Assembly (NCBI RefSeq): GCF_002095485.1
Contig: NZ_MLFS01000016.1
Coordinates: 1-64,000 of the forward strand
Length of the DNA: 64,000 nucleotides
From: Pantoea wallisii
GTDB taxonomy: Bacteria > Pseudomonadota > Gammaproteobacteria > Enterobacterales > Enterobacteriaceae
Reading direction: 5' to 3'
The position numbers were made by a program, and so were the translations under genes. Positions 1-64,000 of the stretch are shown piece after piece. The notes beneath the pieces were generated by a model. That model saw only the letters and a program-made list of their open reading frames with translations, was not told the DNA's origin and ran no database searches. The stretch's first letter is position 1. Each line of letters begins with the position of its first letter.

Positions 1-859
1 TCAGCAGCGTATCGCCGAGGCGCGCGCGCCACGAATCCTGGGGATCGCGCCAGCCGCGCAGGCTCTGGCTGCCCGTTGCCAGGGCTTTGCTGAAGTGCTG
101 GCTCAGCAGCACCAGCAGCAGGCAGCAAGCCAACTGCAGCAGCGCCAGCAGCGCAGCCCGTGCGGGATCGTAATCAAAACTCAGCGCCTGATAGATGGCC
201 AGCTCCAGCGTGGTGGCCTGCGGACCGCCGCCCAGCGCCAGCACGGTAGCGAAGCTGGCAAAGCACAGCATAAAAATCAGGGCGGCGGTGGGCAGAATCT
301 GCCGGCGCAGCCACGGCCACTCCAGCAGCCGGAAGAGATGCCAGCCGCGCAAACCAAGCTGCGCCGCCACCTGGCGCTGCTCCCCCGGGATATTCTCCAG
401 AGCCTGTAGCAGCATGCGCGTCGCCAGCGGCAGGTTAAAGAATACGTGCGCCAGCAGAATGCCCTGCAGGCCGTAGGGGGAGAAGTGATACTCAACGCCG
501 ACCGCTGCGCACAGCTGCGCCAGCCAGCCGCTGCGGCCATAGACGCTTAACAGACCAAATACCGCCACCAGCACCGGCAGCACCAGCGTCATGGCACACA
601 GGCGCAGCAGCAGATTGCGGCCGGGAAAACGGCGGCGATAGAGCGCACGCGCCAGCAGAATGGCCGGCAAAACCGAGAGCAGGACCGAAAGCAGCGCCTG
701 TTCAAATGAGAACGCCAGCACATGGTGCAGATAACTGTCGCTCAGCAGTGTGCGCCAGTCGGTCGCGGGAGCCACCAGCACCAGGGCGCCAAACGCCAGC
801 AGCGCCACCGCACACAGCAGCAGCGCCGTAAAGGTACCGGGGATCAGCCAGCCGGGCAT
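1..859 (-). CDS. thiP: Thiamine ABC transporter permease ThiP (partial, cut by window edge)
   Basis: Inner-membrane permease of the ThiBPQ thiamine/thiamine-pyrophosphate importer. The reverse strand is open from an ATG at 859 to the left edge, giving about 286 of the roughly 536 residues expected. It begins MPGWLIPG, has hydrophobic membrane segments, and contains the binding-protein-dependent transport signature region (NIPGEQRQ...AAQLG) typical of the EAA loop that contacts the ATPase. The ATG shares its A with the TGA stop of thiB, so the two are translationally coupled. In E. coli the protein starts a few codons further upstream; no ATG exists there here, so this start is preferred. thiQ should follow outside the window. 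Confidence 0.93.
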   Translation of the reverse strand, partial: MPGWLIPGTFTALLLCAVALLAFGALVLVAPATDWRTLLSDSYLHHVLAFSFEQALLSVLLSVLPAILLARALYRRRFPGRNLLLRLCAMTLVLPVLVAVFGLLSVYGRSGWLAQLCAAVGVEYHFSPYGLQGILLAHVFFNLPLATRMLLQALENIPGEQRQVAAQLGLRGWHLFRLLEWPWLRRQILPTAALIFMLCFASFATVLALGGGPQATTLELAIYQALSFDYDPARAALLALLQLACCLLLVLLSQHFSKALATGSQSLRGWRDPQDSWRARLGDTLL

Positions 860-1844
860 CAGCGGCTGACGGCTTGTTGCCAGGTGCGGATCCAGGCCGC
901 ACGGTGATCGGCTACCTCTGCCGGGGTGAACTGCAGCGCGTTTTCCGGCACGCTCAGTGACTGATAGCCCGCGGGCAGCGTGCTTTTGATCACCGGATAC
1001 ATCCAGTTGCCGGTCGGGATAGTCTGCTGGAAGGCGGGCGATACCATAAACTGCATGAACTGCTGCGCCAGCTGCGGCTGTTTGCTGCTGGCAAGCTGCG
1101 CGGCAACTTCTACCTGCAGATAGTGGCCTTCGCTAAACGTTGCGGCTGCGTAATTCGCTTTTTTCTCTTCAATCAGGTGATACGCCGGAGACGTGGTGTA
1201 ACTCAGCACCAAATCTCCTTCGCCCTTCAGGAACAAACCGTAGGCTTCGCTCCAGCCTTTGGTGACGGTCACGGTTTTCTGCGCCAGCTTCTGCCAGGCA
1301 TCACTGACGTTGTCGCCGTACACTTTTTGCATCCACAGCAGCAGACCAAGCCCGGGCGTGCTGGTGCGCGGATCCTCATAAATCACGCGCCACTTCTCCG
1401 GGCTTTCGACCAGCTCTTTCAGGCTTTTGGGCGGATTCTTGAGTTTGTTTTTATCGTAGACGAAGGCGAAGTAGCCGTAATCAAACGGAATGAAGGTGCT
1501 GTTGGTCCAGCCATCCGGCAGCTGCAGATTGTGGGTATCCACCTTGCTGGCAGCAAACAGGCCGGTCTTCTCTGCAGCCTGAACCAGATTGTTATCCAGG
1601 CCCAGCACCACGTCGGCTTTACTGTTTTTGCCCTCCATGCGCAGGCGGTTCAGCAGCGAAACGCCATCCTCCAGCGCAACGTAGTTCAGTTCGCAGCCGC
1701 ACCCGGCCTCAAAGGCTTTTTTCACCGCCGGGCCGGGCCCCAGTCGGCAGCAAAAGAGTCATAGGTATAGACGGTTAGCACAGGTTTGGCGGCAAAGACC
1801 GGGGCAGAGACCAGCAGCAAGACAGGCAGAACTTTGTTTAACAC
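859..1844 (-). CDS. thiB: Thiamine-binding periplasmic protein ThiB/TbpA (one apparent frameshift)
   Basis: Periplasmic solute-binding component of the ThiBPQ importer. The start is a GTG at 1844, preceded six bases upstream by AAGGAG; an N-terminal secretion signal (LNKVLPVLLLVSAPVFA) leads into KPVLTVYTYDSFAADWGP. The frame then breaks near 1733: the GGGCCCGG run is one base shorter than needed, and the rest (KKAFEAGCGCELNYVALEDG... to the TGA at 859) is in another frame. With one base restored the protein is 328 residues, against 327 in E. coli. The break lies in a G/C homopolymer repeat and is probably a sequencing undercall. Expression should follow the upstream TPP riboswitch. Confidence 0.9.
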
Positions 1845-1902
1845 TTTGCGCTCCTTAAGGAGAGGATAACGTTGCATCGCAAAGGATCTGAGCAGCAGGC
1901 AT

Positions 1903-1979
1903 CTCAAATCCCTACGCCGGTATCAGCCGGATCAGGTTCGACGGGTCTCTCTCAGCCAGTTAACCGGCACCCCGTTGAG
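1903..1979 (-). promoter_or_regulatory. TPP (THI-box) riboswitch upstream of thiBPQ
   Basis: On the reverse strand the leader of thiB carries the conserved thi-box elements in order: GGGGTGCC, CTGAGAGAGACCC, GAACCTGATCCGG and GATACCGGCGTAGGGA. The outer P1 helix is visible as CTCAA (1975-1979) pairing with TTGAG (1903-1907). It lies about 60 bases before the GTG start, so TPP binding is expected to lower translation or transcription of the importer, as for thiB in E. coli. Confidence 0.95.
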
Positions 1980-2019
1980 AACGGCCTATAGTAGACATTT
2001 CTGTGACAGCGCGAAAGCA

Positions 2020-3681
2020 TCACAGCTCCGGTGGGGCGAACCACGCGGATTTAAAGTCAAACCAGCCCAGCGTATTGAGGCGCACGCCACGCATACTGCG
2101 CTGTCCCTCCAGCAGCAGCCAGTGGTGGAACAGCGGATGCAGATAATCACTGTTCACCAGCTGTTTGCTCCACTCCGCCAGCGGCAGTGACTTTTCGCGC
2201 CAGCGCGTCGCATCGCCCTGCCAGTCGATGGGGATGCAGTGCTGCATCAGCGGCAGCTCGTAGAGCTGGGCGAACAGCGCATAGTCGAGCGGCAGCGTGA
2301 AGTTAACGCTGCCGAGCCAGATATCGCTCTCGCCCGCGCCCTCGAACCACGCTTCATAACTCACTTCACGGGTAATCAGCTCCACGCCCTGCTGCGCCAG
2401 TAGCGGCCGCAGCGCATTAGCAATGCCCTCATGCTCAACGTGATGGCTGTACCAGCTGAGCGTCAGCTGCGTCAGGCCGGCAGGTTTGCTGGCGGGCGTC
2501 AGATCGCGGCGATGGTGCCAGCGCGGCAGTAAGCCATACGCCGGAAACCAGTAGCGTTGATAGCCAACGCCGGCGTGGTTCAGCAGGGCGATGGGATTGA
2601 GCAGATAGCTGGCCCAGCGGCGAAACGCAGCGTCGCGGCCGCGTGCCGAGCGTTGATCGAACAAAAGAAAATAGCAGCCCTCCTCCAGACGGCTCTCTTC
2701 CGATTTCTCGTCCGCCGTCTCCCCCTCCAGCTTCACGCCTGCGTAGACCAGTTCGTCGCTGATCTCCGGCAATACCCAGATGGAGACGTCATCGATCAGT
2801 GCGCGATAACCGAAGTAGTCATCAAAGGCGGCGATTTTGAGCTGGCTGTACTGATTGCGCACCACGCTGTAGGGGCCGGTGCCGATGGGCTGGCGGGCAA
2901 AATGGCGCAGCGTCGGCCATTCACGCGGCAGGATCATGGCGCTGACGCTGCCCAGCAGCCATGGCAGCCAGTCATCCGGCTGGCGGAGGTGAATATCCAG
3001 CGTCCAGGGAGCAGGGGAGTGCAGCGTGTCGATATGGGAGAACAGCGGCTGGCTGCGCACCCGCTCCAGCGAGGCGATGACATCTTCCATCTCCAGCTCG
3101 CGTCCGTGATGAAAGCGAATAGCCGGACGCAGAAAGAAACGCCAGTGCAGCGGCGAGGTTTGCTGCCAGTGGTGGGCGATATCCGGCTCGATTTCCCCCT
3201 TTTCCTCATTTATCCGCGTCAGACCGCTAAATATCTGGCGTGCCAGGTGGGTCTCTGAACGACGCAGCGGAGAGCCGGGCAGAAGATTAGGCAACGGACG
3301 GTAGTAGAGCACGCGCAGGATATGTTTACCCTGCCGGAAGCTGCGGCCAAGATGCGCCGCAATCATCTGGCGCACCTGATTTTTGTCGCCCACCAGCTGT
3401 ACCAGCTGGTCGATGCGATCCTGCTCCAGCAGATCCTCCGCGCGCTGCTGCTGCAGGGCCAGCCCGGTGTAGCAAAAACGCAGCAGAGAGCGCTTACCGC
3501 GGCCAGCCTCAGCCTGCCAGATCAGCCAGCCGGCCTGTTGCATGGCATTGAGCAGGTTGCGCATATGCCGACGCGAGCAGTGCAGCAATGCCGCCAGCTC
3601 ATTCAGGGTGGTCTCCTGATCCTGGCCCTGGCAGTGTTGCCACAGGCGGATAAATTGCTGCTGCAGGCGGGCAGAGGACAT
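2020..3681 (-). CDS. sgrR: Transcriptional regulator SgrR
   Basis: Activator of the small RNA SgrS under glucose-phosphate stress. The product is 553 residues (E. coli 551). It has an N-terminal winged-helix region (residues about 10-60, [19 protein letters not shown]) followed by a long solute-binding-protein-like domain similar to SBP_bac_5, and ends [14 protein letters not shown]. The ATG at 3681 gives the conserved start [15 protein letters not shown], with AAGGAG ten bases upstream; a TTG 21 bases earlier is less likely. It is divergent from the sgrS-setA side, the same arrangement as in E. coli, and the shared spacer holds a short palindrome that could be its operator. Confidence 0.95.
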
Positions 3682-3719
3682 AAAAGGGGAACTCCTTCTC
3701 AACTTCGCTCAGTTTTTCC

Positions 3720-3737
3720 TGCCTCATATTAGAGGCA
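3720..3737. promoter_or_regulatory. Inverted repeat between sgrR and sgrS, candidate SgrR operator
   Basis: TGCCTC-ATATTA-GAGGCA is a perfect 6+6 dyad with a six-base AT spacer. It sits in the divergent sgrR/sgrS promoter region, just upstream of a possible sgrS -10 (CATACT, 3736-3741). SgrR is known to bind this intergenic region in E. coli; that this exact dyad is its site is inference. Confidence 0.45.
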
Positions 3738-3747
3738 TACTGGCGGG

Positions 3748-3869
3748 CAATGGAAGAGCGGGAGGCATTCAGCAATGAGTGGCGCTCTGCCAGCGGTTCC
3801 GCTGCGGTGGAACCTTTTCTGAGTAGGGTGCACTTTCACCGCCAGCAGGTTATCTCTGCTGGCTTTTTT
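3748..3869 (+). ncRNA. sgrS: SgrS-like small RNA (short form, no obvious sgrT)
   Basis: The 3' part matches E. coli SgrS: CTGAGTA (3819-3825, in the ptsG-pairing region), a TGCACTTTCA spacer, then the terminator GCCAGCAG-GTTATCT-CTGCTGGC followed by a T run (3842-3869), which serves Hfq binding. A second hairpin GGTTCC...GGAACC lies at 3796-3813. The locus is right: divergent from sgrR and immediately upstream of setA. The 5' end is estimated from a weak -10 and gives about 120 nt, roughly half the length of E. coli SgrS. No 43-codon SgrT-like frame is present. The 3' end is confident; the 5' end is not. Confidence 0.8.
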
Positions 3870-3934
3870 CGTTTTGCTGTGAAATCTTCTACGCTGTTTT
3901 TTTGGTCCTGCTTTCTCCTCAAAGGGATTTCTGC

Positions 3935-5119
3935 ATGAAATCGCTGTTAACGCGGCAGCGCCGCCTGAATCCGATCTATCTCTCGTTTATGGCCGTGTCG
4001 TTTATGGTGGGCGTGGCCGGTGCGCTACAGGCGCCAACGCTGAGTCTGTTTCTGACGCGTGAAGTACAGGTGCGGCCATTCTGGGTCGGGCTGTTTTTCA
4101 CCATCAACGCCATTGCCGGCATCGCGATCAGCCTGCTGATGGCGAAACGTTCGGATACGCAGGGCGATCGCCGCAACCTGATTCTGTTCTGCTGCCTGAT
4201 GGCTGTGCTCAATGCGCTGCTATTTGCTTTTAATCGCCACTATCTGACGCTAATTACCGCTGGCGTATTGCTGTCGGCCATCGCCAGCGTGGCGATCCCG
4301 CAAATCTTTGCGCTGGCGCGTGAGTACGCCGATCAATCCGCGCGCGAAGTAGTGATGTTTAGCTCAGTGATGCGGGCGCAGCTGTCGCTGGCGTGGGTGA
4401 TTGGCCCGCCGCTGTCGTTTGCGCTGGCGCTCAACTACGGTTTCGTCACGCTATTTAGCGTAGCGGCGGCCATCTTTCTGCTCAGCATGGTGCTGATCTG
4501 GCGCACGCTGCCCTCGGTGCCGCGCGTGGTGGCGACGCCGGAGCAGGTGCTGACGCAGCTCAGCCCGTGGAGAGACAGCCAGGTGCGGCTGCTGTTTATC
4601 GCTTCGGTTGTCATGTGGGCGTGCAATACCATGTATATCATTGATATGCCACTCTATATCAGCGCAACGCTTGGTCTGCCCGAGAAGCTGGCCGGGCTGC
4701 TGATGGGCACCGCCGCCGGGCTGGAGATCCCGATCATGCTGCTGGCCGGGCACTATGCCAGGCGCTACGGCAAGCGCCCGATGATGCTGCTGGCGCTGGT
4801 AGCGGGCATTCTGTTTTATCTCGGCATGGTGTTGTTCACGTCGCGCACCGCACTGATGGCGCTGCAGCTGTTTAACGCGGCGTTTATCGGCATTATCGCC
4901 GGTATTGGGATGTTGTGGTTTCAGGATCTGATGCCAGGACGTGCCGGGGCGGCGACCACCATGTTTACGACATCAATCTCTACCGGGCTGATTATTGCCG
5001 GTTTGATTCAGGGAACGCTGAGTGAGCGGTTCGGTCATGAAGCGGTGTACTGGCTGGCACTGGTCATGGCAATTGTGGCGCTGCTGCTGGCCGCGCGGGT
5101 GCGGGACGTGCGTACGTAA
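3935..5119 (+). CDS. setA: Sugar efflux transporter SetA
   Basis: Major-facilitator-superfamily exporter of sugars and glycosides, 394 residues with about 12 hydrophobic segments. Conserved stretches include GALQAPTLSLFL, AKRSDTQGDRRNL (the loop 2-3 MFS motif) and LWFQDLMPGRAGAATT. The ATG at 3935 with AAAGGG eight bases upstream is preferred over the in-frame start at 3902, which lies in the sRNA 3' flank. Its position right after SgrS, as in E. coli, ties it to glucose-phosphate stress. The gene converges on the leu operon and the two share a hairpin downstream. Confidence 0.94.
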   Translation: MKSLLTRQRRLNPIYLSFMAVSFMVGVAGALQAPTLSLFLTREVQVRPFWVGLFFTINAIAGIAISLLMAKRSDTQGDRRNLILFCCLMAVLNALLFAFNRHYLTLITAGVLLSAIASVAIPQIFALAREYADQSAREVVMFSSVMRAQLSLAWVIGPPLSFALALNYGFVTLFSVAAAIFLLSMVLIWRTLPSVPRVVATPEQVLTQLSPWRDSQVRLLFIASVVMWACNTMYIIDMPLYISATLGLPEKLAGLLMGTAAGLEIPIMLLAGHYARRYGKRPMMLLALVAGILFYLGMVLFTSRTALMALQLFNAAFIGIIAGIGMLWFQDLMPGRAGAATTMFTTSISTGLIIAGLIQGTLSERFGHEAVYWLALVMAIVALLLAARVRDVRT

Positions 5120-5124
5120 AACAG

Positions 5125-5156
5125 TGCGCCGCTACAGATCAGCGTGTAGCGGCGCA
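5125..5156. terminator. Hairpin between convergent setA and leuD
   Basis: TGCGCCGCTACA pairs perfectly with TGTAGCGGCGCA across an eight-base loop. On the reverse strand it is followed by CTGTTTT, so it probably ends the leu transcript; it may also serve setA. Confidence 0.75.
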
Positions 5157-5174
5157 ATGGGCTGCCCGGAAACC

Positions 5175-5780
5175 TTAACGCAAAAACGCCGGCTGGCTGG
5201 CTTCATAGTCCGCGATTGATGCTTCGTGCTGCAGCGTCAGTCCGATGCTGTCGAGGCCATTGATCATGCAGTGACGACGGAAGCTGTCGATCGCGAAGCT
5301 ATAAACCTTGTCGCCCGCCGTGACCGTCTGCGCTTCCAGGTCCACGGTAAAACGGATACCTGGCTGAGCCGCCACCAGCTGGAACATCTCCTCAACCTGC
5401 TCTTCACTCAGCTTCACCGGCAGCAGCTGATTATTGAAGCTGTTGCCGTAGAAGATGTCAGCGAAGCTTGGCGCGATCACGACATGGAAACCGAAATCGG
5501 TCAGTGCCCAGGGGGCGTGCTCACGCGAGGAGCCGCAGCCAAAGTTTTCCCGCGCCAGCAGGATGCTGGTGCCTTTGAATTCCGGCTTGTTCAGTACAAA
5601 GCTGGCGGTCGGTTGGGTGCCGGCATCGTCATCAAAACGCCAGTCGTGGAACAGATGTGCACCAAAGCCCGTGCGCGTGACTTTCTGCAAAAACTGCTTT
5701 GGAATAATGGCATCGGTATCGACGTTAGCGGCATCCAGCGGCGCCACGATCCCGGTGTGCTGGGTAAATTTGTTCGCCAT
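5175..5780 (-). CDS. leuD: 3-isopropylmalate dehydratase small subunit LeuD
   Basis: Small subunit of isopropylmalate isomerase, which with LeuC interconverts 2- and 3-isopropylmalate in leucine synthesis. It is 201 residues, identical in length to E. coli. It contains the aconitase swivel-domain motif ([13 protein letters not shown], residues about 75-88) that contacts substrate. Last gene of leuLABCD, three bases after leuC, followed by a terminator hairpin. Confidence 0.97.
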
Positions 5781-5783
5781 GGC

Positions 5784-7190
5784 TTATGCTCCCTGAGTCA
5801 ATTCACGAATGTCGGCAAAACGTCCGGTCACCGCGGCAGCGGCGGCCATCGCCGGGCTCACCAGGTGCGTGCGCCCGCCGCGGCCCTGACGGCCTTCAAA
5901 ATTACGGTTACTGGTTGAGGCGCAGCGCTCGCCGGGATTCAGGCGATCGTTGTTCATCGCCAGGCACATCGAGCAGCCCGGCAGGCGCCACTCAAAACCG
6001 GCCTCCAGGAAGATTTTATCCAGACCCTCGGCTTCCGCCTGGGCTTTCACCGGGCCGGAACCGGGGACGACCATGGCGACCACGCCCGGAGCCACTTTAC
6101 GGCCCTTCGCAATTGCCGCAGCCGCGCGCAGATCTTCGATACGTGAGTTGGTGCAGGAGCCGATAAACACTTTATCGATCGCCACATCCGTGAGTTTGAT
6201 ACCCGGCTGCAAATCCATATAGGCCAGCGCTTTCTCCGCTGACGCGCGCTCGACCGGATCGGCAAACGACTGTGGATTGGGGATCGCCTGATCCACGGCC
6301 ATTACCTGGCCCGGGTTAGTGCCCCAGGTCACCTGCGGCGCGATGTCGGCGGCGTTCAGGGTGACCACGGTATCGAATTTTGCATCGCTATCAGATTTCA
6401 GCGTGCGCCAGTAGTTCACAGCCTGCTCCCACTGCTCGCCCTTCGGTGCGAACTGCTTGTCTTTCAGATAGGCGAATGTGGTGTCATCCGGCGCAACCAG
6501 ACCGGCTTTTGCACCCATCTCGATAGCCATGTTACACAGCGTCATACGGCCTTCCATGCTCAGCGCCTGGATGGCCGGACCGCAGAACTCAACAACGTGG
6601 CCGGTACCGCCCGCGCTGCCGGTTTTTCCAATAATGGCCAGCACGATATCTTTGGCGGTAATGCCCGGCGCAGCTTCGCCCAGCACTTCAATCTTCATGG
6701 TTTTAGCACGGCCCTGCTTCAGGGTCTGCGTGGCAAACACGTGTTCTACTTCAGACGTACCGATACCGAACGCCAGCGAACCGAATGCGCCATGCGTCGC
6801 GGTGTGCGAGTCACCACATACGATGGTCATGCCTGGCAGCGTCATGCCTTGCTCGGGGCCGATCACGTGAACGATGCCCTGGAACGGGTGATTCAGGTCA
6901 TACAGCTGAATGCCAAACTCGGCGCAGTTCTTCATCAGCTCCTGCATCTGAATGCGCGCCATCTCGCCTGATGCGTTGATGTCTTTGGTCTGCGTCGAGA
7001 CGTTATGGTCCATGGTGGCGAAGGTTTTTGACGGCTGGCGCACTTTGCGGCCGTGCGCACGCAGGCCATCAAAGGCTTGCGGCGAGGTCACTTCATGGAT
7101 CAGATGGCGATCGATATAGAGTAACGGTGTCTCATCAGGCGCTTCGTGAACGACATGTGCATCAAATAACTTCTGGTATAAGCTTTTCAT
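5784..7190 (-). CDS. leuC: 3-isopropylmalate dehydratase large subunit LeuC
   Basis: Catalytic [4Fe-4S] subunit of isopropylmalate isomerase, 468 residues (E. coli 466). The three cluster cysteines lie in GSCTNSR (about residue 347) and GCSMC (about 408-411). MDHNVSTQ and GDSHTATHG are conserved aconitase-family active-site stretches. The ATG at 7190 ([14 protein letters not shown]) is chosen because it aligns with the family start and follows leuB by four bases, with GAGGA inside the end of leuB; the longer frame would run into leuB. Confidence 0.97.
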
Positions 7191-7194
7191 TTTG

Positions 7195-9851
<2,657 letters not shown>

Positions 9852-9893
9852 GGTCTCTTCCTTTTTACATTTACTTCGCCGGTGCAACGAGCA

Positions 9894-9925
9894 TAAAAAA
9901 ACCCGCGCAGTGGCGCGGGTTTTTA
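9894..9925 (-). terminator. leu operon attenuator terminator
   Basis: On the reverse strand ACCCGCGC-CACT-GCGCGGGT is followed by a T run, lying between leuL and leuA. Stalling at the leucine codons of leuL should prevent this hairpin forming, the classic leu attenuation arrangement. Confidence 0.92.
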
Positions 9926-9943
9926 ACTTTCAGCAGGTTCGAA

Positions 9944-10027
9944 TCAGTTGTTGATTCCGCCCACGAGTCTACCGCGCAAACTGGATGCGTTAAGTAGTAG
10001 ACCGAGTAGGCGAGAAGTACGGAACAT
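9944..10027 (-). CDS. leuL: leu operon leader peptide LeuL
   Basis: A 27-codon peptide beginning MFRTSRLLGLLLNASS and ending GGINN. The core GLLLNASSLRGR is shared with E. coli LeuL (28 residues). It holds a cluster LL-G-LLL (codons CTA CTC GGT CTA CTA CTT), so five leucines lie within six codons, three of them the rare CTA. This is how the ribosome senses charged leucyl-tRNA. The attenuator lies about 20 bases downstream. Confidence 0.93.
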   Translation of the reverse strand: MFRTSRLLGLLLNASSLRGRLVGGINN

Positions 10028-10060
10028 GAATCAAACCTCGTAAATTGAGTGCTGTACATA

Positions 10061-10089
10061 TTGGTACTGGATTCGCCAGGCGATGTCAA
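10061..10089 (-). promoter_or_regulatory. leuLABCD promoter
   Basis: On the reverse strand a consensus -35 TTGACA (10084-10089) is followed 17 bases later by TACCAA (10061-10066). The downstream part ATCCAGTA matches the E. coli leu promoter, which also has TTGACA and a 17-base spacer. It lies about 35-60 bases before leuL. Confidence 0.8.
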
Positions 10090-10759
10090 CCCTGATGCAA
10101 GGGGTATTTTGCCGAAGGATTAAGGGCGATGTGCTGGGATTTTTTATGGAAACAGAGCATTGCCATCTATTAACGTCGAAAAAAGGTCTGTCCGCGCTTA
10201 AAAAAACGTTTAAATAGCGCTTAATAATTTTAACTATTTGATTTTAAATGAATATTTAACTGTCAGTGCACGAGTTGATAAACAAGAACAGGCTTATTGC
10301 TTAGCAGAATGTGATGTGAGGGCACTAAATAGCAGTTAATCACGCCAGAAAGTGATGCAGCCAAAACATTGTGGGCTGAGCGGTTCAGCAATATGAAAAT
10401 GATATTTCTTACAACACGCTGTAAATAATCTTTAAACCAGCATTTTCCTCTGTGCTTATGCCATGGTATTAGTTTAATCCTCGCGAGCAATAATCACGTG
10501 TCAGTGCCTTTTCTGCCGTATTAAGCCCGGTGCGGCGCTCTGACGTTTGCAGGCCGGGATTTCTGCGGTTATGGTAATCGGCCTACTCTCAAAAAATCCA
10601 CGCAGGTAGTTTCCCTGTACCTGGAAGGCGGCAATGAATGACGTCTTCTGAGCATAAACATAAGATTTTGATCTTAATTGGCGAATAAGGGACAGAAGCG
10701 CAGTGGCGTGCTGGATAGCGCTGGCCGCGGCGTCTGTTGCTTGAGCCTGGAGGCAGAAA
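10090..10759. other. leu-ilvI divergent spacer without a recognised gene
   Basis: About 670 bases, AT-rich between roughly 10130 and 10480. In E. coli this interval holds leuO; no LysR-type frame or recognisable remnant of it is seen. A 75-codon reverse frame (10263-10490) has no family resemblance and is not called. The last 250 bases lead into ilvI and should carry its promoter and Lrp-type sites, but I cannot assign them with confidence. Confidence 0.6.
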
Positions 10760-12484
10760 ATGGAGATGTTGTCAGGAGCCGAAATGGTCGTCCGTTCGTT
10801 GATCGATCAGGGCGTAAAGCAGGTATTCGGTTATCCGGGCGGAGCAGTGCTCGATATTTATGATGCGCTGCAAACGGTCGGTGGTATTGACCACGTTCTG
10901 GTTCGTCACGAGCAGGGCGCGGTGCACATGGCGGATGGCCTGGCGCGCGCCACCGGCGAAGTCGGCGTGGTGCTGGTGACCTCCGGCCCCGGTGCCACCA
11001 ATGCCATTACCGGTATTGCTACAGCCTATATGGATTCGATTCCGCTGGTCATTCTCTCGGGCCAGGTGCCGTCATCGCTGATTGGCTACGATGCGTTCCA
11101 GGAGTGCGATATGGTGGGAATCTCCCGCCCGGTGGTAAAACACAGCTTTCTGGTGAAAAGCACGGAGGAGATTCCCACCGTACTGAAAAAAGCGTTCTGG
11201 CTGGCGGCGAGCGGCCGCCCTGGCCCGGTGGTCATCGATCTGCCTAAAGACATCCTCAATCCTGCCAACAAGCTGCCGTACGTCTGGCCGGAAACCGTCA
11301 GCATGCGCTCTTATAATCCGACCATTCAGGGACATAAAGGTCAGATTAAACGCGCGCTGCAGACGCTGCTGGCTGCTCACAAACCGGTTATCTACGCCGG
11401 TGGCGGCGCGATCACCTCGGGCTGCGAAGCCGAACTGCTGCAGCTGGCGGAAAAACTCAATATCCCGGTTACCACATCATTGATGGGGCTCGGCGCGTTT
11501 CCTGGCACGCACCGCCAGTGCGTAGGTATGCTGGGGATGCACGGCACTTACGAAGCCAATATGACGATGCACAATGCCGACCTGATCTTCGGCATTGGCG
11601 TGCGCTTCGACGATCGTACTACTAATAATCTGGCGAAGTACTGCCCGAACGCGACCATCATGCATATTGATGTCGATCCAACCTCGATCTCGAAAACCGT
11701 CAGTGCCGATATTCCAATTGTCGGTGATGCGAAGCAGACGCTGGTACAGATGCTGGAGCTGCTGGCGCACAGCGAGGCGAAACAGGAGCTCGATAGCTTG
11801 CGCGACTGGTGGCAAACCATCGATGGCTGGCGCAGCCGTAAATGCCTGGAGTTCGATCGCACCAGCGACAAGATCAAACCGCAGGCGGTAATTGAAACCA
11901 TTGCACGCCTGACCAAAGGTGAGGCTTACGTGACCTCGGACGTAGGCCAGCACCAGATGTTCGCTGCGCTTTACTACCCGTTCGACAAACCACGTCGCTG
12001 GATCAACTCCGGTGGTCTGGGGACCATGGGCTTTGGCCTGCCTGCCGCGCTGGGGGTGAAGATGGCGCTGCCGGATGAAACCGTAATCTGCGTGACCGGC
12101 GATGGCAGTATCCAGATGAACATTCAGGAGCTCTCTACCGCGCTGCAGTACGATCTGCCGGTGTTGGTACTGAACCTCAACAACCGCTTCCTTGGCATGG
12201 TGAAGCAGTGGCAGGACATGATCTACTCTGGCCGCCACTCACAATCGTATATGGAATCGCTGCCGGACTTCGTGCGCCTGGCGGAAGCGTACGGCCACGT
12301 TGGTATTGCTATCCAGCATCCGGCGGAGCTGGAAGAGAAGCTGCAGCTGGCGCTGGATACGCTGGCGAAAGGGCGCCTGGTGTTTGTGGACGCTACCGTG
12401 GATGGCAGCGAACACGTCTACCCGATGCAAATTCGGGGTGGCGCGATGGATGAGATGTGGTTGAGCAAAACGGAGAGGACTTAA
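10760..12484 (+). CDS. ilvI: Acetolactate synthase III large subunit IlvI
   Basis: Thiamine-diphosphate enzyme that makes acetolactate and acetohydroxybutyrate, the first shared step of valine, leucine and isoleucine synthesis. It is 574 residues (E. coli 574). The catalytic glutamate lies in [13 protein letters not shown] (about residue 51), and the ThDP-binding motif runs from GDGS (about 447) to NLNN (about 474). GGAGG lies six bases before the ATG. Its stop is separated from the ilvH start by two bases. It is divergent from the leu operon. Confidence 0.97.
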
Positions 12485-12486
12485 TT

Positions 12487-12978
12487 ATGCGTCGTATTTT
12501 ATCGGTTCTGCTGGAAAACGAATCCGGCGCATTGTCCCGCGTTGTCGGGCTGTTCTCACAGCGCGGCTATAACATTGAGAGCCTGACCGTGGCGCCCACT
12601 GACGATCCTACGCTTTCGCGCATGACGATCCAGACCGTTGGCGACGAGAAGGTGCTGGAGCAGATTGAAAAACAGCTGCACAAGCTGGTGGATGTATTAC
12701 GGGTTACCGAGCTGGGGCAGGGCGCGTATGTTGAACGCGAAATCATGCTGGTGAAAATCCAGGCCAGCGGCTACGGTCGTGAAGAGGTAAAACGCAGCGC
12801 AGAGATCTTCCGCGGGCAGATTATCGATGTCACGCCAACGCTGTACACGGTTCAGCTTGCCGGCACCAGCGATAAACTTGACGCCTTCCTTAATACCGTG
12901 CGTGAAGTCGCGGAGATTGTAGAAGTGGCGCGCTCGGGTATCGTTGGCGTTTCACGCGGCGATCGCGTGATGCGGTAA
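12487..12978 (+). CDS. ilvH: Acetolactate synthase III regulatory subunit IlvH
   Basis: Small subunit that activates IlvI and confers valine feedback inhibition. It is 163 residues, the E. coli length. An N-terminal ACT domain ([23 protein letters not shown]) is followed by the ALS_ss C-terminal domain. The ATG at 12487 matches the family start and is preceded by AGAGGA overlapping the end of ilvI; an upstream in-frame start inside ilvI is rejected. Confidence 0.97.
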
Positions 12979-13008
12979 TTGCCTGAAGTTACCATCACTT
13001 TTTTAGCT

Positions 13009-13034
13009 AACCCGGCGTAATGCCGGGTTTTTTT
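13009..13034 (+). terminator. ilvIH terminator
   Basis: AACCCGGC-GTAAT-GCCGGGTT followed by a run of T, about 30 bases after the ilvH stop. Confidence 0.9.
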
Positions 13035-13175
13035 ATTTCATGCGCTTGTGACGTTTGCTGATGAAAAGCGGTTGCTCAGCGTAGTGTTCTGCGGTTAGAT
13101 GTTACAAATGTTTTACCCATAGCTACTCTGCGGGCATTTTTGCCGCCCCGGGCTTATCAGAACGAAGGTGTCATC

Positions 13176-14186
13176 GTGAAACTGGATGAAATTGCGCGCC
13201 TGGCGGGCGTGTCGCGCACCACGGCCAGCTACGTAATTAATGGCAAAGCGCGGCAGTATCGTGTCAGCGAGAAAACCGTCGAGAAAGTCATGGCGGTGGT
13301 GCGTGAGCATAATTATCACCCGAACGCCGTTGCCGCAGGTTTGCGCGCAGGGCGTACGCGCTCGATTGGGCTGGTCATTCCCGATCTGGAAAACACCAGT
13401 TATACGCGCATTGCGAACTATCTGGAGCGCCAGGCGCGTCAGCGGGGCTATCAGCTGCTGATCGCCTGCTCAGAGGACCAACCGGACAATGAGATGCGCT
13501 GCATTGAACATCTGCTGCAGCGTCAGGTGGATGCGATTATCGTTTCAACCTCGCTACCGCCGGAGCACCCTTTCTATCAGCGCTGGATTAACGATCCGCT
13601 GCCCATTATTGCGCTGGATCGCGCGCTGGATCGTGAGCACTTCACCAGCGTGGTGGGGGCCGATCAGGATGATGCGCACGCGCTGGCCGCTGAATTGCGT
13701 CAGCTACCGGTGAAAAACGTGCTGTTTCTCGGTGCGCTGCCTGAGCTTTCGGTGAGTTTCCTGCGTGAAATGGGCTTCCGCGATGCCTGGCAGGGCGACG
13801 AACGCCCTATCGACTACATCTACTGCAACAGTTTCGATCGCGCCGCGGCGGCAACGTTGTTCGAAAAGTACCTGGAAGATCACCCGATGCCGGAGGCGCT
13901 GTTCACCACCTCATTCGGCCTGCTGCAGGGCGTCATGGATATCACGCTGAAGCGCGACGGACGTCTGCCAACCGACCTGGCGATTGCCACCTTTGGCGAC
14001 CACGAATTACTGGACTTTCTCGAGTGCCCGGTGCTGGCGGTAGGGCAGCGCCATCGCGATGTGGCCGAGCGCGTACTGGAGCTGGTGCTGGCTTCGCTGG
14101 ATGAACCACGGAAACCAAAACCGGGCTTAACCCGTATCCGGCGTAATTTATTTCGTCGCGGACAGTTAAGTCGCCGCACGAAATGA
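13176..14186 (+). CDS. cra: Catabolite repressor/activator Cra (FruR)
   Basis: LacI-family regulator of carbon flux that responds to fructose phosphates. The N-terminal helix-turn-helix ([20 protein letters not shown], residues 3-22) and hinge are nearly identical to E. coli FruR; the periplasmic-binding-protein-like effector domain follows ([14 protein letters not shown]...). The start is GTG at 13176, the same codon as in E. coli, with GAAGG eight bases upstream; the longer frame to 13140 has no support. Length 336 residues (E. coli 334). Confidence 0.96.
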
Positions 14187-14191
14187 AGAGG

Positions 14192-14211
14192 CGGGCGGAA
14201 TGTTCGCCCGC
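14192..14211 (+). terminator. Hairpin after cra
   Basis: GCGGGCG and CGCCCGC form a perfect stem six bases after the cra stop; only a weak T-rich tract (CTTATT) follows. Confidence 0.6.
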
Positions 14212-14588
14212 GCTTATTAATTCCTCATTTATTAACCTGCAATCCACACGGCGTAAAAAAGCGTAAATAATCGCCATCTGTTCTAACAAAATAACTTACC
14301 GCGCTTTTTCCGATTGTTTACATCTTCAGCAGTCGCCTATAGCAGAGCCGGCGCCATCGTGCCGGACATCCTTTCAGAAATCCCCTAAAATGCAGCCGCT
14401 GTCGCATATTGAGGGAGAATAATCGCAGCGGCAAAACGGGGCTGATTTTTGTGCGTTATTTACGTAGCCCATTTTTTTATACTGTTATTCATCAGTTTAA
14501 TTTTAAATTTTCTCTGCATACTCCTCTTAATTCATTGCCCGCCAAATTTTCAACGGTGTAAAGAGTGATATTCACTTACCGTTGCGGC
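14212..14588. other. cra-mraZ spacer
   Basis: No coding frame or known RNA recognised. The second half (14450-14580) is AT-rich and leads into the mra promoter. A small CCGGC/GCCGG inverted repeat near 14348-14364 is too short to interpret. Confidence 0.5.
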
Positions 14589-14618
14589 TTGACAAGGATT
14601 TCATCGGCTCCGTAAACT
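14589..14618 (+). promoter_or_regulatory. mra promoter (Pmra) of the dcw cluster
   Basis: TTGACA at 14589-14594 and TAAACT at 14613-14618 with an 18-base spacer. E. coli Pmra has the same -35 hexamer and a similar -10. It would drive mraZ and much of the downstream division and wall cluster. Confidence 0.82.
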
Positions 14619-14624
14619 CGTTTC

Positions 14625-14659
14625 GTGGTAAAAAGTGGGATAAAGTGGTGAAAACGGGT
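14625..14659 (+). promoter_or_regulatory. MraZ-binding direct repeats
   Basis: Four GTGGK-like pentamers recur every ten bases: GTGGT (14625), GTGGG (14635), GTGGT (14645), CGGGT (14655). TGGG-type repeats with ten-base periodicity between Pmra and mraZ are the known MraZ autorepression site. Confidence 0.8.
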
Positions 14660-14679
14660 AACTGAGGGGTAGGACTGGC

Positions 14680-15138
14680 ATGTTCCGTGGGGCAACGTTA
14701 GTCAATCTCGACAGTAAGGGACGGCTGGCGGTACCAACGCGCTATCGTGAATTACTGCTCGCGGAGTCTCAGGGTCAAATGGTATGCACCATAGACCTCC
14801 ATCAGCCCTGCCTGCTGCTTTATACCCTGCCCGAATGGGAAATCATTGAGAAAAAGCTGGCCCGATTATCCAGCATGAATCCGAATGAGCGCCGCGTACA
14901 GCGGCTGCTGTTGGGTCATGCCAGTGAGTGCCAGATGGATAATGCAGGACGCCTGCTGCTGGCTAATACGCTACGTCAGCACGCGAGCCTGAGTAAAGAA
15001 GTGATGCTGGTTGGACAGTTCAATAAGTTTGAGCTGTGGGATGAACAGACCTGGTATCAACAAGTTAAGGACGATATTGACGCAGAACAGTCGGCTCAGG
15101 AGCCTTTATCTGAGCGGTTGCAGGACTTGTCGCTATAG
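14680..15138 (+). CDS. mraZ: Transcriptional regulator MraZ
   Basis: First gene of the dcw cluster, 152 residues as in E. coli. It has two tandem SpoVT/AbrB-like DNA-binding halves, each with the DxxxR signature (DSKGR, residues 11-15; DNAGR, about 87-91). It assembles as a ring and represses its own promoter through the repeats just upstream. It is followed by rsmH after a two-base gap. Confidence 0.97.
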
Positions 15139-15140
15139 CT

Positions 15141-16081
15141 ATGCAGGATAATTTTAAACACACCACGGTGCTGCTGGATGAGGCGGTTAACGGCCTCAAT
15201 ATCAGGGAAGACGGCATTTATATCGACGGCACTTTTGGGCGCGGCGGTCACTCACGTCTGATTCTTTCGCAGCTGGGCCCCAAAGGACAGCTTCTGGCGA
15301 TTGATCGCGATCCGCAAGCTATTGCCGCGGCAGCAGAGATTGACGACCCACGTTTTTCCATTGTGCACGGGCCGTTTTCAGCGCTGGCGGAGTACGTTGA
15401 AGCGCGGGGCCTCACCGGCCGGATTGACGGCGTGCTGCTGGATCTCGGCGTCTCTTCACCTCAGCTGGATGATGCAGAGCGAGGCTTCTCCTTCATGCGG
15501 GATGGACCGCTTGATATGCGCATGGATCCTTCACGCGGACAATCGGCTGCCGAGTGGCTGATGAGCGCGGAAGAGGCGGATATCGCGTTTGTCATCAAAA
15601 CCTACGGTGAAGAGCGCTTCGGTAAACGCATCGCGCGCGCCATTGTTGAGCGCAATCGTGAACAGCCGATGACGCGCACCAAAGAGTTAGCCGCAGTCAT
15701 CTCTGCGGCTATGCCGGTGAAGGACAAATTCAAACACCCGGCGACGCGGACCTTCCAGGCGATTCGCATCTGGATCAACAGCGAGCTGGAGGAGATCGAC
15801 ACCGCACTCAAAGGCGCAACGGCGGTGCTGGCGCCTGGCGGCAGATTGTCGGTCATCAGTTTCCACTCGCTGGAAGATCGTCTGGTTAAACGCTTTATGC
15901 GCGATCAGAGTCGCGGCCCTCAGGTACCGGCTGGCATTCCGATGACGGAAAGCCAGCTGAAAGCGCTGGGCGGACGTGAACTGAAAACGCTTGGCAAGCT
16001 GATCCCGGGCGAAGCGAAGTGCGTGAAAATCCACGCGCGCGCAGTTCGGTGTTACGTATTGCTGAAAGGACCGCGTCATGA
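15141..16081 (+). CDS. rsmH: 16S rRNA (cytosine-1402-N4)-methyltransferase RsmH (one apparent frameshift near C terminus)
   Basis: SAM-dependent methyltransferase acting on C1402 of 16S rRNA. The motifs [12 protein letters not shown] (SAM binding), [20 protein letters not shown] and [14 protein letters not shown] are intact. As read, the frame continues to 16091 with an unrelated tail from residue about 292 ([14 protein letters not shown]). Adding one base near 16017 (GCGAAG to GCGGAAG) restores the family ending [21 protein letters not shown], with a TGA at 16079-16081 that overlaps the ftsL ATG, and exactly 313 residues as in E. coli. I annotate the repaired end. Confidence 0.92.
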
Positions 16082-16398
16082 TTGGCAATGAGCGTCACAG
16101 CCTGCCCGGTGTTATCGGCGGCGACCTGTTGCGCTTTGGCAAGATCCCTGTGCTGCTGCTGATTGCGGTGCTGGTCTCATCCGTACTGGTTGTCACTACC
16201 ACGCACAAGACGCGTCTGCTGACGGCGCAGCGTGAGCAGCTGGTACTGGAGCGTGACGCGCTGGATATCGAATGGCGCAACCTGATTCTGGAAGAGAACG
16301 CCCTGGGCGATCACAGCCGGGTAGAACGGATAGCAACCGAAAAGCTGCAACTGCAGCACGTTGATCCTTCACAGGAAAATATTGTGGTGCAGAAATAA
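16078..16398 (+). CDS. ftsL: Cell division protein FtsL
   Basis: Bitopic division protein of the FtsQLB complex that activates FtsWI. It is 106 residues, against 121 in E. coli, because the E. coli N-terminal extension is missing. A short cytoplasmic tail ([17 protein letters not shown]) is followed by one membrane segment (residues about 24-42) and a periplasmic leucine-zipper coiled coil ([21 protein letters not shown]). The ATG overlaps the repaired rsmH stop as ATGA. Confidence 0.95.
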
Positions 16399-16414
16399 GG
16401 AATCGCAGACCTCA

Positions 16415-18181
16415 ATGAGCGGCGCAGGCAAAACGCTGAAGTTACGAAAACAGGAAGATAAGGCCAGCTTTGTAAGCTGGCGTTTTGCGTTGCTGTGCGG
16501 CTGTATTTTACTGGCGCTGGGCGGGCTACTCTCCCGCGTGGCCTGGCTACAGGTCATCAGCCCCGACAAGCTGGTTAAAGAGGGCGATCTGCGCTCGCTG
16601 CGCGTGCAGGAGGTGCCCACCGCGCGCGGCATGATCAGCGACCGCGCAGGCCGCCCGCTGGCCGTAAGCGTGCCGGTAAATGCCATCTGGGCCGATCCCA
16701 AAGAGCTGACTGAGCACGGCGGCGTAACCGTGGATAGCCGCTGGAAAGCGCTGTCCGATGCGCTGTCGATCCCGCTCGACCAGTTGGCTGCACGCGTCAA
16801 TGCCAACCCGAAAGGGCGGTTCATCTATCTGGCGCGCCAGGTCAACCCGGCCATTGGCGAGTACGTGAAAAAACTCAAGTTGCCGGGTATCTATCTGCGC
16901 CAGGAGTCGCGCCGCTACTATCCGGCCGGTCAGGTCACCGCGCATCTGATTGGCTTTACCAACATTGATGGTCAGGGCATTGAAGGTATCGAAAAGAGTT
17001 TCGATAAGTGGCTGACCGGTGAGCCGGGTGAACGTACGGTGCGTAAAGATCGCTTCGGACGCGTAATCGAGGATATCTCCTCTGTCGATAGCCGTGCCGC
17101 GCATAACCTCACCCTCAGCATTGATGAGCGCCTGCAGGCGCTGGTGTATCGCGAGCTGAACAATGCGGTGGCGTTTAACAAAGCGGAATCGGGCACGGCG
17201 GTGCTGGTGGATGTTAATACCGGTGAAGTGCTGGCGATGGCGAACAGCCCGGCTTATAACCCGAATAATCTCAGCAACACGCCGAAAGATGTTATGCGTA
17301 ACCGCGCGATTACTGACATCTTCGAGCCGGGCTCCACCGTTAAGCCGATGGTGGTAATGACCGCGCTGCAGCGTGGCGTGGTCAAAGAGAACAGCGTACT
17401 GAATACCGTGCCGTATCGCGTTAATGGTCATGAGATCAAAGACGTGGCGCGCTATAACGAATTGACCCTGACCGGGGTTCTGCAGAAGTCGAGTAACGTC
17501 GGGGTTTCACGTTTGGCGTTAGCGATGCCCTCCTCAGCGCTGGTAGAGACTTACGCGCGCTTTGGCTTGGGAAAACCGACCAATTTGGGGCTGGTCGGGG
17601 AAAGTAGTGGCTTATACCCTCAAAAACAACGGTGGTCTGACATAGAGAGGGCCACCTTCTCTTTCGGCTACGGGCTAATGGTAACGCCGTTACAGTTAGC
17701 GCGAGTCTACGCAACCATTGGCAGCTACGGCATCAACCGCCCACTGTCAATCACCAAAGTTGACCCACCGGTCGCGGGCGAACGCGTTTTCCCGGAAGAC
17801 GTGGTGAAAACGGTGATGCACATGATGGAGAGTGTTGCGCTGCCCGGCGGTGGTGGAGTGAAAGCCGCCATCAAGGGCTATCGTATTGCCATCAAAACCG
17901 GTACCGCGAAAAAAGTCGGGCCTGATGGACGCTACGTCAATAAATACATTGCTTATACCGCAGGCGTTGCGCCTGCCAGCCGCCCTCGTTTTGCTCTGGT
18001 GGTGGTCATCAACGATCCCCAGGCCGGTAAATATTATGGCGGTGCGGTCTCTGCACCGGTATTTGGCGCCATTATGGGCGGTGTGCTGCGCACCATGAAT
18101 ATCGAACCGGATGCGCTACCCACCGTTGATAAAGACGAGTTGGTGAAGAACAGAAGTGAGGAATCAAGTGACAGATCGTAA
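16415..18181 (+). CDS. ftsI: Septal peptidoglycan transpeptidase FtsI (PBP3)
   Basis: Class B penicillin-binding protein for septal cross-linking, 588 residues as in E. coli. There is one N-terminal membrane anchor (about 24-44), a PBP dimer domain, then the transpeptidase. The active-site serine is residue 307 in GSTVKP; SSN (about 359-361) and KTGTAKK (about 494-500) complete the catalytic triplet. The ATG at 16415 ([13 protein letters not shown]) is chosen over the in-frame start inside ftsL because it gives the family length. It overlaps murE by 14 bases. Confidence 0.97.
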
Positions 18182-19655
18182 CCTGCGCGACTTACTGGCC
18201 CCCTGGGTGCCTGGCGCGCCGGCGCGTCCACTCCGTGACATGACACTGGATAGCCGCGCTGCGGCTGCTGGCGATCTGTTTATCGCCGTGGCGGGCCATC
18301 ATGCTGATGGACGTCGTTTTATTCCGCAGGCTATCGCGCAGGGTGTTGCGGCCGTTATTGCCGAAGCCGAAGGCGAAGCCAGCGATGGGGATATCCGTGA
18401 AATGCACGGTGTGCCGGTTATCTATCTGGCGCAGTTGCAGCAGCGTCTCTCTGCACTGGCCGGGCGCTTTTACCAGCAGCCTGCTGAAAAACTGAAACTG
18501 ATTGGTGTTACCGGCACCAACGGCAAAACCACCACAACGCAGCTGATTGCGCAGTGGGCCAGCCTGCTGGGTGAAACCAGCGCGGTGATGGGCACGGTGG
18601 GCAATGGCCTATACGGGCAGCTGGTGCCGACAGAGAACACCACCGGTTCGGCAGTGGATGTACAGCATGTTCTGAACGATCTGGTCGATCAGGGCGCTAC
18701 GCTGGCGGCCATGGAGGTCTCTTCGCACGGGCTGGTGCAGCACCGTGTGGCGGCGCTACCCTTTTCTGCCGCCGTGTTTACCAATCTGAGCCGCGATCAC
18801 CTTGATTACCATGGTGATATGCAGAGCTACGAATCGGCCAAATGGCTGCTGTTCTCTGAGCATCAGGTGGGTGAAGCCATTATTAACGCCGACGATGAAG
18901 TGGGGCGGCGCTGGCTGGAGAGATTACCGGATGCGGTCGCGGTCACGCTGGAGAATAACCTGCAGCCCGGTTGCCACGGGCGCTGGTTGAAAGCGACGGC
19001 GGTCAATTACCACGATGGTGGCGCGCAGGTGCGCTTCAGCTCCAGCTGGGGCGAAGGCGAGTTTGATAGCCGCCTGATGGGCGCTTTTAACGTCAACAAT
19101 CTGCTACTGGCGCTGGCCACGCTGCTGACGCTGGATTATCCGCTGGAGGCGCTGGTTGCCACGGCAGGCCAGCTGCAGCCGGTCTGCGGCCGCATGGAGG
19201 TGTTCAGCGCGCCGGACAAGCCGACGGTGGTGGTCGATTATGCCCACACGCCAGACGCGCTGGAAAAAGCGCTGGAGGCGGCGCGCCTGCACTGCAAAGG
19301 CCAGCTATGGTGCGTGTTTGGCTGCGGTGGCGATCGTGACAAAGGCAAACGTCCGCTGATGGGGGCGATCGCCGAGCAGTTCGCTGACATCGTTGTGATT
19401 ACTGACGATAACCCGCGCAGCGAAGAGCCCGCCGCCATAGTGAATGACATTCTGACCGGTCTGCTCGATCCGGGCCGCGCCCGCGTGGTTGCTGGCCGCG
19501 CGCAGGCCGTTACCCACGCGGTAATGCAGGCAAAAGCTGACGATATCGTGCTGGTTGCCGGTAAAGGCCACGAAGATTACCAGATTATCGGCAACCGCCG
19601 CCTTGATTACTCCGACCGCGCTACCGTCGCCCGCTTACTGGGGGTGATGGCATGA
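18168..19655 (+). CDS. murE: UDP-MurNAc-tripeptide synthetase MurE
   Basis: Adds meso-diaminopimelate to UDP-MurNAc-L-Ala-D-Glu. It is 495 residues, the E. coli length, from a GTG at 18168 preceded by TGAGGA. The Mur-ligase P-loop [12 protein letters not shown] (about residues 110-121) and the DNPRSEEP motif (about 410-417), which selects diaminopimelate over lysine, are present. The stop overlaps murF by four bases. Confidence 0.97.
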
Positions 19656-21013
19656 TCCCGATTACTCTGCAAACCCTGGCCGACATCAGCGGCGGTGAGC
19701 TGCTGGGTGACAATTTGACGATTGCCGAGGTCACCACCGATACGCGCAACGTTACTCACGGCAGCCTGTTTGTGGCGCTGGTTGGTGAGCGCTTTGACGC
19801 GCACGATTTTGCCAGCGATGCGATCGCCCGTGGCGCGCAGGCGCTGTTAGTGAGCAAGCGCTTAGCAGTTGATGTGCCGCAGGTGAGGGTAGCCGATACG
19901 CGCATCGCCTTTGGTCAGCTTGCTGCCTGGGTGCGCCAGCAGGCGAAAGCCCGCGTGGTAGGCCTGACAGGCTCATCGGGTAAAACCTCCGTGAAGGAGA
20001 TGACCGCCGCGATTTTGCGCCAGTGCGGTGAAACGCTCTATACCGCCGGTAACCTGAACAACGATTACGGCGTGCCGATGACGCTACTGCGCCTGACCGC
20101 GCAGCACGATTACGCTGTGATTGAGATGGGCGCGAATCATCAGGGTGAAATTGCCTATACCACTAACCTGGTGCGGCCGGAAACGGCGCTGGTCAATAAC
20201 CTGGCCGCTGCGCATCTGGAAGGGTTCGGTTCGCTGGCGGGTGTGGCGAAAGCCAAAGGGGAGATCTTTGGCGGATTGCCGGTACACGGTACGGCGATCG
20301 TCAATGCAGACAGCAACGATCTTGCCAACTGGCAGCCGCAGTTTGCTGATAAAACCCTGTGGCGCTTCTCGCCGCAGCCGATGGCTGATGCGGAGTTCCG
20401 CGCCAGTGACGTTGTGCTGCGCGCCGATGCCACGCTGTTTACCTTACATACGCCTCGCGGTGACATCGCCGTCGAGCTGCCGCTGCCGGGGCGTCACAAC
20501 ATCGCGAACGCGCTTGCCGCCGCAGCGTTGGCGCTCTCTGTGGATGCGCCGCTCACTGCGATTCAACAGGGCCTTAAAACCCTGCAGCCGGTTCCCGGTC
20601 GTCTCTTCCCGATTCGTCTGGCGGCCAGCCAACTGCTACTGGATGACAGCTACAACGCTAACGTCGGCTCAATGACGGCCGCCGCGCAGGTGCTGGGCGA
20701 TATGCCGGGCTTCCGCGTGATGGTGGTGGGTGATATGGGCGAGCTGGGCGAGGAAGCGGCGTCCTGCCACCGCCAGGTGGGCGAAGCGGCAAAAGCTGCC
20801 GGCATTGATTGCGTACTGAGCACCGGTAACCTCAGCCATTTTATTAGTGAAAGCAGCGGTAAAGGCGAACATTTCGCCACTAAAGCAGCGCTGACTGAAC
20901 GTTTACGTACGCTGCTGTCCCAGCATCAGGACATCACTATTTTGATTAAAGGTTCACGTAGTGCCGCCATGGAGCAGGTAGTACAGAGCTTACAGGAGAA
21001 AGGAACATGCTAG
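19652..21013 (+). CDS. murF: UDP-MurNAc-pentapeptide synthetase MurF
   Basis: Adds D-Ala-D-Ala to the UDP-MurNAc-tripeptide. It is 453 residues (E. coli 452). The ATP P-loop is [14 protein letters not shown] (about residues 104-117), and the central Mur-ligase motif [10 protein letters not shown] follows. ATGA overlap with murE and a seven-base overlap with mraY indicate translational coupling. Confidence 0.97.
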
Positions 21014-22089
21014 TCTGGCTGGCCGAACATTTGGTCGCATTTTATTCCGGCTTTAACGTCTTTTCCTATTTGACGTTCCGCGCCATTGTCAGCCTGCTGA
21101 CCGCTCTTTTCATCTCGTTATGGATGGGGCCACGCCTGATTGCGTGGCTGCAAAAGCTGCAAATTGGCCAGGTTGTCCGCAACGATGGCCCGGAGTCGCA
21201 CTTCAGTAAGCGCGGCACGCCAACCATGGGCGGCATCATGATTCTGACCTCGATTACCGTGTCGGTGCTGATGTGGGCCTATCCGTCCAACCCGTATGTC
21301 TGGTGCGTTCTGGCCGTGCTGATCGGTTTTGGCATCATTGGCTTTGTCGATGACTACCGCAAAGTGGTGCGTAAAGACACGAAAGGCCTGATTGCCCGCT
21401 GGAAGTACTTCTGGATGTCGGTGATCTCGCTGGGCGTCGCCTTTGCACTGTTTATCGCCGGGAAAGATACGCCGGCTACGCAGCTGGTGGTGCCATTCTT
21501 CAAAGATGTTATGCCGCAGCTTGGCCTGTTCTACGTGGTGCTGGCGTACTTCGTGATCGTTGGCACTGGCAATGCCGTGAACCTGACCGATGGTCTTGAT
21601 GGTCTGGCGATTATGCCGACGGTATTTGTTGCCGCCGGCTTTGCGCTGGTGGCCTGGGCGACCGGTAACGTTAAGTTCGCGGAGTATCTGCATATTCCGT
21701 ATCTGCGCCACGCCGGTGAGCTGGTGATTGTCTGCACCGCGATTGTCGGGGCTGGCCTCGGATTCCTGTGGTTCAACACCTATCCGGCACAGGTCTTTAT
21801 GGGCGATGTCGGTTCGCTGGCGCTGGGCGGCGCGCTCGGTACGCTGGCAGTGCTGCTGCGTCAGGAATTTTTGCTGGTGATCATGGGCGGCGTGTTTGTG
21901 GTGGAGACGCTGTCGGTAATTTTGCAGGTAGGGTCATTCAAACTGCGCGGTCAGCGTATTTTCCGTATGGCACCTATACACCATCACTATGAACTGAAAG
22001 GCTGGCCGGAGCCGCGCGTGATCGTGCGCTTCTGGATTATCTCGCTGATGCTGGTGCTGATTGGCCTGGCAACGCTGAAGGTACGTTAA
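21007..22089 (+). CDS. mraY: Phospho-MurNAc-pentapeptide transferase MraY
   Basis: Integral membrane enzyme that makes lipid I from UDP-MurNAc-pentapeptide and undecaprenyl phosphate. It is 360 residues, the E. coli length, with about ten membrane segments. The conserved aspartate motifs FVDDYRKV (about 115) and [10 protein letters not shown] (about 192), and the cytoplasmic [15 protein letters not shown] near the C terminus, are all visible. Confidence 0.97.
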
Positions 22090-22091
22090 TC

Positions 22092-23408
22092 ATGGCAGAC
22101 TATCGGGGCAGAAAGGTCGTCATCATTGGATTAGGCATTACCGGCCTCTCCTGTGTTGATTTCTTCCTCGCGCAGGGCGTCACGCCTCGCGTGATGGATA
22201 CCCGTGTGTCACCGCCGGGGCGGGATAAACTGCCCGGGCAGGTTGAGTGCCATGTGGGCAGCATCAACAGTGACTGGTTACTGGCAGCGGACCTGATTAT
22301 CGCCAGTCCGGGTATTGCCCTGGCGCACCCGGCGCTGAGTGAAGCCGCCGATGCAGGCATTGAAATCATCGGTGATATCGAACTGTTCTGCCGTGAAGCG
22401 CAGGCCCCGATTGTGGCGATAACCGGCTCTAACGGCAAAAGCACCGTCACAACGCTGGTAGGCGAAATGGCACGCGCCGCAGGCTGGCAGGTAGGCGTCG
22501 GTGGCAATATCGGCTTACCGGCTCTGACGCTGCTGAAAGCGCCCGCCCAGCTCTATGTTCTTGAGCTCTCCAGCTTCCAGCTGGAAACCACCTGGAGCCT
22601 GAAAGCGGCGGCGGCCACCATCCTCAACGTTACTGAAGATCACATGGATCGCTATCCGTTGGGTATGCAGCAGTATCGCGCGGCCAAGTTACGTATTTAT
22701 GAAAATGCCAGCGTCTGTGTCGTTAACGCAGACGATGGCATGACGATGCCGGTGCGCGGCGTGGATGCACGCTGCGTCAGCTTCGGGATTGATGTGGGTG
22801 ATTACCATCTCAATCAGCAGCAGGGCAGCACCTGGCTGCGGGTAAAAGGCGAGAAAGTGCTGGATACCCGTGAGATGAAGCTGGTGGGCCAGCACAACTA
22901 CACCAACGCGCTGGCGGCGCTGGCGCTGGCCGATGCGGTAAATATCCCCCGCGCTTCCAGTCTGAAAGCACTGACCACTTACGGCGGCCTGCCGCACCGT
23001 TTCCAACTGGTGCATGAAGCGAAAGGGATACGCTGGATTAATGACTCCAAAGCCACCAACGTGGGCAGCACTGAAGCCGCGCTCAATGGCCTGCAGGTGC
23101 AGGGTACCCTGTGGCTGCTGCTGGGTGGCGATGGTAAAGGCGCCGATTTCAGCGCGCTGGCGCACTATCTTCAGGGCGACAATCTGCGTCTGTTCTGCTT
23201 TGGTCGCGATGGTGATGCGCTGGCCAGTCTGCGCCCATCGATAGCCACGCGCACGGAGACCCTGCAACAGGCCATGGCGCAGATAGCGCCGCAGGTGAAA
23301 GCGGGCGATATGGTACTGTTATCGCCGGCCTGCGCCAGCCTTGACCAGTTCCGTAATTTTGAGCAGCGCGGCGATCAATTCGCGCAACTGGCGAAGGAGT
23401 TAGGCTGA
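22092..23408 (+). CDS. murD: UDP-MurNAc-L-alanine:D-glutamate ligase MurD
   Basis: Adds D-glutamate to UDP-MurNAc-L-Ala. It is 438 residues (E. coli 438). It starts with a Rossmann-like glycine pattern ([12 protein letters not shown]), has the P-loop [14 protein letters not shown] (about residues 110-123), and ends with the [10 protein letters not shown] substrate-contact region. Its last base is the first base of the ftsW start (TGATG). Confidence 0.97.
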
Positions 23409-24622
23409 TGCGTATTCCCGGTGCCGGTATCGCCAGTTTCCTCTCGCTGCGTCTGCGCGATTGGGTTATGGGCGCGCGCGACAGTGATGATGCGCCGGTG
23501 GTGCTGTATGACCGCACGCTACTGTGGCTCACATTTGGTCTGGCGATCATTGGTTTTGTGATGGTGACGTCAGCGTCGATGCCGGTGGGCCAGCGTCTCA
23601 ACGAAGATCCCTTCTACTTCGCCAAGCGTGATGCGTTCTATATCGTGCTGGCGCTGGGCATGGCGCTGGTCACGCTGCGTGTGCCGATGGATTTCTGGCA
23701 GCGCTACAGTAATGCGATGCTGGTGGCATCCGTGCTGATGCTGCTGATCGTACTGGTAGTGGGCAGCTCGGTGAACGGGGCATCGCGCTGGATTGCGCTG
23801 GGCCCACTCCGTATTCAGCCCGCCGAACTCTCGAAGCTTTCGCTGTTCTGCTATCTCGCCAGCTATCTGGTGCGCAAGGTCGAAGAGGTGCGTAACAACT
23901 TCTGGGGCTTCTGTAAGCCGATGGGCGTGATGGTGATTCTTGCCGTGCTGCTGCTGGCCCAGCCCGACCTGGGTACGGTGGTGGTGCTGTTCGTAACCAC
24001 GCTGGCGATGCTGTTCCTCGCCGGCGCCAAGCTGTGGCAGTTCCTGGCGATTATCGGCTCCGGCATTTTTGCCGTGGTGCTGCTGATCATCGCTGAACCG
24101 TATCGTATGCGCCGCGTCACCTCCTTCTGGAACCCGTGGGAAGATCCGTTCGGCAGCGGCTATCAGCTGACGCAATCGCTGATGGCGTTTGGCCGCGGCG
24201 AGTTCTGGGGGCAGGGCCTGGGCAACTCAGTACAAAAACTGGAGTATCTGCCGGAAGCCCATACCGACTTTATCTTCTCGATCATCGGTGAAGAGTTGGG
24301 TTATGTCGGTGTGGTTTTAGCGCTGTTAATGGTATTCTTCGTCGCTTTTCGCGCGATGTCGATCGGTCGCCGTGCTCTGGAGATCGATCAACGTTTTTCG
24401 GGCTTCCTCGCATGTTCAATTGGCGTGTGGTTTAGCTTCCAGGCGCTGGTTAACGTCGGTGCGGCAGCGGGTATGCTGCCGACCAAAGGTCTGACGCTGC
24501 CGCTGATCAGTTACGGTGGCTCGAGTCTGATCATCATGTCGACCGCCATCGTCTTTTTATTGCGCATAGATTATGAAACGCGCCTGGCGAAGGCGCAGGC
24601 GTTTACCCGAGGTGTACGATGA
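23408..24622 (+). CDS. ftsW: Septal peptidoglycan polymerase FtsW
   Basis: SEDS-family glycosyltransferase working with FtsI at the septum. It is 404 residues (E. coli 414), with about ten membrane helices. The conserved loop [18 protein letters not shown] (about residues 240-257) and EEHTDF-equivalent [17 protein letters not shown] (about 281-297, containing the catalytic aspartate) mark the family. Overlaps murG by ATGA. Confidence 0.96.
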
Positions 24623-25675
24623 GTGGCAAACGGCTGATGGTCATGGCAGGCGGAACGGGCGGACACGTTTTCCCCGGCCTGGCGGTGGCGCATCATCTGA
24701 TCGAGCAGGGCTGGCAGGTGCGCTGGCTGGGGACTGCCGACCGTATGGAAGCCGATTTGGTGCCGAAGCACGGCATTGAGATCGAGTTTATTCGCATCAG
24801 CGGCTTACGCGGTAAAGGCGTTAAGGCGCTGTTGCAGGCACCGGTACGGATTTTCACTGCCTGGCGCCAGGCGCGTCGCATTATGAAGCAGTGGCAGCCG
24901 GATGTGGTGCTGGGAATGGGCGGCTACGTGTCGGGCCCCGGTGGACTGGCGGCGTGGAGCTGCGGCATCCCGGTGTACTGCATGAACAGAACGGTATCGC
25001 CGGGCTGACCAACAAGTGGCTGGCTAAGATTGCCACCAAAGTGATGCAGGCGTTTCCGGGGGCGTTTCCCACCGCTGATGTGGTGGCAACCCGGTTCGCA
25101 CCGATGTACTGGCGCTGCCGCTGCCGGCTGAGCGTCTCAGCGGTCGCACCGGACCGGTCCGTGTACTGGTGGTTGGCGGCAGTCAGGGCGCACGCATTCT
25201 GAACCAGACCATGCCGCAGGTAGCGGCTGAGCTGGGCGACGCCATTACGCTGTGGCACCAGACCGGTAAAGGGGGCCAGGCGATTGTGCAGCAGGCTTAC
25301 CGCGAGGCCGGGCAGCCGCAGCATAACGTCACCGAGTTTATTGATGATATGGCAGCCGCTTACGCCTGGGCCGATGTGGTGGTATGCCGTTCGGGCGCCC
25401 TCACGGTGAGTGAAGTAGCCGCTGCAGGCTTACCTGCGATTTTTGTGCCGTTCCAGCACAAAGATCGCCAGCAGTACTGGAATGCGTTGCCGCTGGAGCA
25501 AGCGGGCGCCGCCAGAATTTTCGAGCAGCCGCAGTTTATTGCGTCTGCAGTAGCAGAGACGCTGCGTCACTGGGATCGCACCACACTGCTGACGATGGCA
25601 GAGAAAGCCCGTCAGGTGGCGATTCCTGATGCCACCGAACGTGTGGCGCGGGAAGTGGCTCGGGTCGCAAAATAA
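24619..25675 (+). CDS. murG: UDP-GlcNAc transferase MurG (two apparent frameshifts)
   Basis: Peripheral membrane GT28 enzyme that converts lipid I to lipid II. Three frames each carry consecutive parts: [19 protein letters not shown] to WSCGIPV, then [18 protein letters not shown] to AFPTADVV, then the C-terminal domain from [10 protein letters not shown] through [11 protein letters not shown] and [16 protein letters not shown] to the TAA. One base is missing near 24975 (GTGGTA read as GTGTA) and one near 25085 (GTGGTGGGC read as GTGGTGGC). With both restored the product is 352 residues (E. coli 355) with every family motif. MurG is essential in E. coli and single-copy here in its operon, so these are most likely read errors. 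Confidence 0.92.
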
Positions 25676-25746
25676 GTTAACCGGTCAGTTTGGCTGGCGC
25701 GCACCTCACGAGAGGTGCAAACGGGAAAATCAGGTAACAGAGACAG

Positions 25747-27222
25747 ATGAATACACAACAATTGGCAAAACTGCGTTCTATTGTGCCCGAGATGCGACGC
25801 GTCCGGCACATCCACTTTGTCGGCATCGGTGGTGCTGGCATGGGCGGTATTGCCGAGGTGTTGGCGAACGAAGGTTATCACATCAGCGGTTCAGATCTGG
25901 CGCCTAACGCGGTGACTCAGCATCTGGCTTCGCTGGGCGCTACGATCTATTTCAACCATCGCCCTGAAAATGTCACGGACGCCAGCGTGGTGGTGGTCTC
26001 CACCGCTGTGGCCCAGGACAATCCGGAGCTGGTGGCGGCACGCGAGCAGCGTATCCCGGTCATTCGCCGGGCAGAGATGCTGGCTGAGCTGATGCGTTTT
26101 CGTCATGGCATCGCCGTTGCCGGTACGCATGGCAAAACCACGACCACAGCGATGGTAACCAGTATTTATGCGGAGGGCGGGCTTGATCCTACCTTCGTTA
26201 ACGGTGGTCTGGTCAAAGCGGCAGGCACGCACGCGCGCCTTGGCTCCAGCCGTTATCTGATCGCCGAGGCTGATGAGAGCGATGCATCTTTCCTGCATCT
26301 GCAGCCGATGGTGGCGATTGTGACTAACATTGAAGCCGACCACATGGACACCTATCAGGGCGACTTTGAAAACCTGAAGCAGACGTTCATTAACTTTCTG
26401 CACAACCTGCCGTTCTACGGCCGCGCGGTACTGTGCGTTGATGATGTGGTGATCCGCGATCTGATCCCGCGCGTCGGACGCCAGATCACTACCTATGGTT
26501 TTAGCGAAGACGCGGATGTGCGGGTAGAGAACTACGAGCAGCGCGGTGCACAGGGCCACTTCACCCTGATTCGTCACGATAAGCCGGTGCTGCAGGTGAC
26601 CCTGAATGCACCGGGCCGTCACAATGCACTGAATGCCGCAGCAGCGGTCGCCGTGGCCAGCGAAGAGGGGATTGACGATAACGCTATCCTGGCGGCGCTG
26701 GAGAGCTTCCAGGGCACCGGTCGTCGCTTCGATGTACTGGGCGATTTCGATACTGCGGCGGTGAACGGAAACCCCGGCAGCGCCATGCTGGTTGACGATT
26801 ACGGACACCATCCGACCGAAGTGGATGTAACCATTAAAGCGGCACGCGCTGGCTGGCCAGAGAAGAAGCTGGTGATGGTATTCCAGCCACATCGCTATAC
26901 GCGCACCCGCGATCTGTTTGATGACTTCGCCAATGTGCTGTCGCAGGTAGATGTTCTGCTGATGCTGGAAGTGTATCCGGCGGGCGAAGCGCCAATCCCG
27001 GGAGCCGACAGTCGCTCGCTGTGTCGGGCGATTCGCAGCCGTGGCAAGGTCGATCCTATCCTGGTGGCTGAACACGACGCGCTGCCGGATGCGCTGGCGC
27101 CGCTGCTGTCCGGCGACGATCTGGTGATTGTGCAGGGCGCCGGCAATATCGGCAAAATTGCGCGCAGGCTGGCAGAGACCGAACTGCAGCCTGCGGCTAA
27201 ACCGGAGGTGCGCCATGGCTGA
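25747..27222 (+). CDS. murC: UDP-MurNAc:L-alanine ligase MurC
   Basis: First amino-acid ligase of the peptidoglycan precursor pathway, 491 residues (E. coli 491). [20 protein letters not shown] (residues about 24-43) is the UDP-binding glycine-rich region and [14 protein letters not shown] (about 120-133) the ATP loop; the zone [14 protein letters not shown] is typical of MurC C-terminal domains. A 71-base gap separates it from murG, and its last eight bases overlap ddlB. Confidence 0.97.
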
Positions 27223-28135
27223 GAAAGTCGCCGTACTGATGGGCGGTACCTCTGCTGAACGCGAGGTGTCGCTGATGTCCGGCAGCGCTGTTTTAGCCGG
27301 ACTGCGTGAGATGGGCATTGATGCGCACGGTGTCGATACCCGTGACGTGTCGGTTCTGGACCTGAAAGCGCTGGGCTTTGCGAAAGCGTTTATCGCGCTG
27401 CACGGCCGCGGCGGCGAAGATGGCACGCTGCAGGCGGTGCTGGAGTTTATTAACCTGCCCTATACTGGCAGCGGTGTCATGGCGTCGGCTATCACTATGG
27501 ATAAGCTGCGCAGCAAGCTGCTGTGGCAGGGCAGGGGATTACCGGTCGGCAACTTTGTCTGGCTTACGCGCAGGCAGTATGCGCAGGGGCTGGATGCGGC
27601 GCAGCACGCCGCAATTGCTGCGCTGGGCCTGCCGCTGTTCGTCAAGCCGAGCTGTGAAGGTTCAAGCGTCGGCATCAGCCGCGTTAACAGTGCGGACGCG
27701 CTGCCCGCTGCCCTTGATGAAGCCTTCCGGCACGATGATGATGTGCTGATTGAAGCGTTTCTCAGTGGTGAAGAGTACACGGTAGGCATCGTGGGCGATG
27801 AAATTCTGCCTTCAATCAGAATTAAAACCGCCAGCGAGTTCTATGACTATGAAGCAAAATATATTTCTGACGATACTCAATACTTCTGTCCTGCGGGGTT
27901 GAGTGACGATCGGGAAGCTGCGCTGCAAACGCTGGTGCTGGAAGCCTGGCGGGCGTTAGGCTGTAGCGGCTGGGGGCGCGTGGATGTGATGGCGGATGGC
28001 GAAGGCAATTTCCAGCTGCTGGAGGTGAATACGTCGCCCGGTATGACCAGTCACAGCCTGGTGCCGATGGCCGCGAAACAGGCGGGCTACAGCTTCCCGC
28101 AGCTGGTGGCGCGTATTCTGGAGCTGGCTGACTGA
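27215..28135 (+). CDS. ddlB: D-alanine:D-alanine ligase DdlB
   Basis: ATP-grasp ligase making D-Ala-D-Ala for MurF. It is 306 residues, the E. coli length, from the ATG at 27215 ([23 protein letters not shown]) with GGAGG seven bases upstream. Catalytic features include [10 protein letters not shown] (about 62-71) and the metal-binding [17 protein letters not shown] near the C terminus. An in-frame extension into murC is rejected on length. Confidence 0.96.
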
Positions 28136-28136
28136 T

Positions 28137-28976
28137 ATGTCTCAGGCGGCGCTGCGCGTAAGAAAAAATGAGCCTCAGGAGCGTGCGCGCTCCGGGCGAA
28201 GCAATGGAGCACGACTGTTCGGCATCGTGTTCCTGCTGTTGGTGGTGGGCGTCATGGCCGCCGGTGGGTTGGTGGTACTGAAGTGGATGAACGACGCTTC
28301 CCGCCTGCCGCTGTCGAAGCTGGTGGTCACGGGCCAAACGCACTACACCACGCACGATGACATTCGCCAGTCGATTTTATCGCTCGGCGCGCCGGGGACA
28401 TTCATGTCGCAAAACGTGGATATCATCCAGCAGCAGATTGAGCGTTTACCCTGGATTAAACAGGTCAGTGTGCGGAAACAGTGGCCTGATGAGCTGAAGA
28501 TTAACCTGGTGGAGTTTGTTCCGGTGGCGCGCTGGAATGACTCGCACATGGTAGATGCCGATGGCGTCTCCTTCAGCGTCCCGGCCAGTCACGTTGGTAA
28601 AGAGACATTGCCAATGCTGTACGGCCCGGAAGGCAGTGAAAAAGAGGTGCTGGCGGGCTATCACACCATGAGTGAGGTATTGCGGGCCAGCAAGTTTACC
28701 CTGAAGGTCGCGTCAATGACGGCGCGGCGCTCGTGGCAGCTGGTCACCAGCGACGATGTGCGCATTGAGCTGGGGCGCAGCGAGACCATGAAGCGTCTGA
28801 ACCGCTTTATTGAGCTCTATCCGGAGCTTCAGCAGCAGGGCCAGAGTCAGAATCAGCGCATCGCCTACGTGGATCTGCGCTACGACTCCGGCGCTGCAGT
28901 CGGCTGGGCACCGCTACCGATTGAGCCACAAAACAGTAATCAGCAACAGAACCAGGCACAGGCTAAACCACAATGA
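28137..28976 (+). CDS. ftsQ: Cell division protein FtsQ
   Basis: Bitopic inner-membrane division protein that recruits FtsL/FtsB. It is 279 residues (E. coli 276). A basic cytoplasmic tail is followed by one membrane helix (about residues 28-48), the POTRA domain ([18 protein letters not shown]) and the beta domain. The C-terminal tail after about residue 255 is glutamine/asparagine-rich ([14 protein letters not shown]), longer in Q/N than I expect for the family. ATGA overlap with ftsA. Confidence 0.95.
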
Positions 28977-30229
28977 TCAAGGCAACGGACAGAAAACTGG
29001 TAGTAGGACTTGAAATTGGCACCGCGAAGGTCGCCGCCCTGGTTGGAGAAATTCTGCCCGATGGTATGGTCAACATTATTGGGGTCGGTAGCTGCCCATC
29101 ACGTGGGATGGATAAAGGCGGCGTAAACGATCTGGAGTCGGTCGTGAAGTGCGTGCAGCGCGCTATCGATCAGGCGGAGTTGATGGCAGATTGCCAGATT
29201 TCGTCGGTGTACCTTGCTTTATCGGGCAAACATATCAGTTGTCAGAACGAAATCGGGATGGTTCCGATTTCCGAAGAGGAAGTCACTCAGGATGATGTGG
29301 AGAATGTCGTGCATACGGCGAAGTCGGTCCGCGTGCGTGACGAACACCGTATCCTGCATGTGATCCCTCAGGAATATGCCATTGATTATCAGGAAGGCAT
29401 TAAAAATCCGGTCGGCCTTTCCGGCGTGCGTATGCAGGCCAAAGTGCATCTGATCACCTGTCACAACGATATGGCGAAAAATATTGTTAAAGCCGTTGAA
29501 CGTTGTGGCCTGAAAGTTGACCAACTGATTTTTGCCGGACTGGCGTCCAGTTTTTCTGTTCTGACTGAAGATGAACGTGAGCTGGGTGTCTGTGTTGTTG
29601 ATATCGGTGGCGGTACAATGGATATCGCGGTCTATACTGGCGGCGCGCTGCGTCACACAAAAGTGATCCCGTATGCGGGTAATGTGGTCACCAGCGATAT
29701 CGCCTACGCCTTTGGCACACCGCCAACCGACGCCGAGGCAATTAAAGTGCGTCACGGTTGTGCGCTGGGCTCAATTGTGGGCAAAGATGAGAATGTGGAA
29801 GTGCCGAGCGTGGGTGGACGTCCACCGCGCAGTCTGCAGCGTCAGACGCTGGCAGAGGTGATTGAGCCGCGCTATACCGAACTGCTGAATCTGGTCAATG
29901 ACGAGATTCTGCAACTGCAGGAGCAGCTGCGCCAGCAGGGCGTTAAGCACCATCTGGCGGCAGGCATTGTGCTGACCGGTGGCGCAGCACAGATTGAAGG
30001 CCTGGCGGCCTGCGCCCAACGCGTGTTCCACACGCAGGTGCGTATTGGTCAGCCATTGAATATCACCGGCCTGACCGATTATGCACAGGAGCCATACTAC
30101 TCAACGGCGGTTGGCCTGCTGCACTACGGTAAAGAGTCACACATGAACGGTGATGCAGAGACGGAAAAACGTGTTTCAGTGGGCAACTGGTTTAAACGTA
30201 TCAATAGCTGGCTGAAGAAAGAGTTTTAA
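28973..30229 (+). CDS. ftsA: Cell division protein FtsA
   Basis: Actin-like ATPase that ties FtsZ to the membrane. It is 418 residues (E. coli 420). The phosphate-binding strands [16 protein letters not shown] (about 11-26) and [14 protein letters not shown] (about 209-222) and the adenosine motif [14 protein letters not shown] (about 330-343) are present. The C-terminal amphipathic membrane-targeting helix ([15 protein letters not shown]) is intact. Confidence 0.97.
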
Positions 30230-30241
30230 TTTTTGAAAAAA

Positions 30242-30272
30242 GGAGATCATGCAGGCAATGTTTATGATCTCC
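30242..30272 (+). promoter_or_regulatory. Hairpin in the ftsA-ftsZ spacer
   Basis: GGAGATCAT (30242-30250) and ATGATCTCC (30264-30272) form a perfect nine-base stem with a 13-base loop, 29 bases before the ftsZ start. The stem would bury an AGGAG sequence that precedes a 24-codon frame overlapping ftsZ. There is no T run, so a processing or translational role is more likely than termination. Confidence 0.6.
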
Positions 30273-30301
30273 AGGCGACAGGCACATAACGGAGAGAAAT
30301 C

Positions 30302-31456
30302 ATGTTTGAACCTATGGAATTAACCAATGACGCGGTGATTAAAGTCATCGGCGTCGGCGGTGGCGGTGGCAACGCCGTAGAGCACATGGTACGCGAGCGT
30401 ATCGAAGGTGTGGAATTCTTCGCTGTAAACACGGACGCGCAGGCGTTACGTAAAACGGCGGTCGGCCAGACGATTCAGATCGGGACCAACATCACTAAAG
30501 GTCTTGGCGCGGGTGCAAACCCGGAAGTCGGTCGTACCTCAGCGGAAGAAGATCGCGAAGCACTGCGTTCTGCGCTGGATGGGGCAGACATGGTGTTTAT
30601 CGCTGCGGGTATGGGCGGTGGCACCGGCACGGGAGCTGCGCCGGTGGTGGCTGAAGTAGCTAAAGATCTGGGCATTCTGACCGTTGCGGTGGTCACTAAG
30701 CCGTTCAATTTTGAAGGCAAAAAGCGTATGGCTTTTGCTGAACAGGGTATCGCAGAGCTCTCTAAGCATGTCGATTCACTGATCACCATTCCAAACGACA
30801 AGCTGCTGAAAGTGCTGGGTCGTGGCATCTCACTGCTGGATGCTTTCGGCGCGGCTAACGACGTACTGAAAGGCGCAGTACAGGGTATCGCTGAGCTGAT
30901 CACCCGCCCTGGCCTGATGAACGTGGACTTCGCGGACGTACGTACCGTGATGTCAGAGATGGGTTACGCCATGATGGGCTCTGGCGTGGCATGCGGTGAA
31001 GACCGTGCTGAAGAAGCGGCTGAAATGGCGATCTCCAGCCCGCTGCTGGAAGATATCGACCTGTCCGGCGCGCGCGGCGTGCTGGTCAACATCACGGCGG
31101 GCTTCGACCTGCGCCTGGATGAGTTTGAAACCGTGGGTAATACTATCCGCGCCTTCGCCTCTGACAACGCAACCGTGGTTATCGGTACGTCACTTGACCC
31201 TGAAATGAATGACGAACTGCGCGTTACCGTCGTTGCAACCGGTATCGGTATGGATAAGCGCCCGGAAATCACGCTGGTGACCAACAAGCCGGCTTCGCAG
31301 CCAGTGATGGATCATCGTTATCAGCAGCACGGTATGGCGCCGCTGCCGCAGGAGCAGAAGCCTGCAGCTAAAGTGGTGAATGACCAGCCAGCCGCGTCCG
31401 GCAAAGAGCCTGATTATCTGGATATTCCGGCCTTCCTGCGTAAGCAGGCGGATTAA
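30302..31456 (+). CDS. ftsZ: Cell division GTPase FtsZ
   Basis: Tubulin-like protein that forms the Z ring. It is 384 residues (E. coli 383). GVGGGGGNAVEHM (about 16-28), the tubulin signature GGGTGTGAAPVVAEVA (about 105-120) and the catalytic T7-loop NVDFADVRTVM (about 206-216) are present, as is the conserved C-terminal peptide PDYLDIPAFLRKQAD that binds FtsA and ZipA. GGAGAG lies five to six bases before the ATG. Confidence 0.98.
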   Translation: MFEPMELTNDAVIKVIGVGGGGGNAVEHMVRERIEGVEFFAVNTDAQALRKTAVGQTIQIGTNITKGLGAGANPEVGRTSAEEDREALRSALDGADMVFIAAGMGGGTGTGAAPVVAEVAKDLGILTVAVVTKPFNFEGKKRMAFAEQGIAELSKHVDSLITIPNDKLLKVLGRGISLLDAFGAANDVLKGAVQGIAELITRPGLMNVDFADVRTVMSEMGYAMMGSGVACGEDRAEEAAEMAISSPLLEDIDLSGARGVLVNITAGFDLRLDEFETVGNTIRAFASDNATVVIGTSLDPEMNDELRVTVVATGIGMDKRPEITLVTNKPASQPVMDHRYQQHGMAPLPQEQKPAAKVVNDQPAASGKEPDYLDIPAFLRKQAD

Positions 31457-31557
31457 GATTATCCTGAGAATTGGGAATCTCCGCTCTTTGTGCTAAAGTA
31501 TTCGCCCGCCGGTAATTTATACTGGCGGTCGGATGGGTAATATTGCGAGATAATGCG

Positions 31558-32473
31558 ATGATCAAACAAAGGACATTAAAACGTATCGTTCAGGCGACTG
31601 GCGTCGGTTTGCATACCGGCAAGAAAGTCACACTGACGTTACGCCCTGCGTCGGCTAATACCGGGGTCATCTATCGTCGCACTGACTTGAATCCACCGGT
31701 TGATTTCCCGGCTGATGCAAAATATGTGCGCGACACCATGCTGAGTACTTGCCTGGTGAATGATGAAGGCGTGCGTATTTCGACGGTTGAACACCTGAAC
31801 GCTGCATTGGCTGGACTGGGTATCGACAACATTATTGTTGAAGTCGATGCGCCAGAAATTCCGATTATGGATGGCAGTGCCGCACCTTTTGTTTATTTGC
31901 TGATGGATGCAGGCGTCGAAGAGCTGAACAGCGCGAAGAAATTCGTGCGTGTGAAGCAGGCGGTGCGTGTTGAAGATGGTGATAAGTGGGCCGAGATTAA
32001 ACCGTATAATGGTTTCTCGCTCGATTTCACTATCGATTTCAAACATCCGGCAATTGACTCAAGCTCGCAGCGTTACCAGCTCAACTTCTCGGCTGAATCG
32101 TTTGTTCGCCAGATCAGCCGTGCGCGCACTTTTGGCTTTATGCGTGAAATCGAATATCTGCAGTCTAAAGGCCTGTGCCTGGGCGGTAGTTTAGATTGTG
32201 CGATTGGCTTGATGATTTCCGCGTACTAAACGAAGACGGTCTGCGCTTTGAGGACGAGTTCGTTCGTCACAAAATGCTGGACGCGATTGGTGACCTGTTT
32301 ATGTGTGGCCACAACGTGATTGGCGCATTCTCTGCGTTTAAATCCGGTCATGCGCTGAACAACAAGTTGCTGCAAGCGGTACTGGCAAAACAGGAAGCCT
32401 GGGAATGGGCGACCTCGAAGACGAGGCTGAACTGCCGCTGGCCTTCAAAGCACCAAATTTAGTGCTGGCATAA
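31558..32473 (+). CDS. lpxC: UDP-3-O-acyl-GlcNAc deacetylase LpxC (two apparent frameshifts)
   Basis: Zinc hydrolase for the committed step of lipid A synthesis. The N-terminal part ([21 protein letters not shown], with zinc ligand His79 in [10 protein letters not shown]) stops early at 32229. The rest is in another frame: [25 protein letters not shown], with the HxxxD zinc ligands, and then [12 protein letters not shown] third shift near 32415 spoils the end. Adding one base near 32206 and one near 32415 (ACCTCG to ACCTTCG) gives exactly 305 residues ending FKAPNLVLA at the TAA at 32471, the E. coli length. LpxC is essential in E. coli, so both breaks are probably read errors. Confidence 0.92.
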
Positions 32474-32484
32474 ACCAGCATCTA

Positions 32485-32536
32485 AACGGCGGGTTCTCCT
32501 GACACTCTCTCCGGTCAGGAAGCCCGCCGTTTTTTA
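32485..32536 (+). terminator. Terminator after lpxC (end of dcw cluster)
   Basis: AACGGCGGGTTCTCCTGAC and GTCAGGAAGCCCGCCGTT pair almost perfectly over 17-18 bases around a short loop, followed by TTTTATT. It ends the dcw transcript before secM. Confidence 0.9.
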
Positions 32537-32743
32537 TTGCCCGCTCCGCCTCCTGTAAGACCGCTCTCAATTTTCTGCTGTTGTGGTGAAACCCTGCGCA
32601 AAAAGCGTGAAATCCGCCGTAAGCCCTTTAATCGCTGGTGTCGAAGCCACACATAAGTGCTATTATCTGGCGCTCATATTAGCCGGCTGGCGTAATGCGC
32701 TGCCGCAGCTGTATAACTTCTTTGATGAAATTGTGGACGGATT

Positions 32744-33247
32744 GTGATCGGGATTTTCTCACGCTGGCGACAATTAGGCAGACGCTATTTCTGGCCTCAT
32801 CTCCTGTTGGGGATGGTAGCGGCCAGTCTCGGTTTGCCTGCCTGTGCGCAAAGCGCAGAGTCATCAGCGGCCAGTGATTCCCCCGTCAGCAGCCTGTTTG
32901 TGGGCAACGTTGTTCATTTTGATCACCTGATTCGCCTGCAGGAGAGTGCCCGCCGGCCCAATTTCAGTGTCGATTACTGGCATCAGCATGCGATCCGCAC
33001 AGTTATCCGCCATCTCTCCTTTAGCATGGCTCCCTCTGCGGAAGCGGAAGCTGAACATGTGCTGCCCTTTGTGGCGCAAAAACTGGCGCTGATTGACTCC
33101 TTACAGGCACTGCTGACCTCGCCTGCCCAGCCGCTGGCCATGGCCGAGCCGCACCGCAATCTGCGTCATAATGAACTCGCTATCCATACCTCTGCAGACT
33201 GGCAGGCCGCTATCCACGGCATTCGTGCCGGACCTTTCATTGCTTAA
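32744..33247 (+). CDS. secM: Secretion monitor SecM (divergent arrest motif)
   Basis: Export-sensing regulatory peptide that controls secA translation by ribosome stalling. It starts at GTG 32744 like E. coli secM and is 167 residues (E. coli 170). The N-terminal signal region (RYFWPHLLLGMVAASLGLPA) and the middle segment (FSVDYWHQHAIRTVIRHLSF) match E. coli closely. The C-terminal arrest region reads W-QAAIH-GIRAGP, keeping Trp155 and GIRAGP at the right spacing, but His replaces Phe150 and Gln replaces Ile156 (E. coli numbering). Only FIA follows the critical proline. secA starts 72 bases downstream. Confidence 0.93.
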   Translation: MIGIFSRWRQLGRRYFWPHLLLGMVAASLGLPACAQSAESSAASDSPVSSLFVGNVVHFDHLIRLQESARRPNFSVDYWHQHAIRTVIRHLSFSMAPSAEAEAEHVLPFVAQKLALIDSLQALLTSPAQPLAMAEPHRNLRHNELAIHTSADWQAAIHGIRAGPFIA

Positions 33248-33319
33248 CCGCTAACTTTTTTCCTATCCTGTTTTGATTTTGCAGCCCGTATACCACGGCT
33301 GAATTGAGAAAAATTTAAT

Positions 33320-36025
33320 ATGTTAATCAAATTGTTAACGAAAGTTTTTGGTAGCAGCAATGATCGTACTCTGCGTCGCATGCGCAAAGTGGTTGATGTC
33401 ATTAACAAAATGGAACCGGCATTCGTCGAGCTTTCTGATGATGCGCTTAAAGCAAAAACCGATGAATTTCGTGAGCGCCTGAAAAAAGGCGAAACGCTGG
33501 AAAGCCTGATCCCGGAAGCTTTTGCTACCGTACGTGAAGCCAGTAAGCGCGTATTCGGTATGCGTCACTTCGATGTGCAGCTGATTGGCGGTATGGTGCT
33601 GAATGAGCGCTGCATCGCGGAGATGCGTACGGGTGAAGGTAAAACCCTGACCGCAACCCTGCCTGCTTACCTTAACGCGCTGAGCGGCAAAGGCGTGCAC
33701 GTTGTCACCGTCAACGACTACCTGGCGCAGCGTGATGCCGAAAATAACCGTGCGCTGTTTGAATTCCTGGGGCTGACCATCGGTATCAACCTGCCGGGCA
33801 TGCCAGCCGTGGCTAAGCGTGCAGCTTATGCTGCCGACATCACTTACGGTACCAATAACGAGTACGGTTTCGACTACCTGCGTGACAACATGGCCTTCAG
33901 CCCGGAAGAGCGTGTACAGCGCAAACTGCACTATGCGCTGGTGGATGAGGTGGACTCCATCTTAATCGATGAAGCGCGTACGCCGCTGATTATCTCCGGC
34001 CCGGCTGAAGACAGCTCAGAACTCTATACCAAAGTTAATAAAATCATCCCGCATCTGATTCGTCAGGAGAAGGAGGATAACGATAACTTCCAGGGTGAAG
34101 GCGATTTCTGGATTGATGAAAAAGCGCGTCAGGCGCACATGACCGAGCGTGGTCTGGTCAAGGTAGAAGAGTTACTGGTAAGCCAGGGCATTATGGAAGA
34201 GGGCGAGTCGCTGTACTCACCCACGAATATTATGCTGATGCACCACGTTACGGCCGCGCTGCGTGCGCATGCGCTGTTCACGCGCGACGTGGATTACATC
34301 GTCAAAGATGGCGAAGTGATCATCGTTGATGAGCACACCGGTCGTACCATGCAGGGGCGTCGCTGGTCAGATGGTTTGCATCAGGCGGTTGAAGCCAAAG
34401 AGGGCGTGGAGATCCAGAACGAGAACCAGACGCTGGCCTCCATTACCTTCCAGAACTACTTCCGTATCTACGAAAAGCTGGCGGGTATGACGGGTACCGC
34501 CGATACCGAAGCGTTTGAGTTCAGCTCTATCTATAAGCTCGACACCATTGTGGTTCCAACGAACCGCCCGATGGTGCGTAAAGATATGGCCGATCTGGTC
34601 TACATGACCGAGAAAGAGAAGATCGACGCCATCATTGAGGATATCCGCGCATGTACCGCTAATGGTCAGCCGGTTCTGGTCGGTACGATCTCGATCGAAA
34701 AATCGGAAGTGGTCTCGAACGAACTGACGCGCGCCGGTATTAAACACAGCGTTCTGAACGCCAAGTTCCACGCCAGCGAAGCGGATATCGTGGCACAGGC
34801 GGGTCAGCCGGCGGCGGTGACGATTGCCACCAACATGGCCGGTCGTGGTACCGATATCGTGCTGGGCGGCAGCTGGCAGGCCGAAGTGGCCGCGCTTGAG
34901 GAGCCAACCGAAGAACAGATTCAGGCAATAAAAGAGGCCTGGAAAGTGCGTCACGATGCGGTACTGGCGGCGGGCGGTTTACATATTATCGGTACTGAAC
35001 GTCACGAATCACGCCGTATCGACAACCAGCTGCGCGGTCGTGCGGGTCGTCAGGGTGATGCCGGTTCATCCCGTTTCTATCTCTCAATGGAAGATGCGCT
35101 GATGCGTATCTTTGCCTCCGATCGCGTTTCGAACATGATGCGTAAGCTGGGTATGAAGCCGGGTGAAGCCATTGAGCACCCGTGGGTAACCAAAGCCATT
35201 GCCAATGCGCAACGCAAAGTGGAAAGCCGCAACTTTGATATTCGTAAGCAGCTGCTGGAGTATGATGACGTTGCTAACGATCAGCGTCGCGCCATCTACA
35301 GCCAGCGTAATGAGCTGCTGGATGTGGCCGATGTGTCAGACACCATCAACAGCATTCGCGAAGATGTGTTCAAAGCCACCATCGATACTTACATCCCGCC
35401 TCAGTCACTTGAGGAGATGTGGGACGTGTCCGGGCTGGAAGAGCGCCTGCGCAACGATTTCGATCTCGATCTGCCAATTGCCGAGTGGCTGGATAAAGAG
35501 CCGGATCTGCATGAAGAGACGCTGCGTGAACGTATCATGACCCGCGCCAGCGAGAGTTACGCGGCGAAAGAAGAGGTGGTTGGCGCTGAGATGATGCGCA
35601 ACTTCGAGAAGGGCGTCATGCTGCAAACGCTGGATTCGCTGTGGAAAGAGCACCTGGCGGCGATGGACTATCTGCGTCAGGGGATTCATCTGCGTGGCTA
35701 TGCGCAGAAAGATCCTAAGCAGGAGTATAAGCGTGAATCGTTCGCCATGTTTGCGGCAATGCTGGAATCACTCAAATATGAGGTGATCAGCACCCTGAGC
35801 AAGGTGCAGGTGCGTATGCCGGAAGAGGTTGAGGCGATGGAACAGCAGCGCCGCGAAGAGGCGGAGCGCCTGGCACAGCAGCAGCAGCTGAGCCATGTGG
35901 ACGATGAAACCGCCGCCGCTGAAGCGCTGGCTGCACAGGGCGGTGAGCGAAAAGTAGGGCGTAACGATCCTTGCCCGTGCGGTTCCGGGAAGAAATATAA
36001 ACAGTGTCACGGCCGTCTGGCCTGA
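33320..36025 (+). CDS. secA: Preprotein translocase ATPase SecA
   Basis: Motor ATPase of Sec export, 901 residues, matching E. coli. The Walker A region is [20 protein letters not shown] (about residues 102-121) and Walker [17 protein letters not shown] (about 206-221); DEAD-like motifs [14 protein letters not shown] and [20 protein letters not shown] follow. The C-terminal zinc motif [13 protein letters not shown] binds SecB. The 72-base spacer after secM would hold the stem that masks its ribosome-binding site until SecM stalls. Confidence 0.98.
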
Positions 36026-36034
36026 TAATGTGAA

Positions 36035-36056
36035 AGGAGCCTACGGGCTCCTTTTT
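36035..36056 (+). terminator. secA terminator
   Basis: AGGAGCC-TACG-GGCTCCT followed by a T-rich tract, ten bases after the secA stop. It stands between secA and the convergent winged-helix gene. Confidence 0.88.
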
Positions 36057-36066
36057 CTTTTGGCGC

Positions 36067-36500
36067 TTAGCGCGTCATCGCCATCAGCTTCTCTTCATTC
36101 AGTCGCACACCGTGATACGGCAGGGTGACGATCAGCCTTCCGGTAAACCGTGACGTTTAAGCAGCGCCCGGCTCTGAAACAGCAGCTGGTGGTAGTTGTT
36201 GTCGCTTATACCCGGATAGCTCTCTTTCCAGACGGTGGCGATGATCTGCCGCTTGGAGGTAATGCGCAGCAGCAGGCAGGAAAAAAAACGTTTCTGCGCT
36301 TCATTGAGCATGATGGTTCTATTTTCCGGCCACCATGTCAGGGTGTTCCGCGCACTGTCCAGCGTCAGGATGTCATGAAAGACCAGATGGCGTAATGCGT
36401 TGATGTGTTTCTGTGCGTCCTGCGCCAGAAAGGTTGTTGCTTTAAGTTCCATAGGGAGTAGGGCCCGGCTGTGTAAAGTGGCTGCGAGTATTCCCAACAT
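36067..36500 (-). CDS. Small winged-helix (OmpR/CadC C-terminal type) regulator-like protein, one apparent frameshift
   Basis: No E. coli counterpart at this site. The visible product (122 residues from ATG 36500; ATG 36452 gives MELKATTFLAQ and is the alternative) reads like a transcriptional-regulator C-terminal winged helix: a strand TLDSARNTLTWW, then LNEAQKRFFSCLLLR, an HTH KRQIIATVW, and a recognition helix SDNNYHQLLFQSRALLKRHGLPEG. It then hits a TGA. Adding one base near 36136 opens a further LIVTLPYHGVRLNEEKLMAMTR to a TAA at 36067, which supplies the missing beta-hairpin wing. The whole would be about 144 residues. No receiver or membrane domain is seen. Its target is unknown; family assignment is by pattern. 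Confidence 0.65.
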
Positions 36501-36634
36501 CCCTCAGTGCGATCATTACGACCTGTCTCAATCATGGTGCCTGCAGCGGCGTGAAAGGAGAACGGGAGGCGGTTAACATTGGCCCGTCTCTGCTTTACAC
36601 TCAGCGCTCATTTATTAAAAGCGGAATCCAGCTA

Positions 36635-37030
36635 ATGAAACACCTGCAGGTTGCAGTCGGCATCATTCGCAATGCCAGCCACCAGATCTTTCTTGCCCGG
36701 CGTGCGGCCAGCTCCCATATGGCGAACAAATGGGAGTTCCCGGGCGGAAAAATTGAAGCGAGTGAGACTGCGGAACAGGCGCTTAAGCGCGAGCTCATGG
36801 AAGAGACGGGGATTGAGGTAACGGCAGCCACCGCCATCGGGCAGGCTGAGCACAGCTATGATGACCTGCGCGTCACGCTGCATTTCTTCCTCGTCGAAAG
36901 CTGGAAGGGTGAACCCTATGGGCGTGAGGGCCAGCCGCAGCGCTGGGTTGAACAGCGCGATCTGGTCGCCGATGAGTTTCCACCGGCAAACCATCAGCTG
37001 ATTGCCCGCTTAGTAGCCGGCGAGATTTAA
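36635..37030 (+). CDS. mutT: 8-oxo-dGTP diphosphatase MutT
   Basis: Sanitises the nucleotide pool by hydrolysing 8-oxo-dGTP. It is 131 residues (E. coli 129) from the ATG at 36635 (MKHLQVAVGIIRNASHQIFLARR). The Nudix box is complete: GGKIEASETAEQALKRELME followed by ETGI (about residues 37-60), with the REL-EE metal ligands. An in-frame start 84 bases upstream is rejected. In E. coli mutT directly follows secA; here the winged-helix gene is inserted between them. Confidence 0.95.
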   Translation: MKHLQVAVGIIRNASHQIFLARRAASSHMANKWEFPGGKIEASETAEQALKRELMEETGIEVTAATAIGQAEHSYDDLRVTLHFFLVESWKGEPYGREGQPQRWVEQRDLVADEFPPANHQLIARLVAGEI

Positions 37031-37034
37031 CGTA

Positions 37035-37053
37035 AAGGGGCTGCCTGCCCCTT
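37035..37053. terminator. Hairpin between convergent mutT and yacG
   Basis: AAGGGG-CTGCCTG-CCCCTT, a perfect six-base stem four bases after the mutT stop. No strong T run on either strand. Confidence 0.5.
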
Positions 37054-37058
37054 CACGG

Positions 37059-37256
37059 TCAGCGTTGCTCTTCGCTCCAGTCATCGCTGTCTGTCAGATC
37101 GCCTTCGCTCGGAATACGTTTCTCTTCGGCTGCCCATTCGCCAAGATCGATCAGCTGGCAGCGCTTACTGCAAAATGGCCGCCACGGGCTAAGCTCATCC
37201 CACATCACATCTTTACCGCAGTTAGGGCAAGGTACGGTAATCATCTCTTCGGGCAT
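37059..37256 (-). CDS. yacG: DNA gyrase inhibitor / zinc-binding protein YacG
   Basis: Small four-cysteine zinc protein reported in E. coli to bind GyrB and inhibit gyrase. It is 65 residues, the E. coli length. CPNCGK and FCSKRC (about residues 10-15 and 28-33) form the zinc site, and [18 protein letters not shown] is nearly invariant. The ATG at 37256 ([11 protein letters not shown]) with GAGG upstream is used. It lies eight bases after zapD. Confidence 0.94.
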
Positions 37257-37264
37257 AACATCCT

Positions 37265-38008
37265 CTAACAACAGGCTAATTCAAAATTCAGTCGGGCTGG
37301 CACTTCACCACGTTCGCTATCAAGCGGCAGGAAGCGGATGGCGTAACGGCTCTTATGGCCGGATATCTGCGGATAAAGCGCATCCTCCAGCGTCAGTTGC
37401 AGACGCAGCAGGTCAGAACCCTCCGCATTATCCTGGTAAAATCCGTTCAGGCTGGTTTGATGGCGAAATACGCCGGACTGGCGGATTAAATCCAGAATCA
37501 TCGTCAGGCTGTTACGCAGCGGCAGAAGTGATGCCAGCCAGCCATCAACCTGTGCATCGCGTAGTGCTTGTTCCTGATGCAGCCAGATATGCAGGCCGGG
37601 TAGGTCAAAGCTGCAGCAGCCACCCGGAATACTCAGGCGCTGACGCACCAGCGCAATCAGGCGATCTTCACGCAGTAGCTGACCCATGCGTGGCGCGCTC
37701 ATTAGTTCGCTGGATTGCTGTTTCAATTGATCGCGCAGATGACTGACGGTGTGTTCATCCACACCCGGGACATCCAGCCAGGCGCGCAATTTTTGCTGCT
37801 GCCGCTCCAGCTCTTTCAGCAGCTCGGTGCGCATATCGCCACGTTCAAAGATATCCAAAAGATCGCTGATGATGCGAAAAACACCGAGTGCAGAAACAGA
37901 ATCCATCACCGGCACGGTGTCCTGCAGTTGGTTCAGTAAAAACTCAACGCGCAGCCAGGTGCGCATTTTCTCATTCAGTGGGTGTTCAAACAGAACGACT
38001 GTACTCAT
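37265..38008 (-). CDS. zapD: Cell division protein ZapD (YacF)
   Basis: Cross-links and bundles FtsZ protofilaments, helping Z-ring assembly. It is 247 residues, exactly the E. coli length, from the ATG at 38008 ([20 protein letters not shown]). The N-terminal half is helical, and the C-terminal half is beta-rich and ends FELACC. It sits in coaE-zapD-yacG, a compact operon (gaps of four and eight bases). Confidence 0.95.
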
Positions 38009-38012
38009 GATA

Positions 38013-38621
38013 TTAATCCCGTCCGGTTGCTGCCAGGCGTAAATAGCGCTGGTGAAGTTCAGCAACGCGCGGTAGTGCCTGTTCCGGCGTGCCGCTATTA
38101 TCAATGATGTCGTCCGCGCAGGCTAAGCGCTGCTGGCGGCTGGCCTGCGCGGCGAGAATATTTTTAGCCTGAGTGAGAGATATGCCGTCGCGCTGTTGGG
38201 TTCGCTGGAGCTGGATGCCTTCATCAACATCAACCACCAGCACCCGGTCAGCCTGATGCTGCAAACCATTTTCTACCAGCAGTGGCACCACCCATAACAC
38301 GTAAGGCGATGTTGCCAGCGCTTTCAGCTGCTGGGTACGGGCATTAATTAAAGGATGCAGTAACTGATTCAGCCAGTTTTTCTCTTTGGGCTGCCGAAAA
38401 ATTATCTCACGCAGCCGGGCGCGATACAGCGTACCCTCTGCTGTCAGAATTGATTCGCCATGACGCCTGACAATCGCCTGTAACGCGGGGGAACCGGGTT
38501 CAACCACTTCGCGCGCAATCACATCGGCATCAATAATCTCTACACCCAACGCGGCGAATGCGTTAGCAATAGTCGTTTTACCACTGCCAATGCCACCGGT
38601 AAGTGCAACAGTAAAAGGCAT
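38013..38621 (-). CDS. coaE: Dephospho-CoA kinase CoaE
   Basis: Last step of coenzyme A synthesis: phosphorylates the ribose 3'-OH of dephospho-CoA. It is 202 residues (E. coli 206). The P-loop GGIGSGKTT (residues 9-17) and the DAD motif ([12 protein letters not shown], about 29-40) are present. It is the first gene of coaE-zapD-yacG. In E. coli coaE likewise lies next to zapD and guaC. Confidence 0.96.
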
Positions 38622-38840
38622 CGCGTTCTCTCAATGTTGATGTCACCAGGCAACCATCCGCTACTGCAAGATGAGAGCACGATCACAATCGCTTTTCTCA
38701 GCTAAATTTAAGGGATTGTAGCTTAAATAAAGTAAAATTCGCAGTCTTGTCGCGGAACGAATGGCGCGTATGATAACGACACTGGAGCCGTGAGCGCTAC
38801 CCGAACTGCGGTTCGTCGTCACTAACCAGGACACTCAGCT

Positions 38841-39881
38841 ATGCGTATTGAAGAAGATGTAAAACTCGGCTTTAAAGATGTTTTGATCCGCCCTAAACGT
38901 TCCACGCTGAAAAGCCGTTCCGAGGTTGAACTGGAGCGCACCTTCACCTTCAAACATTCAGGCCTCAACTGGTCCGGCGTACCGATCATTGCTGCGAATA
39001 TGGACACCGTTGGCACCTTTACCATGGCCGAAGCGCTGGCGAGCTTTAACGTACTGACGGCGGTACATAAGCACTACAGTGTTGACGCCTGGCAGGCGTT
39101 TATCCAGCGTGTACCGGCGACGGTACTGAACCACGTCATGGTCTCCTCCGGTACGTCAGAGGGGGATTTTACTAAGCTGAGCGCGATTCTGGCGTTATCG
39201 CCGCAACTCAACTTTATCTGTATTGACGTGGCGAACGGCTATTCCGAGCACTTTGTCGCCTTCCTGCAGCGCGTGCGTGAAACTTTCCCCGGCAAGACCA
39301 TCTGTGCCGGTAACGTCGTCACCGGTGAGATGGTGGAGGAGCTTATCCTCTCCGGCGCCGACATTGTAAAAGTAGGTATCGGTCCAGGTTCAGTGTGCAC
39401 AACGCGGGTCAAAACCGGCGTTGGCTATCCGCAGCTATCGGCGGTCATTGAGTGTGCCGACGCGGCCCACGGCCTGGGCGGCCAGATTGTCAGTGATGGC
39501 GGCTGTGCGGTACCAGGGGATATAGCAAAAGCTTTTGGTGGCGGAGCGGATTTTGTCATGCTGGGCGGTATGCTGGCAGCGCATGATGAGTGCGAAGGCA
39601 CCCTTGTTGAGGAGCAGGGCGAGCAGTTTATGCTGTTTTACGGCATGAGCTCTGAATCCGCTATGAAGCGCCACGTAGGTGGCGTAGCGCAGTACCGTGC
39701 AGCAGAAGGCAAAACGGTGCGCCTGCCACTGCGCGGGCCGGTTGAGGAGACCATGAAGGACATCCTCGGCGGTCTGCGTTCGGCCTGTACCTATGTAGGG
39801 GCGGAGCGCCTGAAAGAGCTGACCAAGCGCACCACCTTTATCCGCGTGGCTGAGCAGGAAAACCGCGTGTTTAACCGCTAA
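38841..39881 (+). CDS. guaC: GMP reductase GuaC
   Basis: NADPH-dependent deamination of GMP to IMP for purine salvage. It is 346 residues (E. coli 347). It is a TIM barrel of the IMPDH/GMPR family with the catalytic cysteine in [12 protein letters not shown] (about residue 186) and the phosphate-binding [25 protein letters not shown] stretch split over about 219-243. It is divergent from coaE. A possible -10 (TATGAT, about 38770) lies upstream, with no firm -35. Confidence 0.97.
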
Positions 39882-39893
39882 TCCGGGAATCGA

Positions 39894-39917
39894 AACGGGT
39901 GCGCTTGCGCGCCCGTT
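39894..39917. terminator. Hairpin between convergent guaC and hofC
   Basis: AACGGG-TGCGC-TT-GCGCG-CCCGTT, a long imperfect stem that includes the last bases of the hofC stop. It probably serves guaC and perhaps both genes. Confidence 0.65.
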
Positions 39918-41115
39918 AGCGTATTGCATCCCCCAGCCCGAATACCGGCAGGTACATGGCAATCACCAGCGCACCCACTATGCCGCCAATCACCACCATC
40001 ATTAATGGCTCAAGCGAGGCAGCCAGCGCATCGGCGCGGGCCAGCGTCTGTGTCTCATGCCACTCGGCTAATCTCGCCAGCATCACATCCAGCGCACCGG
40101 CCTCCTCCCCGACGCGCACCAGCTGCATGCACAACGGTGTAAACAACAGGGAGCGTTCAAGCGCCTGATGCAGTGGCGCACCGGCCGCAATGTGCTGCTG
40201 TAAATGCGCGATAGCATCGCGCCAGAGCGGCGAAGCCAGCGTTACCTCAACAGCCTGCAGGCTGTGCAGTAACGTCAGGCCAGCCTGCTGGGTCAGTTGC
40301 AGGATGGCATAAATCTGGCTGAGCTGGCCGCCACGCCATAGCGGTGACAATAGCGGTAGTCGCAGAAAGGCCCGCTGTGCATGCATTTGCCATTGAGGGG
40401 AGCGTCGGTAAAGCTGGCGTAATACCATCCACAGCACTGTTCCGATCAGCGTGAGCGGTAGCGCTGCCTGTTGTAATCGTTCAGATAGCGCGATCACGCC
40501 AGCGGTAAAGGCGGGCAGCGGCGCATCAAAGCTGGCATAGACCGCGACAAACTCTGGCAGCACAAAGAGCAGCATACCGGCGCTGACCGCCAAGGCTACC
40601 AGCAGAATGAACAGCGGATAGCGCAGCGCTTTAACCACCTTCTGGCGCAGATACTGCTGCTTACGTTGCTGTTCAGCCAGCTGACGGCAGCACTCATCCA
40701 GCTGTCCCGTCAGCTCGCCCACCTGCATCAGGGCGGGAAACAGCGGGGGAAAGATCTGCGGCCACTCCCGTAGCGCCTGAGAAAAGGGCTCGCCAGCCAT
40801 CACGCGCTGCTGCAAACCGTGCAGCAGCACGCGCCATCCGGCATGAGGGTGGCCCTCCGCCAGCAGGGATAGACTCTCGGCCAGCGGCAGTCCTGCCCTG
40901 AGCAGCGTAGCCAACTGACGCACCAGATCGATCTTCTGCTGCCACTTCCAGTCACGCACGCGCCAGCACTTACCGCGTTGCCAGCTCACCGGTAACATGC
41001 CGCGATCGGAGAGCTGATGCAGCAGGGCCGTCTGGCTGCTTATCAGTGATTCGCCCTCCTGCAGCAGACCCATGGTGTCCAGCGCCTGCCAGCGGAACTG
41101 ATACAGGTTAGCCAT
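39916..41115 (-). CDS. hofC: Type IV pilus inner-membrane platform protein HofC
   Basis: PilC/GspF-family membrane protein, 399 residues (E. coli 400). It has two repeated GspF domains (QLATLLRAGLPLAESLSLL at about 65-83; ILQLTQQAGLTLLHSLQAVE at about 265-284), with membrane helices after each and at the C terminus (VIGGIVGALVIAMYLPVF). It overlaps the upstream hofB by eight bases. With hofB and ppdD it forms the pilin operon known from E. coli, whose natural function there is unclear. Confidence 0.93.
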   Translation of the reverse strand: MANLYQFRWQALDTMGLLQEGESLISSQTALLHQLSDRGMLPVSWQRGKCWRVRDWKWQQKIDLVRQLATLLRAGLPLAESLSLLAEGHPHAGWRVLLHGLQQRVMAGEPFSQALREWPQIFPPLFPALMQVGELTGQLDECCRQLAEQQRKQQYLRQKVVKALRYPLFILLVALAVSAGMLLFVLPEFVAVYASFDAPLPAFTAGVIALSERLQQAALPLTLIGTVLWMVLRQLYRRSPQWQMHAQRAFLRLPLLSPLWRGGQLSQIYAILQLTQQAGLTLLHSLQAVEVTLASPLWRDAIAHLQQHIAAGAPLHQALERSLLFTPLCMQLVRVGEEAGALDVMLARLAEWHETQTLARADALAASLEPLMMVVIGGIVGALVIAMYLPVFGLGDAIR

Positions 41116-42496
41116 CGCCCAGCCCTATTACGCGCTGCATCTCTTCGAAGGAGGTGTCGCCACGGCTCACCGCTTCCAGCCCGGCAGAGAGCAGCGTTTT
41201 CATTCCCTGCTCGCTGGCCAGCGCCAGCACATGCTCCAGCGGCATATCCGCAGATATCGCGTTTTGCAGCTTGCTGGTCATCGGCAATATTTCAAACAGC
41301 GCCAGGCGTCCATAGTAGCCAGAGAAACAGTGATCGCAGCCCGGCGCGCGCCATGTTTGCAGCGTACCCGGCCAGAGTTCTGGCGGCAGGTGGGCGATGG
41401 CCTGCGCCGGCTGGCGACAGTGCACACATAACCGCCGGACCAGCCGCTGCGCCACCACCAGCTGCAGCGCCGGGCCGAGTAAATAGCCCGGAATATCCAT
41501 CTGCCTGAGCCGCGTCAGGGTTTCGGCGGTGGAGTTGGTGTGCAGCGTAGAGAGCACCAGATGGCCGGTTTGGGCGGCTTTTACCGCGATGCTGGCCGTT
41601 TCCGCGTCACGAATTTCACCGACCATGATCACATCCGGATCCTGGCGCAGCAGGGCACGCAGTACGCGGTTGAAATCCAGCCCACTGCGCGGCTGAATCT
41701 GCGTTTGGTTGATGCCATCCAGCGGAATTTCCACCGGGTCCTCCACGCTACAGACATTTTTTTCCGGCACATTAAGCGCGCTCAGGCCGCTGTAAAGCGT
41801 AAACGTTTTACCGCTGCCGGTCGGTCCGGTCACCAGAATCAGACCCTGCGGTTTAACTAAAGCCTGTTTCAGCAGACGCAGCTGCGCCACGGGCATGCCG
41901 AGCTTATCCAGCGTGATGGCGTTGCTTTGGCTCTGCAGCAGGCGCACCACCGCTTTTTCACCCCGGCTGACAGGCAAGGTAGACAAGCGAAAGGCCGCCG
42001 GTTTCTCATCAATTTCCAGCGTGAACTGCCCATCCTGCGGCAGCCGGCGCTCCGCAATGTCCAGCCCACCGAGAATTTTCAGGCGCGCCAGCACGGCTGC
42101 GGGCTGCGCTTCCGGCGGCTGTGGCAGTTTGTGCAGGACGCCATCAATGCGTAGCCGTACACGCAGGCCGTTACGCTGCGGTTCAAAATGCACATCCGAG
42201 GCGCGCCGCTGAAGCGCCTGACGCAGAATCTGGTCGACGGCGTTGATGGCCGATGCTGCATTGGCCTGTTCAGGTGGCGCCGGGATATTTCCCGGCTGAT
42301 GCAGTAGCTGCTCCAGCCGCGCAGCCGGCCAGCACTCCACCTCGACCGTGCACTGGCTGGCAAACTGCAGCGCCTCCAGCAGCAGTGGATCGGGCGTTTC
42401 CGCCACGGCCACGCGCAGTTGCGTGGCGTCATGCTGCAGAATCACCGCCTGGTAGCGAGCGCACAGCGCCTGTAGTGAGCTATCCGGCTTATCCAT
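41108..42496 (-). CDS. hofB: Type IV pilus assembly ATPase HofB
   Basis: PilB/GspE-family hexameric ATPase for pilus extension, 462 residues (E. coli 461). It contains the N2 domain (ASDVHFEPQRNGLRVRLRIDG), Walker A GPTGSGKT (about 243-250), Walker B with DPDVIMVGEIRD, and a tetracysteine zinc region (CVHC...CDHC, about 376-411). The ATG at 42496 (MDKPDSSLQALCARY) with AAGGA upstream overlaps the end of ppdD by eight bases; longer starts are unsupported. Confidence 0.92.
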   Translation of the reverse strand: MDKPDSSLQALCARYQAVILQHDATQLRVAVAETPDPLLLEALQFASQCTVEVECWPAARLEQLLHQPGNIPAPPEQANAASAINAVDQILRQALQRRASDVHFEPQRNGLRVRLRIDGVLHKLPQPPEAQPAAVLARLKILGGLDIAERRLPQDGQFTLEIDEKPAAFRLSTLPVSRGEKAVVRLLQSQSNAITLDKLGMPVAQLRLLKQALVKPQGLILVTGPTGSGKTFTLYSGLSALNVPEKNVCSVEDPVEIPLDGINQTQIQPRSGLDFNRVLRALLRQDPDVIMVGEIRDAETASIAVKAAQTGHLVLSTLHTNSTAETLTRLRQMDIPGYLLGPALQLVVAQRLVRRLCVHCRQPAQAIAHLPPELWPGTLQTWRAPGCDHCFSGYYGRLALFEILPMTSKLQNAISADMPLEHVLALASEQGMKTLLSAGLEAVSRGDTSFEEMQRVIGLGDG

Positions 42497-42938
42497 TGCT
42501 GCCATCCTTGTCTGCAAAGCGGAACTGCTCAAGACAGCTATCACGCAGCGCAGCACTGTTGCTGGTGCAGCTGCGCTGCCAGCTCAGCGCCCCTTCGGCC
42601 GCGTTCCACACCGGCAGCATCTCTACCGTCAGCCCGGCAAGGCTCTCCTGTCCGGTCAGGGTGATAGCGCCATTCACTACGCTGAGGGTGGCGACATAGC
42701 GTGAACCTTTGGCGGCAGGGATACCGCGCTCACCGGCCTGACACTGAGCCGGTCCGCCGCGCTCAATCGCGCAGAGCTCTACCGCTGTTTTATACGGCAC
42801 CATGGTTTGCAACATGTCGGTGAGCGCAGCGCGCTGCAGGTAGTTTTGGTAAGCGGGCAGGCCAATAGCACTGAGAATGGCGACGATACCGATAACAATC
42901 ATCAGTTCAATCAGGGTGAAACCACGTTGTCTGTCCAT
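42489..42938 (-). CDS. ppdD: Type IV major prepilin PpdD
   Basis: Pilin subunit, 149 residues (E. coli 146). The class III prepilin signal is short (MDRQRG) with cleavage before FTLIELMIVIGIVAILSAIG, the N-methylated hydrophobic helix with the conserved Glu5. Cysteine pairs near the middle (ELCAIERGGPAQCQ) and the C terminus (RSCTSNSAALRDSC) would make disulfides. The ATG at 42938 is used; the long in-frame upstream extension is not coding. Confidence 0.95.
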   Translation of the reverse strand: MDRQRGFTLIELMIVIGIVAILSAIGLPAYQNYLQRAALTDMLQTMVPYKTAVELCAIERGGPAQCQAGERGIPAAKGSRYVATLSVVNGAITLTGQESLAGLTVEMLPVWNAAEGALSWQRSCTSNSAALRDSCLEQFRFADKDGSNG

Positions 42939-43083
42939 CGTTAAGCTCCTTGTCATGGAGCTGCTACGGTAGAAAAGCGCGGTGAAAAGCGGAAGGGAGT
43001 CAGTAATGATGCTGGAAATGTCGCGCAAACAATCTTCAGGTTTGCAGTCAGGGAGACAATAGGATGGAAGCCAGCGCGCAGAT

Positions 43084-43104
43084 CCGCCGCCGCACAGGCG
43101 GCGG
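43084..43104 (-). terminator. Hairpin downstream of nadC
   Basis: CCGCCGCC-GCACA-GGCGGCGG, nine bases past the nadC stop on the reverse strand, without a T run. Possible nadC terminator ahead of ppdD. Confidence 0.5.
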
Positions 43105-43113
43105 TTGCGTTCG

Positions 43114-44159
<1,046 letters not shown>

Positions 44160-44188
44160 TCAGCCAGATTTCGTTCAGGAAGAGATGT

Positions 44189-44740
44189 ATGAAACTGGAA
44201 CAGGGCTGGATCAGCAGCGCGCGCAAAGTGCCGTCGCCGCACTTTAACCAGCGGCCGGAAAATGAAGTACCTTCGCTACTGATTATTCACAATATCAGCC
44301 TGCCGCCCGGCGAGTTTGGCGGACCGTGGATCGATCGCCTGTTCACCGGCACCTTACCGGCTGATGCGCATCCTTACTTTGCTGAAATCGCTCATCTGCG
44401 CGTGGCGGCACACTGCCTGATCCGGCGCGATGGTGAACTGGTGCAATATGTCTCTTTCGAACAGCGTGCCTGGCATGCCGGCGTTTCGCAGTTCGACGGG
44501 CGGGACAACTGCAACGATTTTTCCATCGGCATTGAGCTGGAGGGCACCGACACGCTGCCCTATACCGATGCGCAATATGCCACTTTGCAGCAGGTTAGCA
44601 CGTTGCTTTTGCAACACTATCCGTTGACGCCGGAGCGCATCACGGGCCACAGCGATATCGCGCCGGAGCGAAAAACCGATCCGGGCCCGGCATTCGACTG
44701 GGTGCGCTATAAACATGCTATTAAGCAGGAGAAACCCTGA
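44189..44740 (+). CDS. ampD: 1,6-anhydro-N-acetylmuramyl-L-alanine amidase AmpD
   Basis: Cytoplasmic zinc amidase of peptidoglycan recycling that lowers the AmpR-inducing anhydromuropeptide pool. It is 183 residues, the E. coli length. Zinc ligands are His in VHN-equivalent [16 protein letters not shown] (about 34), His in [20 protein letters not shown] (about 154) and Asp of KTDPG (about 164). The ATG follows AGGAAGAG. It forms an operon with ampE, with a 16-base gap. Confidence 0.96.
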
Positions 44741-44756
44741 CACCGCAGGAGCAGGT

Positions 44757-45611
44757 ATGACGTTGTTTAGTTTGTTATTGGTTTTAGGCTGGGAACGCCT
44801 GTTTAAACTGGGTGAACACTGGCAGCTGGATCACCGGCTGGAGCCGCTGTTCCGCAGGCGGCAGCACTTTTCGCTGCTGCGCACGCTATTCATGACCGCG
44901 ATCGCCATGCTGATTGTCTGGCTGGTGGTCTGGAGCCTGAAAGGCATTCTGTTTGGCGTTGTGCAGCTGCTGTTCTGGATCATGGTAGGGCTGCTGTGCA
45001 TCGGTGCCGGCTCGGTACGCCTGCACTATCATCGCTATCTTAAAGCGGCAAGCCATGATGATGAAGCCGCACATCAGGCGATGGCCGCCGAGCTGACGCT
45101 GATTCATGGCGTGCCGGTGGCGTGCAGCGAGCGTGAGTTTTTGTGCGAGCTGCAAAATGCGCTGATCTGGATTAATTTCCGTTACTATCTCGCGCCGATG
45201 TTCTGGTTTGTGGTGGGCGGCCCGTACGGTCCGGTACTGCTGGTCGGGTATGCCTTTTTACGCGCCTGGCAGAGCTGGCTGGCAAAACACCGCTCGCCGC
45301 TGGAGCGCGCGCAATCCGGGGTTGATCGCATACTGCATCTGCTGGATTGGGTGCCAGTGCGTCTGGCGGGCGTGGCTTACGCACTGCTCGGTCACGGGGA
45401 GCGTGCGCTACCGGCCTGGTTTGCCTCACTCAGTGACCGGCATCGCCCACAATATCAGGTGCTCACCAGCCTGGCGCAGTTCTCGCTGGCGCGCGATCCG
45501 CATCTGGATAAAGTGGAAACGCCACGGGTGGCCGTGGCGCTGGCAAAACGTATCTCCCTGGTGCTGGTGGTCGTGGTGGCACTGCTGACGATTTACGGTA
45601 CGCTGGTGTGA
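44757..45611 (+). CDS. ampE: Inner membrane regulatory protein AmpE
   Basis: Polytopic membrane protein of unclear biochemical role, co-transcribed with ampD. It is 284 residues, the E. coli length. There are about four membrane segments (start [16 protein letters not shown]; about 46-90; the [16 protein letters not shown] region; and the C terminus [14 protein letters not shown]). The ATG at 44757 with GCAGGAGCAG upstream is used. Its 3' end overlaps the convergent GH43 gene by 19 bases. Confidence 0.94.
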
Positions 45612-46545
45612 TCGGCAGGCGGTACACCGAAATCCGGTGTACCGTCTTTGCGCCAGGTAAAGTATTTCAATCGTGTGTGGCGATTCGGATCCCACAGCGG
45701 ATCGCCCTCAATTTCGGTGTAGTTACGCGCGTGATACACCAGTACATCCTGGCCTTTCTCATCCTGCGTGAAGCTATTGTGTCCCGGTCCGTACTGCTGG
45801 TTATCCCAGCTGGTACTGAACACCGGTCGCGCGGATTTCTGCCATGCCCGGCTATCCAGCGGATCGGCCAGCGCATCAATGCTTAACATTCCCAGACAGT
45901 AGTTCTCATCCGTGGCGCTGGCGGAGTAGGTGACAAACAGCCGATCGTTATGGCGAATCACGGCCGGCCCTTCATTGACGCTAAAGCCTGCACACTCCCA
46001 CTCATATTCCGGCCGGCTTAGCATCACGGGCGTGCTCTTCAGCGTCCAGGGGTTGAGCAGTTCCGCCAGATAAAGGTTGGAGTTACCAGGAATCGCCGGA
46101 TCTTTCTGCGCCCACAGATACCAGTTTTTGCCCTGATGCACGAAGTGAGTCGCATCCAGTGCGAAGCTGTCAATGTGGTATATACCCGGCGGCATGGCTG
46201 CCAGTGGCCGCTCAGGGGATCGGCATCGTCACACACCAGCGCATACATGCGGTGCTGGAATAACCCCTCTTTGATGGCGCGCGTGGGGGCTGCGGCGAAG
46301 TAGATCACCCACTGCCCGTTAATATGGTGCAGCTCCGGCGCCCAGATCAGTTCGCTGTACGGTCCGGTATCCGGCTTCTGCCACACCGTTACCGCTTCCG
46401 CCGCGATCAGGCCATTTAGCGTGCTGGCATAGCGGATCTCCAGCCGGTCATACGCCGGCACTGAAGCGATAAAGTAGTAGCCGTCGCCGTGCCGCAAAAT
46501 AAACGGATCGGCGCGTTGAGTAATAAACGGGTTAGGCCAGCTCAT
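45593..46545 (-). CDS. Glycoside hydrolase family 43 protein (one apparent frameshift)
   Basis: Probable cytoplasmic alpha-arabinofuranosidase or beta-xylosidase; no signal peptide. The N-terminal frame gives [22 protein letters not shown], with the first GH43 aspartate in ADPFI, and [20 protein letters not shown]. It shifts near 46196 to a second frame with [21 protein letters not shown] (middle aspartate) and [15 protein letters not shown] (catalytic glutamate). One added base gives about 317 residues. Its start overlaps the stop of the upstream GPH transporter (ATGA), so import and hydrolysis of short pentosides are linked. Absent from this locus in E. coli. The sugar specificity is inference. 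Confidence 0.85.
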
Positions 46546-47948
46546 TTGATCTCTCCGGGTTGAGTAGTGGCGGTGGCGGAGGGTGCCGATAAGTCACGGA
46601 AATTAGCGCGGCGCAGTGCCAGGTCATCCTGAATGGTGCGCATTAGCTGGCGATCGACTTTGAGCAGTCGCACCACGCCCGCGGTGATCAGGTAACCGAC
46701 ACCGGGGATAACGGTGAACAGCAGCATGATGCCATTGATCGCCTCAGCGGATTGCTGCTTCGCGCCCGCATTGTAGCCATAGATGGACAGTAAAAAACCG
46801 ACCATCGCACCTGCTACTGCCAGGCCGACTTTCAGGAAGAACAGATTGCCGGAGAAGCTCATGCCGGTAATGCGTTTACCGGTTTTCCACTCACCGTAAT
46901 CATCAACATCGGCCATCAGCGACCAGTGCAGCGGCGAGGGAATCTGGTGCAGGATATTTAGCAGGAAGTAGGCAATCACTACCGCGACAGTGGCATGCGG
47001 ATCAATCCAGTAGAAACCGCAGGAGAAGAGCGCCAGTGCGATGTTGGTCCAGAAGAAGACTTTCAGCTTGCACCAGCGATCGGTAAGGATTTTTGCCAGC
47101 GTGCTGCCGAACATCATGCCAATCACGCCCAGGCTGATAAACAGCGTGGCGAAGTGCGTGGACTGACCCATCACCCAGGTGACGTAGTACATGGTGGCCG
47201 CCATGCGAATAAAGCCAGGGCAGACGTTGCAGAAGGTCAGCAGCAGGATGCGCACCCACTGATCGTTCTTCCACACATCCCGCAGATCCTTCTTCAGGTC
47301 ATCATTGCTCGGCACTGCCGGACGAATACGCTCACGCACCGTGGCAAAGCAGAACAGGAACATCGCCAGACCGATCAGCGCCAGTACGCTCATCGCCAGC
47401 TGATAGCCGCGCGCTCTGTTTTCACCACCAAACCACTCGGCCATGGGCAGCAGCGAGAGTGAGAGGATCAGCGTTGCCACGCCAACCATGACAAAACGAT
47501 ATGACTGGCAGGAGACGCGTTCGCTCGGGTCATTCGTGATAACGCCGCCCAGCGAGCAGTAGGGAATGTTGATGGCGGTGTAGGTGAGCGACATCAGGAA
47601 GTAGGTGACAAATGCCCAGATGACTTTGTTGTCATAGCTCCAGTCTGGCGTGGTGAACATCAGCACGCTAAACAGCACGTAAGGCACTGAGACCCAAAGC
47701 AGCCACGGGCGAAAACGGCCCCATCGGCTCTGCGTACGGTCAGCGATAGCGCCCATAATTGGATCGGTTACCGCATCAAGCACGCGCACGGAAAGCAGTA
47801 GCGTGCCCACCAGCGCCGGGGCGAGGCCAAACACATCAGTGTAAAAATAGTTGAGGAAAAGCATGATGGCGCCGCCAATCATGTTACATCCGGCATCGCC
47901 CATGCCGTATCCCAGTTTTTCTCTGAACGAGAGGGCTGCTCCTTTCAT
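46542..47948 (-). CDS. GPH-family sugar:cation symporter (XynP/YicJ-like)
   Basis: Glycoside-pentoside-hexuronide symporter, 468 residues with about 12 membrane segments. Family marks are GYGMGDAGCNMIGG at the N terminus, VTDPIMGAIADRTQSRWGRFRPWLLW (residues about 62-86), and the NIPYCSLGGVITNDPSERV loop. The ATG at 47948 (MKGAALSFREKLGYG) has CAGGAG upstream. Followed directly by the GH43 gene, the usual partner in pentoside utilisation. No regulator or cognate operator is recognised nearby. Confidence 0.9.
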   Translation of the reverse strand: MKGAALSFREKLGYGMGDAGCNMIGGAIMLFLNYFYTDVFGLAPALVGTLLLSVRVLDAVTDPIMGAIADRTQSRWGRFRPWLLWVSVPYVLFSVLMFTTPDWSYDNKVIWAFVTYFLMSLTYTAINIPYCSLGGVITNDPSERVSCQSYRFVMVGVATLILSLSLLPMAEWFGGENRARGYQLAMSVLALIGLAMFLFCFATVRERIRPAVPSNDDLKKDLRDVWKNDQWVRILLLTFCNVCPGFIRMAATMYYVTWVMGQSTHFATLFISLGVIGMMFGSTLAKILTDRWCKLKVFFWTNIALALFSCGFYWIDPHATVAVVIAYFLLNILHQIPSPLHWSLMADVDDYGEWKTGKRITGMSFSGNLFFLKVGLAVAGAMVGFLLSIYGYNAGAKQQSAEAINGIMLLFTVIPGVGYLITAGVVRLLKVDRQLMRTIQDDLALRRANFRDLSAPSATATTQPGEIK

Positions 47949-48075
47949 AGTCGTCTCCTGCGACAGGTGGAGCAAAAATTATCTGCGTAAAATCAGCAGT
48001 CTGGTGGTAAATAATCGGTCGGGTAGATGGACAAAATGCGCGGAGGAGGAAAAGTGTGAGGCAGATCGGCTGAAT

Positions 48076-48099
48076 GGCCCGACGCTAATTTGTCGGGCC
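48076..48099 (-). terminator. Hairpin downstream of aroP
   Basis: GGCCCGAC and GTCGGGCC form a perfect eight-base stem, nine bases after the repaired aroP stop on the reverse strand. The T-rich tail is weak. Confidence 0.6.
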
Positions 48100-48107
48100 G
48101 CAATACA

Positions 48108-49462
48108 TTAGGCTTTCTGGACTTTATTTTTGATGGTGTAACCTATCGCCAGCACCACCAGCCAGACCGGAATCAGCCAGACAGAGATCGCCATGCCCGG
48201 CGTGATAGCATGATGACCAGCACGGCAGCCATGAACAGCAGGCAGATCCAGTTACCCAATGGATAGAGCACCGCGCGAAAACGGGTAGTTACGCCCTGCT
48301 GATCTTTCTTTTTACGGAATTTCATGTGGGCAAGGCTAATCATCGCCCAGTTGATCACCAGCGCAGAGACCACCAGTGACATCAGCAGGCCGAAGGCTTC
48401 GCCAGGCATGAGGTAGTTGATCAGCACACACAGCGCGGTAGCCACCGCAGAGACCAGAATAGTGCCGACCGGAACGCCGCGGCGATCCACTTTCAGCAGC
48501 GCTTTCGGCGCGTTGCCCTGCTGTGCCAGACCAAACAGCATACGGCTGTTGCAGTAAACGCAGCTGTTATAGACCGACAGCGCGGCGGTCAGGATCACCA
48601 CGTTCAGTGCATTGGCAACCAGCGCATCGCCCAGTTCATGGAAGATCAGCACGAAGGGGCTGGTCTCTTCCGTTACGCGCGTCCACGGCATCAGCGAGAG
48701 CAGCACAGCCAGCGAGCCAATATAGAAGATCAGAATACGCCACAGCACCTGATTGGTGGCTTTAGGGATGCTCTCTTCCGGATTGTCCGCTTCTGCGGCA
48801 GTGATGCCAACCAGCTCCAGCCCGCCGAATGAGAACATGATAATAGCCATCATCATGACCAGGCCCGTCATACCGTGCGGCAGGAAGCCGCCCTGACTCC
48901 ACAGATTGCTGACAGAGGCTTGCGGGCCGCCGCTACCGCTGAACAGCAGCCAACCGCCAAACAGAATCATGCCAATAACCGCCACCACTTTAATGATCGC
49001 GAACCAGAACTCCATTTCGCCAAACACTTTGACGTTAGTGAGGTTGATGGCATTGATAACCACGAAGAAGATCGCGGCGGTAGCCCAGGTAGGGAAATCC
49101 GGCCACCAGAACTGGATATATTTGCCCACGGCCGTGAGCTCAGCCATCGCCACCAGTACATACAGCACCCAGTAGTTCCAGCCAGAGGCGAACCCGGCAA
49201 AGTTGCCCCAGTACTTGTAGGCAAAATGGCTGAAGCTGCCGGCTACCGGCTCTTCTACTACCATCTCACCCAGCTGCCGCATAATCAGAAAGGCGATGAA
49301 ACCGGCGATCGCATAGCCGAGAATGACCGCCGGACCCGCCGATTTAATCACTGACGCGCTACCCAGAAACAGGCCTGTGCCTACGGCACCGCCCAGCGCA
49401 ATCAGCTGAATATGGCGATTTTTTAAGCCGCGATGCAGCGTTTCGCCATGCTGTTGTTCCAT
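48108..49462 (-). CDS. aroP: Aromatic amino acid permease AroP (one apparent frameshift near C terminus)
   Basis: APC-family symporter for phenylalanine, tyrosine and tryptophan. It starts MEQQHGETLHRGLKNRHIQLIALGG and has about 12 membrane segments; GTGLFLGSASVI and SFSHFAYKYWG are conserved. As read, the frame stops at 48173 with a spurious tail (SRRAWRSLSG). Adding one base near 48207 restores ITPGMAISVWLIPVWLVVLAIGY and an end at the TAA at 48108, giving 451 residues (E. coli 457). Two TyrR-box-like sequences lie upstream. Confidence 0.92.
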
Positions 49463-49506
49463 ACAAACCTCGTTATGTAGTTATTGTGCGCCTGCAGTGC
49501 GCGCAC

Positions 49507-49544
49507 TGTAAGGCTGTTTTGCTCAATGTAATCTTTTCTTTACG
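49507..49544 (-). promoter_or_regulatory. Pair of TyrR boxes upstream of aroP
   Basis: TGTAAT-CTTTTC-TTTACG (49527-49544) fits the TyrR consensus TGTAAA-N6-TTTACA with two mismatches. A weaker box TGTAAG-GCTGTT-TTGCTC (49507-49524) lies 20 bases away, giving the strong-plus-weak pair expected for TyrR control of aroP. Confidence 0.65.
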
Positions 49545-49926
49545 GCATCTGGCGTGCTGTGTGCATGCACTGGCTACCATGGCGACCAGAATAGTGATAA
49601 GCGCGTCGCTTTGCACCTGCTTTTGCTTTTTGTGCTAAGAGATGGCTGAAAAAGCAGCAGCATCCTCTGCCTGCCCTAATGAATATTTTTGCCACGAATA
49701 AAAGCAGTACACGAATAGCTTTCCCTTATGGCTGCAAGGGAGATGCCGGGCTAACTCAGTGTAAGGTTTGGTAAAAGTGAAATTTGTTAACATTTGCCTG
49801 CACTCAGACATTTCTTGCCTGATACCGGTAAGTTAGCGCGCTGTATCAGGAATCTACCCCGGAAGGGTGACCGGCGGCATCTGGACACAAGGTGAATACT
49901 TTGTTACTTTACCGGCACCATTTTTC
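49545..49926. other. aroP-pdhR divergent spacer
   Basis: About 380 bases with no gene recognised. An inverted repeat CCTGATAC (49818-49825) / GTATCAGG (49843-49850) with a 17-base loop lies about 125 bases before pdhR; there is no T run and I cannot assign a role. Confidence 0.5.
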
Positions 49927-49943
49927 AATTGGTATTACCAATT
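49927..49943 (+). promoter_or_regulatory. PdhR operator
   Basis: AATTGGTATTACCAATT is a perfect palindrome matching the PdhR site ATTGGT-N3-ACCAAT, 33 bases before the pdhR ATG. PdhR should repress its own operon here, relieved by pyruvate. Confidence 0.93.
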
Positions 49944-49975
49944 TACTCCGGACGTTTGGCTCATAAGAAGGGAAG

Positions 49976-50740
49976 ATGGCTTACAGTAAAATTCGCCAAC
50001 CCAAGCTCTCCGATGCGATTGAGCAGCAACTGGAATCGCTGATCATGGAAGGCACGCTCCAGCCGGGTGAAAAACTGCTTCCCGAACGCGAACTGGCCAA
50101 ACAGTTTGATGTCTCACGTCCGTCACTCCGTGAAGCGATTCAGAGTCTGGAAGCCAAAGGTTTGCTGATGCGCCGCCAGGGTGGCGGGACGTTTGTGCAG
50201 CAGAATCTTTGGCAAAGCCTGAGCGATCCGCTGGTTGGCCTGCTGGCTGAGCATCCGGAATCACAGTTTGACCTGCTGGAGACGCGCCATGCGCTGGAAG
50301 GCGTAGCGGCCTATTATGCGGCGTTGCGCGGTACCGATGAAGATCTGCAGCGCATCCGCGACTGCCACATACATATTCAGCAGGCGCAGGAGAGCGGCGA
50401 TCTCGATGCGGAAGCAGATGCCGTAATGAAGTATCAGATCGCGGTCACAGAAGCGGCCCATAATGTGGTGCTTCTGCATTTGCTACGCTCTATGGGCCCT
50501 ATGCTGGAACAAAACGTCCGTCAGAATTTCGAATTGCTCTACGCTCGCCGGGAAATGCTGGCGAAAGTGAGCGGTCACCGCGCCAGTATTTTTGAGGCGA
50601 TTGTGGCTCGTGAGCCGGAACAAGCACGCGAGGCATCCCATCGTCACCTGGCGTTCATTGAGGAAATCTTGCTGGACAGAAGTCGGGAGCAGAGCCGTCG
50701 TGAACGCTCCCTGCGTCGTTTACAGCAACGTAAGGAATAA
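49976..50740 (+). CDS. pdhR: Pyruvate-responsive repressor PdhR
   Basis: GntR/FadR-family regulator of pdhR-aceEF-lpd. It is 254 residues, the E. coli length. The N-terminal winged helix ([35 protein letters not shown]) and FCD effector domain ([35 protein letters not shown]) are present. The perfect PdhR operator upstream indicates autorepression. First gene of the pyruvate dehydrogenase operon. Confidence 0.97.
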
Positions 50741-50773
50741 CGCACGGCAATGAACGTGCGACATAAACGACGG

Positions 50774-50822
50774 GCCTGTCTTCTTGTGCTGTGAACCTGA
50801 AGCAAAGCATAAGAAGACAGGC
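50774..50822 (+). promoter_or_regulatory. Long inverted repeat between pdhR and aceE
   Basis: GCCTGTCTTCTTGTGCT (50774-50790) pairs with AGCATAAGAAGACAGGC (50806-50822) over 17 positions with a single G-T or mismatch position, loop 15 bases. It lies 45 bases before the aceE start with no T run. It may be an mRNA-processing or partial-attenuation element setting pdhR against aceEF levels. Confidence 0.6.
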
Positions 50823-50866
50823 TCCTGATAATTCAACGTATTAGACACAGATAAGGAATACACCCC

Positions 50867-53533
50867 ATGTCAGAACGTTTACAGAATGACGTGGATCCGA
50901 TCGAAACTCGTGACTGGCTACAGGCGATCGAATCGGTCATCCGTGAAGAAGGTGTTGAGCGCGCGCAGTATCTGATTGACCAGGTATTAAGTGCTGCCCG
51001 CAAAGGTGGTGTGAAAGTGGCTGCGGGCGGTAACGCCGTAAGCAACTACATCAACTCTATTGCTGTTGAAGATGAACCGGACTATCCGGGCAACACCTCT
51101 CTTGAACGTCGTATCCGTTCCGCAATTCGCTGGAACGCCATCATGTCAGTTCTGCGTGCGTCGAAGAAAGATCTGGAGCTGGGTGGCCACATGTCCTCCT
51201 TCCAGTCCTCTGCCACCATTTATGAAGTGTGCTTTAACCACTTCTTCCGTGCGCGCAGCGAAAAAGACGGTGGCGATCTGGTTTACTTCCAGGGTCACAT
51301 CTCTCCAGGTATCTACGCACGCGCGTTCCTGGAAGGGCGTCTGACTGAAGAGCAGATGAACAACTTCCGTCAGGAAGTGCACGGCAACGGTCTCTCCTCT
51401 TATCCGCACCCGAAACTGATGCCGGAGTTCTGGCAGTTCCCGACCGTTTCTATGGGTCTGGGTCCGCTGAATGCGATTTATCAGGCTAAATTCCTGAAGT
51501 ATCTGCATCACCGTGGTCTGAAAGATACCGCTAACCAGACCGTTTACGCCTTCCTGGGCGATGGCGAAATGGATGAGCCGGAATCAAAAGGCGCAATCAC
51601 CATCGCGACCCGTGAGAAGCTGGATAACCTGGTCTTCATCATCAACTGTAACCTGCAGCGTCTGGATGGCCCGGTCACCGGTAACGGCAAGATCATTAAC
51701 GAGCTGGAAGGCATCTTTGCCGGTGCTGGCTGGAACGTGATCAAAGTGATCTGGGGCGGTCGCTGGGATGAGCTGTTGAAGAAAGACACCAGCGGTAAAC
51801 TGATCCAGCTGATGAACGAAACCGTTGATGGCGATTATCAGACCTTTAAATCCCGCGATGGCGCTTACGTACGTGAGCACTTCTTCGGTAAATACCCGGA
51901 GACCGCCGCGCTGGTGAAAGACTGGTCCGACGAAGAGATCTTCGCCCTGAACCGCGGTGGTCACGATCCGAAGAAAGTCTACGCTGCCCTGAAGAAAGCG
52001 CAGGAGACCAAAGGTCAGCCAACGCTGATTCTGGCACATACCATTAAAGGCTATGGTATGGGCGACACCGCGGAAGGCAAAAACATTGCGCACCAGGTGA
52101 AGAAGATGAACATGGATGGCGTACGCTACATCCGCGATCGCTTCAACGTGCCAGTGGCCGATGACAAAATCGAAGATCTGCCTTACGTCACCTTCGAAAA
52201 AGGCTCTGAAGAGTACAACTACCTGCACGGCCAGCGTGAAAAACTGGGCGGCTACCTGCCAACCCGCCAGCCAAACTTCAGCGAGAAGCTGGAGATGCCT
52301 GCGCTGGAAGAGTTCAGCGCGCTGCTGGAAGAGCAGAACAAAGAGATCTCAACCACCATCGCTTTCGTGCGTGCACTGAACGTGATGCTGAAGAACAAGT
52401 CGATCAAAGATCGCCTGGTACCGATCCTCGCGGACGAAGCCCGTACCTTCGGTATGGAAGGTCTGTTCCGTCAGATTGGTATCTATAGCCCGAACGGCCA
52501 GCAGTATACGCCTCAGGACCGTGAGCAGGTTGCTTACTATAAAGAGGACGAAAAAGGCCAGATCCTGCAGGAAGGGATTAACGAGCTGGGCGCAGGTTCA
52601 TCCTGGCTGGCGGCGGCAACGTCTTACAGCACCAACAATCTGCCAATGATCCCGTTCTACATCTATTACTCGATGTTTGGCTTCCAGCGCATCGGCGATC
52701 TGATGTGGCTGGCGGGCGATCAGCAGGCGCGCGGCTTCCTTGTCGGCGGCACCTCTGGTCGTACTACGCTGAACGGCGAAGGTCTGCAGCACGAAGATGG
52801 TCACAGCCACATTCAGTCGCTGACTATCCCGAACTGTATCTCTTACGATCCGTCTTACGCCTACGAAGTGGCAGTCATCATGCATGATGGCCTGGTACGT
52901 ATGTACGGTGAAGCGCAGGAAAACATCTACTACTACATCACCACGCTGAACGAAAACTACCACATGCCAGCGATGCCGCAGGGTGCGGAAGAGGGTATCC
53001 GTAAGGGTATCTACAAGCTGGAGACGGTAGAGGGCAGCAAAGGCAAAGTGCAGCTGCTGGGCTCAGGTTCTATCCTGCGCCACGTACGTGAAGCCGCACA
53101 GATCCTGGCGAAAGAGTACGGTATCGGTTCTGACGTCTACAGCGTGACCTCGTTCACCGAACTGGCGCGTGATGGCCAGGATTGTGAGCGCTGGAATATG
53201 CTGCATCCGACCGAAGAAGCGCGTGTACCTTACATCGCTCAGGTGATGAACGATGCGCCGGCTGTGGCATCAACCGACTACATGAAGCTGTTTGCAGAGC
53301 AGGTTCGCAGCTACGTACCGGCCAGCGACTATCGCGTGCTGGGTACCGATGGCTTCGGGCGTTCTGACAGCCGCGAAAACCTGCGTCACCACTTCGAAGT
53401 GGATGCATCGTATGTGGTGGTAGCTGCGCTGGGTGAGCTGGCTAAACGCGGCGAGATCGATAAGAAAGTGGTTGCGGACGCGATCGCGAAATTCGATATC
53501 GACGCCGATAAAGTTAACCCGCGTCTGGCTTAA
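50867..53533 (+). CDS. aceE: Pyruvate dehydrogenase E1 component AceE
   Basis: ThDP-dependent decarboxylase of the pyruvate dehydrogenase complex, homodimeric E1 type. It is 888 residues (E. coli 887). The ThDP motif starts [14 protein letters not shown] (about residue 230) and runs to [16 protein letters not shown] (about 260). [12 protein letters not shown], the HEDGHSH active-site loop (about 640) and the C-terminal transketolase-like domain are intact. AAGGAA lies upstream of the ATG. Followed by aceF after a 14-base gap. Confidence 0.98.
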
Positions 53534-53547
53534 GAGGTAAGAGAGTA

Positions 53548-55445
53548 ATGGCTATCGAAATTAACGTACCGGATATCGGGTCAGACGAAGTTGAAGTGAC
53601 CGAGATCCTGGTGAAGGTGGGCGACAAGGTTGAAGCTGAGCAGTCGCTGATCACCGTGGAAGGCGATAAAGCCTCAATGGAAGTGCCTTCGCCGCAGGCC
53701 GGCGTGGTGAAAGAGATCAAAATCTCTACCGGTGACAAAGTGAATACCGGTTCACTGATCATGATCTTTGACGCGGAGGGTGCCGCAGAGGCTGCACCTG
53801 CCCCGGCGGCAGAAGAGAAGAAGGCCGAAGCGGCGCCAGCAGCAGCGGCATCCACTGAAGCGAAAGACGTCAACGTGCCGGATATCGGCGGCGATGAAGT
53901 CGAAGTAACCGAAATTCTGGTTAAAGTCGGCGACAAAGTTGAAGCCGAGCAGTCGCTGATCACCGTGGAGGGCGATAAAGCTCCATGGAAGTGCCTGCAC
54001 CGTTTGCGGGCGTGGTGAAAGAGATCAAGATCGCTACCGGCGATAAAGTGAACACAGGTTCACTGATCATGATCTTCGAAGCCGAAGGCGCAGCGCCGAA
54101 AGCTGACGCGAAGCCGGAAGTGAAAGAGGCTGCTGCCTCTGCACCGGCTGCGGCTGCGGGTGCGAAAGAGGTCAACGTACCGGACATTGGTGGCGACGAA
54201 GTGGAAGTCACCGAAGTGCTGGTTAAAGTGGGCGACAAAGTTGAAGCTGAGCAGTCACTGATTGTGGTTGAAGGCGATAAAGCTTCGATGGAAGTTCCGG
54301 CGCCATTCGCTGGTACGGTCAAAGAGCTGAAAGTCTCAACGGGCGATAAAGTCAGCACCGGTTCACTGATCATGGTGTTTGAAGTCGAAGGCGCAGCGCC
54401 TGCGGCATCGGCACCGGCAGCGAAACAGGATGCCGCACCGGCAGCAGAAGCGAAGCCCGCGGCAGCGCCTGCGCCAGCCGCAGCGAAAACCGAAGCGAAG
54501 AGCGAGTTTGCTGAGAACGATGCTTATGTCCACGCGACGCCGGTGATTCGTCGCCTGGCGCGCGAGTTCGGCGTGAACCTGGCGAAAGTCAAAGGCACCG
54601 GCCGCAAAGGCCGCATCCTGAAAGAGGATGTGCAGACTTACGTGAAAGACGCCGTTAAGCGTGCAGAAGCGGCACCGGCTGCGGCTGCTGGCGGCGGTCT
54701 GCCAGGCATGCTGCCATGGCCGAAAGTGGACTTCAGCAAGTTCGGCGAAATCGAAGAAGTGGAGCTGGGCCGTATCCAGAAAATCTCGGGTGCTAACCTG
54801 AGCCGTAACTGGGTGATGATCCCGCACGTGACTCACTTCGATAAAACCGATATCACCGATCTGGAAGCGTTCCGCAAACAGCAGAACGCTGAAGCTGAGA
54901 AGCGTAAGCTGGATGTGAAGTTCACGCCTGTCGTGTTCATCATGAAAGCAGTAGCGGCTGCGCTGGAGCAGATGCCACGTTTCAACAGCTCGCTGTCTGA
55001 AGATGGTCAGAAACTGACGCTGAAGAAGTACATCAATATCGGTGTAGCGGTGGATACGCCAAACGGTCTGGTGGTTCCGGTGTTCAAAGACGTGAACAAG
55101 AAGGGCATCACCGAGCTGTCGCGTGAACTGATGGCGACCTCGAAGAAGGCGCGTGATGGCAAGCTGACCGCCAGCGACATGCAGGGCGGCTGCTTCACCA
55201 TCTCCAGCCTCGGTGGCCTGGGCACCACGCACTTCGCGCCGATTGTGAACGCGCCGGAAGTGGCTATCCTCGGTGTCTCTAAGTCAGCGATGGAGCCGGT
55301 CTGGAATGGCAAAGAGTTTGCACCGCGTCTGATGATGCCCATCTCGCTCTCCTTCGACCACCGCGTGATCGACGGTGCTGATGGTGCGCGCTTCATCACC
55401 ATCATCAACAATATGCTGTCTGATATTCGCCGTCTGGTGATGTGA
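53548..55445 (+). CDS. aceF: Dihydrolipoamide acetyltransferase AceF, E2 (one apparent frameshift)
   Basis: Core acetyltransferase of the pyruvate dehydrogenase complex. Three tandem lipoyl domains each carry GDKAS-MEVP, the lysine being the lipoylation site; they are joined by Ala/Pro-rich linkers, then come an E1/E3-binding domain ([20 protein letters not shown]) and the catalytic domain with [10 protein letters not shown]. As read, the frame breaks inside the second lipoyl motif: AAAGCTCC near 53982 needs one more T (GCT TCC). Repaired length is 632 residues (E. coli 630). The lipoyl repeats are near-identical at DNA level, which could also disturb assembly. Confidence 0.94.
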
Positions 55446-55452
55446 CGTTAAT

Positions 55453-55476
55453 CAAGGCCGGCGAATGCCGGCCTTG
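55453..55476 (+). terminator. Hairpin after aceF
   Basis: CAAGGCCGGC-GAAT-GCCGGCCTTG, a ten-base perfect stem followed only by TTG. Likely partial terminator or 3' stabiliser, since lpd has its own promoter but is also read through from pdhR in E. coli. Confidence 0.7.
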
Positions 55477-55501
55477 TTGTAAGCATTCGGAGTTGCCGCG
55501 G

Positions 55502-55530
55502 TTGGCAGTTTGTTAACAATTCTGTAAACT
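55502..55530 (+). promoter_or_regulatory. lpd promoter
   Basis: TTGGCA (55502-55507) and TAAACT (55525-55530) with a 17-base spacer, about 90 bases before lpd. E. coli lpd also has an internal promoter here. Confidence 0.65.
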
Positions 55531-55620
55531 CTCGCGGTGAAATGTCCCGGTGGATATAGGGCATCCGGAGTCTGGGATAGACTCTACGTCTGGCCGCCGG
55601 AAATCTAACAAGAGGTCATG

Positions 55621-57045
55621 ATGAGTACAGAGATTAAAACTCAAGTCGTGGTACTTGGGGCAGGTCCTGCAGGTTACTCTGCAGCCTTCCGTTGCGCTGA
55701 TTTAGGTCTGGAAACCGTTCTGGTTGAGCGTTACAGCTCCCTCGGTGGTGTGTGTCTGAACGTAGGCTGTATCCCATCGAAAGCGCTGCTGCACGTCGCG
55801 AAAGTGATTGAAGAGGCGAAAGCGCTGGAAGAGCACGGTATCGTGTTTGGTCAGCCTCAGACTGACATCAACAAAATTCGTACCTGGAAAGAGAAAGTCA
55901 TCACTCAGCTGACAGGCGGACTGGCCGGTATGGCCAAAGGCCGTAAAGTGAAAGTGGTGAACGGTCTGGGTAAATTCACCGGTGCCAACACCCTGGTGGT
56001 GGAAGGTGAAGGCGGCGCGACCACCATCAACTTCGATAACGCCATCATCGCTGCAGGCTCACGTCCAATCGAACTGCCTTTCATTCCTCATAGCGATCCG
56101 CGCGTATGGGACTCTACCGATGCGCTGGAGCTGAAAGAAGTACCGAAGCGTCTGCTGGTTATGGGCGGCGGTATCATCGGTCTGGAGATGGCGACCGTGT
56201 ACCATGCGCTGGGTTCAGAGATTGATGTGGTCGAGATGTTCGACCAGGTTATCCCGGCAGCCGATAAAGACGTGGTCAAAGTCTTCACCAAGCGTATCAG
56301 CAAGAAGTTCAACCTGATGCTGGAGACCAAAGTTACCGCTGTTGATGCCAAAGACGACGGTATCTATGTCTCTATGGAAGGCAAAAAAGCGCCAGCTGAA
56401 GCACAGCGTTACGATGCGGTACTGGTGGCAATTGGCCGCGTACCGAACGGTAAAGGTCTGGATGCCGGTAAAGCGGGCGTGGAAGTGGACGACCGCGGCT
56501 TCATTCGCGTTGACAAGCAGATGCGCACCAACGTGCCACACATCTATGCAATCGGCGATATCGTCGGTCAGCCAATGCTGGCGCACAAAGGTGTGCACGA
56601 AGGTCACGTCGCGGCAGAAGTGATCTCGGGCCTGAAGCACTACTTCGACCCGAAAGTGATCCCATCTATCGCCTATACCGAGCCAGAGGTTGCATGGGTC
56701 GGTCTGACCGAGAAAGAAGCAAAAGAGAAGGGCATCAGCTACGAAGTCTCCACCTTCCCTTGGGCAGCTTCAGGCCGTGCTATTGCTTCTGACTGCGCAG
56801 ACGGTATGACCAAACTGATCTTCGACAAAGAGACGCATCGCGTGATCGGTGGTGCAATTGTCGGCACTAACGGTGGCGAGCTGCTGGGTGAAATTGGTCT
56901 GGCGATTGAAATGGGCTGTGATGCGGAAGACATCGCGCTGACCATTCACGCGCACCCAACGCTGCATGAGTCAGTCGGTCTGGCAGCTGAAGTGTTTGAA
57001 GGCAGTATTACTGACCTGCCAAATGCGAAAGCGAAAAAGAGATAA
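55621..57045 (+). CDS. lpd: Dihydrolipoamide dehydrogenase Lpd, E3
   Basis: FAD enzyme that reoxidises dihydrolipoyl groups of the pyruvate, 2-oxoglutarate and glycine-cleavage complexes. It is 474 residues from the second of two adjacent ATGs (55621, better spaced from AGAGG than 55618), the E. coli length. FAD-binding GAGPAGYSAAFRCADLG, redox-active disulfide GGVCLNVGCIPSKA (about residues 42-55), NAD-binding GGGIIGLEMATV and the catalytic HAHPTLHES (about 443-451) are all present. Confidence 0.98.
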   Translation: MSTEIKTQVVVLGAGPAGYSAAFRCADLGLETVLVERYSSLGGVCLNVGCIPSKALLHVAKVIEEAKALEEHGIVFGQPQTDINKIRTWKEKVITQLTGGLAGMAKGRKVKVVNGLGKFTGANTLVVEGEGGATTINFDNAIIAAGSRPIELPFIPHSDPRVWDSTDALELKEVPKRLLVMGGGIIGLEMATVYHALGSEIDVVEMFDQVIPAADKDVVKVFTKRISKKFNLMLETKVTAVDAKDDGIYVSMEGKKAPAEAQRYDAVLVAIGRVPNGKGLDAGKAGVEVDDRGFIRVDKQMRTNVPHIYAIGDIVGQPMLAHKGVHEGHVAAEVISGLKHYFDPKVIPSIAYTEPEVAWVGLTEKEAKEKGISYEVSTFPWAASGRAIASDCADGMTKLIFDKETHRVIGGAIVGTNGGELLGEIGLAIEMGCDAEDIALTIHAHPTLHESVGLAAEVFEGSITDLPNAKAKKR

Positions 57046-57071
57046 GCTTTGTCTCTGAATAAATAAAGTAA

Positions 57072-57096
57072 CGGCTCCCGAAAGGAGCCGTTTTTT
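57072..57096 (+). terminator. lpd operon terminator
   Basis: CGGCTCC-CGAAA-GGAGCCG followed by six T, 27 bases after the lpd stop. Confidence 0.93.
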
Positions 57097-57191
57097 ATTA
57101 CAGGTACAACTTAAAAATATCGATAAAAAAGGCGCAAGGGCAAACATCCCGCGATGCCGGAATAGCGGGAGCGAACTCCCGCTAAAGAAGT

Positions 57192-57338
57192 TTACGGTTG
57201 AGCTTCGTAGGCCATGATAGCCGATAATTCAGCAGTGAATATCCGCAGTCGTAATTCGCAAAGCGAACTGCGACTGGCCAGACACAAACTTAACAGTATG
57301 AGCCCGCTGATAATCAGCGTGCTGAATCTTAACTTCAT
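57192..57338 (-). CDS. Hok/Gef-family type I toxin (48 residues)
   Basis: Small membrane peptide starting MKLRFSTLIISGLILLS with one hydrophobic helix (residues about 6-21). It then has the Hok C-terminal pattern SSLCELRLR...AELSAIMAYEAQP, which lines up with DLCEVRIRTGQTEVAVFTAYE of E. coli Hok proteins (conserved Cys, Glu and AYE). AAGGAG lies nine bases before the ATG. Hok proteins depolarise the inner membrane; their translation is normally blocked by antisense Sok RNA. The leader carries further hok-locus marks: TTAATTTTCATTAACCGCACGAG and, further up, GCGCTTGAGGCT-TCTGCCT. A hairpin (57167-57184) follows the stop, and a T run on the reverse strand (57125-57130) could end the transcript. 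Whether it is active is unknown. Confidence 0.88.
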   Translation of the reverse strand: MKLRFSTLIISGLILLSLCLASRSSLCELRLRIFTAELSAIMAYEAQP

Positions 57339-57359
57339 AATCACTTACTCCTTGCAATA

Positions 57360-57417
57360 GCACGAGCGAGCGACTACCCTGACATTGCTTAGGTGTCAGT
57401 GGGTCGCTCGCTCGTGC
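57360..57417. repeat. Long hairpin in the hok leader
   Basis: GCACGAGCGAGCGAC (57360-57374) pairs perfectly over 15 bases with GTCGCTCGCTCGTGC (57403-57417). The loop holds a second stem CTGACA (57379-57384) / TGTCAG (57394-57399). It ends about six bases before the hok ribosome-binding site, consistent with a translation-control structure in the hok mRNA and/or in the antisense RNA. Confidence 0.85.
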
Positions 57418-57445
57418 GGTTAATGAAAATTAATCGCACAACTCA
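57380..57445 (+). ncRNA. Candidate Sok-type antisense RNA
   Basis: Placed by analogy with hok/sok loci, where Sok runs opposite the hok leader and ends at a GTTAATGAAAATTAA hairpin. Here TGCGGTTAAT-GAAA-ATTAATCGCA (57415-57438) makes a near-perfect stem on the plus strand. Its promoter and exact ends are not identified, so boundaries are approximate. Confidence 0.45.
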
Positions 57446-57499
57446 CTCCTCACTATCCACCTCACTTGTCAGAACTTAAGGCAGATAGCCTCAAGCGCC

Positions 57500-58014
57500 G
57501 CAGGCAGTCTACGCGTTTTCCCTCTTATTTCATTATTTATTTCTTCTGTTTTGTTATTTTACTGAATGTTATTAATACATTTATCTTTTACGGGATTATT
57601 TAACTTAATTAGCCCATGAATATCATTTTTCTTTTATTTATTAAAAGATAACGGGATTGTGTGAATACAAAAGAGAGTAATAAATCCGGGCATGAATTGT
57701 ATGAAAAAGGGCTCTTAATAGTGCTGAATAAAATTATCAGCCCTGTATGGTGTTAGCTGCTGGCCTGCATAACCAGAAGTTAGCGAACTTTTCTGAAAAA
57801 GCAGAACAGGTTATGGATAGCGCTCTTTGTTAATGCGCCGATGTCACGCTGCTGGCGCTGTTTATCTGGCCCTGTCAAATAGCACGAGCCCGCTTCGGTA
57901 CTGCCCGGCAGAGGCTTAACGCATCTCAACAGACCCGGCAATTTTCTGTGATGTTGCTCAAGCCACAGATAAATCTGCTAAATAACGCGCGAATGTTGCT
58001 TTTTTGTAAACGGA
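57500..58014. other. hok-acnB spacer
   Basis: About 515 bases. The first half (57530-57720) is very AT-rich, unlike the rest of the window; the second half is of average composition. No coding frame or known RNA is recognised. The AT-rich stretch may hold the hok promoter on the reverse strand and could bind H-NS, which is inference. Confidence 0.5.
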
Positions 58015-58043
58015 TTAACAATCTGCCGAAATCCTGCTATGCT
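58015..58043 (+). promoter_or_regulatory. acnB promoter
   Basis: TTAACA (58015-58020), 17-base spacer, TATGCT (58038-58043). Transcription would begin near 58050, leaving about 85 bases of 5' UTR before the GTG. Confidence 0.68.
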
Positions 58044-58133
58044 GGCCGACGCAGAACCGGGCACCTCACCCTACTGTTTGACAGCATCAACAGGTGCACC
58101 GGAAAGCTATACAATGAGAGCGAGGAGAACGTC

Positions 58134-60731
58134 GTGCTAGAAGAATACCGTAAGCACGTTGCCGAGCGTGCTGCCCAGGGGATCGTACCTAAGCCGTTAG
58201 ATGCTTCCCAGATGGCCGCGCTGGTTGAACTGCTGAAAAACCCGCCTGCGGGTGAAGAAGAATTCCTGATTGACCTGCTGGTCAATCGAGTCCCGCCAGG
58301 TGTAGATGAAGCGGCATATGTTAAAGCCGGATTCCTGGCAGCTATCGCAAAGGGCGAAGCCCACTCTCCTCTGGTTACTCGTGAAAAAGCAGTTGAACTG
58401 CTGGGCACCATGCAGGGCGGCTATAACATCCATGCGCTGATTGATGCGCTTGACGATGAGACCCTGGCGCCAATCGCCGCTGAAGCCCTGTCCCACACGC
58501 TGCTGATGTTCGATAACTTCTACGATGTCGAAGAGAAAGCCAAAGCGGGTAACGTACACGCGAAAAAAATTCTCCAGTCCTGGGCTGATGCCGAATGGTT
58601 CCTGAAGCGTCCTAAGCTGGCAGAAAAAATCACTACCACCGTGTTCAAAGTGACCGGCGAAACCAACACCGACGATCTCTCTCCCGCGCCGGATGCATGG
58701 TCACGCCCGGATATTCCACTGCACGCGCTGGCAATGCTGAAAAACCCACGTGACGGCATCGAACCCGACGAGGCTGGCAACATTGGGCCGATCAAACAGA
58801 TCGAAGCGCTGCAGCAAAAAGGCTTCCCGCTGACGTATGTCGGCGACGTAGTCGGTACCGGCTCTTCCCGTAAATCCGCTACCAACTCGGTGCTGTGGTT
58901 CATGGGTGACGATATCCCTTACGTGCCAAACAAAAAGGGCGGCGGCCTGTGCCTGGGCGGTAAAATCGCGCCGATCTTCTTCAACACCATGGAAGATGCC
59001 GGCGCACTGCCCATCGAGCTGGACGTTGACCGCCTGAACATGGGCGATGTGATTGACGTTTACCCGTATAAAGGCGAAGTTCGTCATCACGAAACGGATG
59101 AACTGCTGGCAACCTTTGCGCTGAAAACCGACGTCCTGCTGGATGAAGTGCGTGCCGGTGGCCGTATTCCGCTGATCATCGGTCGCGGCCTGACCACCAA
59201 AGCGCGTGAATCACTGGGTCTGCCGCACAGCGATGTGTTCCAGCAGGCAAAAGATGTGGCGGCCAGCAGCCGTGGTTACTCACTGGCGCAGAAGATGGTC
59301 GGTCGCGCCTGCGGTGTGGACGGTATCCGTCCGGGCGCTTACTGCGAACCGAAGATGACCTCGGTCGGTTCTCAGGATACCACCGGTCCAATGACCCGTG
59401 ATGAACTGAAAGACCTGGCGTGCCTCGGCTTCTCGTCCGATCTGGTGATGCAGTCGTTCTGTCATACCGCGGCGTATCCGAAGCCGGTAGACGTCACCAC
59501 GCACCACACGCTGCCGGACTTCATCATGAACCGTGGCGGCGTGTCGCTGCGTCCGGGCGATGGCGTTATCCACAGCTGGCTGAACCGTATGCTGCTGCCG
59601 GATACCGTGGGCACCGGCGGTGACTCGCACACCCGTTTCCCGATTGGTATCTCCTTCCCGGCGGGCTCGGGTCTGGTCGCGTTTGCTGCTGCAACCGGCG
59701 TGATGCCGCTGGATATGCCGGAGTCGGTGCTGGTGCGTTTCAAAGGTGAAATGCAACCGGGCATCACGCTGCGCGATCTGGTGCATGCGATTCCGCTGTA
59801 CGCTATCAAGCAGGGCCTGCTGACCGTTGAGAAGAAAGGTAAGAAAAATATCTTCTCCGGTCGCGTGCTGGAGATCGAAGGTCTGCCGAAGCTGAAAGTG
59901 GAGCAGGCGTTTGAACTGACTGACGCCTCAGCAGAGCGCTCTGCTGCCGGCTGTACCATCAAGCTGGATAAAGAGCCGATTATCGAGTATCTCAGCTCGA
60001 ACATCGTGCTACTGAAGTGGATGATCTCTGAAGGCTACGGCGATCGTCGTACGCTCGAGCGCCGTATTCAGGGCATGGAAAAATGGCTGGCCGATCCGCA
60101 ACTGCTGGAAGCTGACGCCGATGCAGAGTATGCGGCGGTGATCGAGATCGATCTGGCGGATATCAAAGAGCCTATCCTGTGTGCGCCAAACGATCCGGAT
60201 GATGCGCGCTGGTTGTCTGACGTCCAGGGCGAGAAGATCGACGAAGTGTTCATTGGCTCGTGCATGACCAATATCGGTCACTTCCGTGCGGCAGGTAAAC
60301 TGCTGGATGCGCATAAAGGCCAGCTGCCGACGCGCCTCTGGGTGGCACCGCCAACCAAGATGGATGCCGCACAGCTGACTGAAGAGGGCTACTACAGCGT
60401 CTTTGGTAAGAGCGGTGCACGCATCGAGATCCCGGGCTGCTCACTCTGCATGGGTAACCAGGCGCGCGTGAAGGATGGTGCCACCGTGGTCTCTACTTCT
60501 ACGCGTAACTTCCCGAACCGTCTGGGTACGGGCGCGAACGTGTTCCTGGCCTCGGCCGAGCTGGCTGCGGTGTCATCGCTGCTGGGTAAACTGCCAACGC
60601 CGGATGAGTACCAGCAGTTCATGGTACAGGTTGATAAGACCGCTGATGACACCTATCGCTACCTCAACTTTGACCAGCTGGGTCAGTACACCGAGAAAGC
60701 CGATAGCGTAATCTTCCAGACGGCTGTATAA
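58134..60731 (+). CDS. acnB: Aconitate hydratase B AcnB
   Basis: Main TCA-cycle aconitase; apo-protein also binds mRNA. It is 865 residues, exactly the E. coli length, from a GTG at 58134 with GAGGAG six bases upstream. It has an N-terminal HEAT-like domain ([20 protein letters not shown] onward), then the swivel domain ([16 protein letters not shown]). The [4Fe-4S] cysteines are in [15 protein letters not shown] (about 710) and CSLCMGNQ (about 769-772). The longer in-frame frame from 57948 is rejected since it crosses the promoter. Confidence 0.97.
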
Positions 60732-60750
60732 GTCGTAGCAGGAAGGAGAA

Positions 60751-60778
60751 GGGGACGATGCCAATCGTCCCCTTTTTT
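60751..60778 (+). terminator. acnB terminator
   Basis: GGGGACGAT-GCCA-ATCGTCCCC followed by six T, 20 bases after the acnB stop. Confidence 0.94.
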
Positions 60779-60889
60779 ATGCCTCAGCCTCCAGGCATAA
60801 TGCGAGCGCAATCCCACTTTATTACGCGCACAACGCCCACACTTACCGGAACGGTGCCGCCTGGCGCGAAGCATGAGCATGAGGCAAAC

Positions 60890-61255
60890 ATGGAATATGA
60901 ATTTCTGCGCGACGTAACCGGTCAGGTCAAAGTCCGCATGTCGATGGACCACGAAGCGGTGGGACACTGGTTCAACGAAGAGGTGAAGGATAATCTGGCG
61001 CTGCTGGATGATGTCGAGGCCGCTGCCCGTGAGGTAAAAGGCACCATCAATCAGTGGCAGCGCGTGGGGCATGAATACACCCTCTGGCTGGATGAGGAGG
61101 AGGTGATGATTCGTGCAAACCAGCTGGCGCTGGAAGATGACGGTATTGAAGAGGGCATGACCTATTACGATGAGGAGAGTCTCTCTTTTTGCGGCGTCGA
61201 AGATTTTCTCGCGGTGATCGCCGCGTACCGTCAATTTATGGCGGGAAAATTATGA
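60890..61255 (+). CDS. yacL: UPF0231 family protein YacL
   Basis: Small acidic conserved protein of unknown function, 121 residues (E. coli 120). It starts [40 protein letters not shown] at the ATG at 60890 with GAGG upstream; the central [19 protein letters not shown] and [16 protein letters not shown] are conserved. An in-frame extension into the acnB terminator is rejected. Its TGA overlaps the start of the DeoR-type regulator. Confidence 0.94.
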
Positions 61256-62013
61256 AGGGACAAAGCCGTCTCGACCAGATTATGGACTATCTCAAAAGCC
61301 ATAACCTGGTCACGGTAGAACAGCTGGTATGCGCGATCTCTGCGTCACCCGCCACCATCCGCCGCGATCTGATTAAGCTCGACAAAGAAGGCGTAATTAG
61401 CCGCAGCCACGGTGGCGTGACGCTAAACCGGTTCATTTCTGCCCAGCCCACGACGCTGGAGAAGATGCAGCGTAATCTGGCAGAGAAGCAGGCCATCGCG
61501 CAGTTTGCCGCCAGCTACGTAAAGTCTGGTGATGCGGTGGTGCTGGATGCCGGTACCACTATGCTGGAGCTGGCGCGTCAGCTTACCCATCTGCAGCTGC
61601 GGGTGATCACCGCCGATCTGCATATCGCGCTGTTTCTCTCCGAATTCAAACAGATTGAGACCACTATCATCGGCGGCCGTATTGATGACTCCAGCCAGTC
61701 CTGTATTGGTGAGCACGGGCGCCGTTTGCTGCGCAGTATCAATCCGGATGTCGCGTTTGTCAGCTGTAACTCATGGAGTATCGAGCGGGGAATTACCACG
61801 CCGACGGAAGAGAAGGCCGGGTTAAAGATGGACCTGCTGGCGAATGCGCGTCGCCGTGTTTTGCTGGCAGACAGCAGCAAATATGGCTCATGGTCGCTTT
61901 GGTGCGCCGCGCCGATAGAGAGCCTGACCGATGTGGTTACCGACGCTCGCCTGGATGAGACGGTGTGCCGCAACCTGCGTGAACGCGGCATTGCCCTGCA
62001 GCTGACGGTTTGA
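61252..62013 (+). CDS. DeoR/GlpR-family transcriptional regulator
   Basis: 253 residues. The N-terminal HTH ([45 protein letters not shown]; residues about 6-59) is the DeoR signature. The C-terminal sugar-phosphate-sensing domain has the phosphate-loop-like [15 protein letters not shown] (about 100-114) and ADSSKYG (about 204-210). It starts inside the yacL stop (ATGA), so it is translationally coupled. In E. coli the next genes here would be speD-speE; they are absent. No metabolic gene of its own lies beside it, so the target is unknown. Confidence 0.88.
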
Positions 62014-62014
62014 T

Positions 62015-62036
62015 AAACCGTCCGTCAGGGCGGTTT
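62015..62036 (+). terminator. Terminator between the DeoR gene and yacC
   Basis: AAACCGTCC-GTCA-GGGCGGTTT with a weak T-rich tail, immediately after the DeoR-type gene stop. It separates it from the convergent yacC. Confidence 0.7.
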
Positions 62037-62080
62037 GGTTTCCTTTGCCGCATGCGGGCCAGACCGCATTAGGCGATACG

Positions 62081-62428
62081 CTACTTCACATACGCCAGCA
62101 AACTCAGGGAGTCGCGCGCCAGCGATTTACACTTCTTGTCGTTATTGATGGCGATGCCGCTCAAATCTTTGTAGCTCTCTTCGCCGAGCGACTTCATGTT
62201 GTACGCGCTGTAGTTACTGAGATCCCACCGATTCTGCTGGGCAAAGAACACCAGCGCTTTACGAATCTGCGCGTCCGGCAAATCCTGATAGCCGCAATCA
62301 TTTTTCAGGTAGACAAAAACTGCCGTGAGGTCAGCCAGATCTTCCGCTTCGGATTCGCTCAGAGCAAAGCTGGTGGAGGAGAAGCCAAGGAGTCCCGCCA
62401 GCAGCAGGATCTTGATGCTTTTCGTCAT
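62081..62428 (-). CDS. yacC: YacC family protein (PilS-like domain), exported
   Basis: Conserved small exported protein, 115 residues (E. coli 115). The signal peptide MTKSIKILLLAGLLGFSSTSFA is followed by LSESEAEDLADLTAVFVYLKNDCGYQ, with cysteines at about 49 and 105. Function unknown; in E. coli it neighbours cueO in the same divergent arrangement. The ATG at 62428 is taken because it fits the signal peptide; longer frames run into the cueO promoter. Confidence 0.92.
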   Translation of the reverse strand: MTKSIKILLLAGLLGFSSTSFALSESEAEDLADLTAVFVYLKNDCGYQDLPDAQIRKALVFFAQQNRWDLSNYSAYNMKSLGEESYKDLSGIAINNDKKCKSLARDSLSLLAYVK

Positions 62429-62544
62429 AATCATTCTCAACAAAGGACAATTTATTGACGTTAGCACAGTTACCGCAGGGATTCCGCTAAATTTGCCTAA
62501 ATGGGCCTTTCGCGCCTTTTTCTCAGGACATTCTGTTTCAGCGC

Positions 62545-62575
62545 TTGACCCTCCCACAGGGGAAAGGTTTACCCT
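62545..62575 (+). promoter_or_regulatory. CueR-controlled cueO promoter
   Basis: -35 TTGACC (62545-62550) and -10 TACCCT (62570-62575) are separated by 19 bases, the stretched spacer typical of MerR-type activators. The spacer carries a dyad of the form ACCCTCCC-N4-GGGAAAGGT, matching the CueR box of copA and cueO. Copper should induce the downstream oxidase. Confidence 0.88.
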
Positions 62576-62604
62576 GTGCCCTTATTCACGACAAGGATAA
62601 GAGT

Positions 62605-64000
62605 ATGCAACGTCGCCATTTTCTTAAGTTGACCGCCGCGCTCAGCGCAGCGGGTGCGCTGCCGCTGTGGAGTCGCTCGCTGATGGCGGCCACGCGCCCG
62701 CTGCTGCCTGTGCCCTCACTGCTTGAACCGGATGCGCAGGGGCACTACACGCTGACCGCAATGGCCGGCACCAGCCAGTGGAACGGCAAAGCGGTGCCGA
62801 CCTGGGGCTATAACGGCGCGCTGCTCGGCCCGGCGCTGCGTCTGCAACGCGAGAAAGCGGTAACGGTGAATATCCGCAACCATTTGCCAGAAGCCACCAC
62901 GCTGCACTGGCACGGGCTGGAGATTCCCGGCGCGGTGGATGGCGGACCGCAGGCGATGATTGCGCCGGGCGCGACGCGGCAGGTTACCTTACGCCCGATC
63001 AGCCCGCCGCGACCTGCTGGTACCATCCGCACCAGCACGGCAGCACCGGCTATCAGGTAGCGCAGGGCCTTGCCGGCCTGGTGCTGCTGGAGGATGAGGC
63101 GTCTGGTAAGCTACGCCTGCCAATGCAGTGGGGCGAAGATGATGTGCCGCTGATTTTCCAGGATAAGCAGCTTAACAAAGCGGGATCGCGCATCGATTAT
63201 CAGCTCGATATCATGCGTGCCGCCGTGGGCTGGTTTGGCGATTTAATGCTGACCAACGGCGTAGCGTATCCACAGCATGCCGTACCGCGCGGCTGGCTGC
63301 GCCTGCGCCTGCTCAACGGCTGTAACGCCCGCTCGCTGCACATCGCCGCCAGCGATCGGCGTCCGCTGTATGTGGTGGGCAGCGATGGCGGCCTGCTGGC
63401 GGAACCGATCAGCGTAGAGAGTCTGCCACTGCTGCCGGGAGAGCGCTTCGAAGTGTTGGTCGATACCTCTGACGGCAAGCCTTTCGATATCGTTACGCTG
63501 CCGGTCACGCAGATGGGCATGACGCTGGCCCCGTTCGATCAGCCGTTACCGCTGGTGCAGATTCTGCCGCTGCGCGTCATGGCCAGCGGTACGCTGCCGG
63601 ATAAACTGGTGGATCTGCCGCCTGTGCCATCCGCCGAAGGCCTGCAAAACCGCTGGCTGCAGCTGATGATGGACCCGCAGCTTGATCAACAGGGCATGCA
63701 GGCGCTGAAGGATCGCTACGGTGATAAAGCGATGGGCAACATGCAAGGCCATGATATGAAGGGCCATGACATGAAGGATGAACATGGCAGCATGGCGATG
63801 GACCACGGCAGCATGCCCATGGATCACAGCCAGCACGGCAAAACGGCGGCGTATGATTTCCATAACGGTAACAAGATAAACGGGCAGGCGTTCAATATGA
63901 CGAAGCCGATGTTTGATGTACCGCTCGGTAAGCTGGAGAAGTGGACTATCTCAGGCGAGGGCGATGCGATGCTGCATCCGTTCCATATCCACGGCACCCA
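62605..64000 (+). CDS. cueO: Multicopper oxidase CueO (one apparent frameshift; C terminus outside window)
   Basis: Periplasmic cuprous oxidase for copper tolerance. The start [17 protein letters not shown] is a Tat signal (RRxFLK), with AAGGATAAGAG upstream. Copper ligands [11 protein letters not shown] (about 99-109) are intact, then the frame breaks near 62995; with one base added (CGCCC to CGCCCC) it continues [19 protein letters not shown] and on to the second copper motif HPFHIHGT, where the window ends. A methionine/histidine-rich segment (about 63735-63840, with [10 protein letters not shown]) corresponds to the Cu(I)-binding insert of E. coli CueO. About 60-70 residues are missing at the right edge. 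Confidence 0.92.

Follow-up and report, generated by a model that had tools for sequence, protein, structure and literature searches.

For the lpd-acnB spacer of Pantoea wallisii in the analyzed stretch of DNA (contig NZ_MLFS01000016.1, positions 1 to 64,000; this whole 64,000-nucleotide stretch is referred to as the window), the explanation that we favor, with a probability of about 0.88, is a Hok/Sok-family type I toxin-antitoxin locus that lies on the chromosome facing lpd and is old within the genus. It is a known system with a variant control region, and the altered control region is its interesting part; the function is predicted from sequence. An intact Hok ORF under purifying selection is found together with conserved, covarying structures of the hok mRNA and of Sok. 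The Hok/Sok identity, the hok-type leader and the plus-strand antisense RNA gene, all proposed in the first-pass annotation of this DNA, are backed as predictions by profile matches, conservation and covariation. The features assigned to the locus are given below by window coordinates.

57070..57092, both strands: two-way terminator between lpd and hok, terminator-like on both strands
57131..57140, minus strand: fbi (3' foldback inhibitor), CCCUUGCGCC, which pairs with tac
57163..57184, minus strand: predicted 3' UTR hairpin after hok
57195..57338, minus strand (stop at 57192-57194): hok-type toxin ORF of 48 codons, recognized by Pfam HOK_GEF, dN/dS and hydropathy
57348..57351, minus strand: GGAG ribosome-binding site of hok, read from the sequence
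57352..57380, plus strand: Sok promoter, TTGCAA, 17 nt, TACCCT, with this layout in 18/18 aligned copies
57360..57417, minus strand: Sok-target stem-loop with a perfect 15-bp stem (57360-57374 / 57403-57417) and the loop CCUAAGCAA, supported by covariation
57374..57385, minus strand: putative three-codon frame in the target loop, AUG-UCA-GGG-UAG, with such a frame in 20/20 copies
57387..57452, plus strand: predicted Sok antisense RNA, placed from promoter and hairpin, ends approximate
57414..57439, plus strand: Sok 3' hairpin with GAAA loop, 13 pairs, 95.8% paired, 7 two-sided
57453..57488, minus strand: tac stem (57476-57488 / 57453-57465), 99.6% of cells paired, 4 two-sided pairs
57474..57496, minus strand: metastable 5' hairpin that cannot coexist with the tac stem, 9/9 pairs in 18/18 copies, 3 two-sided pairs
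57490..57499, minus strand: tac, the 5' end, GGCGCUUGAG, with its first five fbi pairs invariant in 18/18 copies
57506..57511, minus strand: hok -10 box, TAGACT in 18/19 copies and CAGACT in the pseudogene G146

The 48-codon minus-strand ORF of Hok layout that had been described earlier is present, and the peptide encoded from 57338 to 57195, MKLRFSTLIISGLILLSLCLASRSSLCELRLRIFTAELSAIMAYEAQP, has hydrophobic residues at positions ~7-22 by hydropathy, followed by LCELRLR and a C-terminal AYE. The search against Hok profiles that the first-pass annotation had named beforehand as a check was above threshold in Pfam, where the peptide belongs to HOK_GEF (PF01848; 25.8 bits, curated cut-off 22), and below it in NCBIfam, whose Hok models were matched solely below their cut-offs; NF007279, for instance, gave 32.6 bits (E 5e-8) against a cut-off of 73. 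Judging from these scores, the window Hok is homologous to NF007279 yet lies outside that subfamily model. All ten rows of alignment A1 (nine distinct) match HOK_GEF at E <= 1. A search of 5.8 billion proteins returned nine matches, the window's own included, and three close relatives bear the source name 'Hok/Gef family protein'; annotation therefore does not always miss the family, which corrects the earlier remark that such a gene is easily missed. PADLOC gave no match for the locus. Purifying selection on the frame is evident among the 18 intact Pantoea ORFs, with a dN/dS of 0.22 (a ratio of means, dS being taken over pairs where it is finite) and pN<pS in 152 of 153 pairs; the pseudogene G146 was left out of both the dN/dS and the covariation counts, reducing 19 copies to 18. 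Abundant stops in relatives had been named as evidence against the gene, and 18 intact copies and this one pseudogene were found. By sequence comparison, the window locus is a real but divergent branch of Hok/Sok.

The leader of hok is highly structured. The two leader elements recognized previously, TTAATTTTCATTAACC and GCGCTTGAGGCTATCTGCCT (one base of the latter had been left open), both lie on the minus strand upstream of hok, and the 15-base perfect hairpin noted ahead of the ribosome-binding site is the target stem, whose arms are 28 nt apart and which lies just upstream of GGAG. Folding of minus-strand positions 57140-57520, another check proposed earlier, gave z = -7.67 with none of 100 shuffles equally stable, and the 71-nt hairpin region alone gave z = -8.67 (0/200 shuffles as stable). 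Upstream of the hok -10 box by 17 nt, 16 of the 19 copies have a hexamer with a TGAA end; a consensus scan for sigma-70 promoters had no hit for the hok promoter or the Sok promoter. Tac and fbi are terms for the ends of Hok/Sok mRNA. In the 18-sequence mRNA alignment, the tac stem, the target stem and the tac-fbi pairing jointly have 91.7% of cells paired and 10 two-sided pairs, in which both partners have changed; controls slid along the alignment reach 34-43% paired. None of 500 shuffles was as high on four of five covariation measures; the fifth, counting further pair types, was ordinary (269/500 shuffles for the mRNA helices and 314/500 for the metastable hairpin). Across the 18 copies, the 20-pair helix of the target stem is 86.9% paired with 5 two-sided pairs, and tac-fbi is 88.9% paired over ten pairs, one pair alone showing two-sided change. 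The window copy retains 12/13 pairs of the tac stem and 7/10 pairs of tac-fbi, for which the other 17 copies have 8-10 of 10. The metastable hairpin has 100% of its cells paired, its three two-sided pairs being reached by 9/500 shuffles, and it pairs fully on both strands in 5/18 sequences. Without guidance, RNAalifold recovered the tac and target stems as well as tac-fbi over its first five pairs; it also put the AUG of hok into the loop of a small hairpin (A2 columns 181-184 / 191-194) whose pairs most copies keep, with changes.

On the opposite strand, the promoter pattern TTGNNN-17-TANNCT is found in 20/20 lpd-type copies; applied just as strictly to other Hok ORFs, it fits 21/60. The target loop contains a YUNR motif in 13/18 copies. 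Covariation of the Sok hairpin was counted over 18 sequences, 15 of them distinct, and its core forms 11/11 pairs on the antisense strand in 14/18, against 8-10 on the mRNA strand there. In the window copy no U-run follows this hairpin, and no terminator was called there. The window leader matches the Rfam sok model RF01794 at 45.3 bits (E 9e-9), which is below the gathering cut-off of 59; 14 of the 18 Pantoea copies match at E <= 0.01, four are without such a match and one passes 59, while the enteric controls L019 and L031 score 110.5 and 104.6 bits. G-U pairs were used as an indicator of the folded strand. Counted on the mRNA versus the antisense strand, they are 20 to 0 in the metastable hairpin and 65 to 0 in the tac stem (sum 85 to 0), and the Sok hairpin has 41 on the antisense and 2 on the mRNA strand; both strands therefore behave as selected RNAs. 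Those of the target stem lean to the mRNA (18 vs. 9 antisense), and tac-fbi has no strand preference (2 and 2).

If the locus operates as its family does, the full-length hok mRNA would be silent through 5'-3' (tac-fbi) pairing until 3' trimming takes off fbi; the metastable hairpin at the 5' end would then give way to the tac stem, making the target stem-loop accessible. Plus-strand Sok would pair with the target loop, and RNase III would cut the duplex. In a cell where Sok has been lost or cannot keep pace, the 48-residue peptide would enter the inner membrane and cause depolarisation. Because the usual mok start is absent, Sok would have to act via another upstream frame, which may be the three-codon frame or a mok that begins later or at a codon other than ATG; alternatively, it would act directly, by cleavage of the duplex or by keeping ribosomes from loading.

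That absence was a point unmentioned in the first-pass annotation. Passages of one review describe mok translation as absolutely required for hok translation (PMC4147584), and those of a second likewise state that it is needed (PMC5668327), so the mok region is where the locus departs from its family. For comparison, 80 deduplicated Hok ORFs were collected by searching for L/I-C/Y-E as an obligatory motif, loci L076-L135 being omitted as repeats. They consist of 20 lpd-type ORFs, picked by the motif AELSA and including two paralogues (in G401 and G402) and one ORF from P. dispersa, and 60 others, 21 of which are from other Pantoea loci; L057, which has AELSA but lies away from lpd and does have an ATG frame overlapping hok, was manually reassigned to these others. 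An ATG at the mok position (-65 to -50) is present in 0/20 lpd-type ORFs and in 50/60 others, and GAGG precedes it in all 50 of these and in none of the lpd type. The lpd-type locus has no mok frame that overlaps hok from a start near -58. A frame that reaches hok from an ATG in the interval -75 to -30 is found in 0/20 versus 48/60 (Fisher p 6e-11, relatedness ignored). When the search is widened to -120 to -30, such frames appear in 2/20 versus 51/60, and from -120 to -10 in 8/20 versus 53/60; with GTG and TTG also allowed, the latter counts become 19/20 versus 53/60. The classical mok start appears to be gone in the lpd type, and a later or non-ATG start is possible in 19/20 copies. In other enteric Hok loci (L002-L031), the ATG found upstream at roughly -57 to -60 frequently shares the reading frame of hok, so mok there would be an N-terminally extended Hok.

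Two readings of this region were weighed, and the counts from the -120 to -10 search raise the one in which a mok is retained and lower the one in which it is lost. A mok with a later or non-ATG start, by which the coupling would still be classical in kind, is possible, though short of an even chance. Frames of this sort exist in nearly all lpd-type copies when GTG and TTG are counted, as with the GUG at -25 and the UUG at -19 of the window copy, which are open to +107, and two of those found with ATG alone (L044 and L049) begin at upstream ATGs at -103/-79 and -82; by eye, CTG or GTG also occupies the mok position in some other ATG-less Hok loci (L149-L152, L051). However, at -65 to -50 an ATG/GTG/TTG frame to hok is found in 0/20 versus 49/60 others, the GAGG ribosome-binding site is lost along with the ATG, the late starts, at -35 to -19, are mostly outside the span predicted for Sok (-114 to -49), and L048 has no such start whatever.

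The other reading, tentative and likewise short of an even chance, is a working Hok/Sok lineage without mok. Instead of coupling through mok, such a lineage would use a minimal frame of three codons from start to stop, NUG-UYA-GNG-UAG, or Sok would control ribosome loading or duplex cleavage directly, in either case a route undescribed in the family literature consulted. The frame is found in the target loop of 20/20 deduplicated copies (17 AUG, 1 GUG, 2 CUG). Its conservation was rejected as proof of selection on the frame itself: UG lies in the conserved ACA/UGU helix and UAG in the Sok -10 box, so the frame was possibly fixed for other reasons. As for the direct routes, passages of one review note that hok is functional in an rnc strain and read this as supporting blocked translation as the chief mechanism (PMC4147584), which speaks against duplex cleavage alone.

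That the window copy is already decaying, with the ORF open and its RNA control eroding, is improbable. Its tac-fbi pairing is the weakest of the 18, one G is missing in the 5' end and the U-run is lacking after the Sok hairpin, so that partial decay in the window genome is possible; its relatives include the pseudogene G146 and the remnants G446, G428 and G421, and G427, its sister on the lpd tree, is without any trace. Against this, the window ORF is intact with low dN relative to dS against its relatives, the target stem is perfect over 15 bp, and both the Sok promoter and the Sok hairpin (11/11 core pairs) are intact.

The preferred reading, an old chromosomal Hok/Sok locus, also makes sense of where the copies lie. 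The window peptide is found in 25/61 genomes of the genus (E <= 0.001) and an lpd match in 60/61, and all 60 downstream regions were examined. In 19 of the 60, hok lies ~150 bp past lpd in the opposite direction, 18 copies being intact and the nineteenth being the pseudogene G146, with ATC where the start codon should be and a TGA in frame. Remnants were detected with a nucleotide profile in three more regions: in G446 the leader remains but the ORF is truncated, in G428 parts of the leader survive, and G421 has a degenerate copy. Weaker profile hits in G415 (E 0.02) and G405 (E 8) were uncounted, and 38/60 regions are without an accepted trace at the given sensitivity. On the lpd nucleotide tree, several nodes of which are poorly supported, carriers and remnants occur in several groups with hok-less species between them, and by eye the hok groups follow the lpd tree. 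This pattern fits old vertical descent, with an early gain in Pantoea and repeated loss. Fifteen named loci have the window peptide; the label is Pantoea for 12, Enterobacter for two and Erwinia for one, the latter three apparently being genomes classed in the window's own genus. Among the matches listed from 392 genomes of the family, no lpd-adjacent hok was seen outside the genus when Hok and lpd coordinates were compared by eye, and E. coli genomes had no match by DNA. In E. coli K-12 MG1655, unlike in the window, the lpd-acnB interval contains yacH and no annotated hok, in agreement with the earlier statement that this spacer is not a hok site in E. coli.

As an alternative to vertical descent, several independent insertions of a mobile hok next to lpd are very improbable. 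Related copies of the lpd-type Hok do occur elsewhere in G401 (L047) and G402 (L138 973-1125), so the module can move, and a 14-nt imperfect AT-rich inverted repeat (57058-57071 / 57528-57541, 86% complementary), which may be chance, flanks the window locus. Yet all 19 copies beside lpd share one position and orientation, same-site remnants persist in three further species, the hok groups track the lpd tree, and plasmids gave no match by protein or DNA. Insertion and an ancestral chromosomal copy had both been offered earlier as origins; given the shared site and orientation, the pseudogene and the remnants in Pantoea, the ancestral copy fits better. The three-codon frame is common to the copies in G401 and G402; the G402 copy is flanked by an ORF that by eye resembles proA and by a tRNA-Thr gene. 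Finally, a chance ORF beside an unrelated structured RNA, to which its shortness and a Pfam score 3.8 bits above the cut-off might point, is very unlikely in view of the purifying selection, the conserved frame and the family-type helices.

The closest known systems are Hok/Sok of plasmid R1 and its homologues flm, srnB and pndA, which, in the passages of two reviews that describe them, are alike in the Hok peptide, the target loop, the opposite-strand antisense Sok and the long structured leader, which in them is silenced until 3' trimming (PMC4147584; PMC5668327). Unlike these systems, the window locus has no mok start at the usual place and is chromosomal, facing lpd. The hok-sok of Erwinia amylovora is likened to it by family and chromosomal setting. 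The toxin of TisB/IstR-1 is unrelated to Hok and SOS-controlled, and that system is not known to have a tac/fbi plan; IstR-1 acts at an upstream ribosome-loading site. In the window type, Ser or Gly stands where, in what we take to be the alignment to HokB, the family's transmembrane Cys lies. According to passages of the respective sources, TisB/IstR-1 is a type I system repressed by a route other than Sok's (PMC4147584), and high induction of the E. amylovora hok is lethal (PMC7821729). In the open-access literature, we found no paper on this Pantoea locus or on mok-less hok. A Hok/Sok lineage that selection maintains in nature and that has no usual mok would make the rule that mok is required testable, and the lpd-type locus could separate Sok action via an upstream frame from duplex cleavage. 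It is also an example of a chromosomal toxin-antitoxin locus retained by some species and lost by others within one genus.

HokB, HokC, HokD and HokE of E. coli K-12 belong to the same toxin family and have the same Tyr/Cys alternation at two positions; A-to-I editing is reported to give Cys at position 29 of HokB, and in HokC, HokD and HokE the Cys at position 46 is likewise reported to be encoded through editing (PMC12214031). The Tyr-44 codon of the window hok (57207-57209, minus strand) is TAC with G as the next base. Cys replaces Tyr-44 in the lpd-type copies of G402 and G436 and in the paralogues of G401 and G402. Across the 80 deduplicated Hok ORFs, the 58 Tyr codons scored by script at the two alternating positions are all TAC and none TAT, the background in window ORFs, some of them spurious, being 231 TAC versus 198 TAT. 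Elsewhere in the window, Rfam matches above cut-off, all on the minus strand, are the tp2 sRNA (50745-50862), the leucine operon leader (9895-10040) and a TPP riboswitch (1891-1984).
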